This document shows, in pieces, positions 1-64,000 of a stretch of 64,000 bases of DNA. How positions within the stretch are numbered: position 1 is the first letter of the stretch; each line of letters opens with the position of its first letter. The position numbers and the translations under genes are program-made. Location: the NCBI RefSeq assembly GCF_002259585.1, contig NZ_MWWS01000004.1, positions 124,001 to 188,000 on the forward strand. Direction: 5' to 3'. The notes below the pieces were generated by a model that saw only the letters and a program-made list of their open reading frames with translations, searched no databases and was not told the origin of the DNA. This stretch comes from Bombiscardovia coagulans (lineage in GTDB: Bacteria; Actinomycetota; Actinomycetes; Actinomycetales; Bifidobacteriaceae).

Positions 1-135
1 CAACGTTACAGTATCTGCATCTGGCCTGCTCTCAAGGGCCGATTGCTTGAGAGCATGGAATGCCCTATCCCTAAGGAAAGCGTTGCCACCAGCCATAATA
101 GTGACTGGTGCGAGCGCGGCTTGAACTGGTGTCAT
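1..135 (-). CDS. holA: DNA polymerase III delta subunit, 5' fragment
   Basis: The first 45 codons of a gene running off the left edge of the window. The translation begins MTPVQAALAPVTIMAGGNAF, followed by a basic LRDRAFHAL stretch, which resembles the start of actinobacterial HolA, the clamp-loader delta subunit that opens the beta sliding clamp. A purine-rich GGGAGA lies about 10 bases upstream of the ATG and acts as ribosome binding site. The position directly after comEC on the same strand is the usual actinobacterial order comEA-comEC-holA, and this context supports the call. Only the N-terminus is visible, so the AAA+ domain itself cannot be checked. Confidence 0.75.
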   Translation of the reverse strand, partial: MTPVQAALAPVTIMAGGNAFLRDRAFHALKQSALESRPDADTVTL

Positions 136-188
136 ACAGCTAATTTCTCCCGATAGGTGGACAAGATGCTGATTATGCAGATGTTCTA

Positions 189-2162
189 TCATCCATTGCG
201 GTTAGAACTAATAAGACTCCAACTCTGAGTCCACCACTGCCGCAAACGTTCCCACCAAGAACGGTTGTATGGAGCTCCATACCTGCCAGTCAGCATTTCT
301 ACTGGTTCCCTGCCCCATCCAGAATCCTTTTGCAATAATCGCAGTCGCCATTGGATCAGCACCATCCTCATTAAAAGAATCAGGGCAAGTTCAATCACTA
401 CTGCACACAGCGCACCAACACACCCACTAGGCCATGGAAGAGATCCTACACTCGAACCACCCAACCAACTCGCGGTAAAAGCCATAACAGATGTGCCCAA
501 ACTCGCAAGTTGCACAAAGACCAAAGCTAACCCAGGCAGGCAGCATGCAGTCATCAGCCCTAATAACCCACAGACCGTAGCAAAGTCCACAAACGGCGAA
601 ACCATCAAATTAGCCAAAGGTGAAAGCAGAGGAACCTGTGGCGACATCAATATTTGAATCGGCATTGTCGCTGCTTGCGCCATGAGCGTTGTCGCTAAAG
701 ACTCAGCTATAGTTCGGGGTAAATGCCGTGCAAATACAATCGAAAGCGGCTGTGAACATGTACTTATAGCTAATACCGCTGCGCACGAGAGAGCAAAACC
801 AAAAGAGCATGCCATTGAAGGATCAAAAAGAATAACAGTTATGGCTGTCCACGATAAAACACTAATTGTTTGCGATCGGCGCCCTGAAATTGGTATAACA
901 GCAGCCATGAGCCCCATAGCTTGAGCTCGCAACACCGAATCCGAAGGATACATAACTCCTGCCAGAGCGATAATACTCGTTATGTGTAATGACGCTTTTA
1001 ACCATTCAGGGAAGCGCAGACAGACACATATTTTACGAACAAATACTCCTAGCAGCAAAAAATGGCCTCCAGATACTGCCATCAAGTGCATAATACCTGC
1101 TTGTTTACAATCACGAGTCAGCTGTGCAGCGTATGCGGGAACAATGTCATCATTGTCATTGTTGGTATCAGATTGAACTGAAATAAAGGGATCTTGTCCC
1201 ATCACGCCCATGGTCAACCCGGGGACTAAGATCTTTCCTTGATCATCTAGCCTTCGGGTCAGCCGAAGAAAAGTGTCTTGCATCCTAGTGACCATTGTGC
1301 TGATTGAATTTGCAGGTGAAAGCTCTACAAGGTTGCTCCTACTATTCTGACCACTGGAGTGGTTTGCATCACCTGATCTCTTCTCAGAAATAAGAGTTAA
1401 CCAGACGCGCGATTGACCAAAAGTTGCCATCTCAACTTGCGCATGCACCTGGTAAACAGCTTGTTGTTGAACTCTACAGTCTGAACGGTTAGCATACATA
1501 CGTGCTTTAGCGTTACTGTGAGCAGATACTCCACTAACTGTTATGGTTTCCACTCGTATATCATTTCTACAATCGAAACCACGGCGTTCTGAAACCATAG
1601 TCGGTGACAGCACACGAACCCTCGCATCTACGACTGTTTTATGACTTGCGGCAGTCAAAACGGCAACATCACGGTCACGCACGATACAATGCGCAAGCCC
1701 CGTGGATGCCGATGCAAGCAGTACAGAGCACAGGAGCATAAGGTGAAGCCCGAGGCCGAATAGATCAGTCCACAGACTACCGCCCTGATTCTCTTGAGCA
1801 TTGTTCAAGAGAGATTGAAATCTGTGAGTTCCTCCTACTAGAGTTGCTCGTATCCATAGAGCAGTAACAATAAGACAACAAACCAAGAGTGTGAGCGATA
1901 AAATAAGCGATGGTGTTCCTACTACGTCATAAAGGTGTGTACTGAACACTTGTTGGTGCGCTGCCGTGATGGGACTGAGGTAACGCTCAAACAGTACTTG
2001 ACTGGTAACACTTCCGAACCACACAGCCAGTAAACAGGATATCATCCGCCAATCTTTGCTGCCACATTCGCATGCGGCATATCGTACAAACTTCGAACAA
2101 TAGCCTGTTTTTGCATTACCGAATTGATCGTCTACTTTTTGAGCAGGTGGTACGGAGGTCAT
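189..2162 (-). CDS. comEC: ComEC/Rec2-type DNA uptake channel protein
   Basis: A 657-residue polytopic membrane protein predicted to form the channel that takes single-stranded DNA across the cytoplasmic membrane. The N-terminal half has hydrophobic segments around residues 40-60, 85-105 and 135-155, then an extracellular domain. The competence domain is seen from about residue 350, with the family motif HLMAVSGGHF near residue 360, followed by many hydrophobic helices to about residue 610. There is no C-terminal metallo-beta-lactamase domain: no HxHxDH motif is present. Such short forms are known in actinobacteria. The gene overlaps comEA by 4 bases (ATGA), so the two are translationally coupled. 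The C-terminus is basic and tryptophan-rich. Confidence 0.9.
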   Translation of the reverse strand: MTSVPPAQKVDDQFGNAKTGYCSKFVRYAACECGSKDWRMISCLLAVWFGSVTSQVLFERYLSPITAAHQQVFSTHLYDVVGTPSLILSLTLLVCCLIVTALWIRATLVGGTHRFQSLLNNAQENQGGSLWTDLFGLGLHLMLLCSVLLASASTGLAHCIVRDRDVAVLTAASHKTVVDARVRVLSPTMVSERRGFDCRNDIRVETITVSGVSAHSNAKARMYANRSDCRVQQQAVYQVHAQVEMATFGQSRVWLTLISEKRSGDANHSSGQNSRSNLVELSPANSISTMVTRMQDTFLRLTRRLDDQGKILVPGLTMGVMGQDPFISVQSDTNNDNDDIVPAYAAQLTRDCKQAGIMHLMAVSGGHFLLLGVFVRKICVCLRFPEWLKASLHITSIIALAGVMYPSDSVLRAQAMGLMAAVIPISGRRSQTISVLSWTAITVILFDPSMACSFGFALSCAAVLAISTCSQPLSIVFARHLPRTIAESLATTLMAQAATMPIQILMSPQVPLLSPLANLMVSPFVDFATVCGLLGLMTACCLPGLALVFVQLASLGTSVMAFTASWLGGSSVGSLPWPSGCVGALCAVVIELALILLMRMVLIQWRLRLLQKDSGWGREPVEMLTGRYGAPYNRSWWERLRQWWTQSWSLISSNRNG

Positions 2163-2893
2163 TGCACTACCAAACTTGACCGAATCTTGTCTAAGGTTTT
2201 AGCTCCTATACCATCTACTTGTAGGAGTTGATCGATTGAAGTAAACCCTCCAATCTGCTTCCGATAATCTATGATTCGCTGAGCCATGACTGGACCGATC
2301 CCCTTGACTGTTTCCAGCTCATTACGATCAGCAGTATTGATATTGACACGTTTTTGAGTAGGTACCTGAGGCTCAATAGGAGCTGTGGACGGAGACTGTA
2401 CTTCCTGTGCTTGTTCATGTACCTGTTCACGTGCTGACTGAGAAGGTATCTGAGAGCGAGGAACTTTCCTCGTATTCGTGCTACTACTGTACTCTTGCTC
2501 GCTATCGGATAAGTTACGAGCTTGCTGTATAAACAAGGTCAAACTAGCACATAAAGCGACTGTCAGTATTAACATGACAGCAAACGCATGAGACGGAGTA
2601 AATAGTAACCGGGGTTGTTGGCGCTGTCTTGCTCCGCTACTTACGAAGTTGTCATGTGCTGTATCTTGCTTGCGAACACCCACTAGCGTGGATAAATTAA
2701 CTTCACTACGTTTCCACGGTTCAACGGCTTCCCCTTGTGAAACTGTAGGTTGCCTATGGGCTATCCCACCCAATCTGACAGGCGGTGGCGGTGGTATTGG
2801 TGATAGTGTGCCAAACCCTATTTTCATAGAGTCTGTTCTCATATTGCGAATGGAGCTGTGCATACAGCCAGTATTGCCGTATGACAGCTCCAC
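2159..2893 (-). CDS. comEA: ComEA-like DNA-binding competence protein
   Basis: A 244-residue protein with a cytoplasmic, proline-rich N-terminus, one membrane helix at about residues 103-123, a low-complexity Ser/Gln/Glu linker, and a C-terminal double helix-hairpin-helix domain (about 183-244) with the hallmark VNINTADRNELETVKGIG. This domain binds DNA outside the membrane and hands it to ComEC. The start is uncertain: the listed start is a GTG with no clear ribosome binding site, and ATGs at residues 11, 18 and 23 are alternatives. The polyproline run PIPPPPPV near residue 32 is typical of the disordered heads of actinobacterial ComEA. It overlaps comEC by 4 bases. Confidence 0.9.
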   Translation of the reverse strand: MELSYGNTGCMHSSIRNMRTDSMKIGFGTLSPIPPPPPVRLGGIAHRQPTVSQGEAVEPWKRSEVNLSTLVGVRKQDTAHDNFVSSGARQRQQPRLLFTPSHAFAVMLILTVALCASLTLFIQQARNLSDSEQEYSSSTNTRKVPRSQIPSQSAREQVHEQAQEVQSPSTAPIEPQVPTQKRVNINTADRNELETVKGIGPVMAQRIIDYRKQIGGFTSIDQLLQVDGIGAKTLDKIRSSLVVQ

Positions 2894-2934
2894 GCAATAA
2901 GAAAAACAGGTATGTGGTTAAATCTGAACTAGTT

Positions 2935-5934
2935 TTAGATAGCCGGAACTATTGAAACTATCTTTGGTGCTTTCACGATAACCTTGCGAGGTTCCTGACC
3001 TCCTAAGCGCTCTTGAATGGCGGGTAATGCCAGAGCCTTTGCCTCAAGCTCATCGGCTGTAATATCCGGATTGACCTGTAGCTTAGCTCGCACTTTTCCT
3101 TTGACTTGGATAACAGCGGTAACCTGCTCTTGACCTAGGTATTGGTCATCATATGTAGGCCAAGGTGTATGTGCCAAGGATTGTGGGTGTCCCAGACGCG
3201 CCCACAACTCTTCACAAATGTGAGGAGCAATCGGAGATAGCATCAGTATTAAGGACTCTATAGCAGATCTTGGCACTTGTGTTAACCCGGTTAAGTGGTT
3301 ATTCAAGACTATGAGTTTGGATATAGCAGTGTTTGGGCGCATGCCTTCCATCTCTTCAGTCACATCATGAATAGTTTGATGCAAAAGTTTACGTGTTTCT
3401 TCAGATGGAGCATTATCACTTACTATAACTTCGCCAGTGTTCTCATCGACAATGTTGCGCCATAATCTCTGCAAAAAGCGCATCCCACCGATGACGTTAC
3501 GGGTATTCCATGGTCTTGACTCAGCAAGTGGGCCCATGCTCATCTCATACAGCCTGAAAGTATCTGCACCGTAGGTGGCGTACATATCATCTGGAGTGAT
3601 GATGTTCTTCAGACTTTTACCCATTTTTCCGAATTCTCGGTTGACGTGTTCGCCTTGCCAGCTATAAGTGGTCTGTCCTTCTATTTCCACTTCTTCCACT
3701 TCGGCAGCCGGCACATACTGACCGCGATCGTCAGTATATGCATACGCCTGAATCATACCTTGGTTAAAAAGGCGGTGGAAAGGCTCACACGAAGAGACAA
3801 AGCCCAAATCATACAACACTTTGTGCCAGAAACGTGCATACAACAAGTGGAGCACAGCATGCTCAACACCACCCACATACAAGTCCACTCCACCAGACTG
3901 ACCTGCTGTCGCATTGTGATTGGGACCCAACCAGTAGTCAAACTCCTCAGAATCTACCATATGCTGCTCATCTTGCGTATCTATATAACGCATGTAGTAC
4001 CAGCAGGATCCTGCCCAATTAGGCATAGTATTGGTATCTCGGTGGTATAACTTAGGGCCATCACCCAAATCGAGAGTGATGTTCACCCATTCATCGTTAC
4101 GACTGAGAGGCGCTTCAGGATTTGAAGCAGCATCATCAGGATCAAAAGTCTTAGGGCTGTAATCAGGCACTTCCGGCAGTTTGACAGGAAGCTGACTATC
4201 CGGAAGCAGATGCGGTAGCCCCTCATCATCATAAACAACAGGGAAAGGTTCACCCCAGTATCGCTGTCGAGAGAACAACCAATCACGCAAACGATACGAA
4301 GTTTTACCCTCACCAACTCCAGCTGCTTCTAGCCAAGATATAGCTTTTTCAATGGCATCATCTACTCGCAGACCATCGAGAGACAGAGGGTCACCCTTCG
4401 CATATGTCGATGCAACACTCGAGTTCATGACTATGCCATCATGAGAAACATACGGTGCCTTACCCCTGTATGCAGAAAGATCGTCACCCGAATCAGGCAG
4501 AGGTTGCACAGTGTAAATAACAGGTAGGCCAAACTTGAGAGCGAAGTCGTAATCTCTTTGGTCTCCACCGGGTACTGCCATGATAGCTCCGGTGCCATAG
4601 TCCATCAACACATAGTCAGCAGTGAAAACTGGGATAGAAGCTCCTGTAATAGGGTTAGTAGCATACAGGCCAGTAAAGAGTCCAGTCTTTTCACCAGCAG
4701 CGTCAACCCTATCTTTGGCGGTCTTAGACTCTGCCATCTTACGATATGCTTGCACCGCTTCCACTGGCGAAGAGTATCCACCCTTCCAACTATCAGGAAT
4801 ATCATCATCCCAGACATCTGGTACGTGTTGGAGCAAGGCATGTTCAGGAGAGATTACTGCAAACGTTGCTCCAAATAAAGTATCAGGACGCGTCGTATAC
4901 ACAACCATTTCCTGAGGGATCTGAGTGCCCTGGATAGGGAATCGGACTGTGGCTCCATGTGATTCACCAATCCAATTGCGCTGCATAAGCTTTACTTTTT
5001 CGGGCCAATCAAGTAAATCTAAATCTTCTATAAGACGATTGCCATACGCTGTAATACGCATAGACCACTGCTTGAGCTCACGCTGGAAAACAGGATAATT
5101 CCCTCGTTCAGAACGCCCTTCAGCTGTAACTTCTTCATTGGCCAGAACTGTACCTAAGCCAGGGCACCAGTTAACAGGTGATTTTGATATGTAGGCAAGC
5201 CTGAAATCGTTGAGAATATCAGATCGCTCGGCCTTACTCAACTGCTCCCAGGTTTGCCCATCGCTGTCATGTCCTGGAATAGGTTTAACTCCACTTGCAA
5301 ACTTCTCTTCCAATTCAGCAATCGGCCTAGCCGAACCAAGACCACCATCTTTCCTACGGAATTCTGGGTCATACCATGCTTGGTAGATTTGGGAGAAAAT
5401 CCACTGGGTCCATCGAATATAGTTATTATCGATCGTTGCAAATGAGCGTCTATCATCAAAGCTCAGTCCCATCCGATGCAGCTGCCAGCGCATATTGCTA
5501 ATATTTTGCTCAGTAGTTACCCGAGGATGCTGTCCGGTTTGCACTGCATACTGCTCAGCTGGCAAGCCAAAAGCGTCATAGCCCATAGCATGCAAGACAT
5601 TTTCGCCCTTCATCCGATGGTATCGAGATACCACATCAGTAGCTATATAACCAAGCGGATGCCCTACATGCAAACCTTTACCAGATGGGTATGGGAACAT
5701 GTCTATAACATAGTATGGAGCTCGCTGGCCTGCGTGTTTTCCCTGCCCATCAGTTAGGTTACCCTTGACATTGGCAGCCCAGAAAGTACCTTCCTGTTCC
5801 CATTTTTCTTGCCACTTATGTTCAATGGACTGTGCCATTTGGGCATTGTACCGATACTGGGGCTCGCTGAAAGAAACTTCACTTCCTTCATGCTGAGGCG
5901 TATGTTCTACTGTGCTATTGTCATTGGCGGTCAT
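2935..5934 (-). CDS. leuS: Leucyl-tRNA synthetase
   Basis: Charges tRNA-Leu with leucine in the cytoplasm. The 999-residue length is in the actinobacterial range, longer than the roughly 860 residues of E. coli LeuS. The class I signatures are present: PYPSGKGLHVGHPLGY (the HIGH region) near residue 85 and KMGKSLKN (the KMSKS loop) near residue 770. The CP1 editing domain lies between, with the threonine-rich TTRPDTLFGATF at about residue 348. The C-terminal anticodon-binding and tail region ends in KIVSIVPAI. The gene sits upstream of comEA with a 41-base gap. No T-box was recognised in the short upstream interval. Confidence 0.98.
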   Translation of the reverse strand: MTANDNSTVEHTPQHEGSEVSFSEPQYRYNAQMAQSIEHKWQEKWEQEGTFWAANVKGNLTDGQGKHAGQRAPYYVIDMFPYPSGKGLHVGHPLGYIATDVVSRYHRMKGENVLHAMGYDAFGLPAEQYAVQTGQHPRVTTEQNISNMRWQLHRMGLSFDDRRSFATIDNNYIRWTQWIFSQIYQAWYDPEFRRKDGGLGSARPIAELEEKFASGVKPIPGHDSDGQTWEQLSKAERSDILNDFRLAYISKSPVNWCPGLGTVLANEEVTAEGRSERGNYPVFQRELKQWSMRITAYGNRLIEDLDLLDWPEKVKLMQRNWIGESHGATVRFPIQGTQIPQEMVVYTTRPDTLFGATFAVISPEHALLQHVPDVWDDDIPDSWKGGYSSPVEAVQAYRKMAESKTAKDRVDAAGEKTGLFTGLYATNPITGASIPVFTADYVLMDYGTGAIMAVPGGDQRDYDFALKFGLPVIYTVQPLPDSGDDLSAYRGKAPYVSHDGIVMNSSVASTYAKGDPLSLDGLRVDDAIEKAISWLEAAGVGEGKTSYRLRDWLFSRQRYWGEPFPVVYDDEGLPHLLPDSQLPVKLPEVPDYSPKTFDPDDAASNPEAPLSRNDEWVNITLDLGDGPKLYHRDTNTMPNWAGSCWYYMRYIDTQDEQHMVDSEEFDYWLGPNHNATAGQSGGVDLYVGGVEHAVLHLLYARFWHKVLYDLGFVSSCEPFHRLFNQGMIQAYAYTDDRGQYVPAAEVEEVEIEGQTTYSWQGEHVNREFGKMGKSLKNIITPDDMYATYGADTFRLYEMSMGPLAESRPWNTRNVIGGMRFLQRLWRNIVDENTGEVIVSDNAPSEETRKLLHQTIHDVTEEMEGMRPNTAISKLIVLNNHLTGLTQVPRSAIESLILMLSPIAPHICEELWARLGHPQSLAHTPWPTYDDQYLGQEQVTAVIQVKGKVRAKLQVNPDITADELEAKALALPAIQERLGGQEPRKVIVKAPKIVSIVPAI

Positions 5935-5998
5935 AGGCAGAATTATCCCTATTCATCTGGACACAATAATCTATTAGATAGGACTGGCGTATTTAAAC

Positions 5999-6868
5999 TC
6001 ACCGGCTGCCTGTTGAGTTGCTGCCGTCAATCGCTCGAGGACGGTGATCACTGATAGTCATAGGATACGTCACACTTTGTGCAGCTTCTTGTACGATCCT
6101 CTGCCAAGTTCCATCAGCAATCATCGATGTAATAGCTGCATTAATTTCCTTAACCAAGGTTGGTTGCCCCTGCCTTACAGCTACACCGTAGTGTTCACTA
6201 GTAAATGGTGCCCCCAACACATGTAGCTGACCACCACCCCAAACTTTATTAACACCGTATAAAATAAAAGAATCAGCACTAACAACGTCTACTTGACCAG
6301 TCAAAAGAGCTGTAGCGCATATATCAATACGATTTCTCTCTTCTACTTGCACGCTAGGTGCATGCTCTTTGAGTCGGTTGGTTGAAGTTGAACCACTCAC
6401 AGTGCATACTCGCTCATCGCTAAGGTCTTCAACACTACGTATGCGATGGTCATCTTTCCGAACCATTAAATCTTGCCCATCAATGAAGTATGGACCAGCA
6501 AAGTCGATCTGACTTTTACGTTCTTGGGTTATGGAATATCCACCTACTACCATGTCAAGAGTACCGTTTTGTAGCAGGCTTTCACGGTCAAGAGGTTCCA
6601 CCGTGTGCCAAACAATCTCAGATGGTACAAATCCGAGCTCATGAATGATGTAACGGGAAATTTCAACATCTAGGCCTGATCGCTGCCCTGAACGGATAAA
6701 ACCTATACCCGGAGCATCCTCAACAATACCAACATGGATCTTGGGGCCTATAGCACTAACATTGTAATTAGCTGACGAACTCCCGCAGGCACTCAATGCC
6801 AGTGTTAATAAACATGAAGTAAGGGCTGCCAGTAGTTTTCGCAAGCGCACCGTCAGTGAAATAGGCAT
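5999..6868 (-). CDS. Amino-acid ABC transporter substrate-binding lipoprotein (orphan)
   Basis: A 289-residue family 3 solute-binding protein of the glutamate/glutamine/polar amino acid type. The N-terminus is a lipoprotein signal: basic RLRKLL, a hydrophobic core and the lipobox LSAC with the lipidated cysteine at residue 28. The mature part has the typical start GPKIHVGIVEDAPGIGF and the mid-protein motif GTLDMVVGGYSITQERK. GAGG lies 8 bases before the ATG. It follows corA by only 10 bases and is probably co-transcribed with it. No ABC permease or ATPase lies nearby, so it must work with components encoded elsewhere. Substrate cannot be told from sequence. Confidence 0.9.
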   Translation of the reverse strand: MPISLTVRLRKLLAALTSCLLTLALSACGSSSANYNVSAIGPKIHVGIVEDAPGIGFIRSGQRSGLDVEISRYIIHELGFVPSEIVWHTVEPLDRESLLQNGTLDMVVGGYSITQERKSQIDFAGPYFIDGQDLMVRKDDHRIRSVEDLSDERVCTVSGSTSTNRLKEHAPSVQVEERNRIDICATALLTGQVDVVSADSFILYGVNKVWGGGQLHVLGAPFTSEHYGVAVRQGQPTLVKEINAAITSMIADGTWQRIVQEAAQSVTYPMTISDHRPRAIDGSNSTGSR

Positions 6869-6878
6869 GTACTCAACC

Positions 6879-7835
6879 TCACTTAAACAGCTTTGACCGA
6901 GTCAAGAACCAAGTTACCACACCCGTCAAAAGTGTTGAGATGATGACGACAGCAACAAAGCCCCATGGTTTATCCGTTAACGGCATTCCAAACATACCGT
7001 TTTGAAAGTTCATCCCATACATAGAGAAAATGAGTGTAGGTACTGACAGCGAAATCGAAATAATAGTGAAAATACGCATGACATTATTAACATTGTTAGA
7101 CACGATAGACCCAAAAGCATCTGTCATACCTGCAAGCACGGATGAATAAATATTTGCCATCTCAATCGCCTGCTTATTTTCTGTGATTACATCACCTAAG
7201 AGGTCTTCGTCGTCAGGATATTGTTTGATACGGTCTAAACTCATCAGCTTTTCTAATACAATTTCATTGGATTTTAAACTTGTCGCAAAATAGACCAAAG
7301 CTTTGCTAAGCTCAAGCAACATCAAAATCTCACGATTTTGCATTGAATACCGTAGCTTCAACTCGAGTTTGTCTGACTCACGATCAATGATACGAAGATA
7401 CCTCAGATACATGGTGGCATTGCGATATAGAATTTGCAATATGAAACGAGACTTCATGAAGGTGTTGAAGCCACGGATAGTTCCCTCCATAAAAGGATGG
7501 AGCAGGATGGTATCTTGCATGCAAACCGTGATGATCAAATCTTCTGTCACAATAATTGACAAAGGAATGGTCTCATAAAAATCACGACCATCACGCTCTT
7601 CTACGGTGGGGATGTCTACGATGATCATGGTGTAATCATCTTCTACATCCACACGGCTTCTTTCCTCATCATCAAGTGGAGCACGCAAGTCAGCTAGATC
7701 AATACCGGTACTCTGCGCTGTGTTGGCGAGCTCAACGTCGGTAGGCTCAGACAAACATAACCATGCTCCCTTTCGGGGCTTTTCTATTTGCTCAATATGC
7801 CCGTTCATGGTGCTGAATACTCTCATCATTGCCAT
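6879..7835 (-). CDS. corA: CorA-family Mg2+ (divalent cation) channel
   Basis: About 318 residues. A soluble alpha/beta N-terminal domain is followed by a long stalk helix and two C-terminal membrane helices. The first pore helix ends with the family signature YGMN, and the protein ends in the usual basic tail (LTRSKLFK). The chosen start is the ATG at 7835, preceded by GAGAGGCGG; an in-frame start at 7901 would add 22 poorly conserved residues. Expected to form a homopentameric Mg2+ uptake channel gated by intracellular Mg2+. It is probably the first gene of a two-gene unit with the binding protein downstream. No Mg2+ riboswitch was recognised upstream. Confidence 0.93.
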   Translation of the reverse strand: MAMMRVFSTMNGHIEQIEKPRKGAWLCLSEPTDVELANTAQSTGIDLADLRAPLDDEERSRVDVEDDYTMIIVDIPTVEERDGRDFYETIPLSIIVTEDLIITVCMQDTILLHPFMEGTIRGFNTFMKSRFILQILYRNATMYLRYLRIIDRESDKLELKLRYSMQNREILMLLELSKALVYFATSLKSNEIVLEKLMSLDRIKQYPDDEDLLGDVITENKQAIEMANIYSSVLAGMTDAFGSIVSNNVNNVMRIFTIISISLSVPTLIFSMYGMNFQNGMFGMPLTDKPWGFVAVVIISTLLTGVVTWFLTRSKLFK

Positions 7836-8080
7836 CACCGCCTCTCGCCCTACAACCACGACCGTCATACATGTCGTGATAGCCCTCACAGAGCCACTCA
7901 TTGCATTGAACAGTGGCAGTGTGGGTTTGGAATCATCACCGCTAACCAGCTTATAGGTGTACCGTATAAGCTTGAGTCTAACCCTATAAGAATAGTCTGC
8001 ATGTGGACTTCGACACGACAGGACAGCATTCCTATATTGACGATAAGGGAATCGTGTTAGCAGCTACCAGTACCAGGACA

Positions 8081-9106
8081 CTACCGCATTCTGTTACGCA
8101 GCGGCAGTCCCGACAGATAACGCTGCACGTTATCGAGTGCGATATTGATAGCTTGCGTTCGAGCTTGCGGTAAATGGTATCCACCTGCTATGTGCGGAGT
8201 GATAAGGCACTGAGGTTCGTTCCAGAGCTGGTGATCCTTAGGCAGCGGTTCTGGTTCAGTCACGTCTAAACCTGCAGCTCCAATACTTCCTGCTGCCAAG
8301 TATTCTGCTAGAGCTTGGCAGTCAACGGCATCTCCCCTGCCCGCATTGATAATTATGGCATGTGACCTGATAAGACTCAGTCGTTTTCGATTGAGAATAT
8401 GGTAAGTATCAGGTGATGACGGCACAACCAAAGCCACCACATCCACCTGAGGTAGCAGCTTGTCGAGATCTTTGAAACCAAACATGGTATCAATACCAGG
8501 AGCAGCTTTCCTAACATCTCTGCGAATTCCGATCGTATTCCCCCCAACAGCCTTTACTAATTGAGCAAAATGCGAACCAATATCACCAGTGCCGACGATA
8601 AGCACCTTCGCACCTCGAACCGTAGCAACCGGACCCCTATCCTGCCATATGTTTTCGCGTTGCTGATCACGATAGTTCGGTAAACGCTTCATCAGAGCCC
8701 ACATCATTGCGAACATGTGTTCAGAAACTTCTTGACCATAAGCTCCGGAGGCGCTTGTTATCATTGCAGTTTCTGGTAAGACACCATCCACTTCATAGTT
8801 GTTGACACCAGCAGAAGCTGTCTGCATCCAAGCTATACGTTTGCATCGCTTGACCTGCGAGACCTGTAAGTTGCCCAAAATGACAGTTGCCTTGTCAGTG
8901 AGCTCAGAAGACAGATCCTTATCGAGGCCTTCATCACCCACAAAATACTGTTGGACACCTGAAGCCACCTCTTTGAACGTGAGCTCTTCTTGCTCAGTCA
9001 GGGGCAGAGCATTAATAATACATACCTCATGCCTGTTTACCAAGCGAGAGCTACCAGCACTGGCACCGTGAGACCAGCCACCCGACAGACCATGTAAGTT
9101 CTTCAT
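8081..9106 (-). CDS. D-isomer-specific 2-hydroxyacid dehydrogenase
   Basis: A NAD(P)-dependent oxidoreductase of the D-2-hydroxyacid dehydrogenase family, about 341 residues. The Rossmann motif is VLIVGTGDIGSHFAQ. The arginine motif is in IIINAGRGDAVD, and the catalytic His lies in LITPHIAGGYHLPQ. The substrate is not determined by sequence: it could be a glyoxylate/hydroxypyruvate reductase or a related 2-oxoacid reductase. The ATG at 9106 is preferred (AGGGAC just upstream); an in-frame GTG at 9169 is possible but adds a Cys/Tyr-rich leader unlike the family. It appears monocistronic, ending 245 bases before the start of corA. Confidence 0.88.
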   Translation of the reverse strand: MKNLHGLSGGWSHGASAGSSRLVNRHEVCIINALPLTEQEELTFKEVASGVQQYFVGDEGLDKDLSSELTDKATVILGNLQVSQVKRCKRIAWMQTASAGVNNYEVDGVLPETAMITSASGAYGQEVSEHMFAMMWALMKRLPNYRDQQRENIWQDRGPVATVRGAKVLIVGTGDIGSHFAQLVKAVGGNTIGIRRDVRKAAPGIDTMFGFKDLDKLLPQVDVVALVVPSSPDTYHILNRKRLSLIRSHAIIINAGRGDAVDCQALAEYLAAGSIGAAGLDVTEPEPLPKDHQLWNEPQCLITPHIAGGYHLPQARTQAINIALDNVQRYLSGLPLRNRMR

Positions 9107-9175
9107 GTCCCTATCATAGGTGCACTTATAAGCACATACAAACGTACGATACCTTCTCAAGTGCGACACACTGAC

Positions 9176-9205
9176 TTGTGCTATTTACCCATACGGGTGT
9201 AAACT
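9176..9205 (+). promoter_or_regulatory. Probable sigma-70-type promoter of tRNA-Ala
   Basis: TTGTGC at 9176-9181 and TAAACT at 9200-9205 are separated by 18 bases, placing the start of transcription near 9212, about 11 bases before the tRNA. The boxes are a moderate match to consensus. Position relative to the tRNA is the main support. Confidence 0.4.
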
Positions 9206-9222
9206 GTTTTAGGTTCATATAA

Positions 9223-9295
9223 GGGGCTATGGCGCAGCTGGTAGCGCGTCTCCATGGCATGGAGAAGGTCAGGGGTTCGAACCCCCTTAGCTCCA
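9223..9295 (+). tRNA. tRNA-Ala (anticodon GGC)
   Basis: A 73-base cloverleaf. The acceptor stem GGGGCTA pairs with TAGCTCC (one G-U). The anticodon stem TCTCC/GGAGA encloses the loop ATGGCAT with anticodon GGC, which reads GCC and GCU. The T-arm has GGTTCGAAC. The discriminator base is A, and the 3' CCA is not encoded. Confidence 0.96.
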
Positions 9296-9301
9296 CAGAC
9301 A

Positions 9302-9340
9302 GGGTTTCCACGGTTGTTTCGGAAACCCATTTTTATTTTC
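9302..9340 (+). terminator. Rho-independent terminator of tRNA-Ala
   Basis: GGGTTTCC (9302-9309) pairs with GGAAACCC (9321-9328), an 8-bp stem, followed by ATTTTTATTTTC. It begins 7 bases after the tRNA end, so the tRNA is a single-gene transcript. Confidence 0.8.
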
Positions 9341-9603
9341 TCCTGCACCATTCAATAGTTTTCATGAGAATACTGTGGATCCGTATCACTGATGGTGATT
9401 GGCTCGAATAAGTTTTCTCTTGTTTTCCAAAAGGTTGGCTCGAATATACGCTCATCTAACTAGGTGTAGGCAACTGGTAGATCCACAACATCGAATACCG
9501 CTTCACCTTTCACCTTCTTATCGCACGCTGACATGTTTCTGTCAGCGAATCTCCAAGTAACAGGCTAGTCTAGGAAAGTATCAATTTGGGTTAAGGAGCA
9601 CAG
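9341..9603. other. Intergenic region upstream of acyl-CoA ligase
   Basis: About 260 bases between the tRNA-Ala terminator and the ligase. No convincing open frame or RNA structure was seen. It must hold the ligase promoter, but no clear hexamer pair was identified. The ribosome binding site AAGGAG ends about 7 bases before the GTG start at 9604. Confidence 0.5.
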
Positions 9604-11628
9604 GTGGCATTGTTGAATTCAATTAGATCTTACGCTGCAAAAACAACTGACCGCGTAAGGAAAACCAACCACCGGCAGGGTGCAGAAAATGGACGAGATG
9701 GTATAGTACAGGTAAACACTTCTTTCCCCGAGCAATCTGAAACTATTACTCTTCCACATACACACGACTGGTCTCATGGCTACCCAACAAGCACCTTCAT
9801 TGACAAAAAAACAGGTCTGCTGACCGCTCGCACCGATGGCGCTGGGGAAATAAACGACGATATGACCGTCTACAAGATATATGAGAACCGTGCCCGAAGA
9901 GCCCCTGATTCCCCTATGCTTCACTTCAGACAAGGTGATACCTGGGTCTACCGCACAGGCAGTGAGGTTTTGCGAGATATTCGCATGACTGCGAAAGGTC
10001 TCATCCACTCAGGATTCAAAAAGGGTGACACCGTTGCTTTTATGTGTCAAACCTCATACGAATGGGATATCATTGATGCTGCTGTTCTTTCAATTGGTGG
10101 TGTCATCGCCACCATCTACGACACAGATTCTGCTGAACAAATTCGCTTGATCGTCAACAATTCTGACGCTCGCCTACTCATCGTTCAGACCAAGCAAATG
10201 CGGCAGAAAGCCGATGGAGCAATTGATGACTGCCCCACCTTGCAGAAAATTGCCTGCTTAGAAACTGGTGCACTAGAAGAACTCCAAGCATACGGAGAAT
10301 CTGTACCAGATGAAGTTCTCGACGAACGCATCCGCTCTGTAAAGAAAACAGACTTGTGCTCGATTGTTTATACCTCTGGCTCAACCGCCGCTCCTAAAGG
10401 AGTGGAAATGACCCATGAACATTACTGCACGTTAGCAAGAAATCTGACAGCATTTATACCAGATTTGACTGACGATGAAAACGGTTCTATCCTGCTCTTT
10501 CTCCCGCAAGCACATACATTCGCACGAGCTATATCTTACGGCGTCATCTCAGCCTCCATGCAAGTGTATATATCGAAGGGTTTACAAAACCTGCTTTCAG
10601 ATTTGCAAGAATCTAAGCCTACCGTCATTATTGGCGTCCCTAGGGTGTTTGAAAAGATATACAATGCGGCTACACAAAAAGCAGGCCATGGCATTAAAGG
10701 AGCAGTTTTCGCTAAAGCAGTTGTTTCCGCACGAGATTATATGGACGATATTACTCAGCTAGGCAAGCCAACTCCCAAAAATGCACTACGTCGGGCAGCC
10801 TTCGACTCTGTCGTTTATAGCTCATTGAGAGAAGTCTTAGGCGGTAGAGCCAAGTGGATTGTATCTGGAGGCGCTCCCCTTGATCATGCCCTCTTAAGCT
10901 TCTTCCGCGGAGCTAACATACCAGTGTATGAAGGTTATGGCCTGACTGAAACAACTGCTCCATGTGCTTTTAGCCCTCTTGGCACTCCTTACAAAGAGGG
11001 ATCTGTAGGTATTCCCTTCCCAGGATTCTCAATTCGAATTGCCCACGACGGCGAGATCCAGGTGAAGGGTACCTGTGTATTCAAACGCTACCATAAAAAC
11101 CCGGAGGCAACCGCGGCCGCATTTACCTCTGACGGCTGGTATGGCACTGGCGATCTCGGTCGACTGAGCAATGACGGCTTCTTGTACATCACTGGTCGGA
11201 AGAAAGATCTCATCATCACTGCTGGTGGGAAGAATGTATCACCACGTCCGATTGAGGAGATTATTGAACGGTCACCGATTGTCTCTCAGGCGCTAGTCTT
11301 AGGAGATAAGCGACCGTTCATTTCAGCATTGGTAACGTTGGATGAGGAAGCTCTCCGCTCTTGGCTACAAACTCAAGGTCTTGATGATCAGATGCCTATG
11401 GAGGAAGCAGCACAGAACGCCGTTGTACGCTCGGCAGTACAGGAGTATGTTGATAAGGCAAATGATGGTGTTTCCAGAGCTGAGTCCGTTCGTAAATTCA
11501 TCATTCTTCCAGAAGAATTCTCCCAGGAAAACGGTTTGATGACACCTTCCATGAAAGTCATTCGACCAAAGGTCATACAACGTTATGCAGACCTGTTAAA
11601 CAACCACATGTACACTCCAAAGAAGTAA
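9604..11628 (+). CDS. Long-chain acyl-CoA synthetase (AMP-forming)
   Basis: A 674-residue ANL-superfamily enzyme that activates fatty acids to acyl-AMP and then acyl-CoA. The AMP-binding P-loop-like motif is IVYTSGSTAAPKGVEMTH at about residue 253. The second signature, YEGYGLTETTAP, lies near residue 443, and YGTGDLGRL with the hinge ITGRKKDLIITAGGKNVSP near 515-545. It resembles actinobacterial FadD15-type ligases. Since bifidobacteria lack beta-oxidation, the likely role is incorporating exogenous or recycled fatty acids into lipids (inference). The start is GTG with AAGGAG upstream. It is convergent with era; only 29 bases separate the stop codons. Confidence 0.92.
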   Translation: MALLNSIRSYAAKTTDRVRKTNHRQGAENGRDGIVQVNTSFPEQSETITLPHTHDWSHGYPTSTFIDKKTGLLTARTDGAGEINDDMTVYKIYENRARRAPDSPMLHFRQGDTWVYRTGSEVLRDIRMTAKGLIHSGFKKGDTVAFMCQTSYEWDIIDAAVLSIGGVIATIYDTDSAEQIRLIVNNSDARLLIVQTKQMRQKADGAIDDCPTLQKIACLETGALEELQAYGESVPDEVLDERIRSVKKTDLCSIVYTSGSTAAPKGVEMTHEHYCTLARNLTAFIPDLTDDENGSILLFLPQAHTFARAISYGVISASMQVYISKGLQNLLSDLQESKPTVIIGVPRVFEKIYNAATQKAGHGIKGAVFAKAVVSARDYMDDITQLGKPTPKNALRRAAFDSVVYSSLREVLGGRAKWIVSGGAPLDHALLSFFRGANIPVYEGYGLTETTAPCAFSPLGTPYKEGSVGIPFPGFSIRIAHDGEIQVKGTCVFKRYHKNPEATAAAFTSDGWYGTGDLGRLSNDGFLYITGRKKDLIITAGGKNVSPRPIEEIIERSPIVSQALVLGDKRPFISALVTLDEEALRSWLQTQGLDDQMPMEEAAQNAVVRSAVQEYVDKANDGVSRAESVRKFIILPEEFSQENGLMTPSMKVIRPKVIQRYADLLNNHMYTPKK

Positions 11629-11657
11629 CACCAGAGTTGGAAAGGTAAGCCCAGCAG

Positions 11658-12659
11658 CTAGAATCCAAGTTTTTGGAGCTGCTTGGGGTTGCCCTGCCAG
11701 TTTTTCGCTACCTTGACATGAAGATCGAGTTTAGCCTTGTGTCCAACAATTCGATTGACATCGGTGCGGAGTTTCTTTTTTACCTTTACTAAGTGTTCCG
11801 CGCCGCGTCCTATGATGATAGGTTTTTGAGAATCTCGTTCAACGTATATGGAAACCCGAATTACTGCCTTGCCGGTTGTGTTCTGAACCCAGTCGTCTTG
11901 ATCTTCAGGCATTTCAATATCATCTACAACAACAGCCAATGAGTGAGGCAGCTCATCGTCCAGTTCTTCAAGGAAGGCGCCCCTAACCAGCTCTGCGATC
12001 CTATCTTCAACCCCCTCCTCGCTAACCTGCTCTGCTGGATACATTTGAGGACCTTCAGGCATGGCTGAAACTAACACACCACGTACTTCTTCGACATTAT
12101 CACCATCGAGGGCACTTACCGGAACAATCTCGGTAAAAGCAGCAAAAGCATCAATTTCGTTGAGTTTAGCAACCAGTTCTGTTCGGTTTATTTCATCAAT
12201 TTTGGTAACAATAGCTATGAGCGGTATGGTCCATTGCCAATGACCATCTTCGCTCTTGCGTCCAAAGTCCTGCCTCAATCTACTCAAAATACGTCGGTCA
12301 CCTGGACCGATCTCCTGATCTGCAGGAAGCAAAAAAGCTATGGCGTCAGCTTGAGAAAGTGACTCTTGAACTATATCATTAAGTCTGCTACCCAAGAGCG
12401 TTTTCGGTTTATGAATACCCGGCGTATCCACTAGCACTAATTGAGCATTCGATCTAGTCATGATACCGCGAATAGCTTTGCGAGTGGTTTCTGGACGAGA
12501 AGATGCAATAGCTATTTGTTGACCGACTAAAGCATTGATGAGAGTCGATTTGCCAACATTAGGCCTCCCTACCACTGCCACGAAACCTGAGCGGTATGGC
12601 TCTTGTTGACTGTTGTTCTGATTCAAATCAGAAGTTCCTCTCTGTGCAGCAGTACTCAT
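11658..12659 (-). CDS. era: GTPase Era, 30S ribosome assembly
   Basis: A GTPase with a C-terminal KH domain that binds the 3' end of 16S rRNA and checks small-subunit maturation. The G1 motif GRPNVGKST lies at residues 31-39 of the 333-residue form, G3 DTPG at 78-81, and G4 TKID near 150. The KH region contains IIGRGAEHLVKVKKKLR near the C-terminus. The ATG at 12659 is preferred because GGAGAG lies 6 bases upstream; an in-frame codon at 12695 would add 12 residues. It ends the rsmE-hinT-phoH-ybeY-CBS-era string, the standard actinobacterial order. Confidence 0.97.
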   Translation of the reverse strand: MSTAAQRGTSDLNQNNSQQEPYRSGFVAVVGRPNVGKSTLINALVGQQIAIASSRPETTRKAIRGIMTRSNAQLVLVDTPGIHKPKTLLGSRLNDIVQESLSQADAIAFLLPADQEIGPGDRRILSRLRQDFGRKSEDGHWQWTIPLIAIVTKIDEINRTELVAKLNEIDAFAAFTEIVPVSALDGDNVEEVRGVLVSAMPEGPQMYPAEQVSEEGVEDRIAELVRGAFLEELDDELPHSLAVVVDDIEMPEDQDDWVQNTTGKAVIRVSIYVERDSQKPIIIGRGAEHLVKVKKKLRTDVNRIVGHKAKLDLHVKVAKNWQGNPKQLQKLGF

Positions 12660-12764
12660 ACAATACTCTCCGATATTACCAATGCTTTTACTCAATTGCT
12701 AGATGCTGGAACCAGCAGAAGTGTCTAGATATACGCATCACTCATACTAGCGAACAAAAAGACA

Positions 12765-14132
12765 TTACCCTTCTACATCGTTATCTTTGGGCTCAGAGTC
12801 CGAAACTGATGCTGGCTCAACAATAATCGTTGCTATTTTTTTCCGTCGTCCAGCAGAGTCGGCAGCGGTCAAGCGTAGACCTCGGTTGACCGCGCTTGAA
12901 CCCACAATGGGAACAGACCCAAGAAGTTTGGTAAGGAGTCCATATACCGTGTCAACGTCATCCTCATCAATATCTATTTCAAACAGCTCTTCCAAATCAG
13001 CAATCGGCGTTCTTGCTGGCAACTTCCAAACATTGTTACCTATCTGGACAGGTTCTTCATGCTGGATACGGTCATGCTCATCTTCTAACTCTCCAACGAT
13101 TTGCTCAATGGCATCCTCGATAGTAACTAAACCAGCAATTCCTCCATATTCGTCCACAACGACAGCTAAATGGTGCCGAGTCTTTTGCATGTAATGAAAA
13201 AGATCATCTACTGGTTTGGATTCTGGCACAAGTACGGCTTTACGTGCGAGGGGGCCAACTTCATGTTCCTTCATGTCGGAATCAAAAGCTATAGCTTTGA
13301 CAACATCTTTCAAGTAGAGCACCCCAAGCAAATCATCAACATCATCACCGATAACTGGAATGCGGGAGAAACCGGACCGAGAAAACAATTTTAATGCTGA
13401 CGATAAGGTCGTATGCTTGTTGATACATATCATATCCGTTCGAGGGACCATGATTTCTCTAGTCAAGGTAGTTGACAAGGTCAGAACATTATTCAGCATC
13501 TCAGAAATTTCTGGGTCAAAAGCGCTGGCTTCTACCAACTGGTCAACCATTGCACGACCTTGTTCAATTTGGATTTTCTCCAATTCCTCGTCGTCGGATA
13601 AATCCCCATTCCGAGAGGTTTTAGCCTTTATTTCTGCTGAAGAAGACCGAGAAAAAGGGGTAAGAAATACCGCTAAAGAAACAACTCGAACATGTTTCAG
13701 TAAAATATCAAGAGGCTTGCGGGTACCACTTATTCTAGGCCTGACCTTGACAGAGATGAAAGCAATGACCAGGGCAAACACTAGACCAGACAGCAAAGAC
13801 ACCCACAAGGGTAAAGCCAAACAAGCAGAAATACTGGTTACTAATACACCAGTAAGAATATTGCATGTAATTCTGAAGAAGCTACATGAACCGGTGGTTG
13901 CATGGCGGTCAACGATCAAAGTCTGCACTTTATGAACTTTTCCGATGCGCTTCATTCTGGAAAACTGGCTTAATTCGCTATCCGTTTGTAGACCTAAAAT
14001 CAAATTGTTTAAGCTTGAACGTGTTACACGAGCTACAGCACCTTCAGTGGCTGCCATAACTAATGAGAGCCAAACCAGTACAACTGTTCCCATTGCAAGA
14101 GCCGCAAACACCAACATATCAGGCATGCTCAT
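12765..14132 (-). CDS. CBS-domain membrane protein, HlyC/CorC (CNNM-like) family
   Basis: A 455-residue protein with an N-terminal DUF21 membrane domain (hydrophobic helices near residues 7-27 and 95-130). A paired CBS domain follows at roughly 210-340, with [10 protein letters not shown] and the conserved [31 protein letters not shown]-terminal CorC/HlyC transporter-associated domain lies at about 355-440. The family is linked to Mg2+/Co2+ efflux or homeostasis; haemolysin is a legacy name. The start codon overlaps the ybeY stop by 4 bases (ATGA). A large antisense open frame inside this gene is a shadow. Confidence 0.93.
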
Positions 14133-14692
14133 TGGCTTTCTCCATTGTTAGTTTGACCCTTAACAGTTTTGGTGTGCGCGCGTTCGTATACTGCTAGTGC
14201 ATCACTGACCCCTATGGGTAGTTCAGCTTGTTCCATAGGACCGGACCGCTGTGCCAAGAAGGTTAATAGAAGCTGTCGTTGTAATCCAAACATCTGACGC
14301 TCTTCCTGACTGTTTGTATGATCATAACCCAATAGGTGCAAGGTGCCATGAATAGTGAGCAATAGCATCTCTTCCATCGTTGAATGTCCAGCAGATATAG
14401 CTTGTTGATGAGCAACCCAAGGGCAAATAACTATATCTCCCAAGATTCCTTCAGGTTGACTACTGACGTCTCCGGGCCTCAGTTCATCCATAGGAAAACT
14501 CATAACGTCGGTTGGGCCTTCCAACCCCATCCATCGCTCATGCAACACAGCCATAGGATCAGGATCATTAAAGATAATTGTCATATCTGACTGTGTACTG
14601 ACCTGCATCTGCTGTAACACCCATAATCCTAAATCGGAGAATACCTTAGGATCTATGGACCATTGTGTTTCATTAGTCACTTCTATGCTCAT
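14129..14692 (-). CDS. ybeY: Endoribonuclease YbeY, 16S rRNA maturation
   Basis: A metal-dependent RNase for 16S rRNA 3'-end processing and ribosome quality control. The zinc motif [11 protein letters not shown] (H3 pattern HxxxHxxxxxH) lies at about residues 114-124, and the upstream DVMSFPMDE is also characteristic. At 187 residues it carries a C-terminal extension of about 30 residues, as in other actinobacteria. It overlaps both neighbours by 4 bases, phoH upstream and the CBS protein downstream, indicating translational coupling. Confidence 0.96.
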
Positions 14693-15795
14693 GACTGCTC
14701 TTCCGAAGGTTGCTTATTGTTGGCGTGCTTGCCCTTACCTTGTGCTGAGGCATACCTGTCGTAGGCTTCAACAATATGCCCTACAAGCTCGTGCCGGACC
14801 ACATCGTGGGAGCCTAAATGAACAAATGCAATATCATCTACATCCTGCAGAATTTTTTCAATACTTACTAGACCTGACGAAGGTAAACCTAAATCAATTT
14901 GGGTTGTGTCTCCTGTAATTACCATAGTGGTATTGAACCCTAGACGGGTTAAGAACATTTTCATCTGCTGTCTGGTGGTATTCTGGGCTTCATCCAGAAT
15001 AACAAACGCATCATTGAGGGTTCTTCCACGCATGTATGCCAAAGGAGCTACCTCAATAGCTCCTGTTTCCATAAAGTGGTGCAGCCGGTCCGCACCGAGC
15101 ATGTCAGAAAGAGCGTCATACAGTGGGCGTAAATAGGGATCCACCTTTTCAGCGAGACTACCAGGCAAAAATCCCAGGTTTTCACCAGCTTCAACTGCCG
15201 GTCGAGTCAAAATGATCTTACTTACTGTTCTTGATTTGAAAGCCTGTACCGCCTTCGCTACTGCTAAATATGTTTTACCCGTTCCAGCCGGACCGATACC
15301 AAAGGTAATCGTATGAGTGTTAATAGCACTTACATAAGCACTTTGACCTCTGGTCTTTGGCATCACAGGGCGGCCAGCAGCGTACGCAAGTACTTTTGAG
15401 GAACGTGGAGTTTTGCTGACCTTTGTCCGCTCTTCATACGTCACTGACTGTGCAGATGTTGTAGTTCTTGAATGAGCCAATGGTGTAACAGTTATCGTGC
15501 CAGAAGTGCTGTTATCACCTATTCTTGCATGATCCAAAAGGTGTTCAACCACCTGTACACTCGCCGGAGCAACTACTGCGGCATCGATGAGATTCGAAAG
15601 CAGTTGTATAGCCTGTATAGCTTGCTCGTCAGCTTCTGTGGAGGTAGCTTTCAAACGAATTTCGTCACCTCGTACAAAAAAATCGACTTTGGGGAAAGCA
15701 TGTTCAATACGGTTGAGAACAGAGTCTGACGGCCCTAGGACGAAAACTGGATCCATACCAGCCGGAATACGGATAATACGTGTTGAAGTAGCCAA
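14689..15795 (-). CDS. phoH: PhoH-like ATPase
   Basis: A 368-residue PhoH-family NTPase. The N-terminal region has KH-like character (about 20-100). The Walker A motif [11 protein letters not shown] lies near residue 172, Walker [10 protein letters not shown] near 270, and [11 protein letters not shown] follows. It is thought to act with YbeY in RNA metabolism; the fixed neighbourhood with ybeY supports this, but the biochemical role is not settled. The start is TTG with TTAGGTT just upstream. The C-terminus is hydrophilic ([15 protein letters not shown]). Confidence 0.94.
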
Positions 15796-15880
15796 TGAAA
15801 CCTAACTGTTGAATGTGCTTTGTAGTAATAAAAAGAAGAGGAAAACTACTGTTGAAATAGACTCGCTTTGAGTTTGAGCT

Positions 15881-16243
15881 TTACAAACTCGTGTGGCTTG
15901 CTGACAAATCCTCACCAGTAAGCACATGAGCATGGGCGTGAAAGACAGTTTGACCTGCCTGCTCACCAGTGTTGAAAACGAGTCGGAACTGACCCAGATA
16001 TGCTTCATCTGCAATCTTCTGAGAAACATCAACCATATGTGCCAACAGCTCTGGATCAGCTTTTGCAACCTCATCGACGTTGCGATAATGGTGCTTGGGA
16101 ACCACTAAAACATGCACTTTGGCCTTCGGTTCTATATCGTTAAATGCATATACCGCTTCGTCCTCGAACACCTTGGAACTCGGTACCTGCCCATCAATGA
16201 TCTTGCAGAAAAGGCATGTATCTGATCCCTGATCTTCGCTCAT
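15881..16243 (-). CDS. hinT: HIT-family nucleotide hydrolase (HinT-like)
   Basis: A purine nucleoside phosphoramidase-type HIT protein of 120 residues from the ATG at 16243, which has AAGGAG 6-7 bases upstream. The histidine triad is H102-A-H104-A-H106 in VFHAHAHVL. An N-terminal CLFCKI gives the usual two zinc-type cysteines. Three similar dinucleotide/nucleotide hydrolase classes share the fold, but size and the CxxC..HAHAH pattern fit HinT. It lies between rsmE and phoH. Confidence 0.95.
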   Translation of the reverse strand: MSEDQGSDTCLFCKIIDGQVPSSKVFEDEAVYAFNDIEPKAKVHVLVVPKHHYRNVDEVAKADPELLAHMVDVSQKIADEAYLGQFRLVFNTGEQAGQTVFHAHAHVLTGEDLSASHTSL

Positions 16244-16340
16244 GAATGCTCCTTCGTTCAGTTCGAGCAATTGCTGTTGTCCCTATCTTATTGCGGGAGA
16301 GGGATAAGCTGATTGGCATTGAACTTACATCCACAATCAC

Positions 16341-17129
16341 TCAGCCATCGAAGCGTCCCAGCACATCAGACATGGCAGCTAATGCCAGAGGACCCGCTGT
16401 TGAGGCACGCAAAATATTATTTCCTAAACGTGTTGCCTTAGCCCCTGCCTCTACAAAAGATGCAGCCTCAGCTTCGCTAACACCTCCTTCAGGGCCAACA
16501 ATTACAGACACCCGATACTCATGCCCGAGCCCTACAAGATGTTCAAGTTGGCTACGTACCTCGGGCCAAGAATGTAAGGCATCTTGATGAAGCAATATCA
16601 CGACATTCCCTCGAGCGCTTTCTTCTTGGCAATAAACTGCTAATTGCCGAGAACTCATGCACGCTTGTAACTCTGGCCGCCAGGCACGTCTTGATTGCTC
16701 ACTAGCTGAATCTAAAAGATTGTCCCATTTACGTCCTGTTTTTTCACTCTTCCATTTTGCGATTGAACGGTCTGCCTGCCAAGGAATAACAGCATCGACT
16801 CCCACCTGCGTTGCCATATCGACGGCTTGTTCATCGTGACCACTCTTTGCTAAAGCCTGAACTAGCACTGTAGAAATTATAGGACGTGGTTCTTTTCCGA
16901 CAGCCACAACTTCAACCAGACCAGACTGCGGATCTTGAATACTGGCATGAATTCGTAAACCTCGTCCATCCGACAGTTGGAGGCGGTCTCCCTTTTTGAG
17001 TCTCATGACTTGGATTGCATGCTTACGGATATGTGATGGCAGACTGAGCTTCCATCCGGTATGAAACTCGTCACAATTCACTGGTGAATTGTCATGAGAA
17101 GGATCAAGAAGGAAGAGCGGTTCAGTCAT
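16341..17129 (-). CDS. rsmE: 16S rRNA m3U1498 methyltransferase RsmE
   Basis: A SPOUT-class RNA methyltransferase of about 262 residues. An N-terminal PUA-like domain contains HIRKHAIQVMRLKKGDRLQLSDG. The C-terminal trefoil-knot domain contains SVIVGPEGGVSEAEA and LGNNILRASTAGPLA, the SAM-binding loops of RsmE. It modifies the decoding region of 16S rRNA. The start is uncertain: the ATG at 17129 has no clear Shine-Dalgarno, and a TTG at 17150 is possible. A TATTCT box lies 9 bases before the ATG, so the message might be leaderless. It heads the era string. Confidence 0.93.
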   Translation of the reverse strand: MTEPLFLLDPSHDNSPVNCDEFHTGWKLSLPSHIRKHAIQVMRLKKGDRLQLSDGRGLRIHASIQDPQSGLVEVVAVGKEPRPIISTVLVQALAKSGHDEQAVDMATQVGVDAVIPWQADRSIAKWKSEKTGRKWDNLLDSASEQSRRAWRPELQACMSSRQLAVYCQEESARGNVVILLHQDALHSWPEVRSQLEHLVGLGHEYRVSVIVGPEGGVSEAEAASFVEAGAKATRLGNNILRASTAGPLALAAMSDVLGRFDG

Positions 17130-17297
17130 ACTTGTAAAGAATAGCGGCAAGTCCAGAACTCAATAATGCCGCAATTGAGATATAACATATTGCCAGTTCC
17201 ATCAAAACATAAGGAAACAAAACGACGACACGCTCTACAGATAAGTCGTGTAGTTTATGCAATTGGGTGCTATAGTATACTTGTTGTGATTTCACCT

Positions 17298-17385
17298 GTC
17301 CGGGTGGCGGAATGGTAGACGCGCTAGCTTGAGGTGCTAGTGCCTATTTTATACAGGCGTGCGGGTTCAAGTCCCGCTCCGGACA
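17298..17385 (+). tRNA. tRNA-Leu (anticodon GAG)
   Basis: An 88-base type II tRNA with a long variable arm (GTGCCTATTTTATACAGGCGT). The acceptor GTCCGGG pairs with TCCGGAC (one wobble). The anticodon stem CTAGC/GCTAG encloses TTGAGGT with anticodon GAG, which reads CUC and CUU. The T-arm is GCGGGTTCAAGTCCCGC. The discriminator is A, and CCA is not encoded. A TATACT box at 17276-17281 is a plausible -10. Confidence 0.96.
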
Positions 17386-17535
17386 CTCTTAAGCCAGAGG
17401 CTCTTTTCTTCATACCAGCTTATTTCAAGTCGAGAAAATGAACGTATGCTCATCACCTGCTATCATGCAACATTGTCTACATATTTACCTGACACTTGCA
17501 TATAGTCGACGATAAGAAGTAAAAGAAGGCAACAG

Positions 17536-18393
17536 ATGCGAATTGTGAAGGTTACTTCAATCGATGATGAGGCATTATATGCATATACCCATCTGACTGA
17601 TTTGCAATTGCGCAACCGATTGGAGCCCGATAAGGGGTTATTCATCGCGGAATCACCTAAAGTCATAACTCGTGCTTTGACAGCCAACGTTGAACCTATC
17701 TCCTTATTAGTCGAAGAGCCTTGGCTTGCACAGATGGAAGAGACCTTCCATCACATAGATGAGGTCTGGGGTCCTGATATACCAGTATTCGTTGCTTCAC
17801 CCGATCAACTCAAAAGTATAACTGGGTATCGCTTACATAGAGGAGCCTTAGCTGCTATGCGTCGGTGGCCGCTTCCTAGTATCGAGCAAATCTGTAACAA
17901 TGCGCATCGCATTGCCATTATGGAAAATATAGTCGATCATGCAAACGTGGGCGCTCTTATACGTTCTGCAGCTGCTTTGGACATCGATGCAGTTGTAATC
18001 ACTCCCTCCTGTGGAGACCCCCTCTACCGAAGAGCAGCCCGTGTATCCATGGGTACTGTATTCCAGGTTCCTTGGACACGAATTAACGAAGACGACCCGC
18101 ATGGGTGGCCAATTCAAGGGCTCCAACAGATACATAATCTCGGTTTTACCACAGCAGCCATGGCTTTGAGAGACGATTCACTCAGCCTAGACCAGCTGGT
18201 CCAACGTTTAGATTCCGGCAGCATCGACAAACTTGCTCTTATTTTTGGAACTGAAGGCGATGGTTTATCTGATCAGACGATCTGTCATTCTCATCTGACA
18301 GTCCGTATTCCTATGAGTCATGGAGTTGACTCACTTAATGTAGCTGCATCTTCTGCTGTTGCGTTCTATGCTACAAAACCAAAACTCGCTTAG
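17536..18393 (+). CDS. SpoU/TrmH-family RNA 2'-O-methyltransferase
   Basis: A 285-residue SPOUT methyltransferase. The N-terminal substrate-binding part contains LQLRNRLEPDKGLFIAESPKVI. The three SpoU motifs follow: IVDHANVGALIRSAAALDIDAVV at about 135-157, LALIFGTEGDGL near 235, and the C-terminal VRIPMSHGVDSLNVAASSAVAFY. It probably methylates ribose in rRNA or tRNA; the target cannot be set by sequence. GAAGGC lies 7 bases before the ATG. It stands alone between tRNA-Leu and a strong convergent terminator. Confidence 0.93.
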   Translation: MRIVKVTSIDDEALYAYTHLTDLQLRNRLEPDKGLFIAESPKVITRALTANVEPISLLVEEPWLAQMEETFHHIDEVWGPDIPVFVASPDQLKSITGYRLHRGALAAMRRWPLPSIEQICNNAHRIAIMENIVDHANVGALIRSAAALDIDAVVITPSCGDPLYRRAARVSMGTVFQVPWTRINEDDPHGWPIQGLQQIHNLGFTTAAMALRDDSLSLDQLVQRLDSGSIDKLALIFGTEGDGLSDQTICHSHLTVRIPMSHGVDSLNVAASSAVAFYATKPKLA

Positions 18394-18400
18394 TGCAACG

Positions 18401-18449
18401 AAAGGCATATCTTCCTCTGAGAATGAGACTGGTAGGAAGATATGCCTTT
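18401..18449. terminator. Bidirectional terminator between rRNA methylase and uracil permease
   Basis: A perfect 16-bp inverted repeat: AAAGGCATATCTTCCT (18401-18416) and AGGAAGATATGCCTTT (18434-18449), with a 17-base loop. The arms begin with A-tracts and end with T-tracts, so it can work for both converging genes. Confidence 0.85.
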
Positions 18450-18480
18450 ACATAGGACGTTGAAAACAAGATCAGTCTTT

Positions 18481-19773
18481 TTAATCCTGCTTGATATAGT
18501 CGTCAGCATCGACAGTGCCACGGACCCGACCTATGGCTTTAAGGCCATGGTACATGATGAGTGTTGCTATTGAACCAATAGCAATGCCATTGAAAGAAAT
18601 ACCCGAGATGGCAAAGGTAAAGTCAGCTATACCAACCACCATAACGACCGCTGCAACGGTCATATTAACAGTTTTACCAAAATCAACTTTGTTCTCCACC
18701 CAAATACGCACGCCTAACATACCTATCATGCCGTACAGAAGAGTTGTTACACCACCCAACACTCCCCCGGGTATAGTGTTGATGACCGCACCAAACTTCG
18801 GGCATAGACTCAATATGAAAGCAAACAAAGCTGCACACCAGTATGCTGCTGTTGAATAGACCTTTGTGGCCGCCATGACGCCAATGTTTTCAGCATATGT
18901 TGTAGTACCAGATCCCCCGCCGAGGCCTGCAAAGAAAGTTCCTAGTCCATCTGAAAGCAAAGCAGTACCGATCCGATTATCGTAATCTCGTCCGGTCATT
19001 AAGGAAACTGATTTCACATGTCCGATATTTTCTGCGACCAATACCAGCACAACCGGAATAAACATCGCTAATACTGAGAAATCAGCTTCCGGTAAATGAA
19101 ACTTCGGCAAACCAAACCATGCAGCTTCTCTCACCGCAGTAAAATCAACTTCATGTCGGGCCACGGCGAAAACGTATCCAACTATAACTCCTAAGAGTAT
19201 GTTAAGCCTGCCCAGAAGACCTTTGAAAAGCACAGAGATAAACATAACTGCCAGCAAGGTTACCAGAGCAGTGATGGGCGCAACTTTGAAATTATTCCAT
19301 GCAGAAGGAGCTAGGTTGAAACCGATAATAGCAACAATGGCACCTGTCACTGTGGGAGGCATGAGGACATCAATCCATCGGGCTCCTACTACATGAACGA
19401 TGAGTCCAATAATTGCTAACAGTCCGCCTGTGACCATAATGCCAAATGACGCTACAGCCAAACCTTTATGGGCTGTGGTTACGGCCATAATTGGGGCTAT
19501 AAAACCAAAAGAGCTACCAAGATAACTTGGTAGCTTATTCGCATTCATTAACAAAAACAGCGCTGTGGAAAGCGCTGTAAAGAACAATGTGGTGGACGGA
19601 TCAAAACCCGTTAAAATAGGAACTAAAAATGTGGAACCAAACATAGCAATGACATGCTGAGCTCCGATACCAGCCGTGCGCGGCCAAGTCAACCGCTCAT
19701 CCGGTTCAACAACCTCGCCTGGAGCTAATGTTTTACCGTTGCCGTGAAGTTTCCAGCCCGCGAAAATAGACAT
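18481..19773 (-). CDS. uraA: Uracil permease (NCS2 family)
   Basis: A nucleobase:cation symporter of about 430 residues with roughly 14 hydrophobic segments. Family features are GIGAQHVIAMFGSTFLVPIL near the N-terminus and GLGTFFAGLGGGSGTTTYAENIGV around residue 280, where the conserved Glu lies in the substrate site of UraA. It likely imports uracil with H+ or Na+. The ATG at 19773 is preferred by analogy to family N-termini (MSIFAGWKL), though its Shine-Dalgarno is weak; a GTG at 19809 would add 12 residues. It ends just before the bidirectional terminator. It is distinct from the xanthine-type permease at 39552. Confidence 0.9.
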   Translation of the reverse strand: MSIFAGWKLHGNGKTLAPGEVVEPDERLTWPRTAGIGAQHVIAMFGSTFLVPILTGFDPSTTLFFTALSTALFLLMNANKLPSYLGSSFGFIAPIMAVTTAHKGLAVASFGIMVTGGLLAIIGLIVHVVGARWIDVLMPPTVTGAIVAIIGFNLAPSAWNNFKVAPITALVTLLAVMFISVLFKGLLGRLNILLGVIVGYVFAVARHEVDFTAVREAAWFGLPKFHLPEADFSVLAMFIPVVLVLVAENIGHVKSVSLMTGRDYDNRIGTALLSDGLGTFFAGLGGGSGTTTYAENIGVMAATKVYSTAAYWCAALFAFILSLCPKFGAVINTIPGGVLGGVTTLLYGMIGMLGVRIWVENKVDFGKTVNMTVAAVVMVVGIADFTFAISGISFNGIAIGSIATLIMYHGLKAIGRVRGTVDADDYIKQD

Positions 19774-19927
19774 GTTCAGTGCTTTCTTTTCATTCGCCGT
19801 GCCAGCCACGGCGGACCGGAAACCTCATAGTATTATGAAAGGCTGACAGTTTACTATCAGGCAACGGTCGAAAAACAGTCATAGCTGTTGCAACACGCCA
19901 GATATTCACTCGTCTAGTTCTGGCAAT

Positions 19928-20431
19928 TTACTGTGCAACAGGAAGATTATCCACATCGAGACCGATAGCGGCCAACTGTTCCTTGCCTTCAGGAGTAATC
20001 ATTGTATACGACCATCTGGGTTTCCAGGTCCATTCTATTCTGAATTCTTCAACTATACCAGCCAGCATTTGAGCACATTGATCTTCAATGAGACCAGTTA
20101 AAGGACAGGCTGGAGTCGTGAGTGTCATGGTGATAATGGCACGGCCGTTATCGTCTATCTCCACACCATACACCAATCCTAAATCGACGACATCCACACC
20201 CAGCTCAGGGTCGATGACCTGATGAAGTGCTTCTCTTACGTCTCTAGCGGTTACCCTTCCTATCTCATTGACTGCCTTGAGTGGTATAGCTTCTTCCCCC
20301 TCACTACTGGGAGCAATGGCGTTGTCAGAAGTCATACTATTGTTTTGTTGAGACTGGGTCGCATGAGGATGAGATGCGCTTGCACTATCTGGTCTTGTGT
20401 CAGTAGTCATTCTTTTGTTTTCATCTGTCAT
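19928..20431 (-). CDS. sufT: SufT-like Fe-S assembly protein (DUF59/MIP18 family)
   Basis: A 167-residue protein with a disordered Ser/Gln/His-rich N-terminus (about 1-60) and a DUF59 domain. The domain shows VREALHQVIDPELGVDVVDLGLVYGV and TLTTPACPLTGLIEDQ, with the conserved reactive cysteine in TPACP. SufT assists Fe-S cluster maturation under high demand. It is the last gene of the suf operon, 9 bases after sufU, and the context supports the call. Confidence 0.92.
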   Translation of the reverse strand: MTDENKRMTTDTRPDSASASHPHATQSQQNNSMTSDNAIAPSSEGEEAIPLKAVNEIGRVTARDVREALHQVIDPELGVDVVDLGLVYGVEIDDNGRAIITMTLTTPACPLTGLIEDQCAQMLAGIVEEFRIEWTWKPRWSYTMITPEGKEQLAAIGLDVDNLPVAQ

Positions 20432-20440
20432 GTATTCTTC

Positions 20441-21043
20441 TCATTTCTGCGACTTGACCGCTGGTACATCCGCAGTTTCAAACTGAGTCATTGCCTGTGC
20501 TATAGAAGCTTTCATACCTTCCCAGCCCAAGAGAGCACATTTAATTCTCATGGGGTATCGTGATACCCCCTGGAAAACAATTGCATCCCCTAAATCATCA
20601 TTGGCTTGGTTATCGTCCAAGCCGACCCCACGAGAGTGCATCAGTAACTGAAAATCCTGAGCAAGTGCCATAGCCTTATCTACAGTCTGCCCCTGAACTA
20701 AGTCGACCATAATTGACAAACTAGCCTGCGATATAGAGCACCCTTGACCGTCCCAAGCTATACGTTCTATACGATAAGAATTCCCATTGGAACCGCTAGA
20801 CACTTCTACATACACTGTTGCTGTATCACCACAGGTAGGATTGAACTGCTGTGACTGAGCAGTTTTGCATGCTTCATGTCCGGAAGTCAACGTTATTCCA
20901 CCATGAGCACCTATAGAAACCGTTTCCAAACTAGAGTCGGCTCCTGAAACAATCTTTCCATGCGGGTGTTTTGACGCATCCAGAATAACCTCTTGATACA
21001 TCTCCTGAAGTTCTTGTTCGCCCATTCCAAAATCTTCTACCAT
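20441..21043 (-). CDS. sufU: SufU Fe-S scaffold / sulfur-transfer protein
   Basis: A 200-residue NifU_N/IscU-like protein. It has three expected cysteines: one in FNPTCGDTATVYV, one in GQGCSISQASLSIM, and a third in RIKCALLGWEGM. In Gram-positive bacteria, Zn-bound SufU accepts sulfur from SufS and passes it to SufBCD. It is longer than IscU and has the insertion between the second and third cysteines typical of SufU. It follows sufS by 63 bases. Confidence 0.95.
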   Translation of the reverse strand: MVEDFGMGEQELQEMYQEVILDASKHPHGKIVSGADSSLETVSIGAHGGITLTSGHEACKTAQSQQFNPTCGDTATVYVEVSSGSNGNSYRIERIAWDGQGCSISQASLSIMVDLVQGQTVDKAMALAQDFQLLMHSRGVGLDDNQANDDLGDAIVFQGVSRYPMRIKCALLGWEGMKASIAQAMTQFETADVPAVKSQK

Positions 21044-21106
21044 GGTCTCAAACTTACTTCTAACTCTCGTCTTGTTGATCGTATCTGTACTGCAACCGCA
21101 TGCGGA

Positions 21107-22378
21107 TCAGACTCGGAAGAATGATCTGACGTCTGACACAGCATTCAGTAACTTGTCAACGTCATCAATGGTGTTATACACACCTATAGAAGCCCTGCTA
21201 GAAGAGTACAGCCCAAAGTGTCGATGGACTGGCTGTGCACAGTGGTGACCCACTCTAATCCCGATTCCTCGGGCATCAACAAACTGGCCTACATCATGCG
21301 GATGTACCCCATCCACATCAAATGCGACGGTACCGATGCGACCTGAGCCTGTAGAAGGCCCCAAAATACGAATTCCCTCAATACCACCAAGCTTAAGCAT
21401 TTCCTGAGAAAGGACCTTTTCGTGAGTAACAATACGGCTCAAACCAATCTCGCTCAACCATTCTGCTGCTGTAGCAGCAGCTACCATCTGCGCTACGGGT
21501 TGCGTACCTGCCTCGAAACGTGCCGGAGGCGCCATGTACTGAGCAGGCCTGTCCATAAAAGCCAATTCAACCATGGAACCACCGAAACTTGCAGGAGGTA
21601 AAGCTTCCAAAAGAGCTCTCTTACCATATAGGAAACCAACCCCTGTTGGACCATACATCTTATGAGCACTCCATACAGCGAAATCAACGTCCAATGCATG
21701 AAAATCAACTGGAATATGTGGAACCGACTGACATGCATCCAGGACCACGAAAGCACCTACCTCATGAGCCCGGCGCACAATGGGTGCTATGTCTGTAACC
21801 GCACCTGTCACATTTGATATATGGGTAATGGCTACGATTTTGGTTCGTTCTGTAATTACTTGTTCAGCTGTATCAGAACGGATTCTTCCTTCTTGATCAA
21901 GCTGAAACCATCTCAGCTTAGCTCCAGTACGGTAGCTCAATTCTTGAAAAGGCAAAAGGACAGAGTGATGCTCTGCCTCACTTACAACAATTTCATCACC
22001 TTCCCGTATAGCAAACTGTTGTGCTGCAGAACCTCCCCTACCTTGGCTAGCATAAGAAAGTGCGGCAGCAAGTAAGTTAAGACCGGCAGTAGCTCCTCCG
22101 GTAACGATGATTTCCTCCAGTCCGTCACCATACTGAGCTCCAACCAAAGCAGCCACCTTACTACGGGCCTGATCGAATGCATCTGTAGCTCTAGCAGCTA
22201 ATTCATGAGTTCCTCGGTGTACGCCAGCATTTTCATACTCATAAAAATGTGATTCTGCATCAATAACACATTGGGGTTTTTGCGCTGTGGCCGCAGAATC
22301 TAAGTAGATGAGAGGTTGGCCATGTATTTGTTGCTTTAAAATAGGAAATTGAGCACGAACTTGTGCAAATTCATCCAT
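21107..22378 (-). CDS. sufS: Cysteine desulfurase SufS
   Basis: A 423-residue PLP-dependent group II cysteine desulfurase that removes sulfur from L-cysteine for cluster assembly. Motifs include IYLDSAATAQKPQ at the N-terminus, the PLP lysine in VWSAHKMYGPTGVGFLYGKR near residue 240, and the catalytic cysteine in IRVGHHCAQPVHRHFG near residue 385. GAGGAGG lies about 8 bases before the ATG. It lies between sufC and sufU in the suf operon. Confidence 0.97.
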   Translation of the reverse strand: MDEFAQVRAQFPILKQQIHGQPLIYLDSAATAQKPQCVIDAESHFYEYENAGVHRGTHELAARATDAFDQARSKVAALVGAQYGDGLEEIIVTGGATAGLNLLAAALSYASQGRGGSAAQQFAIREGDEIVVSEAEHHSVLLPFQELSYRTGAKLRWFQLDQEGRIRSDTAEQVITERTKIVAITHISNVTGAVTDIAPIVRRAHEVGAFVVLDACQSVPHIPVDFHALDVDFAVWSAHKMYGPTGVGFLYGKRALLEALPPASFGGSMVELAFMDRPAQYMAPPARFEAGTQPVAQMVAAATAAEWLSEIGLSRIVTHEKVLSQEMLKLGGIEGIRILGPSTGSGRIGTVAFDVDGVHPHDVGQFVDARGIGIRVGHHCAQPVHRHFGLYSSSRASIGVYNTIDDVDKLLNAVSDVRSFFRV

Positions 22379-22435
22379 GACACCTGCCTCCTCATATACG
22401 GTAGATAGCTGAAGCTTCTAGAGGGCGAGAATGTA

Positions 22436-23215
22436 TCAAGCTAAAGCAGATTCGGAATCAGCACCATCAGGAAGGTATTGATCATAGCCTGCCTCTTCCA
22501 GTTCGTCAGCCAAATCTGGGCCACCTGTTTTAACAAAACGTCCATCTGCAAAAACGTGCACAATATCAGGCTTAATGTATTTGAGAATTCGAGTGTAGTG
22601 GGTCACCATTAAGATCCCCAGTCCCGTAGTCTCTTTAGCCCTATTAACACCCTCTGAAACGATACGTAGAGCATCTACATCCAAGCCAGAATCTGTCTCA
22701 TCCAAAATAGCAAACTTGGGTTTCAATATCTCCAGTTGTAGTACTTCAGCACGTTTTTTCTCACCACCAGAGAAACCTTCATTCACTGATCGTTGGGCAA
22801 ACTTTGGATCCATTTTCAGCCGTTTCATAGCAGCGTTAAGGTCCTTTGTCCACGTCCGTATTGCAGGAGCTTCTCCATCTATCTCTGTTTTAGCGGTACG
22901 TAAAAAGTTGGTCATAGAAACGCCAGAAACTTCTACGGGATACTGCATGGCAAGAAAGAGACCAGTCTTGGCACGTTCATCAACGGTCATTTTCAACAAG
23001 TCTTCCCCATCAAGCAGGGCTTGTCCAGAATCGACGATGTACTTGGGATGACCTGCTAACGTATAAGCAAGGGTTGACTTGCCAGAACCATTAGGTCCCA
23101 TGATTGCGTGAGTCTGTCCAGATTCAACCGTCAAATTAGCACCTTTTACAATCTGCTTACGGCCCTCTTTCGTTTCAACAGAGACGTGCAGATCCTTAAT
23201 TTCTAGTCTAGACAT
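22436..23215 (-). CDS. sufC: Fe-S assembly ATPase SufC
   Basis: A 259-residue ABC-type ATPase of the SufBCD complex. Walker A is GPNGSGKSTLAYTLAG, the signature is FSGGEKKRAEVLQ, and Walker B is PKFAILDETDSGLDVDAL. It provides the ATP-driven conformational change for cluster assembly on SufB/SufD. GGAGGG precedes the ATG, and sufD ends 1 base upstream. Confidence 0.97.
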   Translation of the reverse strand: MSRLEIKDLHVSVETKEGRKQIVKGANLTVESGQTHAIMGPNGSGKSTLAYTLAGHPKYIVDSGQALLDGEDLLKMTVDERAKTGLFLAMQYPVEVSGVSMTNFLRTAKTEIDGEAPAIRTWTKDLNAAMKRLKMDPKFAQRSVNEGFSGGEKKRAEVLQLEILKPKFAILDETDSGLDVDALRIVSEGVNRAKETTGLGILMVTHYTRILKYIKPDIVHVFADGRFVKTGGPDLADELEEAGYDQYLPDGADSESALA

Positions 23216-23216
23216 A

Positions 23217-24443
23217 TTAGTTACCCTCCAAAACGTGTTTCATGGCTTCACTCTCACCTTTTGACAGTCTGCGGTCAATAACTTCCATAAGGTGACCTGC
23301 AACACTCGGAACACCTATCTCTTCGACGAGTTCTCCAAAGAAGCCTCTAACAACCAATTTACGGGCTTCAGCCTCTGGGATCCCTCGGGACTGTAGGTAG
23401 AATAGTTCTTCCTCCTCAAAACGCCCAACCGAACTGGCATGTCCGGCGCCGATAATGTCACCATTTTCGATTTCTAGGTTAGGCTCAGAATCAGCTACAG
23501 CTCCTGGCGTTAGCACCAGATTCCTGTTTAATTCATATGAGTCTGTACCTGGTGCCGAAGGCTGAATGAGAGCATTACCCACCCATGTTGCATGTGCTTT
23601 CGCTCCATCCAGTGCTCCCTTATAGACAACACGAGACTTGCAATTGGGGTGGTTGTGAACCACCATCGTTCGATGCTCCATGTGTTGTCCAGGATCAACA
23701 AAGTATATACCGAGCATATTGAGCTCTCCACCTTCGCCACCAAACTCTTGGTCCATACGAATACGAACTGCATCTCCACCGAGAGTGACAACTGAATGTC
23801 GCAAACTGGCACCAGGACCGATGTGTATACGCTGATTGCCAACTTCTTTTGATGTTGTCCCCCATTCCTGCACAAAGGTAGTTGAAATATGCGAATCAGC
23901 ACCTGTCACTATTTCAACGCCTTCTGTGAGATAAGCATCGCCAGTATGCTCAACTACGACATCAGCATAGGTACGCTCCTTTGCCACAATGACCAGGTGT
24001 AAAGCGTCTAACTGGAGGCCTCCTCCAGTAATGCGAATCAAAATCGGCTGTTCAATCTCACCTTGAAGAACAACAACGTGCGACGCTGTGGCAGATGCCC
24101 ACTCAACTGCTGACACCCTGTCATTGGGTTTTAAAACAGTGCCGAAAGGTTCCTGCATAATATCTGTGGTAGATACAGAAACCTGATCTTGCGGCGGTGT
24201 GCTACCGTCAATCGAAGTTACTGAAATAGTAGTTGTACCTGATGGCTTGAAGACATGGTAGAACTCTTCAAATCGTTCAACAGGGGTAAAACGCCAATCC
24301 TCTTGCTTACGTGTAGGAATAGCGTAGTCGTCAGGGTCAAAAGAACGAACTGCACGGTCTACACTTGATGGCATCCGAGCCGGAGCTAGGTATGGATCTG
24401 TTTTCTCTTTATCGATGTTTTGCTTCTGTATATTTTCAGCCAT
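23217..24443 (-). CDS. sufD: Fe-S assembly protein SufD
   Basis: About 408 residues with the right-handed beta-helix SufB/SufD core. The C-terminal part carries the family pattern IGAGHASSVGRFEEEELFYL, followed by SRGIPEAEARKLVVRGFFGEL. SufD pairs with SufB and SufC in the scaffold. The ATG at 24443 is preferred: it sits one base after the sufB stop (TGAGATG), with GGTTGAG just ahead. An in-frame TTG at 24452 is less likely. Confidence 0.95.
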   Translation of the reverse strand: MAENIQKQNIDKEKTDPYLAPARMPSSVDRAVRSFDPDDYAIPTRKQEDWRFTPVERFEEFYHVFKPSGTTTISVTSIDGSTPPQDQVSVSTTDIMQEPFGTVLKPNDRVSAVEWASATASHVVVLQGEIEQPILIRITGGGLQLDALHLVIVAKERTYADVVVEHTGDAYLTEGVEIVTGADSHISTTFVQEWGTTSKEVGNQRIHIGPGASLRHSVVTLGGDAVRIRMDQEFGGEGGELNMLGIYFVDPGQHMEHRTMVVHNHPNCKSRVVYKGALDGAKAHATWVGNALIQPSAPGTDSYELNRNLVLTPGAVADSEPNLEIENGDIIGAGHASSVGRFEEEELFYLQSRGIPEAEARKLVVRGFFGELVEEIGVPSVAGHLMEVIDRRLSKGESEAMKHVLEGN

Positions 24444-24444
24444 C

Positions 24445-25944
24445 TCAACCAACCGAACCTTCCATCTGCAACTCGACGAGTCTGTTCAGCTCTAGAGCGT
24501 ATTCCATGGGCAATTCTCTCGATATTGGCTCCACAAAACCACGTACAATCATACCTCGAGCTTCTTCTTCACTGAGACCACGACTCATGAGATAAAAAAG
24601 TTGGTCTTCAGAAATTTTTGAGACCGTAGCCTCGTGAGACATTGTCACATCATCTTCTCGAACATCAACGTGAGGATAAGTGTCAGACCTGGAATAGTTA
24701 TCGACTAACAGGGCGTCACACACCACAGAAGATGAAGACTGCTCAGCACCTTTCACGATTTTGACAAGGCCCCGGTAAGCTGCCCTGCCTAAATTGCGAG
24801 ATATGGACTTAGAAACGATAGTCGATGAAGTGTGGGGAGCCAAATGTATCATTTTCGCCCCCGTATCTTGATACTGTCCTTGTCCTGCAAATCCCAAAGA
24901 CATGGTCTCACCCTTTGCATATGGTTCAGCCAGAATACAGGCGGGATACTTCATGGTCGCTTTCGAACCAATATTGCCATCCACCCATTCCATGGTGCCT
25001 CCCTCACGGACATATGCACGCTGGGTCACCAAGTTGTATACATTATTAGACCAGTTCTGAATAGTTGTATAACGCACACGCGCATGCGGTTCAACAATAA
25101 TTTCTACTATTGCGGCATGCAAGGAATCAGTCGAATAAATAGGTGCTGTACAACCCTCTACATAGTGAACATAGGAGCCTTCATCGGCAATAATTAGCGT
25201 ACGTTCGAATTGGCCCATATTTGGCGTATTAATGCGGAAGTATGCCTGGAGAGGAATGTCAACATGCACACCCTTAGGAACATAGACAAAAGAACCTCCA
25301 GACCAGACAGCAGTATTCAGTGCAGCGAATTTATTGTCATCAGCTGGAATGACAGTGCCGAAGTATTTTTTGAACAAGTCAGGGTGTTCATGCAAGGCTG
25401 TATCGGTATCCATGAAGATAACTCCTTGCTCAGTGAGATCCTCACGAATCGAATTATAGATAACTTCAGACTCGTATTGAGCCGCGACACCAGAAACGAG
25501 CCGCTTCTTCTCAGCTTCAGGAATGCCAAGTCGGTCATAGGTATTCTTAATGTCTTCTGGTAAGTCCTCCCAGTTCTGGGCCTGCTTATCAAGCGGTTTA
25601 ACATAGTACTTGAAGTCTTGCGCATCAAAGTCGCTTAAATCAACACCCCACTCAGGCATCGGTTTTTCGAGAAAAGCACGGTAACCTTGAAGCCGACGTT
25701 CAAGCATCCATTTTGGTTCATGCTTATCAGCCGAAATAGCACGAACAACATCCTCATCGATACCCTTTTGAGCGGCTTCGCCTGCGGCATCTGAATCATG
25801 CCAGCCGTAATTGTAGTCACCGAATTGAGAAAGGATCTCGTCATCTTGCTTAATCTTGTCTTCATTGACGCGAGATCGGTCAGAAACGTACTGGCTCATT
25901 TCCACATCTCGCGTTATATCCGTCTGCTTTGAGCTGGTACTCAT
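24445..25944 (-). CDS. sufB: Fe-S assembly scaffold SufB
   Basis: The first gene of the suf operon, about 499 residues. The pattern [17 protein letters not shown], the segment [17 protein letters not shown], and the C-terminal [28 protein letters not shown] are diagnostic. SufB is the main scaffold on which 4Fe-4S clusters are built with SufC and SufD. The ATG at 25944 is chosen because a strong AGGAGG lies 9 bases upstream; an upstream in-frame extension to 26016 is probably not translated. No SufR-type regulator lies next to the operon in this window. Confidence 0.97.
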
Positions 25945-26073
25945 ATGCACAGACCTCCTAACACCATTCAGCCGCAAATCAGCAACCTTGTCGTTAGGCT
26001 TAACAATAGCGACCAAAACGAGAAACCGCCAGAACTAATTTCAAATAAATAAGAACAGTATAGTGTTTACAAC

Positions 26074-26119
26074 AAAAATAACGTCCGTTGACCTTGAACG
26101 AAATCAAGAGCAACGGACG
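26074..26119 (-). terminator. Terminator of pyrG
   Basis: On the minus strand, CGTCCGTTG and CAACGGACG (plus-strand 26082-26090 and 26111-26119) form a 9-bp stem with a further short nested stem. They are followed by TTATTTTTGTTG. It separates pyrG from the sufB promoter region. Confidence 0.75.
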
Positions 26120-26149
26120 AAAGTTATTATTATGAGGTAGAAGACGAAT

Positions 26150-27811
26150 TCAGTGACGGGCAGCCTCGTGGTCTAAGCTTGCTTTAACCAAACCAGCAAA
26201 AAGTGGATGAGGCTTTGTTGGACGGGATTTGAATTCTGGGTGTGCCTGTGTGCCCACATAGAATGGGTGAACACTTTCAGGAAGTTCCACAAACTCAGTC
26301 AACTTACCATCAGGGCTAGTGCCGCTAATATGAAGCCCAGATTCGTTGAGTCGGTCCATGTATGCAACATTCACCTCATACCGATGACGGTGACGCTCAC
26401 TGACCTCTGTGCTCCCGTATAGACCAGCAACCAGTGAGTCAGCTTTGAGCACCGCGGGATATGCACCTAACCGCATAGTGTGCCCCATATCACCGTCGCC
26501 TTCAACAATTGACTTTTGCTCTTCCATGGTAGCAATGACAGGATTGGTGCAACCAGGCTCGAACTCTGATGAATTGGCATCTTCAAGCTTTAATACATTC
26601 CTAGCATATTCAATTACTATCGACTGCATACCCAAGCACAATCCTAAGGCAGGAAGCTTGTTCTCACGCGCATAGTGCAATGCGCCCATCTTTCCCTCAA
26701 CACCGCGTGAACCAAAACCGCCCGGAATAATGATTCCATCGACATCTGCCAGAGCCCGCTCAGCATCTTCCATGGTTTCGCATGAGTCCGCGGTAATCCA
26801 CTTGACATTAACCTTGGCCCAATTAGCAAAACCACCTGCCTTGAGAGCTTCTGAAACTGATAGGTATGCATCAGGCAGGTCAATATACTTGCCGACAATA
26901 GCTACATTGACCTCACGTTTTGGATGATGAACACGCTCCAACAAGTCATCCCACTCAGCCCAATCAACATCGTGGAATGGCAAACCGAGTTCTCTTACTA
27001 CATAAGCGTCCAAGCCTTCATCATGAAGAATTTTTGGAACATCGTAAATCGAAGGAGCATCGACACAATTGATGACGCCTTCTTCGTTAACATCACACAT
27101 CAAAGAAATTTTATCTTTAATGGATTGACTGAGCAGCCTGTCAGAACGAAGTACTAAAGCATCAGGAGTGATGCCTAGTTGCCGCAAAGCCATAACAGAA
27201 TGCTGTGTTGGCTTGGTCTTCAGTTCATGCGCCGCAGCTACATACGGAACGAGAGATACATGGACAAACATGCAGTTTTCTGCACCAATATCTCGACGAA
27301 CTTCGCGAGCTGCCTCCATAAAAGGCTGTGACTCAATATCACCCACAGTGCCACCAATCTCTGTAATGATGACATCTACATCGTCGCTAGCCTGCGCACG
27401 CATGCGACTCTTAATTTCGTTCGTAATATGAGGAATGACCTGGACACATTGACCTAGGTATTCTCCTGCTCGTTCCTTACGAAGGACAGACTCGTATATC
27501 TGCCCGGTGGTCACATTAGCTTTTTGAGTCAAGAAGACATCTAGGAAACGTTCATAATGGCCAATATCCAAATCTGTTTCAGCACCATCTTCCGTCACGT
27601 AGACTTCACCATGTTGGAAGGGATTCATCGTACCTGGATCCACATTAATATAGGGGTCCAGCTTTTGCTGAAGGACACGAATACCACGGCTACGGAGCAA
27701 CCTTCCGAGAGAAGAAGCTGTAAGACCTTTACCGAGAGAAGACACAACTCCACCAGTAACAAAAATGTGCTTGGTAATGTGTTCTTGGGAATTTCCATGT
27801 TGTTTGACCAT
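26150..27811 (-). CDS. pyrG: CTP synthase
   Basis: Converts UTP to CTP using glutamine and ATP. The N-terminal synthase domain (about 1-275) begins with [20 protein letters not shown]. The C-terminal glutamine amidotransferase domain has [15 protein letters not shown], the nucleophile cysteine in ALGLCLGMQ near residue 390, and the catalytic His in [14 protein letters not shown]. Its 553 residues are typical. The Shine-Dalgarno (GAAG) is modest. It ends at a clear terminator, and the upstream neighbour is the odd open frame at 27880. Confidence 0.98.
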
Positions 27812-27879
27812 GGAACTTCAGCTTATCATTGGCATAGGATCTTATGAAAATAATCTGGAAGATAAAATCATACAAAAAG

Positions 27880-28148
27880 CTATAATGTCTTCTCCTCATT
27901 GAAAACTACCTGGACACGCCCATATACATCAGAAATAGCTCCGTATGAAACTATATTCCAGGTACCCCTAGTATATCGCAGGTCGCTGATTGTAAGATCC
28001 AGAAACCCTGGCCGCCCTAAATTCACGCATTGAGCAGCATATGAACCATAGTGTTGTGCAAATATGGACTCTCCATATCTCGATTCCGATGAACTGAAGA
28101 GGTTGATAAGACGCTGTATGTCCTTAATTTGTGAGATTTTTATCTGAC
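27880..28148 (-). pseudogene. Uncharacterised open frame without a normal start (relic or non-AUG gene)
   Basis: The 337-base gap between aroQ and pyrG contains a minus-strand frame open for 95 codons. It runs from a TGA inside the aroQ 3' end to TAG at 27882-27880. Residues read like real protein, for example SESRYGESIFAQHYGSYAA, GRPGFLDLTISDLRY and ISDVYGRVQVVFNEE. No ATG, GTG or TTG occurs in its first 47 codons; the first is a GTG that would leave only 48 residues. A purine-rich AAGGAC precedes ATA CAG. It could be a gene that lost its start, a 5'-truncated relic, or a gene using ATA/ATT. I do not recognise the family. Confidence 0.45.
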
Positions 28149-28634
28149 TTAATCTTTGTCTATCTCTTCACTGAAATGTGCTACTGCTTCCAAAGCAAGT
28201 CGGTATCCATAAAAGCCCATCCCGGTAATAGTTGCTGTTGCAATGGGTGAGATAACACTATGCTTGCGAAAAGTCTCACGAGAAGCAGGATTTGAAATGT
28301 GAACCTCAATCAATGGCATTCCTGATTTACTTACCTGAGCAGCAGCGTCAGCTAGGCTGTAGCTGTAATGTGTAAAAGCAGCAGGGTTTATAACGACCGC
28401 TGTCTTTCTGTCTACAGCCTGATGCATCCAAGAGACCATTTGCCCTTCATCATCGGTCTGACGCACTTCAACACTTAAACCCAGTTCCTGCCCCCAAAGT
28501 AAGCAATCTTTTTTTAACTGCGTGAGGTCCTGATATCCGTATACCTCAGGCTCACGGACACCTAAGCGACCTAAATTCGGACCATTAACCACTACCACCC
28601 TGTGAGTCTTTGTCTCAATTTCCGCTTCAGTCAT
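28149..28634 (-). CDS. aroQ: 3-dehydroquinate dehydratase, type II
   Basis: Third step of the shikimate pathway, about 161 residues. Motifs are VVVNGPNLGRLGVREPEVYG at the N-terminus, INPAAFTHYSYSLADA with the substrate-binding Asn and catalytic His region, and VHISNPASRETFR. The ATG at 28634 has AGGAGGGG about 7 bases upstream and is preferred over the codon at 28655. It lies 46 bases downstream of the aroKB stop, in the same operon. Confidence 0.96.
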   Translation of the reverse strand: MTEAEIETKTHRVVVVNGPNLGRLGVREPEVYGYQDLTQLKKDCLLWGQELGLSVEVRQTDDEGQMVSWMHQAVDRKTAVVINPAAFTHYSYSLADAAAQVSKSGMPLIEVHISNPASRETFRKHSVISPIATATITGMGFYGYRLALEAVAHFSEEIDKD

Positions 28635-28680
28635 TGTTCTACCCCTCCTGACCACGTTTCAGCCGCTACTCCCAATAAAG

Positions 28681-30306
28681 TTATTCGGACCTGATTCGTT
28701 CAAAGGCCGCATGAACTGCATCAGTTGGCGGATTGTTTAAGTGCAACGGGTGCCCGATTCTATCTATTATGATAAAACGTAGCTGACTGCCTCTAGTTTT
28801 TTTATCCCGATGCATCACTTCAAGAACCTGCTCCCATGAGCCACCGGACCATGATGTTTGCAAGCCTAATGACTGTAAAAGCTCACGGTGGTATTTCACT
28901 AATCCTTGGTCACTATACCCCATGAGATTGGATAGCTCTGCTGCAAAAACCATGCCTACTGAAACGGCCTGCCCATGTCTCCATGAAAAATGCTCTATTT
29001 GCTCAATAGCATGACCTAACGTATGACCGTAATTCAGAAATTCTCTAGGACCAGACTCCTTCAAATCTACTGAAACATATCGAGACTTAACAATAGTGGA
29101 TCGTTCGATTAATTCAGTAACTATATCGTTGATGCGATCATTGTGAACAGAACCGTCGAAATGACACAGACAATCTACCTGCTCCTCCAAAATTTGCAAA
29201 ATGCGCTGATCCATAATAAAACCGCACTTAGCCACCTCACCTAATCCTTCTATGAAGATATCTCTAGGCAAGGTACACAAGGTTCGTATATCAGCTAAAA
29301 CTCCTACAGGAGTGTAAAAAGATCCCACCAAGTTTTTCCCTTGAATGGTGTTGATCCCTGTTTTGCCGCCTACAGAAGCATCGACCATGGCAAGAAGAGA
29401 CGTAGGGCAATTGACATACTTGATACCACGCATCCAAGTGGCAGCAACAAAGCCTGCTAAGTCTGTGGCTGCTCCCCCACCCACGCCTACTATTGCATCG
29501 GAACGGGTAAAACCGTCCTCTGCTAAACGTGACCACACACCATTAGCAACCTGTACCGTTTTACCTGCCTCAGCATCGGGAATTGTAATGTCACTGACTA
29601 CGTAGCCAGCCTGTCGCAACAGTGATCTGACATGATCTGCATGGCGTTGAACAGTACGTGTATGTATCAGGGCTACACGGTGGGTCTCGTTTCCCAGCAG
29701 AATACGCAAACGCGAGGTCGCTCCTGGACCAATATGTACATCGTAAGGTTCTACACCACTCACATGAACAACCCGTTCCTTAAGCACATCTGCTAAGCGC
29801 TGAGCCATCATTTTAGGAGTTGTTCCATGTGAAGGAATAGAAGCCGTTGCTAAGCTTTGATAGACTGGCTGTCGTTCTTCGTACAGTTCCATCCATCTCT
29901 GTTTGGCATTATTTTCCAGAAGTGGTCGCTTCAGACCATGAACAGCTCGAGCGCTTGCTTCTTCTGGATCAGCATCGATATGGATAATGATGCCACCCTG
30001 GTGCCGATACTGCATCAATGCATCATAAATATCAGGGGTCATGGGAGAACCGCCTCCCAAAGCAAAAATACCCCCTTTGAAACAATGCAAGATACGACAG
30101 ACAACATCACTCTCAATCTTGCGGAAGTATTGTTCACCATCTTCTCGCACGATCTCCGAAATTGTTCGACTGGCCCTCTGCTCAACTTCTTGGTCAGCAT
30201 CTGTAAAGGGAAGATTGAGTATCTGTGCCGCTAATTTCCCAACACGTGTTTTTCCTGCGCCAGGCATACCGATGAGTACGGCCACAGGCATGTCTTCCCA
30301 GTTCAT
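28681..30306 (-). CDS. aroKB: Fused shikimate kinase / 3-dehydroquinate synthase
   Basis: A two-domain fusion of about 541 residues. Residues about 1-170 are shikimate kinase, with the P-loop [14 protein letters not shown], the acidic pair in FTDADQEVE, and [11 protein letters not shown]. Residues about 185-541 are 3-dehydroquinate synthase, with [21 protein letters not shown] and the zinc/substrate motif [16 protein letters not shown]. It thus carries out a late and an early step of the shikimate pathway. This fusion is common in Bifidobacterium. The ATG at 30306 gives a 4-base ATGA overlap with aroC and has GGAG upstream; a start at 30324 is also open. Confidence 0.95.
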
Positions 30307-31505
30307 TGGAGATGCTCCGGCCATGCTTGAAGGTATGACACAACGTTAGATGAGAGTTCTTGAACACTGTCTCCTGCGAATTTATCCATAACGTATTGAG
30401 CTAGAGTAAGATTCATCATCGCTTCACCAACAACAGCAGCTGCTGGCACAGCTGTGCTGTCTGATCTCTGATTGATAGCCGTTGCAGGTTGACCTGTTGT
30501 AATATCTACAGTTCTCAGGGCTCTCGGAATAGAAGAAATAGGCTTCATAGCAGCCCTAACTCGAACGGGTTCTCCATCCGACATCCCGCCTTCTATCCCT
30601 CCGGCCCTATTGCTCAACCTTCCCAGTTTACCCTCGTCAGTTGAAACAATCTCATCCTGAGCCTGAGATCCTAGACGATCGGCCTCAGTAAAGCCATCAC
30701 CTATTTCCACCGCTTTCATTGCTTGAATACTCATAAAAGCTCCAGCTAAAGCAGCATCAAGCCGGCGATCAGATTCAACATAGGTACCGATACCTGCCGG
30801 AACACGGTAGGCTATAACCTCAAAAACACCACCAAGTGTGTCCGCGTCACTTTTAGCCTGGTCAATCCGTGACATCATCCGATCCTGAGCGTTTTCATCC
30901 AGAGTCCTTACTGGGGAAGCATCCAAGGCAGTCACATCTTCTGGTTTAGGCAAACGGTATGGCTGATTTCGATAGTCGATGCCAACACCACCAATGGTGA
31001 GTACATGCGAAACTACTACTATTCCCAAAGCCTGCTGTAAGAGCTTGGCCGCGACTGTACCCACAGCCACCCGGGCAGCAGTCTCACGGGCACTAGAACG
31101 TTCTAAAATTGGGCGCGCATCGTCAAAACCATATTTGCGCATGCCAGTGAGGTCAGCATGCCCTGGCCTAGGCCTACTAAGAGGGGCATTGCGACCTACA
31201 GGCGCAAGTTCAATCCCCTCTTCAAGCGGATCAGCGCTCATCACTTGCTCCCACTTAGGCCATTCTGTATTTTCTATCTCAATAGCGATCGGAGAACCCA
31301 GGGTCACACCATGTCTCACTCCAGTCAACAAATGTACCCGATCTTGCTCAAACTTCATTCTGGCACCCCTACCATAGCCGAGTCTGCGACGCGCTAGAGC
31401 ATCTGCTATGTCTTGGCTACACACCCTTACGCCGGCAGGCACTCCCTCAATCATTGCTATGAGGGCCTTACCGTGTGACTCTCCAGCTGTCTGCCAACGC
31501 AACAT
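30303..31505 (-). CDS. aroC: Chorismate synthase
   Basis: The last step of the shikimate pathway, FMNH2-dependent conversion of EPSP to chorismate; 400 residues. Family signatures are [20 protein letters not shown] at the N-terminus, [34 protein letters not shown], and [22 protein letters not shown] lies 6 bases upstream of the ATG. It is the promoter-proximal gene of the aroC-aroKB-aroQ unit and is divergent from the prepilin peptidase gene 46 bases away. Confidence 0.98.
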
Positions 31506-31515
31506 GTGGTCTCCT

Positions 31516-31544
31516 TTGGTATCCGGTGCATATTGATGTATATC
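31516..31544 (+). promoter_or_regulatory. Candidate promoter giving a leaderless prepilin peptidase mRNA
   Basis: TTGGTA (31516-31521) and TATATC (31539-31544) are spaced by 17 bases. Transcription would start about 7 bases after the second box, at the ATG of the next gene (31552). No Shine-Dalgarno precedes that ATG, which fits a leaderless transcript. Confidence 0.4.
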
Positions 31545-31551
31545 TTATTAG

Positions 31552-32037
31552 ATGGTCTACCTTGTACCCATTCCTGGACTATGTATCTTGGGCCTTGTGT
31601 CGGTTCAAGATATACGTTCCAGACAAGTTCATCGTTCTTGGATCCTATTGGGCATTCTCGTTCAGCTCGCATCGCTGTTGGGATATTGCGTTACGAGTCC
31701 TCTAGGTTATTGGCCATTAGTAATTGCTTTCAGCATTACTCTTGTTTCAACACTCCTTCAATCCACCTTGGCTCTCATCCGCCCTGGGGCCCTTGGCCTT
31801 GGAGACATAACCTCAACCGCACTCGCAGCATTTTCCATCGGCGTTCTAGGTTGGGCCTCCACTATACTATTCTGGTTTTTAACAGGGACACTAGGACTTT
31901 TAGCCATAAGCCTCTATTACTGGCTCAACCGTAAAGCAAAATGTGCAACAGACAGGGCAGAAGTATCCTTCCCCTTTGTCACTATCCTTTTCACTGCGGC
32001 TATCGCAACGGATATCATAACTTATCTCATACAATGA
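31552..32037 (+). CDS. Prepilin peptidase-like A24 membrane protease
   Basis: A 161-residue hydrophobic protein with about five to six membrane helices. The two A24 aspartates are visible: one in SVQDIRSRQV near residue 20, and one in GALGLGDITSTAL near residue 80 (GxGD motif). This size is that of a peptidase-only enzyme without the N-terminal methylase domain. It would process type IV pilin/Tad-like prepilin signal peptides, possibly linked to the comEA/comEC uptake genes 29 kb away (inference). It runs opposite to its aro and mltG neighbours and converges with mltG, with 11 bases between stops. Confidence 0.82.
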   Translation: MVYLVPIPGLCILGLVSVQDIRSRQVHRSWILLGILVQLASLLGYCVTSPLGYWPLVIAFSITLVSTLLQSTLALIRPGALGLGDITSTALAAFSIGVLGWASTILFWFLTGTLGLLAISLYYWLNRKAKCATDRAEVSFPFVTILFTAAIATDIITYLIQ

Positions 32038-32048
32038 GAATGTTGCAA

Positions 32049-33242
32049 TTAATAGGTACTGTGTTCAGACTCCCATTTTTTATATTCTTTTACATACTCA
32101 TTAAATTCGCCTTCACTGGAAGTAAATTTAGTTTCTCCAGAAGTTAGATTGACGGTTACGAAGTAAATCCAGTCTCCAGGCTCAGGATTGCTGGCAGCAC
32201 GAATAGCTAAATCACCAGCATTGCCTATTGGAGTAGGCGGCAGTCCTTGACGTACTCGGGTATTATACGGATCACTGCTATCGTTAAGCATATCGTTCGT
32301 CAACTTGAGTGCCGATACATTCTTACTGTATGCAACAGTGCTATCCATACCAAGAGTCATGCCTTTTTGCAGACGATTATCAATAACACGAACAACTTTA
32401 CCGTAATACTCAGGCCTGTTGACTTCTGCTTCAGTAATAGAAGCAATATTCAGTATACGTTCACGTTCTTCACCCTGAGCGACTCCTAAGCTGTTTAACT
32501 TCTCGATTCGCTTATCCACTAGCGTCTGCAAAATAGTCCGTGCCGACTTCATCTCTTTGACGTTATAAGATCCAGGTTCCATCCACCCCTCAAAACTTCC
32601 GTGTGCTTCAGAAGGTAAGATGCCGCTTCCATGATTATTTACAATGGCCTCAAAATCTGCTTTACTCACACCGGAGATCAGAGCTGCTCGTTCAATGACA
32701 TCACGCGACCGGTCACCAGCACGAACTTCTAAAAATCCACTAGCATTCTTAGGATTAGTTAAAATCGTTACTACATCAGCAGCTTTCATATGTTTTTTTA
32801 ACTGGAAAGTTCCTGGTTGAATCTTCCCAGCAGCTCCTTCATTCTCCAGTGCTTGTACAAACGCTTGAGAAGATTTAACCACCTCAGCTTGTGTCAAGTT
32901 ATGGGCAATAATGTCTGCTCCTTGCCCAGACTGCACTGAGAATTCGACTGAACCATTACCGGGACCTGGCCAGTCCGCAACTGTACTCTTTGTTGCCTGA
33001 ATACGGTGAGATAACTTACCAGCATAATTACTTACCACGATCACACAAGCTATAACTACAATTACGGCTGCTATAGCTGCCCACAATTCTATGACCTTTT
33101 TCCTCCTAGATTGTTCTCGGTCCTGCCGAATTTGCCGACGAGAACGCTGCGAAGGAGGCGGTGGCGGTACAGAGGAAGCGTGATCTGCAGTCTCTAACCA
33201 CTGATCTGATGCATCAAAAAAATCCTGCAAATCGTCAGCCAA
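32049..33242 (-). CDS. mltG: Endolytic murein transglycosylase MltG
   Basis: A 397-residue YceG/MltG protein that cuts nascent peptidoglycan strands and sets glycan length. A cytoplasmic N-terminus with a basic RRQIRQDREQSRRKK is followed by one membrane helix (about 52-72) and the extracellular LysM-like and catalytic domains. The catalytic Glu is in ASITEAEVNRPEYY near residue 270, followed by VIDNRLQKGMTLGMDSTVAY. The start is TTG with AGAGGAG upstream, overlapping ruvX by 8 bases. Confidence 0.94.
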   Translation of the reverse strand: MADDLQDFFDASDQWLETADHASSVPPPPPSQRSRRQIRQDREQSRRKKVIELWAAIAAVIVVIACVIVVSNYAGKLSHRIQATKSTVADWPGPGNGSVEFSVQSGQGADIIAHNLTQAEVVKSSQAFVQALENEGAAGKIQPGTFQLKKHMKAADVVTILTNPKNASGFLEVRAGDRSRDVIERAALISGVSKADFEAIVNNHGSGILPSEAHGSFEGWMEPGSYNVKEMKSARTILQTLVDKRIEKLNSLGVAQGEERERILNIASITEAEVNRPEYYGKVVRVIDNRLQKGMTLGMDSTVAYSKNVSALKLTNDMLNDSSDPYNTRVRQGLPPTPIGNAGDLAIRAASNPEPGDWIYFVTVNLTSGETKFTSSEGEFNEYVKEYKKWESEHSTY

Positions 33243-33720
33243 TGTTGCTCCTCTGGTCTCTTGCTAACTCATCCAAGGCCTCTTGAAGCAGGATAACAGC
33301 CGACTGTTGATCTACTTTTGGCCTATGCATCCTACTACCCACGCCAGCCTCGTGCAGTTGCCTGTGAGCAGTAACAGTAGTAAGTCGCTCATCTTTCAGT
33401 TCAACTACCGGTACATGCACTAACCTGAGTTGGCCTTTACTCGCCAACATTTCAAGCCTATTCCTCAAGTTTTGCGACCACCGTCTAGCCTTTTTTGCGC
33501 TGGGTCCTTCTTTTCCATTCAGCAAAAGCGGATAGCCCACGACAATATGATCAACACTGTCATGTTCTGCCTGCTCGACTACAGCATCTAGAGCTTGGAA
33601 GTAGTCACCACCGACTTCAATATTGCCGGCTGGGTGAGCTAAAGTAAGTTCAGGGTCAGACAGGGAAAGACCTACGCGAGCATCGCCTAGATCTATTCCC
33701 ATCCATCGTGTCTGGCTCAT
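33235..33720 (-). CDS. ruvX: Putative pre-16S rRNA nuclease / Holliday junction resolvase RuvX
   Basis: A YqgF-family RNase H-fold protein of 161 residues. The N-terminal MGIDLGDARVGLSLSDP carries the first catalytic Asp; DHIVVGYPLLLNGKEG and the C-terminal DQQSAVILLQEALD complete the site. It acts in 16S rRNA 5' maturation and possibly recombination. AAGGA lies 7 bases before the ATG. It is 9 bases downstream of alaS and overlaps mltG, so the three form an operon. Confidence 0.95.
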   Translation of the reverse strand: MSQTRWMGIDLGDARVGLSLSDPELTLAHPAGNIEVGGDYFQALDAVVEQAEHDSVDHIVVGYPLLLNGKEGPSAKKARRWSQNLRNRLEMLASKGQLRLVHVPVVELKDERLTTVTAHRQLHEAGVGSRMHRPKVDQQSAVILLQEALDELARDQRSNIG

Positions 33721-33729
33721 CGGAAATCC

Positions 33730-36408
33730 TTAGACCCTTTCCACCTGATCACTCAGGACTTGTAGAGCTTGATCAATAAGAGAGGCATCTTGGCCACCAC
33801 CTTGAGCGAAATCTGGCTTACCGCCGCCACCGCCACCCAAAATAGTGGAAGCCGTACGTACTAAATCGCCAGCCTTGAGTCCCAGCTCTCTTGCTGATTC
33901 ATTGCAAGCTACGACCACAATTGGTTTTTCTTCCTCACTTACCCCGGCTAGGGCCACTACTGCAGGTTTGTTTTCTCCTATACGAGCACGAACCTGTGTA
34001 GCAGTCTTACGCAAGGCTTCAATTGAGCCGAAGTGCCCTACATTCTTAACAGCCAATTGAACGGGAGTACTCGAATGTGCGGCAACATCAACTAGTTCAG
34101 GAACGGTTTGCGCAAGTTGATGTTCATACATTTGCGCTAAACGACGATCTGAATCTTTGAGTTTTGCCAAAAGCGTTGCAATGCGATCAGCTAAATCATC
34201 AGGGCGCGCACCCAACTTGTCAGATAATTGAGAAACTAAAGCATGCTCACGAGCGTTATACTCGTATGCGCTTTGACCTACTACAGCATCAACGCGACGC
34301 ACACCTGTGCCGACAGATGCCTCAGACATGATAGAAACAGTTCCTATCTTGCCTACATGATCAACATGAGTTCCACCGCACAACTCACGGCTCCACCCAT
34401 CGGAACCTATAGTTACCACACGGACAATGTCACCATATTTTTCACCGAACAAGTGCATAGCGCCCAAGGCAATCGCATCATCGAACTTCATCTCTTGCGT
34501 GCTCACTGCTAAGTCATCACGCAATCGTTCATTCACCCTTGCCTCTACTGCGTTCATAACTTGACTGCTTGGTGCTTGAGACCATTGAAAATCGAAACGC
34601 AACCTATTTGGAGCATCTTCTGACCCTCGCTGTGTTGCCTGTGGTCCAAGTTCTTCCTGAAGCGCTTTATGGACCATGTGTGTGGCAGTGTGAGATCTGG
34701 CGATAGCTCCGCGACGGTTCTGATCAATTGTCGCTGTAACCTGGGCGTCGAGATGCAACGTTCCTTCTGTAAGACGGCATTGGTGTACTATCAAACCTTT
34801 GATAGGTTTTTGTACGTCATCTACTTCTAATGCAGCACCATCATCAGACAGAATCTCACCCTGGTCTGCTAGCTGCCCTCCAGCTTCAGCATAAAATGGT
34901 GTTCGATCAAGAATGACTTCCACATTTGCGGGAGCATTAATCGCAGGAACTGCACCCTTTCCTTCTTGTATGATGCCGATTACGCGAGCTCGGCTGGAAA
35001 AGTCAGAGTAACCTAAGAATTCGATAGGTTGTTCGAGCTCTTTCTTCAAATCGTCGTAGACTGATAAATCGACATTATGTCTCTTTTTCAAAGCATCAGC
35101 CCGGGCTCGAGTCTTTTGTTCCGCCATCAGTTCACGGAACCTGGTTTCATCGACTTTGACTCCCTGCTCCTGTGCCATCTCGAGAGTTAGCTCTATCGGG
35201 AAGCCATACGTGTCATGCAGGGTGAAAGCATCTTGTCCAGAGACCAGCGAATTTTCGTCTTGCTTTGCTTTATTGATAGCAACGTCAAGGATGGTCGTAC
35301 CGTTCTCTAACGTTCTACGGAAGGCGTCCTCTTCTCCATATGCTGACTCTGAAACCTCTGCAAACGTATTGTTGAGTTCAGGATAGGAAGCAGCCATGGC
35401 ATCTTTGGAAACCGGGAAGAGCGAAGGCAAAACAGGTTCTGTTACCCCAAGCATGCGCATTGAGCGGACAGTCCTACGCAAAAGACGGCGAAGAACATAT
35501 CCTCGCCCCACGTTTGATGGACGGACGCCATCGCTCATGATCATCAAGGCTGAGCGTACGTGGTCCGCAACTACACGCATCCTCACATCAGATTCTTCAT
35601 CCTTACCATACACATGGCCGCTGAGTTTACCCGCAGCCTCTATGACAGGAAAGACCTCATCTGTTTCGTATATATTTTGCTTGCCTTGAAGTAGGTATGC
35701 CAAGCGTTCCAAGCCTGCACCAGTGTCGATATTTTTATGTTCCAGTTCTCCAGCTATGTGAAGGTCTGTCTTTGATTTAACATTATCGACCTGGAAGCTC
35801 TCAAAAACTAAGTTCCACACTTCGATAAAACGATTATCATCAGCTGCCGGACCGCCATCTTTGCCGAATTCAGGTCCACGATCGACATAGATTTCTGAAC
35901 AAGGCCCACCAGGTCCCGGTCCACCGGTGGTCCAAAAATTATCTTCCATTCCGAAAATCTGCATGTGCTCAGGGTCAAAACCTTCGTTCTTCCATATAGA
36001 ACGGGCTTCTTCATCATCCGTATACGTAGTCACCCACATCTTTTCAGGGTCAAAACCATATCCGCCTTGCTCTTGTGGAGTTGTCAACAGAGTCCAAGCG
36101 TAGTGAATAGCTTCTTCTTTAAAGTAGTCACCAAAGGAAAAATTACCCAACATTTGGAAGAAGGTTCCATGTCGGGTAGTCTTACCAACTTCATCAATGT
36201 CTAATGTTCGCACACACTTTTGATTGGAAGTAACACGTGTTGCTGGTGGAGTTTGTTCACCCATCAAATATGGAATAAAGGGAACCATGCCGGCGATGGT
36301 AAATAAGATTGACGGGTCTGAGGAAATCAAAGATGCTGAAGGTTCTACCAAGTGACCTTGCTTTTGAAAATAAGTAAGAAAGCGTTTGGCAATTTCTGAT
36401 GTACGCAT
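33730..36408 (-). CDS. alaS: Alanyl-tRNA synthetase
   Basis: An 892-residue class II synthetase. The catalytic domain starts [19 protein letters not shown] and has the motif [14 protein letters not shown]. The editing domain zinc ligands are in [14 protein letters not shown] (about 575) and [11 protein letters not shown] (about 678). The C-terminal DHHA1 domain ends with the glycine-rich [15 protein letters not shown]. The Shine-Dalgarno AAGGAG is 13 bases from the ATG, rather far, and directly abuts a GC-rich hairpin. Confidence 0.98.
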
Positions 36409-36421
36409 ACTGTTTGTTCTA

Positions 36422-36444
36422 CTCCTTGCGGGGAACTCCCCCGC
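36422..36444 (-). promoter_or_regulatory. GC-rich hairpin abutting the alaS ribosome binding site
   Basis: GCGGGG (36428-36433) and CCCCGC (36439-36444) form a 6-bp GC-only stem with a 5-base loop. On the minus strand it is followed immediately by AAGGAG, 13 bases before the alaS ATG. Its position suggests it affects translation start; it lacks a U-tract, so it is not a normal terminator. Confidence 0.5.
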
Positions 36445-36507
36445 TTTCCAGCCTTACTATTCTGCTTACCCCAAGCACAAGGCGGTTCATGTATATTAAA
36501 TGTCTTT

Positions 36508-36762
36508 CTATAGTGAACGCTGACGGGCTTCAAACCGTTCAGTATACTGATTGTTGAGCTCATCTTCACGGGTTTTCATCACTTGTTGAAACTGAGTCAG
36601 CAAACCAAATAAAGTCCGTTGTCCAACGTTATCTTCATCTGGACCTAAAATGAATTCTCGAGCCTTTTGCGGCGTATTCGCTCTGACATATGCTTGAGCC
36701 TTTGAAACGGCTACCACGCCTACAACAATTCCCGTGCCTATCCAAAAAACACGTTTAAACAT
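36508..36762 (-). CDS. Small conserved membrane protein (DUF6167-like)
   Basis: An 84-residue protein with an N-terminal membrane helix (VFWIGTGIVVGVVAVSKA, about 5-22) and a charged cytoplasmic tail rich in Arg/Glu. Size, helix position and its place between a DUF948 gene and alaS match the DUF6167 family of actinobacteria; the function is unknown. The ATG shares one base with the TAA stop of the DUF948 gene, so translation is coupled. Family assignment rests partly on context. Confidence 0.8.
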   Translation of the reverse strand: MFKRVFWIGTGIVVGVVAVSKAQAYVRANTPQKAREFILGPDEDNVGQRTLFGLLTQFQQVMKTREDELNNQYTERFEARQRSL

Positions 36763-37193
36763 TAGACCTCCCGGACTCGTTCCTTACCAGCAGCCTGAGC
36801 TGTCTGAGACGGAGCATTATTGGCATCAGAGTTATTTTTCCCACCATTGAAGAAGGACTGGAAGGTGACTCTTATGGCGTACAAGGCTGCTGCAAGTTTA
36901 ATCAGAGGCTTACCTAACATTGATCCGTACAAATCAGTTAAGGCACCTACATTGTCTGCAGTAGTCGATGCTGCCGCAGAAATACGATTGATATCCTCAA
37001 GAGACTTATTAACCTGGCGCACTGTAGTGGTTGACTCGTCAATGGCCGGTATAGCATGACTGCCTGTTTGACGAACTGTATCTGCAATTTGATCAAAGAG
37101 TCTACCTAGTCTAATGAGTGGATAGATTAAGAACCCTGCAAGAATTGCAAAAGCGATGGCGGCTATAAGGCCCGCAACCTGACCAATGTCCAT
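36762..37193 (-). CDS. DUF948 membrane protein
   Basis: About 143 residues: a short outside segment, one strong membrane helix (VAGLIAAIAFAILAGFLIYPLI, about 6-27), then an amphipathic helical region (DQIADTVRQT, VNKSLEDINRISAAA) and a Gln/Ala-rich tail. This is the DUF948 pattern, sometimes annotated as chemotaxis-like; function unknown. The ATG at 37193 is preferred: GAAAGAGG lies 7 bases upstream, and the upstream in-frame extension has none of the family pattern. The conserved place between rpsD and alaS suggests a core cell-envelope role. Confidence 0.88.
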   Translation of the reverse strand: MDIGQVAGLIAAIAFAILAGFLIYPLIRLGRLFDQIADTVRQTGSHAIPAIDESTTTVRQVNKSLEDINRISAAASTTADNVGALTDLYGSMLGKPLIKLAAALYAIRVTFQSFFNGGKNNSDANNAPSQTAQAAGKERVREV

Positions 37194-37273
37194 CTTATAA
37201 CCTCTTTCCCAGGTGACACATATATCTGTTAAGGCTATCACGCACCCCGTATACCCCACCCACTAACCGTCAG

Positions 37274-37945
37274 TTACTGACCATATGACACTATGCGGAT
37301 AGATTCCTCAAAACTGAGATTGCTATCAAAATCAAAACAAGTAACGGACCCATTCTTCGGCCGCTCACTATGTTCATATGCACTACCACCAAATCGGTGC
37401 ACAAGACTGAGAAGAGAATTTCCATGCCACACTATGAGCACACGATCATTATCCAAGAGTTGAGGATCCGATGCAATGACTTGAAAACCTTGCTCAACGC
37501 GACGCCAGTATTCTGTATCTGATTCTGCATCGTGAAAGGGATCTGCCTCTTTGAGAAAGTCTCGAGTCGCTGCAAGTCCGAACTGTTTTACAATCTGTGT
37601 ATAGGTCGGTGCACCATGAGGTCCGCCAGCCGCCAACCAAGCTGATCCCATATCTTGCCCTTCAAAATAACCATAAAATTGTTCTCGAAAGTTCATGATA
37701 GCTTTCAACTCAGGCCGAGGCTGAGAAGCAATATTTAATTTCAGTATGCGCTGTGCTGTTACCTGAGCTCTATCTGTATCTGAACTGTAGGCTGCACGAA
37801 AGTTAATCTGACTGAGTCGTTTTCCTACTTCGTCTGCGTCTGTGATACCTTGCGCAGTCAATGGAGCATTTGACCAGCCTTGCAATCTGTTGTATCGATT
37901 GAAGTATGTCTGTCCGTGGCGAACTGCATATATATGGAGCTTCAT
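37274..37945 (-). CDS. Histidine phosphatase superfamily protein (phosphoglycerate mutase-like)
   Basis: About 223 residues. The catalytic RHG motif is in IYAVRHGQTYFNRYNRLQGW near residue 7, with the second Arg in YSSDTDRAQVTAQRI and the second catalytic His in LIVWHGNSLLSLVHRFGG. It resembles small-molecule phosphatases rather than glycolytic mutase; the substrate is unknown. The ATG at 37945 starts the fold directly. No clear Shine-Dalgarno precedes it, but a CATAAT box ends 7 bases upstream, so the message may be leaderless. It sits between rpsD and the DUF948 gene. Confidence 0.88.
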   Translation of the reverse strand: MKLHIYAVRHGQTYFNRYNRLQGWSNAPLTAQGITDADEVGKRLSQINFRAAYSSDTDRAQVTAQRILKLNIASQPRPELKAIMNFREQFYGYFEGQDMGSAWLAAGGPHGAPTYTQIVKQFGLAATRDFLKEADPFHDAESDTEYWRRVEQGFQVIASDPQLLDNDRVLIVWHGNSLLSLVHRFGGSAYEHSERPKNGSVTCFDFDSNLSFEESIRIVSYGQ

Positions 37946-38077
37946 ATCTATTATTATGACACGTGGCAAAGTTGTATAATCTGTGGATACGCAACTCAAC
38001 GATGAGACTTTCGAAAGTACCAATACCTATGGAACTTACTACGAATGCGTACTGAACTATTTATAAGACAAGATTGT

Positions 38078-38114
38078 TTATAACAGTAAAGCCCTACACC
38101 ATACGGTGTAGGGC
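38078..38114 (-). terminator. Terminator of rpsD
   Basis: GCCCTACACC (38091-38100) and GGTGTAGGGC (38105-38114) form a perfect 10-bp stem with loop ATAC. On the minus strand it is followed by TTTACTGTT, 24 bases after the rpsD stop. Confidence 0.85.
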
Positions 38115-38137
38115 CACATATAGATAGCAGCGTGAAT

Positions 38138-38764
38138 CTATCGAGCGTAGAACTCCACCACGTACTGAATGTTAACCTGAACAGGAATCTCAGATACATC
38201 TGGAACTCGGGTCAGAGTAGCCTTCAGTGAAGCTATATCAACATCCAAATATCCGGGAACTGCTGGTAAGACATCACGGTGTACGCCTTCAGCGGCGATC
38301 TGGAAAGGTACAGTAGTTTGGCTCTTTGGCTTGACTTGGATAGTCTGGCCAGGCTTAACGTGGTATGAAGGGCGATCCACAATATTGCCATCAACCATGA
38401 TGTGGCGGTGTACCACATACTGACGAGCTTGAGCAGTGGTACGAGCTATACCAGCTCGCAAGACTAGAGCGTCAAGCCGTGATTCCAAATCACGCATCAT
38501 GGCATCACCAGTCTGTCCCGCTTCGTGGGTACCACGTACATAAGCTGCACGCAGTTGCTTCTCTGAAACACCGTACTGTGCCCGCAATCTCTGCTTTTCA
38601 CGCAGACGGATAGCATAATCAGATTCAGTGCGGCGACGAGTGCGGCCATGCTCACCAGGAGCGTATGGGCGCTTCTCGAAGAGGCGCTGTGCCTTAGGAG
38701 TCAGCGCGATACCAAGGGCTCGCGATTGACGAACCTGACGACGTGAACGTTGAACGTTTGTCAT
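38138..38764 (-). CDS. rpsD: 30S ribosomal protein S4
   Basis: A primary 16S rRNA-binding protein of 208 residues. The N-terminal region is RRQVRQSRALGIALTPK; the S4 RNA-binding domain includes LESRLDALVLRAGIARTTAQARQYVVHRHIMVDG. The ATG at 38764 has AAGGA 6 bases upstream; an in-frame extension to 38833 is very unlikely. It is followed by a strong terminator, so it is probably monocistronic. No zinc-binding cysteine cluster is present (C- form). S4 commonly represses its own mRNA; candidate leader structures lie upstream. Confidence 0.97.
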   Translation of the reverse strand: MTNVQRSRRQVRQSRALGIALTPKAQRLFEKRPYAPGEHGRTRRRTESDYAIRLREKQRLRAQYGVSEKQLRAAYVRGTHEAGQTGDAMMRDLESRLDALVLRAGIARTTAQARQYVVHRHIMVDGNIVDRPSYHVKPGQTIQVKPKSQTTVPFQIAAEGVHRDVLPAVPGYLDVDIASLKATLTRVPDVSEIPVQVNIQYVVEFYAR

Positions 38765-38835
38765 AATCTTCCTTGTACTTTCTGTCGTTATCTGAACGCA
38801 GACGGCTTTCACCGCCGAGTCAGGCCTCTCCAATG

Positions 38836-38918
38836 CTTGGTCGTGCGATGCACGAACGACCTTACGGCCGCCGACCCATTGACGGGCTGAGACTCCAGAT
38901 AGGTAATTGCGTACGCAA
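38836..38918 (-). promoter_or_regulatory. rpsD upstream region with two palindromes
   Basis: TCGTGCGATGCACGA (38841-38855, 6-bp arms) lies within a larger near-repeat GGTCGT...ACGACC (38839-38861). A 12-bp perfect palindrome TTGCGTACGCAA lies at 38907-38918. The first could fold in the rpsD leader RNA; the second has no loop and looks more like a protein site. Function is inferred only from location. Confidence 0.35.
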
Positions 38919-39551
38919 ATACCAGTTAAAATCTAACCACTGACCCAAGACCATATTTATAACAGCTAGGAAAACGGATGATATACGTCAGCAGCACTCA
39001 ATGAAGTTCTCATGGGTTACGTCCAATGACGGATACAACATACCCTACTGTGACCTAGGTCCTAGGTTTCGTGCGTTACCAGGAATTGCTAACCTATTCA
39101 CACTAACAACCATCGACACTAATAGGTCGGTTTCTCACCATTATGCTTTACCATCAACGGTTATTGATTACATACGGTTCAACTATGCGCTTTCATACTT
39201 GATGAGGGTAGGAGCATCCAAGACACAGATGGCTATGTAACTGACTACAATGGACAGTTATGCAGACAGGTCCTCGCATGGTAAGGCGATGCTACGGTTT
39301 CCATATATGCCATGCTGATGCTGACACGCCACACCATAGACTTCAGAAGTTCTTGAGCGCAATTCAGGTCCTTCATGTAATCTTCTCCAGCAAGGTCATT
39401 CATTATCAAAATATGTGGTCTCGCTCTTTACTCTGGATACAACACATGCTTTCCAAAGGGCCACCGTAGATCGATCCCCATAACTTACTAGTTTCATTGT
39501 CGAGCGTAAGCCCACCGTCGGTTAGTTATAGCATTGTAAAAGAAGGCAAGC
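38919..39551. other. Long intergenic region before the NCS2 permease
   Basis: About 630 bases between the rpsD upstream region and the permease. It holds only weak frames: plus-strand frames of 79 and 69 codons without ribosome binding sites, and a minus-strand 52-codon frame (39245-39403) with an in-frame ATG that has GGAGA upstream. A 10-bp palindrome GACCTAGGTC (39052-39061) overlaps a second CCTAGG. No tRNA, riboswitch or mobile element was recognised. Confidence 0.5.
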
Positions 39552-40988
39552 ATGAATAGTAAACTCGATCACCCCGTAAATCCAGAGACAACAAAGCAAT
39601 CTCATACAGAGAAAAGCAATCAAAGACAACTACAAAATCCCACTGACTCTTCAGTTACGTCACCTTCTCAGACCGTATCGGTTCAAGCTTTAACTTCAAT
39701 GGACGCTCACATACCGTTTTGGAAGGGACTTCCATTCGGCTTACAACATGTCTTGGCTATGTTTGTAGCTAACCTAGCCCCCATCTTCTTAGTAGCAGCC
39801 GCTGCAAAAATGACACCAGAGCAGTCAGCTGCACTCATCCAGAACGGTCTCCTCGTCGCAGGTTTAGGTACCTGTCTTCAACTCTATCCCCTATGGAAGT
39901 TCGGCGCTCGTTTGCCTATGGTAACTGGCATTTCTTTTACCTATGTAGCCGCGGCTGTAACGATTGTGTCCCATCAAGGATATGGGACCGTTATTGGAGC
40001 AGTTATCGCTGGCGGTCTCGTCGAGCTGATATTAGGACTAACCGTCAATTACTGGCGTCGTTTTGTACCACCAATTGTCTCCGCTATCGTTGTAACTTCA
40101 ATCGGTTTCTCATTACTTTCGGTTGGCGCTCAATCATTCGGTGGTGGTGCAGGAGCACCAGACTTTGGGTCTTGGCAAAATCTCTTACTAGCAACTATTT
40201 CTTTGGTGGCGTGCTTGGCTTTCCAGCTACTTGCTAAAGGTACTGCAAAGCAGCTTTCTGTCCTTTTCGGCTTGGTTGTCGGCTATCTTTCAGCACTGGT
40301 CTTACATATGGTTGACTTCTCCAACTTCCAATCACTCGATATTGTTTCAATGCCCCACTTGATGCCTTTCAAGCCAGAATTCGATGCCGGCGCCATTATC
40401 TCTTTTGCTTTACTATATGTCGTTTCATCAGTTGAAGTGATTGGCGATACTACTGCATTATGCAAGGTCGGCTTAAACCGTAGCCCGTCTGATAAAGAAA
40501 TGCGTGGTGCAATATCTGGAGACGGAGCCATCTCAATCATTTCTGGTGTTTTTGGCTGCCTCCCATTGACTTCGTTCGCACAAAATATAGGTCTGGTAGC
40601 TATGACCAAAGTCGTTAATCGTAAGGTAATTTTCTCAGGCGGACTCATACTCGTCTTAGCCTCATTCATTCCCTGCATTGCTGCGGTGTTCAACTCGCTA
40701 CCTCAAGCAGTACTGGGTGGTTGCACCATTATGATGTTCGGCAATATCATACTTTCAGGTTTTCAAATGATTGCAGAAGCCGGATTCTCCCAACGTAACA
40801 TTACTATTGCAGCTCTGTCACTCACCATAGGAATCGGATTTACTCAGGTTCACGATATCTTTGCCACCTTTCCCGTTCTTTTCCAATCCATTTTTGCCTC
40901 GAACTGTATAGCGGTAGCATTTGTGGTAGCGGTAATAGCAAATGTCGTTCTACCAAGCGAAGACCACTTTCTCATTACCCGTTCTTGA
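39552..40988 (+). CDS. Xanthine/urate-type purine permease (NCS2 family)
   Basis: A 478-residue nucleobase:cation symporter-2 with a hydrophilic N-terminus of about 55 residues and some 12-14 membrane segments. FGLQHVLAMFVANLAPIFLVAAA starts the first helix. SSVEVIGDTTAL near residue 295 and CLPLTSFAQNIGLVAMTKVVNRKV near 335 are typical of the xanthine/uric acid branch, with QNIG in the substrate site. It likely imports xanthine or guanine; xpt lies 4.8 kb downstream on the same strand. GAAGGC precedes the ATG. Confidence 0.9.
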   Translation: MNSKLDHPVNPETTKQSHTEKSNQRQLQNPTDSSVTSPSQTVSVQALTSMDAHIPFWKGLPFGLQHVLAMFVANLAPIFLVAAAAKMTPEQSAALIQNGLLVAGLGTCLQLYPLWKFGARLPMVTGISFTYVAAAVTIVSHQGYGTVIGAVIAGGLVELILGLTVNYWRRFVPPIVSAIVVTSIGFSLLSVGAQSFGGGAGAPDFGSWQNLLLATISLVACLAFQLLAKGTAKQLSVLFGLVVGYLSALVLHMVDFSNFQSLDIVSMPHLMPFKPEFDAGAIISFALLYVVSSVEVIGDTTALCKVGLNRSPSDKEMRGAISGDGAISIISGVFGCLPLTSFAQNIGLVAMTKVVNRKVIFSGGLILVLASFIPCIAAVFNSLPQAVLGGCTIMMFGNIILSGFQMIAEAGFSQRNITIAALSLTIGIGFTQVHDIFATFPVLFQSIFASNCIAVAFVVAVIANVVLPSEDHFLITRS

Positions 40989-41111
40989 AGATTACCTACT
41001 CCGCATGTATCTCACATAAGGAATATTTGACTGTGCCCTCATATATGCTGTGGAATGCATAGAGAGAGTTAGCATGAATATTACATCTTTCATAGGTTAG
41101 GAAGGGACAAC

Positions 41112-42446
41112 ATGAGCTTTATGGGTAGTAAATCTGCAGCGCGGCATGCCGATAAGAAAAACTGTCCAATACGATTACTTACCGTTGGCATAGCAAGCAT
41201 TGCGGCTGGAGCCACTCTCCTAGGCTTCGTTTCTCCCGCACTTGCTGCAGACAATAGTACTGATCAGAACACAGTGAACGAACAAATCGCAGCAGCATCG
41301 AAGGCACTTGAAAAGGCCAAAGCCACTCTAACTGATAAAAAGAATGCAGCAGATCAGGCAACTGCTTATAAAGCACAAGGAACTGCGGGTTACTTTAAAT
41401 ACGTTGGAGCCACCGGTGCTTATCAGGTTCTCACAGACTCAACCGTCAACGGCAAGTTAGCTCCTTCCATTAAATTGGGAGACCCTAAGGATGCAACAAG
41501 CATAGATAACATGGTCGCGACCATGGAACAGCTGCAAAAAGCAAACCAACTGCGTGTGAATGAAGGAAAGCCAGAACTTAAGGTCTCCGATACCCTAATG
41601 GCTATTGCCCAAGCTGATGTTGACTGGGCATCAACGAACATAGATCATCCCCAGCAGTTCACCGTTGGAGAGAATTTGTCGTGGGGTAACATTGACCCGT
41701 TTATCAGCTGGTATGACGAAGAAAAGGCTGCACATGACTTTAACGTAGCCCACCCTTCTGATCCTCAGAAGATTGATGGCCACTACCTTAACATTGTCAG
41801 TGACAAGTATGACATAACTGGTTTCGCAAAGTCTCAATATCCTAATCCATACAACAACATGACATACGGGCAAACCTTTTACATGAGTTCTGCCATAAAG
41901 TCTGTTGCACCTGCCAGTTATGAGGAAAAAGATAAGTCTCAGCTTGTCAGTGCTTCCTACACACATCCTGCTGCTAATATAGCCACCCCAGCCTCAGTAT
42001 TCACCGCTGCAGCTGACACCAGCAACATCTATGCGGGTTCAAGAACAATGACAGTTGCCGATTATACTGCCAATCTTAAAACCTATCAGAATTGGATAGC
42101 TGATCCTCAGAAAGATGTTTCTTCTGCTCAAGCAGCCGTGGATAATGCTCAAGCAGCTTATGATGCTCTTATAGCAAAGCAACAGCCAAAGCCAGGTAAC
42201 ACCCCCACAGCTCCTAAGCCACCGACTCCAGACCGCATCAATCGAGCCCATGGGACAGCACCAGGTTCAAAGCCAGTATCTGATCCTGTGCAAGGAAGGG
42301 CACTACCTAAAACGCGCACCTCAGCTGATCCAGCTAAGACACGCTTAGCACAAACTGGCAGTAATATATTAGGCGTAGTCGCCGTAGCCATAGGACTGTG
42401 CTTGACTGCGGTATCTGCCTTTGTACTCAAGCGCAAGGCGGTCTAA
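41112..42446 (+). CDS. Sortase-anchored cell-surface protein with CAP/SCP-like domain
   Basis: A 444-residue secreted protein. A signal peptide (about 1-45, basic start, hydrophobic core, cleavage after ALA) is followed by a short coiled coil (about 50-80). A CAP-like domain spans about 130-285 (NQLRVNEGKPELKVSDTLM, VGENLSWG, then HYLNIVSDKYDITGFA). A second Ala-rich coil lies near 340-365, then a Pro-rich wall-spanning stretch (PKPGNTPTAPKPPTP). The C-terminus is a sortase signal LAQTG (412-416), a hydrophobic helix and KRKAV. Such surface proteins can act in adhesion; CAP function is unknown here. AGGAAGGG precedes the ATG, and a terminator follows. Confidence 0.85.
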   Translation: MSFMGSKSAARHADKKNCPIRLLTVGIASIAAGATLLGFVSPALAADNSTDQNTVNEQIAAASKALEKAKATLTDKKNAADQATAYKAQGTAGYFKYVGATGAYQVLTDSTVNGKLAPSIKLGDPKDATSIDNMVATMEQLQKANQLRVNEGKPELKVSDTLMAIAQADVDWASTNIDHPQQFTVGENLSWGNIDPFISWYDEEKAAHDFNVAHPSDPQKIDGHYLNIVSDKYDITGFAKSQYPNPYNNMTYGQTFYMSSAIKSVAPASYEEKDKSQLVSASYTHPAANIATPASVFTAAADTSNIYAGSRTMTVADYTANLKTYQNWIADPQKDVSSAQAAVDNAQAAYDALIAKQQPKPGNTPTAPKPPTPDRINRAHGTAPGSKPVSDPVQGRALPKTRTSADPAKTRLAQTGSNILGVVAVAIGLCLTAVSAFVLKRKAV

Positions 42447-42477
42447 GGCCGTTATCCATAACGCACTATTCCCAATC

Positions 42478-42520
42478 GGGGTTCTGCTAGCTGATTGTTG
42501 TCACTAGCAGAACCCCTTTT
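42478..42520 (+). terminator. Terminator of the CAP-domain surface protein gene
   Basis: GGGGTTCTGCTAG (42478-42490) pairs with CTAGCAGAACCCC (42504-42516), a perfect 13-bp stem, followed by TTTT. It also lies just beyond the converging helicase gene stop (42546). Confidence 0.88.
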
Positions 42521-42545
42521 CTGTTATGAGTTATGGGAGCTGAAA

Positions 42546-45134
42546 TTAGAGTTTTTCTATAGGAGCCAACCGTAACAATAAACGTTTTACTCCGTCTGAG
42601 CCAAAATCCACAGTCAGCACAGAGTTGTTACCTTTATCCTGTATGTCAACAACCGTTCCCAAACCATACTTATCGTGAGCCACCTTGTCGCCAACACAGA
42701 AATCTGCGATGCTCAGTTTCGATCCGGAAGGTTGAGTTGCTGTTGGCGCAGAACGCCGAGCGGTAACTTTCCTAGTGGTCACCTTCCCTGCCCGGCTCGA
42801 ACTGTATTGGTGTCTTTGGCTGCTCAACGAACTTGATGAAAATCGCTTATAACCGGATCTACCAGAACCGTACGAACTATTAGCATTATATCTTTCATTC
42901 GAGGGACTGGCGGTAGCTGATCTGGAAGAGCCAAAGACTGATGATGAATCGAATTCGTCATCTTCATATCCGGAGAATTCATTATCATGCTGATGTCCCC
43001 AAGTTCTGTGCATGCGTTCAGTACTTGACTGTTTGCGTTCCCACTCGATGAGTTCATCTGGGATATCATCAAGAAACTGACTAGGCAACATTTCGCTAGA
43101 CTGACCCCATTGAGCCCTCACAGAAGCACGAGTAAGATACAGACGACGTTTTGCACGTGTAATGCCCACATATGCAAGGCGACGCTCTTCTTCCAATTCG
43201 TTTTCGTCTTCCAGTGAGCGCGAGTGAGGGAAGGTGCCCTGTTCCATACCTGGCAAAAAGACAACTGGATATTCTAGACCCTTCGCAGTATGCAAAGTCA
43301 TAAGAGTTACTTTACCGTTATCTTCACCTGTATCGGGCAACTGATCTGAATCAGCTACCAAGGCAGTTGTCTCGAGAAAACCTGCTAAGGTAGCGTCGGG
43401 TGTTTTTTGCTCAAACTCTGCAGCTACCGATTGTAGCTGAGAAAGATTTTCCACACGAGAGGCATCTTGAGGATCACTTGACTGACGCAATTGGAGGAGC
43501 ATATCTGAAGCTTTCAAGACCTCAGCAACAATTTCTGATGGCTTATTGTCGTGTTCGTTAGCGAATACTCGCAAGCTTTGCATTAAGGATCGGAAAGATT
43601 CGAGTTTTTTAGCAGTTAACGTAGGTATGTTGTCAATCTGCTCGTAGTGCTCTATGCCTGACCAAAAACTGACGTTATGAGTATCTGCAAATACACTAAT
43701 CAACGCTTCAGCTCGTGAACCCAATCCTCGCTTAGGCACATTGAGAATTCTCCTCATATTCACGTCATCATCGGGATTAGCAATGACTTGCAGATAGGCT
43801 AAAGCATCCTTGACTTCTCGACGCTCATAGAATTTTGTCCCACCAACCAATTGGTAAGGAATGCCTGCATTGATAAGACCCTCTTCTAGAACTCGGGACT
43901 GAGCGTTCGCACGATACATAATTGCCATATCGGAGTATGCTATACCGCTTTCAGCACGAAGACGGGCAATCTGAGTACAAATCCATGCTGCTTCTTGCTG
44001 AGCATTATCAGCAGCGTAGCCCACAATCGACTCACCCTTGCCTAAATCGGTCCACAGTTTTTTAGGTGTTCGCGAGGAATTCTTAGATATTACTGCATTA
44101 GCCGCATCCAAAATTGTTTGCGTGGAACGATAATTTTGTTCCAGCATAATTGTTTTGGCACCAGGAAAGTCTGATTCGAAGTCACGTATATTGCTAATAT
44201 CAGCCCCTCGGAATGCATAAATTGACTGATCAGAGTCGCCAACTACTGTAATCCATGCCTGACCTTCTTTACCAGCAGCAACCGGCCTAGCTATCGATTG
44301 TTCCTGATCCGACTGTCTATTTTGAAGATGCTGACCATCAACGCCTGCGAGTTCACGTAAGAGCACATATTGAGCATGGTTAGTATCCTGATACTCATCG
44401 ACTAAAATATAACGGAATTTGTGATGGTAATACTGCGCAACCAAAGGAGATTTTCGTAGCAATTCAACCGTACGTACTATAAGATCGTCAAAATCTACAG
44501 CATTAGCTTGGGCTAAGCGATACTCATATTCAGCATAAAAGACTGAGTAAAGTTCTTCTTCGTTGCCAAAACGCACAGCAATTTGTTGTCCACGCTGACC
44601 GGGCTTGTAATCGGGTGCAAACGCTTTACGTTGTTCCTGCCACGTTTGCAAATTATTTTTATAATCAGAAATATGCGACAGAATGTTGCGGGGCGTATAT
44701 CGTTTCATATCCACATTAAGATCCGCACCGATGAGTTTAATTAAACGCTCGCTGTCAGAAGTATCATAAATAGAAAAACCGGACCTGAGACCAATCTCAC
44801 CACCATCACGTCGTAATATACGCACACAGGCTGAATGGAAGGTAGACACCCACATGCGCTCAGCAACTGGGCCTATGAGCTGACCTAGACGTTCTCGCAT
44901 TTCAGCTGCGGCTTTGTTGGTAAAGGTTATCGCAAGAATCTGGCTAGGCCACGCACCAAACTGATTAAGAATCCAAGCAATTCTACGAGTTAGTACGCGG
45001 GTTTTACCTGACCCTGCCCCCGCTCCTATTAACAGTGCGGGTCCTCGATATTGTACAGCTTGTGCTTGCTGTTCGTTCAGTCCAGAAAGCAAATCATCAG
45101 CACTGCGTTGCATCAAGTCAGGATTGTCAAACAC
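42546..45134 (-). CDS. pcrA: ATP-dependent DNA helicase PcrA/UvrD
   Basis: An 862-residue SF1A helicase for repair and replication restart. Walker A is GAGAGSGKTRVLTRRI near residue 40. Motif II VDEYQDTNHAQY lies near residue 250, with GDSDQSIYAFRGA, EQNYRST, VTLMTLHTAKGLEYPVVFLPGMEQG near 610 and YVGITRAKRRLYL following. After a disordered Ser/Arg/Tyr-rich linker (about 700-800) the C-terminal Tudor-like domain DKVAHDKYGLGTVVDIQDKG is seen, as in PcrA. The start is GTG with GAGAGG upstream. Confidence 0.95.
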   Translation of the reverse strand: MFDNPDLMQRSADDLLSGLNEQQAQAVQYRGPALLIGAGAGSGKTRVLTRRIAWILNQFGAWPSQILAITFTNKAAAEMRERLGQLIGPVAERMWVSTFHSACVRILRRDGGEIGLRSGFSIYDTSDSERLIKLIGADLNVDMKRYTPRNILSHISDYKNNLQTWQEQRKAFAPDYKPGQRGQQIAVRFGNEEELYSVFYAEYEYRLAQANAVDFDDLIVRTVELLRKSPLVAQYYHHKFRYILVDEYQDTNHAQYVLLRELAGVDGQHLQNRQSDQEQSIARPVAAGKEGQAWITVVGDSDQSIYAFRGADISNIRDFESDFPGAKTIMLEQNYRSTQTILDAANAVISKNSSRTPKKLWTDLGKGESIVGYAADNAQQEAAWICTQIARLRAESGIAYSDMAIMYRANAQSRVLEEGLINAGIPYQLVGGTKFYERREVKDALAYLQVIANPDDDVNMRRILNVPKRGLGSRAEALISVFADTHNVSFWSGIEHYEQIDNIPTLTAKKLESFRSLMQSLRVFANEHDNKPSEIVAEVLKASDMLLQLRQSSDPQDASRVENLSQLQSVAAEFEQKTPDATLAGFLETTALVADSDQLPDTGEDNGKVTLMTLHTAKGLEYPVVFLPGMEQGTFPHSRSLEDENELEEERRLAYVGITRAKRRLYLTRASVRAQWGQSSEMLPSQFLDDIPDELIEWERKQSSTERMHRTWGHQHDNEFSGYEDDEFDSSSVFGSSRSATASPSNERYNANSSYGSGRSGYKRFSSSSLSSQRHQYSSSRAGKVTTRKVTARRSAPTATQPSGSKLSIADFCVGDKVAHDKYGLGTVVDIQDKGNNSVLTVDFGSDGVKRLLLRLAPIEKL

Positions 45135-45243
45135 TTAGAGCCTCTCAATATTCACTTGGTCGTGTCACTCATAGTCAGGTCAAAATAGAGACCCCAAAGA
45201 CTCAGTTCTACCACATACGAAGGTCATCTAACATGCAACTATC

Positions 45244-45293
45244 ACTGCAAAAACGCAAAGCACCTCGGAAGATAATAATCGTTCCGAGGTGCT
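45244..45293 (-). terminator. Terminator of the LEA-like gene
   Basis: AGCACCTCGGAA (45259-45270) and TTCCGAGGTGCT (45282-45293) form a perfect 12-bp stem. On the minus strand it is followed by TTGCGTTTTTGC. Confidence 0.8.
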
Positions 45294-45314
45294 GAGAATA
45301 GAGGACAGCTCCAA

Positions 45315-45542
45315 TTACTGGTCCATCTGATCCTTTGCCTTATTCTTCATGTCCGTGGCGCTCTGCTCTGCTTTGGCCTTAGCTACATTGGCATCTGCCT
45401 TAGCTTGGTCAGCCGCGTCGGACATTTTATCTTTAGCTGTCTCTGCAGCATCAGACATCTTGTCTTTTGCAGCATCTGCAACATCAGATATTTTATCCCC
45501 TGCTGCCTTCATGGCATCCTTTGCACTATCTAAAATACTCAT
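45315..45542 (-). CDS. Small LEA-like 11-mer repeat protein
   Basis: A 75-residue hydrophilic, alanine/lysine/aspartate-rich protein with no Cys, Trp, Pro, Tyr or Phe. Three tandem 11-residue units are visible: DKISDVADAAK (16-26), DKMSDAAETAK (27-37) and DKMSDAADQAK (38-48). The preceding DSAKDAMKAAG and the following Ala/Lys region are looser copies. The 11-mer amphipathic helix pattern is that of group 3 LEA and related stress proteins. A strong AGGAGG 6 bases before the ATG and its own terminator show it is a real, probably well-expressed gene. Function (desiccation or membrane protection) is inference. Confidence 0.85.
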   Translation of the reverse strand: MSILDSAKDAMKAAGDKISDVADAAKDKMSDAAETAKDKMSDAADQAKADANVAKAKAEQSATDMKNKAKDQMDQ

Positions 45543-45630
45543 CTGGTCCTCCTTGTTTTTGATATACGCGACATTAATAACGCGTGACCAATTGAGTCAT
45601 TTTCTATTTTAGCAGAGAAATTACAAAATT

Positions 45631-45658
45631 TTGACAACTTTGTAAAAATCCTTATTTT
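45631..45658 (+). promoter_or_regulatory. Candidate promoter upstream of xpt
   Basis: A consensus TTGACA (45631-45636) and the A/T box ATTTTA (45654-45659) are 17 bases apart. It would give a leader of about 140 bases before the xpt ATG. The -10 match is weak. Confidence 0.35.
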
Positions 45659-45807
45659 AAGCCAAATGGTCACTTAAAAACAAGAAAACTACAAACACTC
45701 TTAGGTCAAGCTGAGCGTCTATGCTAGTCAGCATTAAGGTGGGTTCGACAAGTAACAAGCTTAGTTCAAGCCCAACAGGTGTATTCGTCACAACCAAAAG
45801 GATTTAC

Positions 45808-46395
45808 ATGAAGGAATTAGAGGATCGCATCCGTCGTGATGGAACCATAAAGCCTGGAAATGTGCTCAAAGTAGATGCTTTTCTCAACCACCAATGTGAT
45901 GTAGCACTATTCGACGCTATGGGAGCACATTGGGCTCAACTGTTTGCAGGCCGTCAGATTGATAAGATTCTCACGATTGAAGCTTCCGGTATCGGAATCG
46001 CATGTGTTGCAGCTCGCCATTTCGGAAATGTACCAGTTGTTTTTGCTAAAAAAACGCAGTCCATTAACTTGGACGGAGACCAATACGTTTCCAGTATTTA
46101 TTCTTTTACGAAACAGCGTGAGTACCCAGTGATTGTTGCTAAACGATTCTTGCAGGCCGGAGAACATGTGCTTCTTATCGATGATTTCCTTGCAAAAGGC
46201 AATGCGCTTCACGGACTCATAGACATCTGCAAGCATGCTGGTGTCATTGTCGAAGGCATAGGTATAGCGATCGAAAAAGGTTTCCAAGAGGGTGGCTCAA
46301 AACTACGAAAAGAAGGTTATGACGTTAAGTCTCTTGCAATTGTAGAAAAGATGGATGCTGATACCGGCAATATAGAGTTCGCAACGACTGATTGA
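45808..46395 (+). CDS. xpt: Xanthine phosphoribosyltransferase
   Basis: A 195-residue purine salvage enzyme converting xanthine and PRPP to XMP. The PRPP-binding motif is [15 protein letters not shown] near residue 125, and the N-terminal [20 protein letters not shown] and [12 protein letters not shown] are typical of Xpt. The start is the ATG at 45808, with AAAAGGA 5 bases upstream; an upstream in-frame extension to 45721 has no homology-like character. It partners functionally with the purine permease at 39552 and with guaA. No purine riboswitch was recognised in the long leader. Confidence 0.95.
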
Positions 46396-46550
46396 AACTA
46401 GCTAGCAGCTTTTCTACAACTAGCACATTGCGACCTAACCAGCGCTGCCGCTTGTGTTTCTACTGAGTATCAATCCGGCAGAAACACAGTGACATTCCAA
46501 CAGAGTACTTTGTTGAGTCAAACTTGGCACAGTTTTCAATTGTACGTAGT

Positions 46551-47771
46551 TTAGTGTGCTTCCATATAAGAGATAATTCGATCTACACCAATCCGCAAAT
46601 CCTCCATAGAGGCCGCATAAGATATGCGCACATAGCCGTCTCCCCCAGCTCCGAAGCTTGCACCTGGTATAACTGCAACTTTACCTTCTCGAGCAAGACC
46701 ATAAGCAAACTTCCAAGAGTCTCTCATTCGTTCTGGGAGTTGAAGAAACAGGTAAAACGCTCCTTGTGGTTCCACCACCCGCAGACCAGCATTCCGTAGA
46801 GACCTCAGCATAAAATCTCGGCGATCCATGTAGACATTCTTCATAGTCTGAGCATCAGTTCTACCTTGACTAAAAGCCTCTGCAGCAGCATATTGGGCAT
46901 TAGCAGTCACACAGGTGATGGTGAATTCGCTCACCTTCGCAATTTCAGTGATGACATCAGCAGGTCCTGCTACGGTGCCAATGCGCCAACCCGTCATAGC
47001 ATGAGATTTGGAAACTCCATTGAGTACGACACTTTGCTCAGGTAGAACTTCCCCCATAGAGACGTGTTTACCAGCATACGTTAGTTCTGAATAAATCTCA
47101 TCGGAGAGCACAAATATCCCATACTGTTTAGCTACCTCTCCCAATTCTTTAAGCTGGCTTTGTGTGTATGTAACTCCTGTAGGGTTACTTGGATAATTCA
47201 GAATTACAACTTTTGCAGAATCACGATGGGATTCTATTGCGTTTTGTAGCTTTTCTGGTGTAAGCAGAAAACCATCAGCTGAGGTGTCAATGGAAACTAC
47301 ATGACCCCCTGCCAGTTGTGTAACAGGAAAGTAGAGGGGGAAAATAGGTGTAGGAATAAAAACGGTATCCCCCTGATTCAACATTGCCGTCAAGCTAGAA
47401 TATATCCCACCTGTAGCACCTGCCGTTACAAGAAGTTCCCTCTCCGGATCATACCTAGTGCCATATTGATCAGCAAAAAAATCACTCGCTGCTTGACGAA
47501 GTTGTAACAGTCCACGACTGTCCAGGTAGTGAGATTGGTCAGCTTCAATGGAAGCAACCGCTGCAGCCTTAATATGGTCCGGTGTCGTAAAGTCAGGCTC
47601 TCCCAATGTCAGCTTCACAATGTCTTGAATCTGACTAATCTCTGCATTAAATTGCAAGATGTCACTAGTTGCTTGAGCCCTTACCCTGCGATTCATCTGT
47701 TCTGCCAAACTCATGCCCTGATTCTCTGCCTCCATATAACTCTTCAGTTGCTTAATTGCGGTATGTACCAT
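46551..47771 (-). CDS. PLP-dependent class I/II aminotransferase
   Basis: A 406-residue aspartate aminotransferase-fold enzyme. Motifs: VKLTLGEPDFTTPDHIK near residue 54, LLVTAGATGGIYSSLTAML, ILNYPSNPTGVTY near 195, and the PLP lysine in VVLNGVSKSHAMTGWRIG near 255. It is likely an aspartate, PatA-type or aromatic aminotransferase; the substrate is not set by sequence. Several starts are possible; the ATG at 47714 (MSLAEQMNRRVR) matches family N-termini better than 47771. Confidence 0.9.
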   Translation of the reverse strand: MVHTAIKQLKSYMEAENQGMSLAEQMNRRVRAQATSDILQFNAEISQIQDIVKLTLGEPDFTTPDHIKAAAVASIEADQSHYLDSRGLLQLRQAASDFFADQYGTRYDPERELLVTAGATGGIYSSLTAMLNQGDTVFIPTPIFPLYFPVTQLAGGHVVSIDTSADGFLLTPEKLQNAIESHRDSAKVVILNYPSNPTGVTYTQSQLKELGEVAKQYGIFVLSDEIYSELTYAGKHVSMGEVLPEQSVVLNGVSKSHAMTGWRIGTVAGPADVITEIAKVSEFTITCVTANAQYAAAEAFSQGRTDAQTMKNVYMDRRDFMLRSLRNAGLRVVEPQGAFYLFLQLPERMRDSWKFAYGLAREGKVAVIPGASFGAGGDGYVRISYAASMEDLRIGVDRIISYMEAH

Positions 47772-48180
47772 GCCAACAAGACTTTCAACATACGTTCTTT
47801 GCCTCGACCGTACAGAATTTCTCCATCCCCGCCCTGTATTTACCTAGTTGGTGTTACGCACATAGCTGGTATTGTATTCATGAGTGTGAACGAGGATATT
47901 ACTGCTTCTGTTCAGGATTTTTTTCAGCATCTTTCCTATAGGATCATTATTTCACTGTGTCCTTGCCCAAGCAAAATTCGTTACCTCCAATCTACTCTGA
48001 GATTGACTACATTCATGTCGTTCGTTTGTGTACCATATTCTTCAACTCTGCTGAATGAGCAAAACAACGATTGGGCTGCCCCTTGCAACGGTATTTTCCA
48101 GTCACCTACAGTTCTACATTTTTAATGTGAACTACAGCTATAGAACCGTGTCTCAAACAGGTAAGACAAATGTCGCAAGA
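47772..48180. other. Intergenic region between aminotransferase and guaA
   Basis: About 410 bases with no convincing gene. A plus-strand frame from the ATG at 47880 runs 81 codons but has no ribosome binding site and an odd composition. The aminotransferase promoter must lie at the left end. Confidence 0.5.
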
Positions 48181-48184
48181 TTGA

Positions 48185-48226
48185 TAAAAAAACAAAGAAC
48201 TAGCAGCCTGATTGCCACTAGTTCTT
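48185..48226 (-). terminator. Terminator of guaA
   Basis: AAGAACTAG (48195-48203) and CTAGTTCTT (48218-48226) form a 9-bp stem; on the minus strand TGTTTTTTTATC follows. It lies 18 bases after the guaA stop. Confidence 0.82.
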
Positions 48227-48243
48227 CAATCAACATATTATGC

Positions 48244-49806
48244 TTACTCCCACTCGATTGTTGCCGGTGGCTTCGAAGTTACATCAAGAACCACACGATT
48301 GATTCCGGAACACTCATTAGTAATGCGAGTGGAAATATGAGCCAGAACGTCATATGGTAGCCGAGACCAGTCTGCTGTCATGGCATCCTCCGAACTCACC
48401 GGACGCAAAACAATGGGTGAACCGTAGGTACGCTCATCACCCTGCACACCTACAGAGTGAACATCCGCCAAAAGAACCACTGGGCATTGCCAGATTTCTC
48501 GGTCCAAACCAGCTCGGTTGAGTTCCTCACGAGCAATAGCATCTGCTTCTCGTAAGAGGTCTAAACGTTCCCTAGTGATGTCTCCTATGATACGGATTCC
48601 TAACCCGGGCCCGGGGAAAGGCTGTCGCCAGACAATCTCATCAGGGAGACCAAGCTCGCTACCGATGGCTCTGACCTCATCTTTAAAGAGCAATCTCAGG
48701 GGCTCAACCAGCTCGAAATTCAAGTCATCAGGTAAACCACCTACATTGTGATGAGACTTAATATTTGCAGCACCATCACCTCCTCCAGACTCGACAACAT
48801 CTGGATACAAGGTACCCTGCACCAAGAAGCGAACATCCTGTCCCTGCTCCCCTGCTTGAGCAACTACTTCTCGTGCTGCTTTCTCAAATGTCCGTATAAA
48901 CTTTTCACCGATTATTTTGCGCTTACGCTCTGGTTCACTTACACCTTTCAGAGCAGTTAAAAAGTCCTCTGAAGCATCCACCGCCATCAGCTTAATACCT
49001 GTTGCTTGAACAAAATCATGTTTGACTTGTTCCACTTCGCCTTTTCGCAGTAAACCGTGATCTACAAAAACACAAGTTAACTGGTCACCCACAGCACGAT
49101 GGACCAGTGCTGCTGCTACAGCCGAATCCACACCTCCGGAGAGGCCACAAATAACTGCATGATTCCCGACGGCTTTACGAATCTTGGCAACTTGATCTTC
49201 TATTATATTCGATGCATCCCAGTCTGCTTCTAATCCAGCACATTCATGCAGGAAACGGAATATAAGATCTTGTCCGAGAGGCGTGTTGCGGACCTCTGGA
49301 TGCCATTGAACCCCATACAGTTTTCGTGATGGGTCTTGCATAGCTGCCACAGGGGCACCTGCAGTATGGGCTAATACTGCAAAACCATCAGGAGCTTCTT
49401 TAACGGCAACACCATGGCTCATCCATACGGACTGCTCAGAAGGCGAATCTTGTAAAATACCGGCGGGAGTGTCTATGACAGCTACTGTCTTCCCATACTC
49501 ACCTAAGGCTGCCTTATCAACCTTGCCACCTAACTCATGCGCCATGACTTGGAAGCCATAGCAGATACCAAGAACCGGAACCCCTGCTGTGAAGATAGCA
49601 GGATCAATGCTGGGCGCACCATCAACATAAACAGACGCTGGGCCACCGGATAGGATTATGGCTTTGGGATCCATAGCTAGCATTTGTTCTACTGACATGG
49701 AGTGTGGCACTAGCTCTGAGTAGACGTGAGCTTCGCGCACGCGCCTAGCTATCAATTGAGCATACTGAGCTCCAAAGTCAACGACTAGTACAGGTCCGGC
49801 TGCCAT
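48244..49806 (-). CDS. guaA: GMP synthase (glutamine-hydrolysing)
   Basis: Makes GMP from XMP. The N-terminal class I glutamine amidotransferase domain has [10 protein letters not shown] and the nucleophile Cys in [17 protein letters not shown] near residue 82. The ATP-pyrophosphatase domain has [21 protein letters not shown] near residue 220, and the C-terminal dimerisation domain ends [20 protein letters not shown]. 520 residues is standard. AAGGAG lies 5 bases before the ATG. Divergent from xfp, as in other bifidobacteria. Confidence 0.98.
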
Positions 49807-50187
49807 AGTGCTCCTTATATCATCTTTTAATCTTGTATGGATTATCTACATACCTAGTACTGCTAATTCTTTATGATTATGAACTGACTTTCAGACAAGC
49901 TATACATAGCACTAGCTCCTAGCTCAATGAGAGATGAGCACTAAACTTACCTATCAGTTTATCCACTTAGCAATTGCACAAATATGCCAAAAATGTATCC
50001 AAAGCGAACAAGAATGAGCGACTATGTGCACACATTCGAACACGCTAGGAACGAAAACAGTCAAAAAGTCGTATCATCCTCGTACGATTAAAGTGATTGG
50101 AATAAGGGTTTGTCAGGCTCGATGTGAGTTTACAAACCCTTACAACCGAAAGAAAATAATCAATCGCACTAAAGTGCAGGAGTACAC
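49807..50187 (+). promoter_or_regulatory. Divergent guaA/xfp control region with structured xfp leader
   Basis: A 381-base region without genes. Near the xfp side, TAAGGGTTTGT (50103-50113) and ACAAACCCTTA (50132-50142) form a perfect 11-bp hairpin with an 18-base loop. A second repeat GCACT-AA-AGTGC (50166-50177) abuts the xfp ribosome binding site AGGAG (50178-50182). GTCAAA (50072-50077 region) and TACGAT are a possible but weak promoter about 17 bases apart. The hairpin could stabilise this very abundant mRNA or regulate it. Confidence 0.55.
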
Positions 50188-52662
50188 ATGACGAATCCTG
50201 TTATCGGCACCCCTTGGAAGAAGCTCGACGCTCCCGTATCTGAGGAGACCTTGGAAGCCGTCGACAAGTATTGGCGCGCTGCCAACTACCTTTCCATCGG
50301 TCAGATTTACCTTCGCAGTAACCCACTGATGAAGGAGCCCTTTACTCGTGAGGACGTCAAGCACCGTCTAGTTGGTCACTGGGGAACAACCCCAGGCCTA
50401 AACTTCCTGCTTGGTCATATCAATCGTTTGATTGCCGATCACCAGCAGAATACGGTCTTCATTATGGGCCCAGGTCACGGTGGTCCTGCAGGCACTTCAC
50501 AGTCCTACATTGACGGCACCTACACCGAATACTTCCCTAAGATTACTAAGAACGAAGAAGGCTTACAGAAGTTCTTCCGCCAGTTCTCCTATCCGGGCGG
50601 TATCCCTTCTCACTTTGCACCTGAAACACCTGGTTCCATTCATGAGGGTGGAGAGTTAGGTTATGCTCTCTCCCACGCATATGGCGCTGTTATGAATAAC
50701 CCTTCACTCTTCGTTCCAGCTGTTGTAGGCGATGGTGAAGCTGAAACTGGTGCATTGGCAACTTCTTGGCAGTCCAACAAGCTTGTCAACCCCCGTACTG
50801 ATGGTATTGTGTTGCCAATCTTGCACCTCAACGGTTATAAGATTGCTAACCCAACCATTCTCGCCCGCATTTCCGATGAAGAGCTCCACGAGTTCTTCCA
50901 TGGTATGGGTTACACCCCACATGAGTTCGTAGCTGGCTTCGACGACGAGGACAGCATGTCCATCCATCGTCGTTTCGCTGACTTGCTCGAGGAAGTATTC
51001 GACGAAATTTGCGAGATTAAGGCCTTGGCTCAGACAGACGATATGACTCGTCCGTTCTACCCAATGATCATCTTCCGTACGCCTAAGGGTTGGACCTGCC
51101 CCAAGTTCATTGACGGCAAGAAGACTGAAGGCTCTTGGCGAGCACATCAGGTACCACTGGCATCCGCTCGTGATACTGAGGCTCACTTCCAAGTACTCAA
51201 GGGCTGGTTGGAGTCCTACAAGCCAGAAGAGCTCTTTGACGAAAAGGGTGGTCTGCGTCCAGAAGTTACTTCATTCATGCCTCAGGGTGACCTCCGTATC
51301 GGCGAGAATCCTAACGCTAATGGTGGTCGTTTGCTTGAACCTCTGGATCTTCCTAACATTCACGACTACGAAATCAACGTCAAAGAACATGGTCGTGGCT
51401 GGGGAGCTACCGAGGCTACTCGAGTTCTTGGATACTACACCCGCGACGTGCTGGCGAAGAATCCTACAAACTTCCGCATCTTTGGACCTGATGAAACAGC
51501 ATCTAACCGTCTTGCTGCCGCGTACGAAGTCACCAACAAGCAGTGGGATGCCGAGTACCTCTCTGAGCTTACTGATGAACATATGGCTCACACCGGTCAG
51601 ATTGTTGAACAGCTCTCCGAGAATCAGATGGAAGGCTTCCTCGAAGGATACTTGCTCACAGGACGCCATGGCATTTGGTCCACATACGAGTCCTTCATTC
51701 ATGTTGTTGATTCTATGGTCAACCAGCATGCCAAGTGGCTTGAAGCAACAGTCCGTGAAATCCCATGGCGTAAGCCAATCGCCGGTCTTAACGTACTTGT
51801 CACTTCACACGTTTGGCGTCAGGATCACAACGGATTCTCCCACCAGGATCCAGGATTCGTTGACATCTTGCTGAACAAGTCATTCAACAACGACCATATC
51901 GCCAACATCTACTTCCCAGCAGATGCAAACATGCTTCTCGCTGTAGGTGAGCGTGCTTACAAGTCAACCAACTGCATTAACGCTATCTTCGCTGGTAAGC
52001 AGCCCGCTGCTACATACCAGACAATCGATGAAGCTGCTGCTGAACTCGAAAAGGGCGCTGCACGATGGGATTGGGCTTCCAACGCTAAAGATGCTGAAGA
52101 TGCAGATATCATCATTGCAACTGCAGGCGATGTTCCTACGCAAGAAGCCTTGGCTGCAAATGACATGCTGCAAAAGATGGGCTTGAAGGTTCAGTTTGTT
52201 AACGTTGTTGACCTTCTGAAGATTCAGAACACTGAAGAAAACAACGAGGCTATCTCTGATGAAGAGTTTGTCAAACTCTTCGGTAAAGACAAGCCTGTTC
52301 TCTTCGCCTTCCATGCATACCCAGGTTCCATCTACCGCCTGATTCACGGCCGCCCCAACCATGACAACTTCAAGGTTCATGGATATAAGGAGCAGGGTTC
52401 CACAACAACACCATTCGATATGGTGCGTGTCAATGATATGGATCGTTGGTGCTTGGCTGCTGACGCTCTACAGATGGTTGACGACAAGAAGTATGCTGAC
52501 CAGATTGAAGAGTGGACTAAGTTCCGCATCGAAGCATTCCAGTTTGCGGTAGACAAGGGCTATGATCACCCTGACTACACCGACTGGGTATGGCCCGATG
52601 CCAATCACGCTGGACAGAAGAACATTTCTGCAACAGCTGCTACCGCTGGAGACAACGAGTAG
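50188..52662 (+). CDS. xfp: Xylulose-5-phosphate/fructose-6-phosphate phosphoketolase
   Basis: The key enzyme of the bifid shunt. It splits fructose-6-P or xylulose-5-P with phosphate, giving acetyl phosphate plus erythrose-4-P or glyceraldehyde-3-P, and uses thiamine diphosphate. The 824 residues match bifidobacterial Xfp. Phosphoketolase signatures are [16 protein letters not shown] near residue 152 and the ThDP motif [16 protein letters not shown] near 177; the C-terminal half includes [17 protein letters not shown] near 547. Codon use is strongly biased to C-ending codons (AAC, TTC, ATC), unlike neighbours, as expected for a highly expressed gene. It has its own terminator. Confidence 0.99.
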
Positions 52663-52705
52663 CCTACATACATTATTCAGAGTCAACTGAAGTAATGTAC
52701 TTTTA

Positions 52706-52745
52706 AATGGCCATTCCTGCGAAAGCAGGAATGGCCATTCTCTAT
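52706..52745 (+). terminator. Terminator of xfp
   Basis: AATGGCCATTCCTGC (52706-52720) and GCAGGAATGGCCATT (52725-52739) form a perfect 15-bp stem with a GAAA tetraloop, followed by CTCTATTC. It lies 43 bases after the stop. Confidence 0.88.
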
Positions 52746-53033
52746 TCTTCAAGAGATACTTGCACACTCTTGTCCTGCGCTGATAAATGCTGGTCTAGTT
52801 CGTAAGGCCACGGTATGGGATATATCAGATTCTTACGATGCTAGACATAAACAGATCTTAATTCACTGAACCGATGTGACACCATGTGAATCAGCGAAGT
52901 AGACTACTTAGAGGCTTGATCCATAAAGAAAAACACCACTTCTATGATTGCTATAGTAAAACTTGTATACTAGGAAAAGCTGTCGAGCAAAGTAGTCGCA
53001 CAGTAACAATCAATTCTGGAAGTGAGGGATACA
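52746..53033 (+). promoter_or_regulatory. Upstream region of pta
   Basis: About 290 bases with no gene. A good -10-like TATACT lies at 52966-52971 with a poor -35 region. The ribosome binding site GAGGGA ends 4 bases before the GTG at 53034. Confidence 0.4.
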
Positions 53034-54722
53034 GTGGGTCCTGTTGCAATCAGCCTAATTAGCCCAGAAGCTGGTGTAGGACGAAACGTAGTAGCTTATG
53101 GTTTAGCTCATGAACTAGCATCGATAGGCAAACTAGCTATATTCAGACCTGTAGCTTGTCACAAAGAGACACTAACTGAAACACTTGTTTCTGTAGCGAC
53201 GAAACAGACAACTCGAGAGGACTACGTCGCAACTTGTCCTTGCCAAGCTCGTGAGAATCCTATACAAGCCCGAGCTAACTCACTGAGTACCTACACCAAC
53301 CTTTGTACTATGGAACAACCTCAATTTGTTCTCTCTGTTGGCTCAGACAACACTGATGTGGTGGACCCAATGAGACTACCTTTGGATGCCGATATAGCTA
53401 CTGACTTGAGAGCACGAGTTTTCTTGGAAATCTGTTCCACCGAACGATCAGCTAAAACAGTATATGAAAGTGTCAAAAACTGCAGACGCATCGTCGAAAA
53501 CGCAGGAACAGAACTGGCGGGCATCTTTATTACAGGTTGTCTTAATGAACAAAAAGCCGACTTAAAAGAAGTTTTTCGTCAGTGTGATACACCCCTGTGG
53601 CTGATAGACAAGGTACCTTTTAATCTAGACCCTACAGCTGTAGATAGTCGTACTGAAGCTCTGGACACATTCCAAGCTTGTGCACCGTTGAACAGTCTCA
53701 TTCATGCTGTTCAACAACCTCCCCTGCAGGTTACCACACCCATATCATTCCAGAACGATTTGTTAGTAAAAGCCAAAAGTTCCCAACAAACGATTGTCCT
53801 TCCTGAAAGCGAAGACGATCGTATTCTTAAGGCTGCCGACTATCTGTTGGAAAGAGATATTGTCAAACTCATTATTATTGGTGACCGAGATTCGATAACC
53901 TCACACGGGCAAGAGTTAGGCCTACAACATTTACACAAGGCCTCCTACCAACCTATGGATGACGCGCAAGTCCTTGCTCCAATGGTTGAGCAACTTTGTA
54001 CCCTCCGAGCAAACAAAGGTATGACCCCGGAACAAGCGCGTCATCAGCTTACAGACCCATCTTATTTCGGAACTATGTTGGTCGTCGAAGGGTTAGCAGA
54101 CGGACTTGTCTCCGGTTCAGTCCATTCCACGGCAAGTACAGTGCGACCTGCCCTACAAGTCATTAAAACAAAACCGGGAACTTCTCTGGTATCAGGCGCT
54201 TTCCTAATGTGTTTCAAAGAGCACGTTGCTTTATTTGCAGATTGTGCCATCAACCTCAACCCTCATGCTGAACAACTCGCTGACATAGCTATACAGTCTG
54301 CTGAAACCGCTAGAGCTTTTGGCATAGATCCACGAGTTGGTATGCTGTCATACTCAACCTTAGGCTCGGGTAAGGGACCAGATGTAGATTTAGTGGAAAA
54401 AGCCACTGCTCTTGTGCAAGCGAAAAGACCAGATCTACCAGTCGTTGGACCCATCCAATTTGATGCTGCATGGTCACCAGAGGTAGCTATGACCAAAGCA
54501 CATGACAATAATGTTGCTGGTCATGTAAACGTATTTGTATTCCCATCTTTATCTGCAGGAAATATCGCTTACAAGGCAGTACAACGTTCTTCTGGAGCTT
54601 TAGCGATCGGACCTGTATTACAAGGACTTAACAAACCTGTTAACGACCTATCCAGAGGTGCCTTAGTTGCAGACATCATCAATACTGTAGCCTTAACGGC
54701 TATAGAAGCACAAAACCATTGA
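53034..54722 (+). CDS. pta: Phosphate acetyltransferase
   Basis: Interconverts acetyl-CoA and acetyl phosphate. A long, about 562-residue, two-part protein: an N-terminal BioD/DRTGG-like region (about 1-225) in which the usual P-loop is degenerate (SPEAGVGRNVVAYGLA), and the PTA/PTB catalytic domain (about 240-560) with TIVLPESEDDRILKAADYLL, GLVSGSVHSTASTVRPALQV and GPVLQGLNKPVNDLSRGA. The GTG at 53034 has GAGGGA upstream and is preferred over the GTG at 53022, which overlaps that site. With xfp and ackA it links the bifid shunt to acetyl-CoA supply. Confidence 0.96.
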   Translation: MGPVAISLISPEAGVGRNVVAYGLAHELASIGKLAIFRPVACHKETLTETLVSVATKQTTREDYVATCPCQARENPIQARANSLSTYTNLCTMEQPQFVLSVGSDNTDVVDPMRLPLDADIATDLRARVFLEICSTERSAKTVYESVKNCRRIVENAGTELAGIFITGCLNEQKADLKEVFRQCDTPLWLIDKVPFNLDPTAVDSRTEALDTFQACAPLNSLIHAVQQPPLQVTTPISFQNDLLVKAKSSQQTIVLPESEDDRILKAADYLLERDIVKLIIIGDRDSITSHGQELGLQHLHKASYQPMDDAQVLAPMVEQLCTLRANKGMTPEQARHQLTDPSYFGTMLVVEGLADGLVSGSVHSTASTVRPALQVIKTKPGTSLVSGAFLMCFKEHVALFADCAINLNPHAEQLADIAIQSAETARAFGIDPRVGMLSYSTLGSGKGPDVDLVEKATALVQAKRPDLPVVGPIQFDAAWSPEVAMTKAHDNNVAGHVNVFVFPSLSAGNIAYKAVQRSSGALAIGPVLQGLNKPVNDLSRGALVADIINTVALTAIEAQNH

Positions 54723-54891
54723 ACTTCCCATCCACAGTCACACACAGCAATTGTTCATACAGTATAGTTTCGAATACTAGGCTGTGCATTATTCGTTTTC
54801 GTCTACAGAGAGGATGTAAACCCCGGCAGGTAAGGTAAATGAAGGAATATGGAGTAAGAACTCCAACCTATTGCGTCAGGAGGATGCCACA

Positions 54892-56118
54892 ATGGCGAAA
54901 ACTGTCCTAGTTATTAACTCAGGTTCTAGCTCGATCAAGTATCAGCTAGTTGACCTTGAAAATGGTGAGGGCATTGCCTCAGGCCTGGTCGAAAAAATCG
55001 GCGAACCTGTAGCAGGACACTACAAGCACGAGTATCAAGGCATAAAGCACGAACTAGAAGAACCAACGGCTACTCATGAAGTAGGTCTCAAGAGGGTGCT
55101 TGATCTCTTTGGAAAATATGGGCCAGACCTGAACGAAGCAGGCATTGTGGCTGTAGGACACCGTGTTGTTCAGGGTGGATCGGTCTTCCCCAAGCCAGCA
55201 CTGGTGACCGAGAAAACCTTAGCTCAGGTTAAAAGTCTTGCAGTGCTTGCGCCTCTGCACAATGGTCCTGAGGCAGAAGGAGCCGAGGTTATGATGAGCC
55301 TGCTCCCTGATACTCCGCAAGTCTTCGTCTTCGATTCTTCATTCTTCACGGACCTTCCAGCAAAGGCTTCCACCTATGCGCTGAACAAGGATATTGCCCG
55401 TCAGTATCATATTCGACGTTATGGTGCCCATGGAACCAGTCATGAATACGTTGGAAAGCTGGTACCAGAAGTCACCGGTAAGCCAGCAGAAGGCCTTAAG
55501 CAGATTGTTCTCCATATCGGAAATGGAGCTTCCGCCTCAGCACAGGTATCCGGCAAACCAATCGAAACTTCAATGGGCCTCACTCCTCTTGAAGGGCTGA
55601 TGATGGGTAGCCGCACAGGAGACATTGACCCAGCGGTCGCCTTCCATCTGATTCGCAACGCACATATGTCTGTAGATGAACTCGATGCCCTCTTCAACAA
55701 AAAATCCGGCATGATGGGTATGACCGGTTTCGGTGATATGCGTGAAATTCACCGCATGATTGCTGAAGGAGATGAGGACGCCAAACTGGCTCTAGACATT
55801 TATGTTCACCGCATCGTAGGTTACATAGGTAACTACACAGCTCAGATGGGTGGATTGGATGTGCTCACCTTTACCGCTGGTGTTGGTGAAAATGACGAAA
55901 TCGTTCGTCGTCGTGTTATAGAAGCGCTTGAGCCTTTTGGAGTCAAAATTGACTTGGAAGAAAACGACATTCGTTCCAAGGAAGCACGAATTATCTCAAC
56001 TCCAGATAGCACGCTTACAGTATGCATCATTCCCACCAATGAAGAGCTCTCTATCGCGCGGCAGTCAGCAGTAATTGCTGAAAACGGTGACTCATATGGC
56101 AATAAGTTTAAGGGATAA
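54892..56118 (+). CDS. ackA: Acetate kinase
   Basis: Makes ATP and acetate from acetyl phosphate, the energy-yielding step of the bifid shunt. 408 residues from the ATG at 54892, which has AGGAGG 8 bases upstream. N-terminal VLVINSGSSSIKYQLVDL, the mid-protein RYGAHGTSHEYV near 180, and HIGNGASASAQVSGKPIETSMG near 210 are the acetokinase signatures; the C-terminal LTFTAGVGENDEIVRRR completes the fold. It lies downstream of pta with its own leader of about 170 bases. Confidence 0.98.
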   Translation: MAKTVLVINSGSSSIKYQLVDLENGEGIASGLVEKIGEPVAGHYKHEYQGIKHELEEPTATHEVGLKRVLDLFGKYGPDLNEAGIVAVGHRVVQGGSVFPKPALVTEKTLAQVKSLAVLAPLHNGPEAEGAEVMMSLLPDTPQVFVFDSSFFTDLPAKASTYALNKDIARQYHIRRYGAHGTSHEYVGKLVPEVTGKPAEGLKQIVLHIGNGASASAQVSGKPIETSMGLTPLEGLMMGSRTGDIDPAVAFHLIRNAHMSVDELDALFNKKSGMMGMTGFGDMREIHRMIAEGDEDAKLALDIYVHRIVGYIGNYTAQMGGLDVLTFTAGVGENDEIVRRRVIEALEPFGVKIDLEENDIRSKEARIISTPDSTLTVCIIPTNEELSIARQSAVIAENGDSYGNKFKG

Positions 56119-56146
56119 GACGGATACTCTCCACAGCTTATAGTCA

Positions 56147-56188
56147 AAAACCGGTTGGTTAAGAAGTACAGTGTTACCAGCCGGTTTT
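56147..56188. terminator. Terminator between ackA and aroA
   Basis: AAAACCGGTTGGT (56147-56159) and ACCAGCCGGTTTT (56176-56188) form a 13-bp stem with one G-U pair. A-tract and T-tract flanks let it serve both convergent genes. Confidence 0.82.
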
Positions 56189-56213
56189 ACTATATTCAGT
56201 ATGTTGCTACAGC

Positions 56214-57551
56214 TCACACTAGTTGCAGCATTTGATTCCAAAGAGCAACAAAATTAGGCAGTGTTTTGCGCGTGGTAGCAATATTGACAACTTCTATACC
56301 AGGAATGCCCAGCCCAAGCAAAGCACCAAATGTTGCCATGCGATGGTCATGATAGGTTTCAATGATTGCTGGGTGAAGTTTGTCAGCAGGGACAGGAGTG
56401 ATTTCAATCCCATCTTCCATCTCAGTTGCACATCCACCTATCTTCTGTATCTCTTTGGTTAGTGCTTCTAAACGATTTGTCTCATGACCGCGTAAATGCC
56501 CCACACCGTGCAAACGACTAGGACTATCAGCAAACACTAGGAGGGCAGCCAAGCTGGGAACTAGCTCCCCTGCCGCAGACAGGTCATAATCACCAAGTCC
56601 ATGTATGATTCTTGTTCCGGTAACTTGGCAGGTACGTTGAATATCAGTAGAAATGGTAACATCGGCACCCATAGTTTGTAATAAATCAGGCAACAAGCCA
56701 CCAGGTTGTGTAGTGGAGGCAGGCCAATGCTGAACACCTACCCTACCGCCTGCTATGAGAGCAGCTCCGAGAAAAGGAGCCGCATTAGATAAGTCAGGTT
56801 CAATCTGAACAGTTTCTTCCAGTTTCGGATAAGGTAGCGAAGACGGAGAACTGACGGTCCATTGATTGTTGATTTCGTCTTCGTCGATGTGGAGACCAGC
56901 TTCTCTCAAATCTGCGATTGTCATACGTATGTGGGGCAGACTGGGCAACTGTTTACCGGTATGACGAATATGTAGTCCCTCACTTGCCCTAGATCCTAAC
57001 AGCAGAAGTCCTGAAATGAATTGAGAGGACAGAGACGAGTCAATATCGACTGCTCCCCCGGTAAAGACTCGAGGTGGGTGGATCGTGAAAGGTAGGTAGC
57101 CCTCTTGTCCTTCATAGACAATCGTTGCCCCCAATTGTTGGAGGGCATCCAATAAAGGTCTCATAGGTCGCTCTTGAGCTTGAACATCACCATAAAAGCG
57201 GGTAGGACCATCCGCTAACATAGCCAGCGCTGGAACGAAACGCATCACTGTACCAGCAAGCCCGCAGTAGACTTGTTTGCCTCCTGTAGGGTACCCTGAA
57301 GAAGCTGGTGTAACGCATACTCGTGTGGAATCATCGTCCTCAACCTGACACGTTACACCAAGTTCTCGCAATGCCTCCATCATAAGATCAGTATCCCTGG
57401 AGCGCAATAGACCCTGAATATGTACTGGTCTCGAACCTAAGGCAGCTAGCATGAGGTACCGGTTAGATAAAGACTTACTACCGGGTATCTCAATGCAAGC
57501 ATTCAGAGGATGCTTCGGCCTAGGTGCTATCCAGTATTCAGCGTTTGTCAT
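56214..57551 (-). CDS. aroA: 3-phosphoshikimate 1-carboxyvinyltransferase (EPSP synthase)
   Basis: The sixth shikimate pathway step, 445 residues. Motifs: IPGSKSLSNRYLMLAALGS at about 23-41, YCGLAGTVMRFVPALAMLADG near 90, and DVQAQERPMRPLLDAL; the C-terminal ETYHDHRMATFGALLGLG is also typical. It lies far from the aroC-aroKB-aroQ unit. The Shine-Dalgarno is weak (AGAGAT). It follows the membrane protein gene upstream by 33 bases and may be co-transcribed with it. Confidence 0.97.
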   Translation of the reverse strand: MTNAEYWIAPRPKHPLNACIEIPGSKSLSNRYLMLAALGSRPVHIQGLLRSRDTDLMMEALRELGVTCQVEDDDSTRVCVTPASSGYPTGGKQVYCGLAGTVMRFVPALAMLADGPTRFYGDVQAQERPMRPLLDALQQLGATIVYEGQEGYLPFTIHPPRVFTGGAVDIDSSLSSQFISGLLLLGSRASEGLHIRHTGKQLPSLPHIRMTIADLREAGLHIDEDEINNQWTVSSPSSLPYPKLEETVQIEPDLSNAAPFLGAALIAGGRVGVQHWPASTTQPGGLLPDLLQTMGADVTISTDIQRTCQVTGTRIIHGLGDYDLSAAGELVPSLAALLVFADSPSRLHGVGHLRGHETNRLEALTKEIQKIGGCATEMEDGIEITPVPADKLHPAIIETYHDHRMATFGALLGLGIPGIEVVNIATTRKTLPNFVALWNQMLQLV

Positions 57552-57584
57552 ATCTCTGTAGCATAGCCTACCCTGGTTATAGGC

Positions 57585-58544
57585 TTACTTTTTTGTTTTG
57601 TTGTACAAAACAGTGTGGAGATCCTCTAACGCCTTATTGGGGTTAGCATCGTCTTCCTGCTTCTGTAGAGTTGCTCTAAATTTTGAAAACTCTGAAATAT
57701 CGTTTGACAAATTATTCAATTGCTTTGAAAGATCAGATAACTTGTCAATTTGTTCTGTGCTTTTTGGTGCTCCAGGATTTGATACCAAATCTGACATCTG
57801 CTTGACAACATCTTCCAACTTACCAATCGAACTTGCTGTCTTACCAGCAGATTGAGCAATGGCTTTATTGGGAACTTTAGAAGTCGCTTCCAAAGCCACT
57901 TTACAGTCGGACATATACGCGCTCAGCTCAGACATGTATTTTACACTATCTGACATAGAAGCTTCTGGTTCTTTGTTGCACTTACTATAAGCATCTGAAT
58001 ATGAAGGCAATGAATCGGCTAATTCACTTGCGTACTGGCTATACAGCTTCGATTTTTTCAGGTATGCCTGATACTTATCGTTGACATCCTTATCTTTTAT
58101 TGCCTTCTGCTGTCCGAAGTCAACATTCATTGCATCGTACTGCTTTATGGCAGATTTTGCCTCAGCAACATTCTTATCTCTTAGCTTTGTATCTGTCTTT
58201 TGAGGCTGGTCAGCAACTTGGACCAGAGCATTACTTACTTTTTCGCCTTGTTTGCTAATATCAACAACAGCATTATCAGCTTTTTGGTAGTCGGCAGCTT
58301 TCAATCCCCAAGGCTTCCATATTAAAATTGCAGCAACAATGACTACAGCAAGTACGATAACAATAATGCCAGCCATATTGTTCTTGCCTTTTTTAACAGT
58401 ATTGTTTGTGGCCCCTGTCATTGGCTGTTGCGGAAGAGGAGTGGCACTTTGGGTGAAAGTCTGCTCTTGAGTTCCGTTTTGCTTGTCGCTAAGAACAGGG
58501 CCTTCATTGGCCTGCTGCCTATCTGTATTGTTATTCTCGCTCAT
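57585..58544 (-). CDS. Membrane-anchored extracellular coiled-coil protein, unknown function
   Basis: About 319 residues from the ATG at 58544 (GAAGGG upstream). The N-terminus is disordered and Asn/Gln/Thr-rich (1-55). One membrane helix follows (AGIIVIVLAVVIVAAILIW, about 58-76), then a largely helical, Lys/Ser/Asp-rich domain with two cysteines (YSKCNKE and MSDCKVA, about 185 and 210) that could form a disulfide outside the cell. No known family was recognised. The topology suggests an envelope protein. It lies upstream of aroA. Confidence 0.8.
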   Translation of the reverse strand: MSENNNTDRQQANEGPVLSDKQNGTQEQTFTQSATPLPQQPMTGATNNTVKKGKNNMAGIIVIVLAVVIVAAILIWKPWGLKAADYQKADNAVVDISKQGEKVSNALVQVADQPQKTDTKLRDKNVAEAKSAIKQYDAMNVDFGQQKAIKDKDVNDKYQAYLKKSKLYSQYASELADSLPSYSDAYSKCNKEPEASMSDSVKYMSELSAYMSDCKVALEATSKVPNKAIAQSAGKTASSIGKLEDVVKQMSDLVSNPGAPKSTEQIDKLSDLSKQLNNLSNDISEFSKFRATLQKQEDDANPNKALEDLHTVLYNKTKK

Positions 58545-58732
58545 CGTACATCCCTTCTTCTTCGCTGATGTCTTGAGCCTAACGTCCACCCCGTCGCCAC
58601 AGCACGATGATCATAAACGAAGCTATCAGTCACTTTTAGTTCGAGGCCATGCCTCATTACATATATTATCAGAACAATCACTAAGGAAAAATCCGGCTAT
58701 ACCAACATCATATCGTCTCGACTCTCCGATAG

Positions 58733-58761
58733 TTGAAATGTCCTTACTCCTGCGCTATAGT
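58733..58761 (+). promoter_or_regulatory. Promoter of tRNA-Pro
   Basis: TTGAAA (58733-58738) and TATAGT (58756-58761) with a 17-base spacer, a good sigma-70-type match. The expected start near 58768 is 23 bases before the tRNA. Confidence 0.65.
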
Positions 58762-58790
58762 CTAAACCTGTGCTCAATTAGTTTGAGTAT

Positions 58791-58864
58791 CGGGCTGTAG
58801 CGCAGCTTGGTAGCGCGCCTGCTTTGGGAGCAGGATGTCGCAGGTTCAAATCCTGTCAGCCCGA
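58791..58864 (+). tRNA. tRNA-Pro (anticodon TGG)
   Basis: A 74-base cloverleaf. The acceptor CGGGCTG pairs perfectly with CAGCCCG. The anticodon stem CCTGC/GCAGG encloses TTTGGGA with anticodon TGG, which reads CCA and CCG. The T-arm has GGTTCAAATCC. The discriminator is A, and CCA is not encoded. Confidence 0.96.
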
Positions 58865-59099
58865 CAAAACATTACCAGATTTTCTTCGTCTGAGTAGCAA
58901 GCCACTTTGCCCACTTGCCTTGAACAGCATTTCCTGCCATCCTACTGTTCCCATGCAATACTCTGTGCTCAACGGAGCCCTATTTTCATGCGTATAGGAG
59001 TTGTAATCTCATTGATGCTGTAAAATCTTATACGTATACAACGGCCGCAGAGCGAGTTCTCAAGCTTGCATTTTCTTTCACAGATTAAGGTAAAAAAAC

Positions 59100-59696
59100 A
59101 TGACTGTACAGCGTTGCGATTGGGCTCTTGGTAACGATTTAGAGTTAGAATACCACGACCACGAGTGGGGTGTACCAGAACATAGAGAACGTGAACTCTT
59201 CGAACTGCTCATCTTAGAAAGCATGCAAGCAGGACTCAGCTGGTCGCTCATTCTTCAAAAACGACCGTTTTTGAGAGATGCTTTCGATGCATTTAACTAC
59301 GAAACGATCGCTGGATATTCTGAAGCAAAAGTGGATTCCTTACTGTCAAATCCTACAATTATCAGAAACCATCTGAAGATTAAAGCCGCAGTAACCAATG
59401 CTCAAGCTTTTATACGTGTGCAGAATGAAGCTGGCTCTTTCGATCAGTACCTGTGGTCATTCGTCGATAACAAACCAGTTCGAGGAAACTGGATGTCTGT
59501 CGAGGAAGTCCCCAGTACTAGCCCTCTTTCAGAAACTATTAGTCAAGATTTCCGTAAACGTGGTTTTAAATTTGTAGGCCCCACCACCGTATATTCCTTC
59601 CTCCAAGCCACAGGTGTCTTGAACGACCACATCAACTCTTGTTTTAGGTTTACAGAGGTAAATGCCAGTGCTTCCAATCCAAAATTCGCCAACTAG
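59100..59696 (+). CDS. tag: DNA-3-methyladenine glycosylase I
   Basis: A base-excision repair enzyme that removes 3-methyladenine. 198 residues. The Tag signature is strong: QRCDWALGNDLELEYHDHEWG at the N-terminus with the zinc Cys and His, ELLILESMQAGLSW, then NGR-type region, and the C-terminal RKRGFKFVGPTTVYSFLQATGVLNDH with the second zinc His and a nearby Cys. It is followed 52 bases later by yaaA on the same strand, possibly as a repair/peroxide-stress pair. Confidence 0.95.
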   Translation: MTVQRCDWALGNDLELEYHDHEWGVPEHRERELFELLILESMQAGLSWSLILQKRPFLRDAFDAFNYETIAGYSEAKVDSLLSNPTIIRNHLKIKAAVTNAQAFIRVQNEAGSFDQYLWSFVDNKPVRGNWMSVEEVPSTSPLSETISQDFRKRGFKFVGPTTVYSFLQATGVLNDHINSCFRFTEVNASASNPKFAN

Positions 59697-59748
59697 TCTA
59701 CTCACTTCCACAACAGAGCACTTCGAATAGCTAGGGATACTTTTCTGT

Positions 59749-60531
59749 ATGCTTTTCCTTTTTTCACCTTCTAAAACCATGGATTTTCAGTCGCCACTGA
59801 CGATAGAACCCCATACTTTGCCAGTTTTCAGTAAGGAGGCAAATCAGCTCATAAAGATTTGCCAGCGATTGACAATAGAGGATATTCAAACTCTTATGGG
59901 GGTTAGCCGCAAAATCGCTGAGCTAAATTTCCAGCGTTTTCAAGACTGGGACTGTTCCGATAGTCCTCATAAGGCCCGGCAAGCAATTGCCGCATTTGCA
60001 GGCGAAGCATATGAAAGCTTGGATACAGGAAACTTATCGACAATTGATATGGACTATGCACAAAAGCATCTAAGGATTCTATCTGGCCTATACGGCATTT
60101 TGCGCCCGATGGACCTTATTCAACCCCACCGATTAGACATGGGAACACGCTTACCCAATGGCAATACTATGAATTTGTACCAGTTCTGGAAAACCACGCT
60201 TACTGAATATCTTCAACAAGAGCTATCTCATTCATCTGTACCAATCATCGTCAACTTAGCTTCCCAAGAATACAGTAAAGCTGTCGATATTAAGAAGCTG
60301 AACGCAAAGATCATTGAACCCATATTTCTAGATCAGAAAAATGGTAAAAGCAAAGTTATTAGCTTTTATGCTAAACGTGCTCGAGGACTGATGTGCAGAT
60401 ACGCTATCAGGCACCAGATCAGCCAGAGCGCCGCTTTACAGAATTTTAATCTCGAAGGCTATTGTTTTGACGATAATCGCTCAGATGACTCACACTGGTA
60501 TTACGTCCGTCATACCGAAAATCAGCTGTAA
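59749..60531 (+). CDS. yaaA: Peroxide stress protein YaaA
   Basis: A 260-residue DUF328 protein that limits intracellular iron damage under peroxide stress and binds DNA in E. coli. N-terminal FLFSPSKTMDF, then AFAGEAYESLDTGNLS and LRILSGLYGILRPMDLIQPHRLDMG are diagnostic; the C-terminal FYAKRARGLMCRYAIR is conserved. A weak AGGG precedes the ATG. It is next to tag, which fits a role in oxidative or alkylation damage. No clear terminator follows. Confidence 0.93.
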   Translation: MLFLFSPSKTMDFQSPLTIEPHTLPVFSKEANQLIKICQRLTIEDIQTLMGVSRKIAELNFQRFQDWDCSDSPHKARQAIAAFAGEAYESLDTGNLSTIDMDYAQKHLRILSGLYGILRPMDLIQPHRLDMGTRLPNGNTMNLYQFWKTTLTEYLQQELSHSSVPIIVNLASQEYSKAVDIKKLNAKIIEPIFLDQKNGKSKVISFYAKRARGLMCRYAIRHQISQSAALQNFNLEGYCFDDNRSDDSHWYYVRHTENQL

Positions 60532-60799
60532 GGACGGTATACGTCCTGCGGTATTGTCATGCACTTATGATGCACCGCATATATTTTGGCAAACGTTGGT
60601 CAGGACTGGCAAGTTGACACCCCTATCGTTGTCACAATTCTGCGCACAGCTTTGAAATCCTTTATAAAAGCTGTAATGCTTACCATTAACCGTTTTTGCC
60701 TTCTTTCAATTTGATATGTAGAGCCCGAGCATGCAAAGCTAGACCAGATCTTGCAAGTTATCCTGTAGCCAAGGCTCGCAACACGCTTTGCTTACTGAT
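60532..60799. other. Intergenic region after yaaA
   Basis: About 270 bases with no convincing gene. A short AGGACG/CGTCCT repeat overlaps the yaaA stop but has no T-tract. Confidence 0.45.
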
Positions 60800-60858
60800 T
60801 TGACACGATGTCAATCCCTATACTTACACTAGTTCAGTCGATATTGACAGTGTGTCAA
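60800..60858 (+). promoter_or_regulatory. Paired operators and promoter of the TetR/DUF5692 unit
   Basis: Two copies of TTGACA-N3-TGTCAA: TTGACACGATGTCAA (60800-60814) and TTGACAGTGTGTCAA (60844-60858). They are 44 bases centre to centre, about four helical turns. The left half of each is itself a consensus -35 TTGACA. A bound regulator would block RNA polymerase, consistent with autoregulation by the TetR protein encoded just downstream. Confidence 0.7.
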
Positions 60859-60923
60859 TACTCTGTAAGCTACCTGCTTCACGCAAGGCGGATACAGAAA
60901 ACAACCACAACGATTGGAGAAGC

Positions 60924-61550
60924 ATGGTTCGCACTACCACTCAGGGAAAACAAGCTGCCAGCAAACACTCTGGAGTTGGGGTTCGCACAAACCGCCGACG
61001 CGAGCAAATTGTACAAGCTGCACATGAAATATGCATCGAAAAAGGCTTCACGCACATCACGGTAAGCGATATTACTAACAGAGTAGGTATCACTCGTTCT
61101 CTCTTCTACCACTACTTCCACAACAAAGAAGACGTAGCAACGGCTGTACTTGAAGATGCAATCAACACTATTATCTCTCGACTCGACGCATGGAACGAAA
61201 GCCGCATAGTAGGCAACGTCAACAAATCACTCGATGACATAGTTTCCATGATGCGAACCATCATTGCCGATGAGGGTCCCTTCAGTAAAAGAATGGTTCA
61301 ATCAGGAAATGGTGGTTTATACCTACAGTTCGTAGATCAAATTTCTGAACGCGTTGCAGAACATATTTGCCAAACAACAGTTAAGGATTTCGAACAGGTC
61401 CACGGGAGCTTACCCATCACACACGTCAAAGAAACATTAATGATGTTAATTTCTGGATCGATAGCACTACTGCGCGAAAAACCACAAATCAGTAATACCA
61501 TCGTGAAAGAAATATTCATTCAGACCCTTCAACTGGAAGAGTACTTATAG
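60924..61550 (+). CDS. TetR-family transcriptional regulator
   Basis: A 208-residue repressor. A basic leader RTNRRREQIV is followed by the HTH ITVSDITNRVGITRSLFYHYF (about 46-65) and KEDVA; the ligand-binding/dimer domain covers the rest. The ATG at 60924 has GGAGA 6 bases upstream; an in-frame ATG at 60852 lies inside the second operator and is rejected. It lies 84 bases upstream of the DUF5692 gene and likely controls both through the two palindromes. The ligand is unknown. Confidence 0.9.
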   Translation: MVRTTTQGKQAASKHSGVGVRTNRRREQIVQAAHEICIEKGFTHITVSDITNRVGITRSLFYHYFHNKEDVATAVLEDAINTIISRLDAWNESRIVGNVNKSLDDIVSMMRTIIADEGPFSKRMVQSGNGGLYLQFVDQISERVAEHICQTTVKDFEQVHGSLPITHVKETLMMLISGSIALLREKPQISNTIVKEIFIQTLQLEEYL

Positions 61551-61634
61551 ATTTTGCGAGCCCCGACGCTAACGTAATCGGTGCCTGGAGCCACAAACCA
61601 TAAAAATTCACCAAAGAAAAAGGAAGTGAACACC

Positions 61635-62615
61635 TTGTTATTCCAAGTCTACGGTCCCGATGCCATGTACCAATGGCTGGGCTGGGCGCTTGTTTTTTGT
61701 GCTTTACTAGTCGGCAATGAGATCGCTCGCAGGAGTAAAATTGGCGGTATTGTCTGCTTCATGGCTTTGCCAGCCGGACTGACTGCCTACTTTATTGCAA
61801 TATATGTAGGCGTGGCTATGAAAGCCGAATGGGCACTAAGTAATCAAACCTATACCGAAATGAATGGCTGGTTCCACTATGCCAAGCTTTATGCAGCCGT
61901 CGCTGGATGCATTGGTTTTATGATTCTCAAATACGGTTGGGGTAAACTTGGTAAAGTCAAGTGGTTCAAATGTTTCCCCTTCATTATTGTCGCCATCAAT
62001 ATTCTCATTGCTGTCGCTTCAGACTTTGAGTCAGCTTTCCGAGGCTGGGGCACAACTTTCGTGTCTAGCGAAGGTGTCACTCTTATGGGTGGCTGGTTTA
62101 ACGTCATTAACGGTATAGCTGGTCTTATTGACATCTTCTGCATGACAGGCTTATTCGGGATCTACGCATCCAAAGACAAGCACGATATGTTGTGGCCTGA
62201 CATGACCTGGGTATTCATCTTGGCTTATGATGTTTGGAACTTCACCTACACCTACAACTGCCTACCCACCCACTCCTGGTACTGTGGTTTAGCTCTCCTC
62301 TTGGCCCCTACGTTCGCTAACTTCTTGTGGAATAAAGGAGCTTGGATTCAAAACCGCGCGAACACATTGGCGATCTGGTGCATGTTTGCCCAGGTATTCC
62401 CCTTCTTCCTAGATAGGAACCACTCTCGCTTTGCTGTTGAGTCAGTCAACAACCCTACAGTCAACCTTACTATGTCAATCATCTCTTTGGTACTCAACAT
62501 AGCCGCCCTGACTTACATTGTGGTGAGAGCCAAGAAGCAGAACATTAACCCTTGGTCTAGCGAGGTATTTAAGGGAACCCACGACTACGAGCAGGCCATA
62601 GCTCGGGCAAACTAA
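61635..62615 (+). CDS. DUF5692 multi-pass membrane protein
   Basis: About 326 residues with roughly ten hydrophobic segments. The N-terminal VYGPDAMYQWLGWALVF, then EIARRSKIGGIVCF, WFHYAKLYAAVAGCIGFMI and ASDFESAFRGW match the DUF5692 family, whose function is not known. The TTG at 61635 has AGGAAG 8 bases upstream and aligns with family starts; a GTG at 61581 would add 18 hydrophilic residues. Linked to the TetR gene, it may be a drug- or bile-responsive transporter or sensor (inference only). A stem-loop follows. Confidence 0.8.
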   Translation: MLFQVYGPDAMYQWLGWALVFCALLVGNEIARRSKIGGIVCFMALPAGLTAYFIAIYVGVAMKAEWALSNQTYTEMNGWFHYAKLYAAVAGCIGFMILKYGWGKLGKVKWFKCFPFIIVAINILIAVASDFESAFRGWGTTFVSSEGVTLMGGWFNVINGIAGLIDIFCMTGLFGIYASKDKHDMLWPDMTWVFILAYDVWNFTYTYNCLPTHSWYCGLALLLAPTFANFLWNKGAWIQNRANTLAIWCMFAQVFPFFLDRNHSRFAVESVNNPTVNLTMSIISLVLNIAALTYIVVRAKKQNINPWSSEVFKGTHDYEQAIARAN

Positions 62616-62688
62616 CCACTACCATATACACGGCTTTAGCAGGTTGGATTGGTGTGCGTTAGGACGATGATATGCTCTAACAGTAACA

Positions 62689-62725
62689 TTGGGGGTCATT
62701 AACAGTATTTGTTGATGACCCCCAA
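62689..62725 (+). terminator. Stem-loop after the DUF5692 gene
   Basis: A 15-bp stem with one G-U pair, left arm 62689-62703 and right arm 62711-62725, loop AGTATTT. The core is GGGGGTCAT/ATGACCCCC. It lacks a T-tract but lies where the transcript should end, 73 bases after the stop. Confidence 0.6.
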
Positions 62726-62743
62726 CACTATCACTGCAACGCT

Positions 62744-62762
62744 TTGTAGGAAGTTCCTACAA
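62744..62762. promoter_or_regulatory. 19-base palindrome, possible protein-binding site
   Basis: TTGTAGGAAGTTCCTACAA is a perfect palindrome around a single central G, so it cannot form a normal hairpin loop and looks like an operator. It lies between convergent genes, an unusual place for one. Purpose unknown. Confidence 0.4.
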
Positions 62763-62899
62763 CAAGCACCAACACGGATCATTGTAAAGACCCATGCACA
62801 TTGTTAGATTCGTGAGAGAATCTACTCCCCCAAATCCTATGGGCAACTGAGACAAAAATGCATTGTGTTACACCGTCTAATAAGGCAGACCTACAACAC

Positions 62900-64000
62900 C
62901 TATTCTGGGCTCTTCAAAGATTCGACCATATCTATCCGGTCTAAACTTCTGTTAGAAATAAGCATAACCAGCATGGAAAAAGTTAGGGCCAGAATACTGA
63001 CAATTACCCAATCAGATAGTGCCGTCTGCACCTCCAAATGAATACCAGGCATTTTCATCATAGCGATGATAGGGTATGTTAAACCCCATCCAGCAGTCAT
63101 TCCTGCTGCAATCCCCACAATTGTTAATACCAACGTCTCCCTATTAACATATGAATGGACTTCGCGACGAGTAAATCCTAAAACTTCTATTGTTGCCAGT
63201 TCGCGTTTCCTTTCAGAAATATTAGTCATTGACAGCGTAAACAACACCACAATAGCTAGGAGCGCGGCCATAACAATAAGCAGACCCACAACATCATTAA
63301 CTACAGCATATTTCTCAGAAAAATCATTCTTGAGCTGCTGATTACTAACTACTGATCGGTAGATTCCATTCTGTTCTAAATCCACAGCTGTAGCAATTTT
63401 CTCCGCTGAGTCACCCCTCACTTTCAGAAGGAACGCATTGGGTGGATAATCTCGATGGGAAGTAATCTCACAATATGCAGACTGAGTCATATACAGAGCA
63501 TTACCTGCATAATTTTCAGTGATTGCCATTACGGTAACATGATACTGATTGCGGGCACTGTCTTCCACCCAAGCTTCCGAATCTACCTGAATCCCAAGAA
63601 GTCTAGCCGCATTAGTAGTTACGATCGCCCCAGACTTGGGAAGCTTGAGTGGAGTTTTACCACTAGCATTCTGCAAACTTATATAACCATCTAACGATTG
63701 TCCATCAGGTACGACGATAAGTTGAAGCGGAACTCTCGTTAATTGTTGTGCTTTAGCTTTATCAACGACCTCATCGGTACTAGTAGACCCCGTAAGGCTC
63801 ACCATTTGTACGGCAACAGGTTTTATAGCAGTTATTCGCTTATCTGTTGTAAGCTCTCGGGTTGCTTTCTCCTCTTGCTTGGAATTAGTTGTAACCATAG
63901 CATCGTACCCATAAACTCCACCATATTGCTTTTCCGGCAAGCTCAGCAATGTATTGCTCAGAGTCAAGGCAATCATCATCAAGGCTGTGGAAGCGAATAT
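62900..64000 (-). CDS. FtsX-like ABC transporter permease, 3' part
   Basis: A frame that stays open to the right edge of the window, so its 5' part is missing; at least 366 residues are present. A periplasmic MacB-type domain (middle) is followed by the FtsX permease helices. Motifs are LFTLSMTNISERKRELATIEVLGFTRREV and the C-terminal helices IVGIAAGMTAGWGLTYPII and VIVSILALTFSMLVMLI. It likely works with an ATPase encoded outside the window. It could export peptide, lipid or drug. Confidence 0.88.
   Translation of the reverse strand: MFASTALMMIALTLSNTLLSLPEKQYGGVYGYDAMVTTNSKQEEKATRELTTDKRITAIKPVAVQMVSLTGSTSTDEVVDKAKAQQLTRVPLQLIVVPDGQSLDGYISLQNASGKTPLKLPKSGAIVTTNAARLLGIQVDSEAWVEDSARNQYHVTVMAITENYAGNALYMTQSAYCEITSHRDYPPNAFLLKVRGDSAEKIATAVDLEQNGIYRSVVSNQQLKNDFSEKYAVVNDVVGLLIVMAALLAIVVLFTLSMTNISERKRELATIEVLGFTRREVHSYVNRETLVLTIVGIAAGMTAGWGLTYPIIAMMKMPGIHLEVQTALSDWVIVSILALTFSMLVMLISNRSLDRIDMVESLKSPE

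What the first reader, a model, noticed from the sequence alone, without database searches (positions are those of the whole stretch)
45315..45542. Tiny LEA-like protein built of 11-residue repeats
Residues 16-48 are three near-identical 11-mers (DKISDVADAAK, DKMSDAAETAK, DKMSDAADQAK), flanked by looser copies. This is the amphipathic 11-mer helix pattern of group 3 LEA proteins. The gene has a strong ribosome binding site and its own terminator, so it is probably abundant. It may be a stress or desiccation protectant, unusual to see described in Bifidobacteriaceae.
Basis: partly seen in the sequence, partly recalled or inferred. Interest (0 to 1): 0.5.

Follow-up and report, generated by a model that had tools for sequence, protein, structure and literature searches.

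The report
Small bifidobacterial LEA-like amphipathic-helix protein
A 75-residue bifidobacterial protein is built of 11-residue repeats that would coil into one long two-faced helix, much like the drought-protection (LEA) proteins of plants and animals; a protective role is likely but untested.

Summary
In detail: a 75-aa ORF on the minus strand (45542 to 45315) carries three near-identical 11-mers at residues 16-48, beyond chance. It is a conserved gene: 27 of 27 genus genomes match, 49 of 189 in the family, and the protein is under purifying selection. Relatives share terminal segments while the middle varies in length; all 8 distinct length differences keep whole turns of an 11/3 helix. AlphaFold gives one helix, residues 3-74. 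The wheel has an Ala/Met/Val face, Lys mostly at its borders and Asp opposite. One frame fits the group 3 LEA consensus TAQAAKEKAGE. Longer orthologues match Pfam LEA_4 (E down to 6e-8), but none passes its cut-off and the window protein does not match. So it is LEA-like in design without formal LEA_4 membership. "Probably abundant" is not supported: codon usage is ordinary. The leader has a covarying hairpin and a possible, unproven stem at the start codon. Function, expression and stress role are untested; my paper searches showed no description in Bifidobacteriaceae.

The parts
45315..45542 (-). CDS of the 75-aa LEA-like protein (stop codon included)
   Evidence: match in 27 of 27 genus genomes; dN/dS 0.06-0.15 in the 6 of 10 pairs where dS is defined
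45399..45497 (-). three 11-residue repeats, residues 16-48 (33-bp DNA unit)
45498..45542 (-). conserved N-terminal segment, residues 1-15 (MSILDSAKDAMKAAG)
   Evidence: alignments A1, A3
45318..45398 (-). conserved C-terminal segment, residues 49-75 (A49, A56, N67, K70 invariant among the 14 rows of A3)
45548..45554 (-). Shine-Dalgarno AAGGAGG
   Evidence: the same or a near-identical site (AAGGAGA in two) in the 21 genus loci with this gene order
45566..45585 (-). leader hairpin P2 (ACGCG...CGCGT)
   Evidence: 58 of 60 cells paired over 12 of 14 distinct leaders, shuffle P 0.0004, on a hand alignment; also in the RNAalifold consensus
45543..45591 (-). possible long-range stem P1 (TTGGTC 45586-45591 with GACCAG 45543-45548, between Shine-Dalgarno and start codon)
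   Evidence: conserved, but not supported by covariation (65 of 72 cells, P 0.158); weakened in L003, broken in L004
45606..45614 (-). extended -10 promoter-like TGCTAAAAT
   Evidence: read from the sequence; TAnnnT boxes at a similar place in the relatives shown there; consensus only
45247..45293 (-). terminator-like hairpin (12 bp, imperfect T tract) between the gene and pcrA
   Evidence: fold; not found by the scan

Best explanation
A single-copy cytosolic protein of the group 3 LEA type in design. It is very hydrophilic and probably largely unfolded when dilute. On crowding, drying, or contact with a membrane or protein surface it would fold into one continuous 11/3 amphipathic helix of about 72 residues, with a weak Ala/Met/Val face, Lys at the interface and Asp on the polar side, and would act as a weak, reversible surface binder that buffers membranes and shields proteins during stress. 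Shown: repeats, helix phase, conservation, selection on the protein. Inferred: disorder, cytosolic place, surface binding, stress function.
For: Lag-11 identity and a 98-99 degree hydrophobic moment above shuffles. In the window protein two windows reach at least 8 of 9 scored LEA 11-mer classes (both 9 of 9); 0 of 2000 shuffles have two (consensus TAQAAKEKAGE from PMC6559209; the residue classes are mine). AlphaFold single helix 3-74, mean pLDDT 94.4. The 9 family sequences tested all fall on the disordered side of a charge-hydropathy line. Mean lipid-discrimination factor D is 0.04, the kind of weak amphipathicity reported for group 3 LEA homologues (PMC10808001, abstract and passages). 8 of 8 distinct length differences keep whole 11/3 turns. 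LEA_4 matches at this gene in 17 of 27 genus genomes, while 0 of 10 shuffles of one such protein match any Pfam family at E<=0.05.
Against: The window protein has no LEA_4 match and no match passes the cut-off. The LEA class pattern is marginal in the other forms: the 86- and 97-aa proteins have one window each (P 0.03-0.05). Invariant terminal residues suggest a more specific contact than generic shielding. 140 of 189 family genomes show no match at E<=0.001, so it is no universal protectant. There are no expression, stress or binding data. The AlphaFold model is from one sequence, disagrees on its face with disorder, and cannot tell a lone helix from a coiled coil.
Confidence: 0.5

Rival explanations
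1. It is a homo-oligomeric right-handed hendecad coiled coil, a rod or spacer, with Ala/Met/Val at core positions a, d, e, h.
For: Apolar positions 2, 5, 6, 9 of the 11-mer have the spacing recalled for hendecad cores; whole-turn length changes would keep coiled-coil phase just as well; single straight helix in AlphaFold.
Against: The face is mostly Ala with few large residues, and the chain is very hydrophilic (GRAVY -0.88). Oligomer state was not modelled.
Confidence: 0.2
2. It is a constitutive membrane-associated amphipathic helix (apolipoprotein- or perilipin-4-like) that stabilises the cell membrane also outside stress.
For: Class A charge layout (class name recalled); weak Pfam Apolipoprotein matches in 15 of 17 members at E up to 0.1; the window starting at residue 53 has D 1.14.
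Against: Mean D is 0.04 and 5 of 58 windows exceed 0.68 (threshold recalled); the Apolipoprotein score is far below cut-off (16.9 against 90 bits).
Confidence: 0.15
3. It is an adaptor or regulator that binds one partner through the conserved terminal segments, the repeats being a variable linker.
For: Eleven invariant positions among 14 rows, kept in relatives from another family of the order; a gene-specific hairpin leader suggests regulation.
Against: No single neighbour is shared by the eight loci looked at by eye outside the xpt/pcrA clade (two of them, L037 and L038, do share upstream genes); phase-locked repeats are more than an inert linker needs.
Confidence: 0.15

Closest known systems
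Group 3 LEA proteins (Pfam LEA_4, PF02987), e.g. Deinococcus radiodurans DR_1172 (PMC6559209, passages) and Aggregatibacter BilRI (PMC8096337, abstract and passages)
   Same: repeated 11-mer with the same order of apolar, acidic and Lys positions; hydrophilic; potential amphipathic helix
   Different: 75 aa with three clear repeats between conserved ends, against 8 motifs in the DR_1172 domain and 11 repeats in BilRI; LEA_4 cut-off not reached in any of 27 genus genomes
Tardigrade HeLEA1 (PMC10808001, abstract and passages)
   Same: weak hydrophobic moment and low discrimination factor; weak reversible membrane binding
   Different: from an animal and mitochondrial when expressed in yeast; membrane binding is shown there, only inferred here
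Perilipin-4 amphipathic helix (PMC5889406, abstract and outline only)
   Same: long repetitive amphipathic helix, unfolded in solution
   Different: giant lipid-droplet coat; no homology claimed
YtxH-like, DUF883 and Apolipoprotein families (Pfam)
   Same: weak profile similarity, probably from Ala/Lys/Asp-rich helices
   Different: all below the curated cut-offs for the window protein

Membership tests
Group 3 LEA / Pfam LEA_4 | tandem 11-mers of the TAQAAKEKAGE type | tested here: met
   window protein: two windows at 9 of 9 class positions, 0 of 2000 shuffles have two at >=8; lag-11 repeat; consensus, residue classes mine. Marginal in the 86- and 97-aa forms (P 0.03-0.05)
Group 3 LEA / Pfam LEA_4 | score above the LEA_4 curated cut-off (51.1 bits) | tested here: not met
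   window protein: no match at E<=10 (at that loose limit 3 of 14 control genomes match); 18 of 27 genus genomes match at E<=0.01, 17 at this gene and one elsewhere, 0 over cut-off, best 34.3 bits, 0 of 14 controls
Group 3 LEA / Pfam LEA_4 | amphipathic helix with about 11/3 periodicity | tested here: met
   moment peak 99 degrees, shuffle P 0.002; wheel; AlphaFold helix
Group 3 LEA / Pfam LEA_4 | disordered in water, helical on drying | tested here: inconclusive
   charge-hydropathy on the disordered side for 9 of 9, but AlphaFold gives a confident helix; needs CD or NMR
Group 3 LEA / Pfam LEA_4 | induced by and protective in water deficit | not testable with these tools
   no expression or phenotype data
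Hydrophilins | high glycine content and high hydrophilicity (PMC4190154, passage; the 6% glycine figure is recalled) | tested here: not met
   glycine 1.3% in the window protein; 2.6-8.1% in eight relatives
Pfam Apolipoprotein / YtxH / DUF883 | score above curated cut-off | tested here: not met
   16.9 of 90, 15.4 of 37.5, 13.7 of 25.4 bits

The most novel reading that the evidence does not exclude
An undescribed actinobacterial protein family in which repeat number is free to vary but helical phase is not, so that one unbroken helical face is the selected trait; and in this clade its synthesis is gated by an mRNA leader whose 5' end pairs with the start region, for example a temperature-sensing RNA switch on a LEA-type protectant.
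Probability: 0.15. Interest if true: 0.65.

Novelty: new variant of a known kind. Interest (0 to 1): 0.38.

Why it matters
A tiny LEA-like protein with natural variants of 22 to 55 residues between two conserved points, in whole helical turns each time, offers a minimal natural series for testing how helix length sets protection or membrane binding. Bifidobacteria are dried and frozen commercially (recalled), so a native protectant would have practical interest.

Tried and rejected
Abundance from codon bias: rejected. Phage or plasmid origin: no plasmid match at E<=0.01; 127 pattern matches in viral contigs, none confirmed as a relative; weak PHROGs tape-measure hits, best E 0.0036, which I take to be compositional. 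Known RNA family near the gene: only sX6, 16.6 bits against a gathering score of 40. The leader as a regulon: the exact pattern occurs once in the genome; model R1 finds this gene's leader in 21 of 27 genus genomes (14 of the leaders built it) and otherwise only matches at E>=0.15, but the search scored 150 candidates per genome out of 436-845, so weak copies could be missed. Solved structures: best profile match SHERP, E 0.042. Fold library search was not run, since a lone helix matches too much.

Relatives outside the family. In the order 42 of 297 genomes match at E<=0.001: 9 are Bifidobacteriaceae, 6 of family f19 at E<=2.7e-11 are full-length relatives, and 27 are weaker. I looked at the ORFs of 15 loci of the weaker group: other Ala/Lys/Asp-rich proteins or unrelated long ORFs; the rest were not read, and none was counted as a member. 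In the class 5 of 296 match at E<=1e-6: own and four of f19; own and three of those four are rows of the query alignment, and other f19 genomes in the list have no match. The single-sequence family search gave 52 of 189 at E<=0.01, some of them weak hits inside long ORFs; I use the profile count of 49.

Limits of the phase test. The 42 distinct proteins come from fetched loci only and from a regular expression that fixes G at residue 14 or 15; four family genomes with matches (G088, G120, G162, G164) had no locus and are not in it. Multiples of 11 could arise by slippage of the 33-bp unit; the four differences that are not multiples of 11 (7, 15, 18, 7) all fall on whole turns, P 0.0014 for random lengths if independent.

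One search read minus-strand loci in the wrong direction and used a wrong xpt start; one search replaced it.

Full report
What is there. The ORF runs on the minus strand from 45542 to 45315: MSILDSAKDAMKAAGDKISDVADAAKDKMSDAAETAKDKMSDAADQAKADANVAKAKAEQSATDMKNKAKDQMDQ. It lies between xpt, divergent (45808-46395), and a pcrA/uvrD-type helicase gene on the same strand (45134-42546); these gene names are mine, from the translations. It has AAGGAGG upstream and a terminator-like hairpin downstream.

It is a real gene. The genome holds one copy; 27 of 27 genomes of the genus match at E<=0.001. The one named relative that the genome-contig scan returned is in Bifidobacterium xylocopae, 81% identity. 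In 21 of 27 genus genomes xpt and pcrA flank it; in the other six neither was found within about 1.5 kb. Among five 75-aa orthologues, dN/dS is 0.06-0.15 in six of ten pairs; in the four pairs with the window gene dS is saturated, with 39-43 of 55-63 differences at third positions. In the family 49 of 189 genomes and 4 of 16 genera match the profile at E<=0.001.

It is repetitive in a specific way. Identity at lag 11 is 0.41, and 0 of 2000 shuffles reach it. Of nine family sequences that I picked, seven show the lag-11 signal (P<=0.021); the two 65-aa forms do not (P 0.77 and 0.11). The hydrophobic moment peaks at 99 degrees in all nine and exceeds shuffles in eight (P<=0.006); L071, from family f19, does not (P 0.25). 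On an 11/3 wheel, positions 2, 5, 9 and mostly 6 are Ala/Met/Val/Ile, Lys is commonest at the borders (positions 1 and 10) and Asp on the opposite side (positions 0 and 4).

Length varies by whole turns. In 42 distinct proteins the spacing from G15 to the conserved Lys is 22, 29, 33, 37, 40, 44 or 55, and from that Lys to the conserved Asn 19, 26 or 30. All 8 differences from the shortest spacings lie within 0.34 residue of whole 11/3 turns; the best-fitting period is 3.66 residues, and 0 of 20,000 random sets fit as well. I take this to mean that one continuous helical face is what selection keeps. It does not say whether the face meets lipid, protein or another copy of itself. The differences are counted by distinct values, not by events on a tree.

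Comparison with LEA proteins. The frame AAETAKDKMSD lines up with TAQAAKEKAGE (PMC6559209, passages) class by class. Pfam LEA_4 finds three 86- and 97-aa orthologues at E 6e-8 to 1e-6, and matches in 18 of 27 genus genomes at E<=0.01, 17 at this gene and one (G005) elsewhere, with 0 of 14 control genomes at that limit. Ten shuffles of one orthologue give no Pfam match. No match passes the cut-off and the window protein has none. Hence 'works like', not 'is a' LEA_4 protein.

Beyond the family. Six genomes of another family of the order (f19) carry 65- to 76-aa relatives with the same terminal motifs. All six have the 22-residue middle; four have the usual Lys-Asn spacing and two have 7 or 11 extra residues there. 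I read the short form as the core and the repeats as expansion; this direction is inference, no tree was made.

Leader. A 5' hairpin covaries: 58 of 60 cells paired, P 0.0004, in a hand alignment of 12 of the 14 distinct leaders (two near-duplicates left out). A second stem that would bring the 5' end against the stretch between Shine-Dalgarno and start codon is conserved in sequence but not supported by covariation (65 of 72 cells, P 0.158), weakened in L003 and broken in L004. RNAalifold on the automatic alignment finds both stems, with a covariation term of only -0.01 and double changes in 2 of 10 pairs. Minimum-energy folds contain the second stem in 10 of 14 leaders; z-scores are modest, -0.58 to -2.41, and the Shine-Dalgarno is paired with mean probability 0.06-0.55. 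Regulation by this leader is a suggestion only.

Expression. Codon adaptation is that of an average gene. A strong ribosome-binding site alone does not show abundance.

Literature. Searches of open-licence PMC papers for Bifidobacterium with 'late embryogenesis abundant', 'LEA-like', YtxH and hydrophilin, for freeze-drying proteomes, and for LEA-like/Actinobacteria/11-mer/desiccation listed no paper whose title or abstract start describes such a protein; I read the listings, and passages of PMC10057886 and PMC8227259, not the other hits. Bacterial group 3 LEA proteins are known: DR_1172 (PMC6559209, passages), BilRI, whose promoter is more active at low temperature (PMC8096337, abstract and passages). 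LEA 11-mers alone raised drying survival of E. coli (PMC8670023, passages).

Verdict. A conserved small LEA-like protein family that my searches did not find described; structure class well supported, function inferred.

Noticed in passing
window 45543-45614, minus strand: Gene-specific mRNA leader with a covarying hairpin and a possible stem next to the start codon; found at this gene in 21 of 27 genus genomes.
   Followed up: partly
window 41112-42446, plus strand: 444-aa ORF with a signal-like N terminus and a C-terminal LAQTG motif, hydrophobic stretch and basic end, which looks like a sortase-anchored surface protein (recalled pattern, not searched).
   Followed up: no
L021-L023 and L025-L027: Six genus genomes carry the gene without xpt or pcrA within 1.5 kb and with AAGGGGG-type ribosome sites, so the gene or its surroundings were rearranged.
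   Followed up: partly
L074 and L076: In two f19 relatives the extra 11 or 7 residues lie in the C-terminal part, suggesting growth at a different place.
   Followed up: partly
L037 and L038: Two loci from genus g5 share two upstream ORFs that look like a phosphoglycerate-mutase-type protein and a ribosome-silencing-factor-type protein (my reading, no family search).
   Followed up: no
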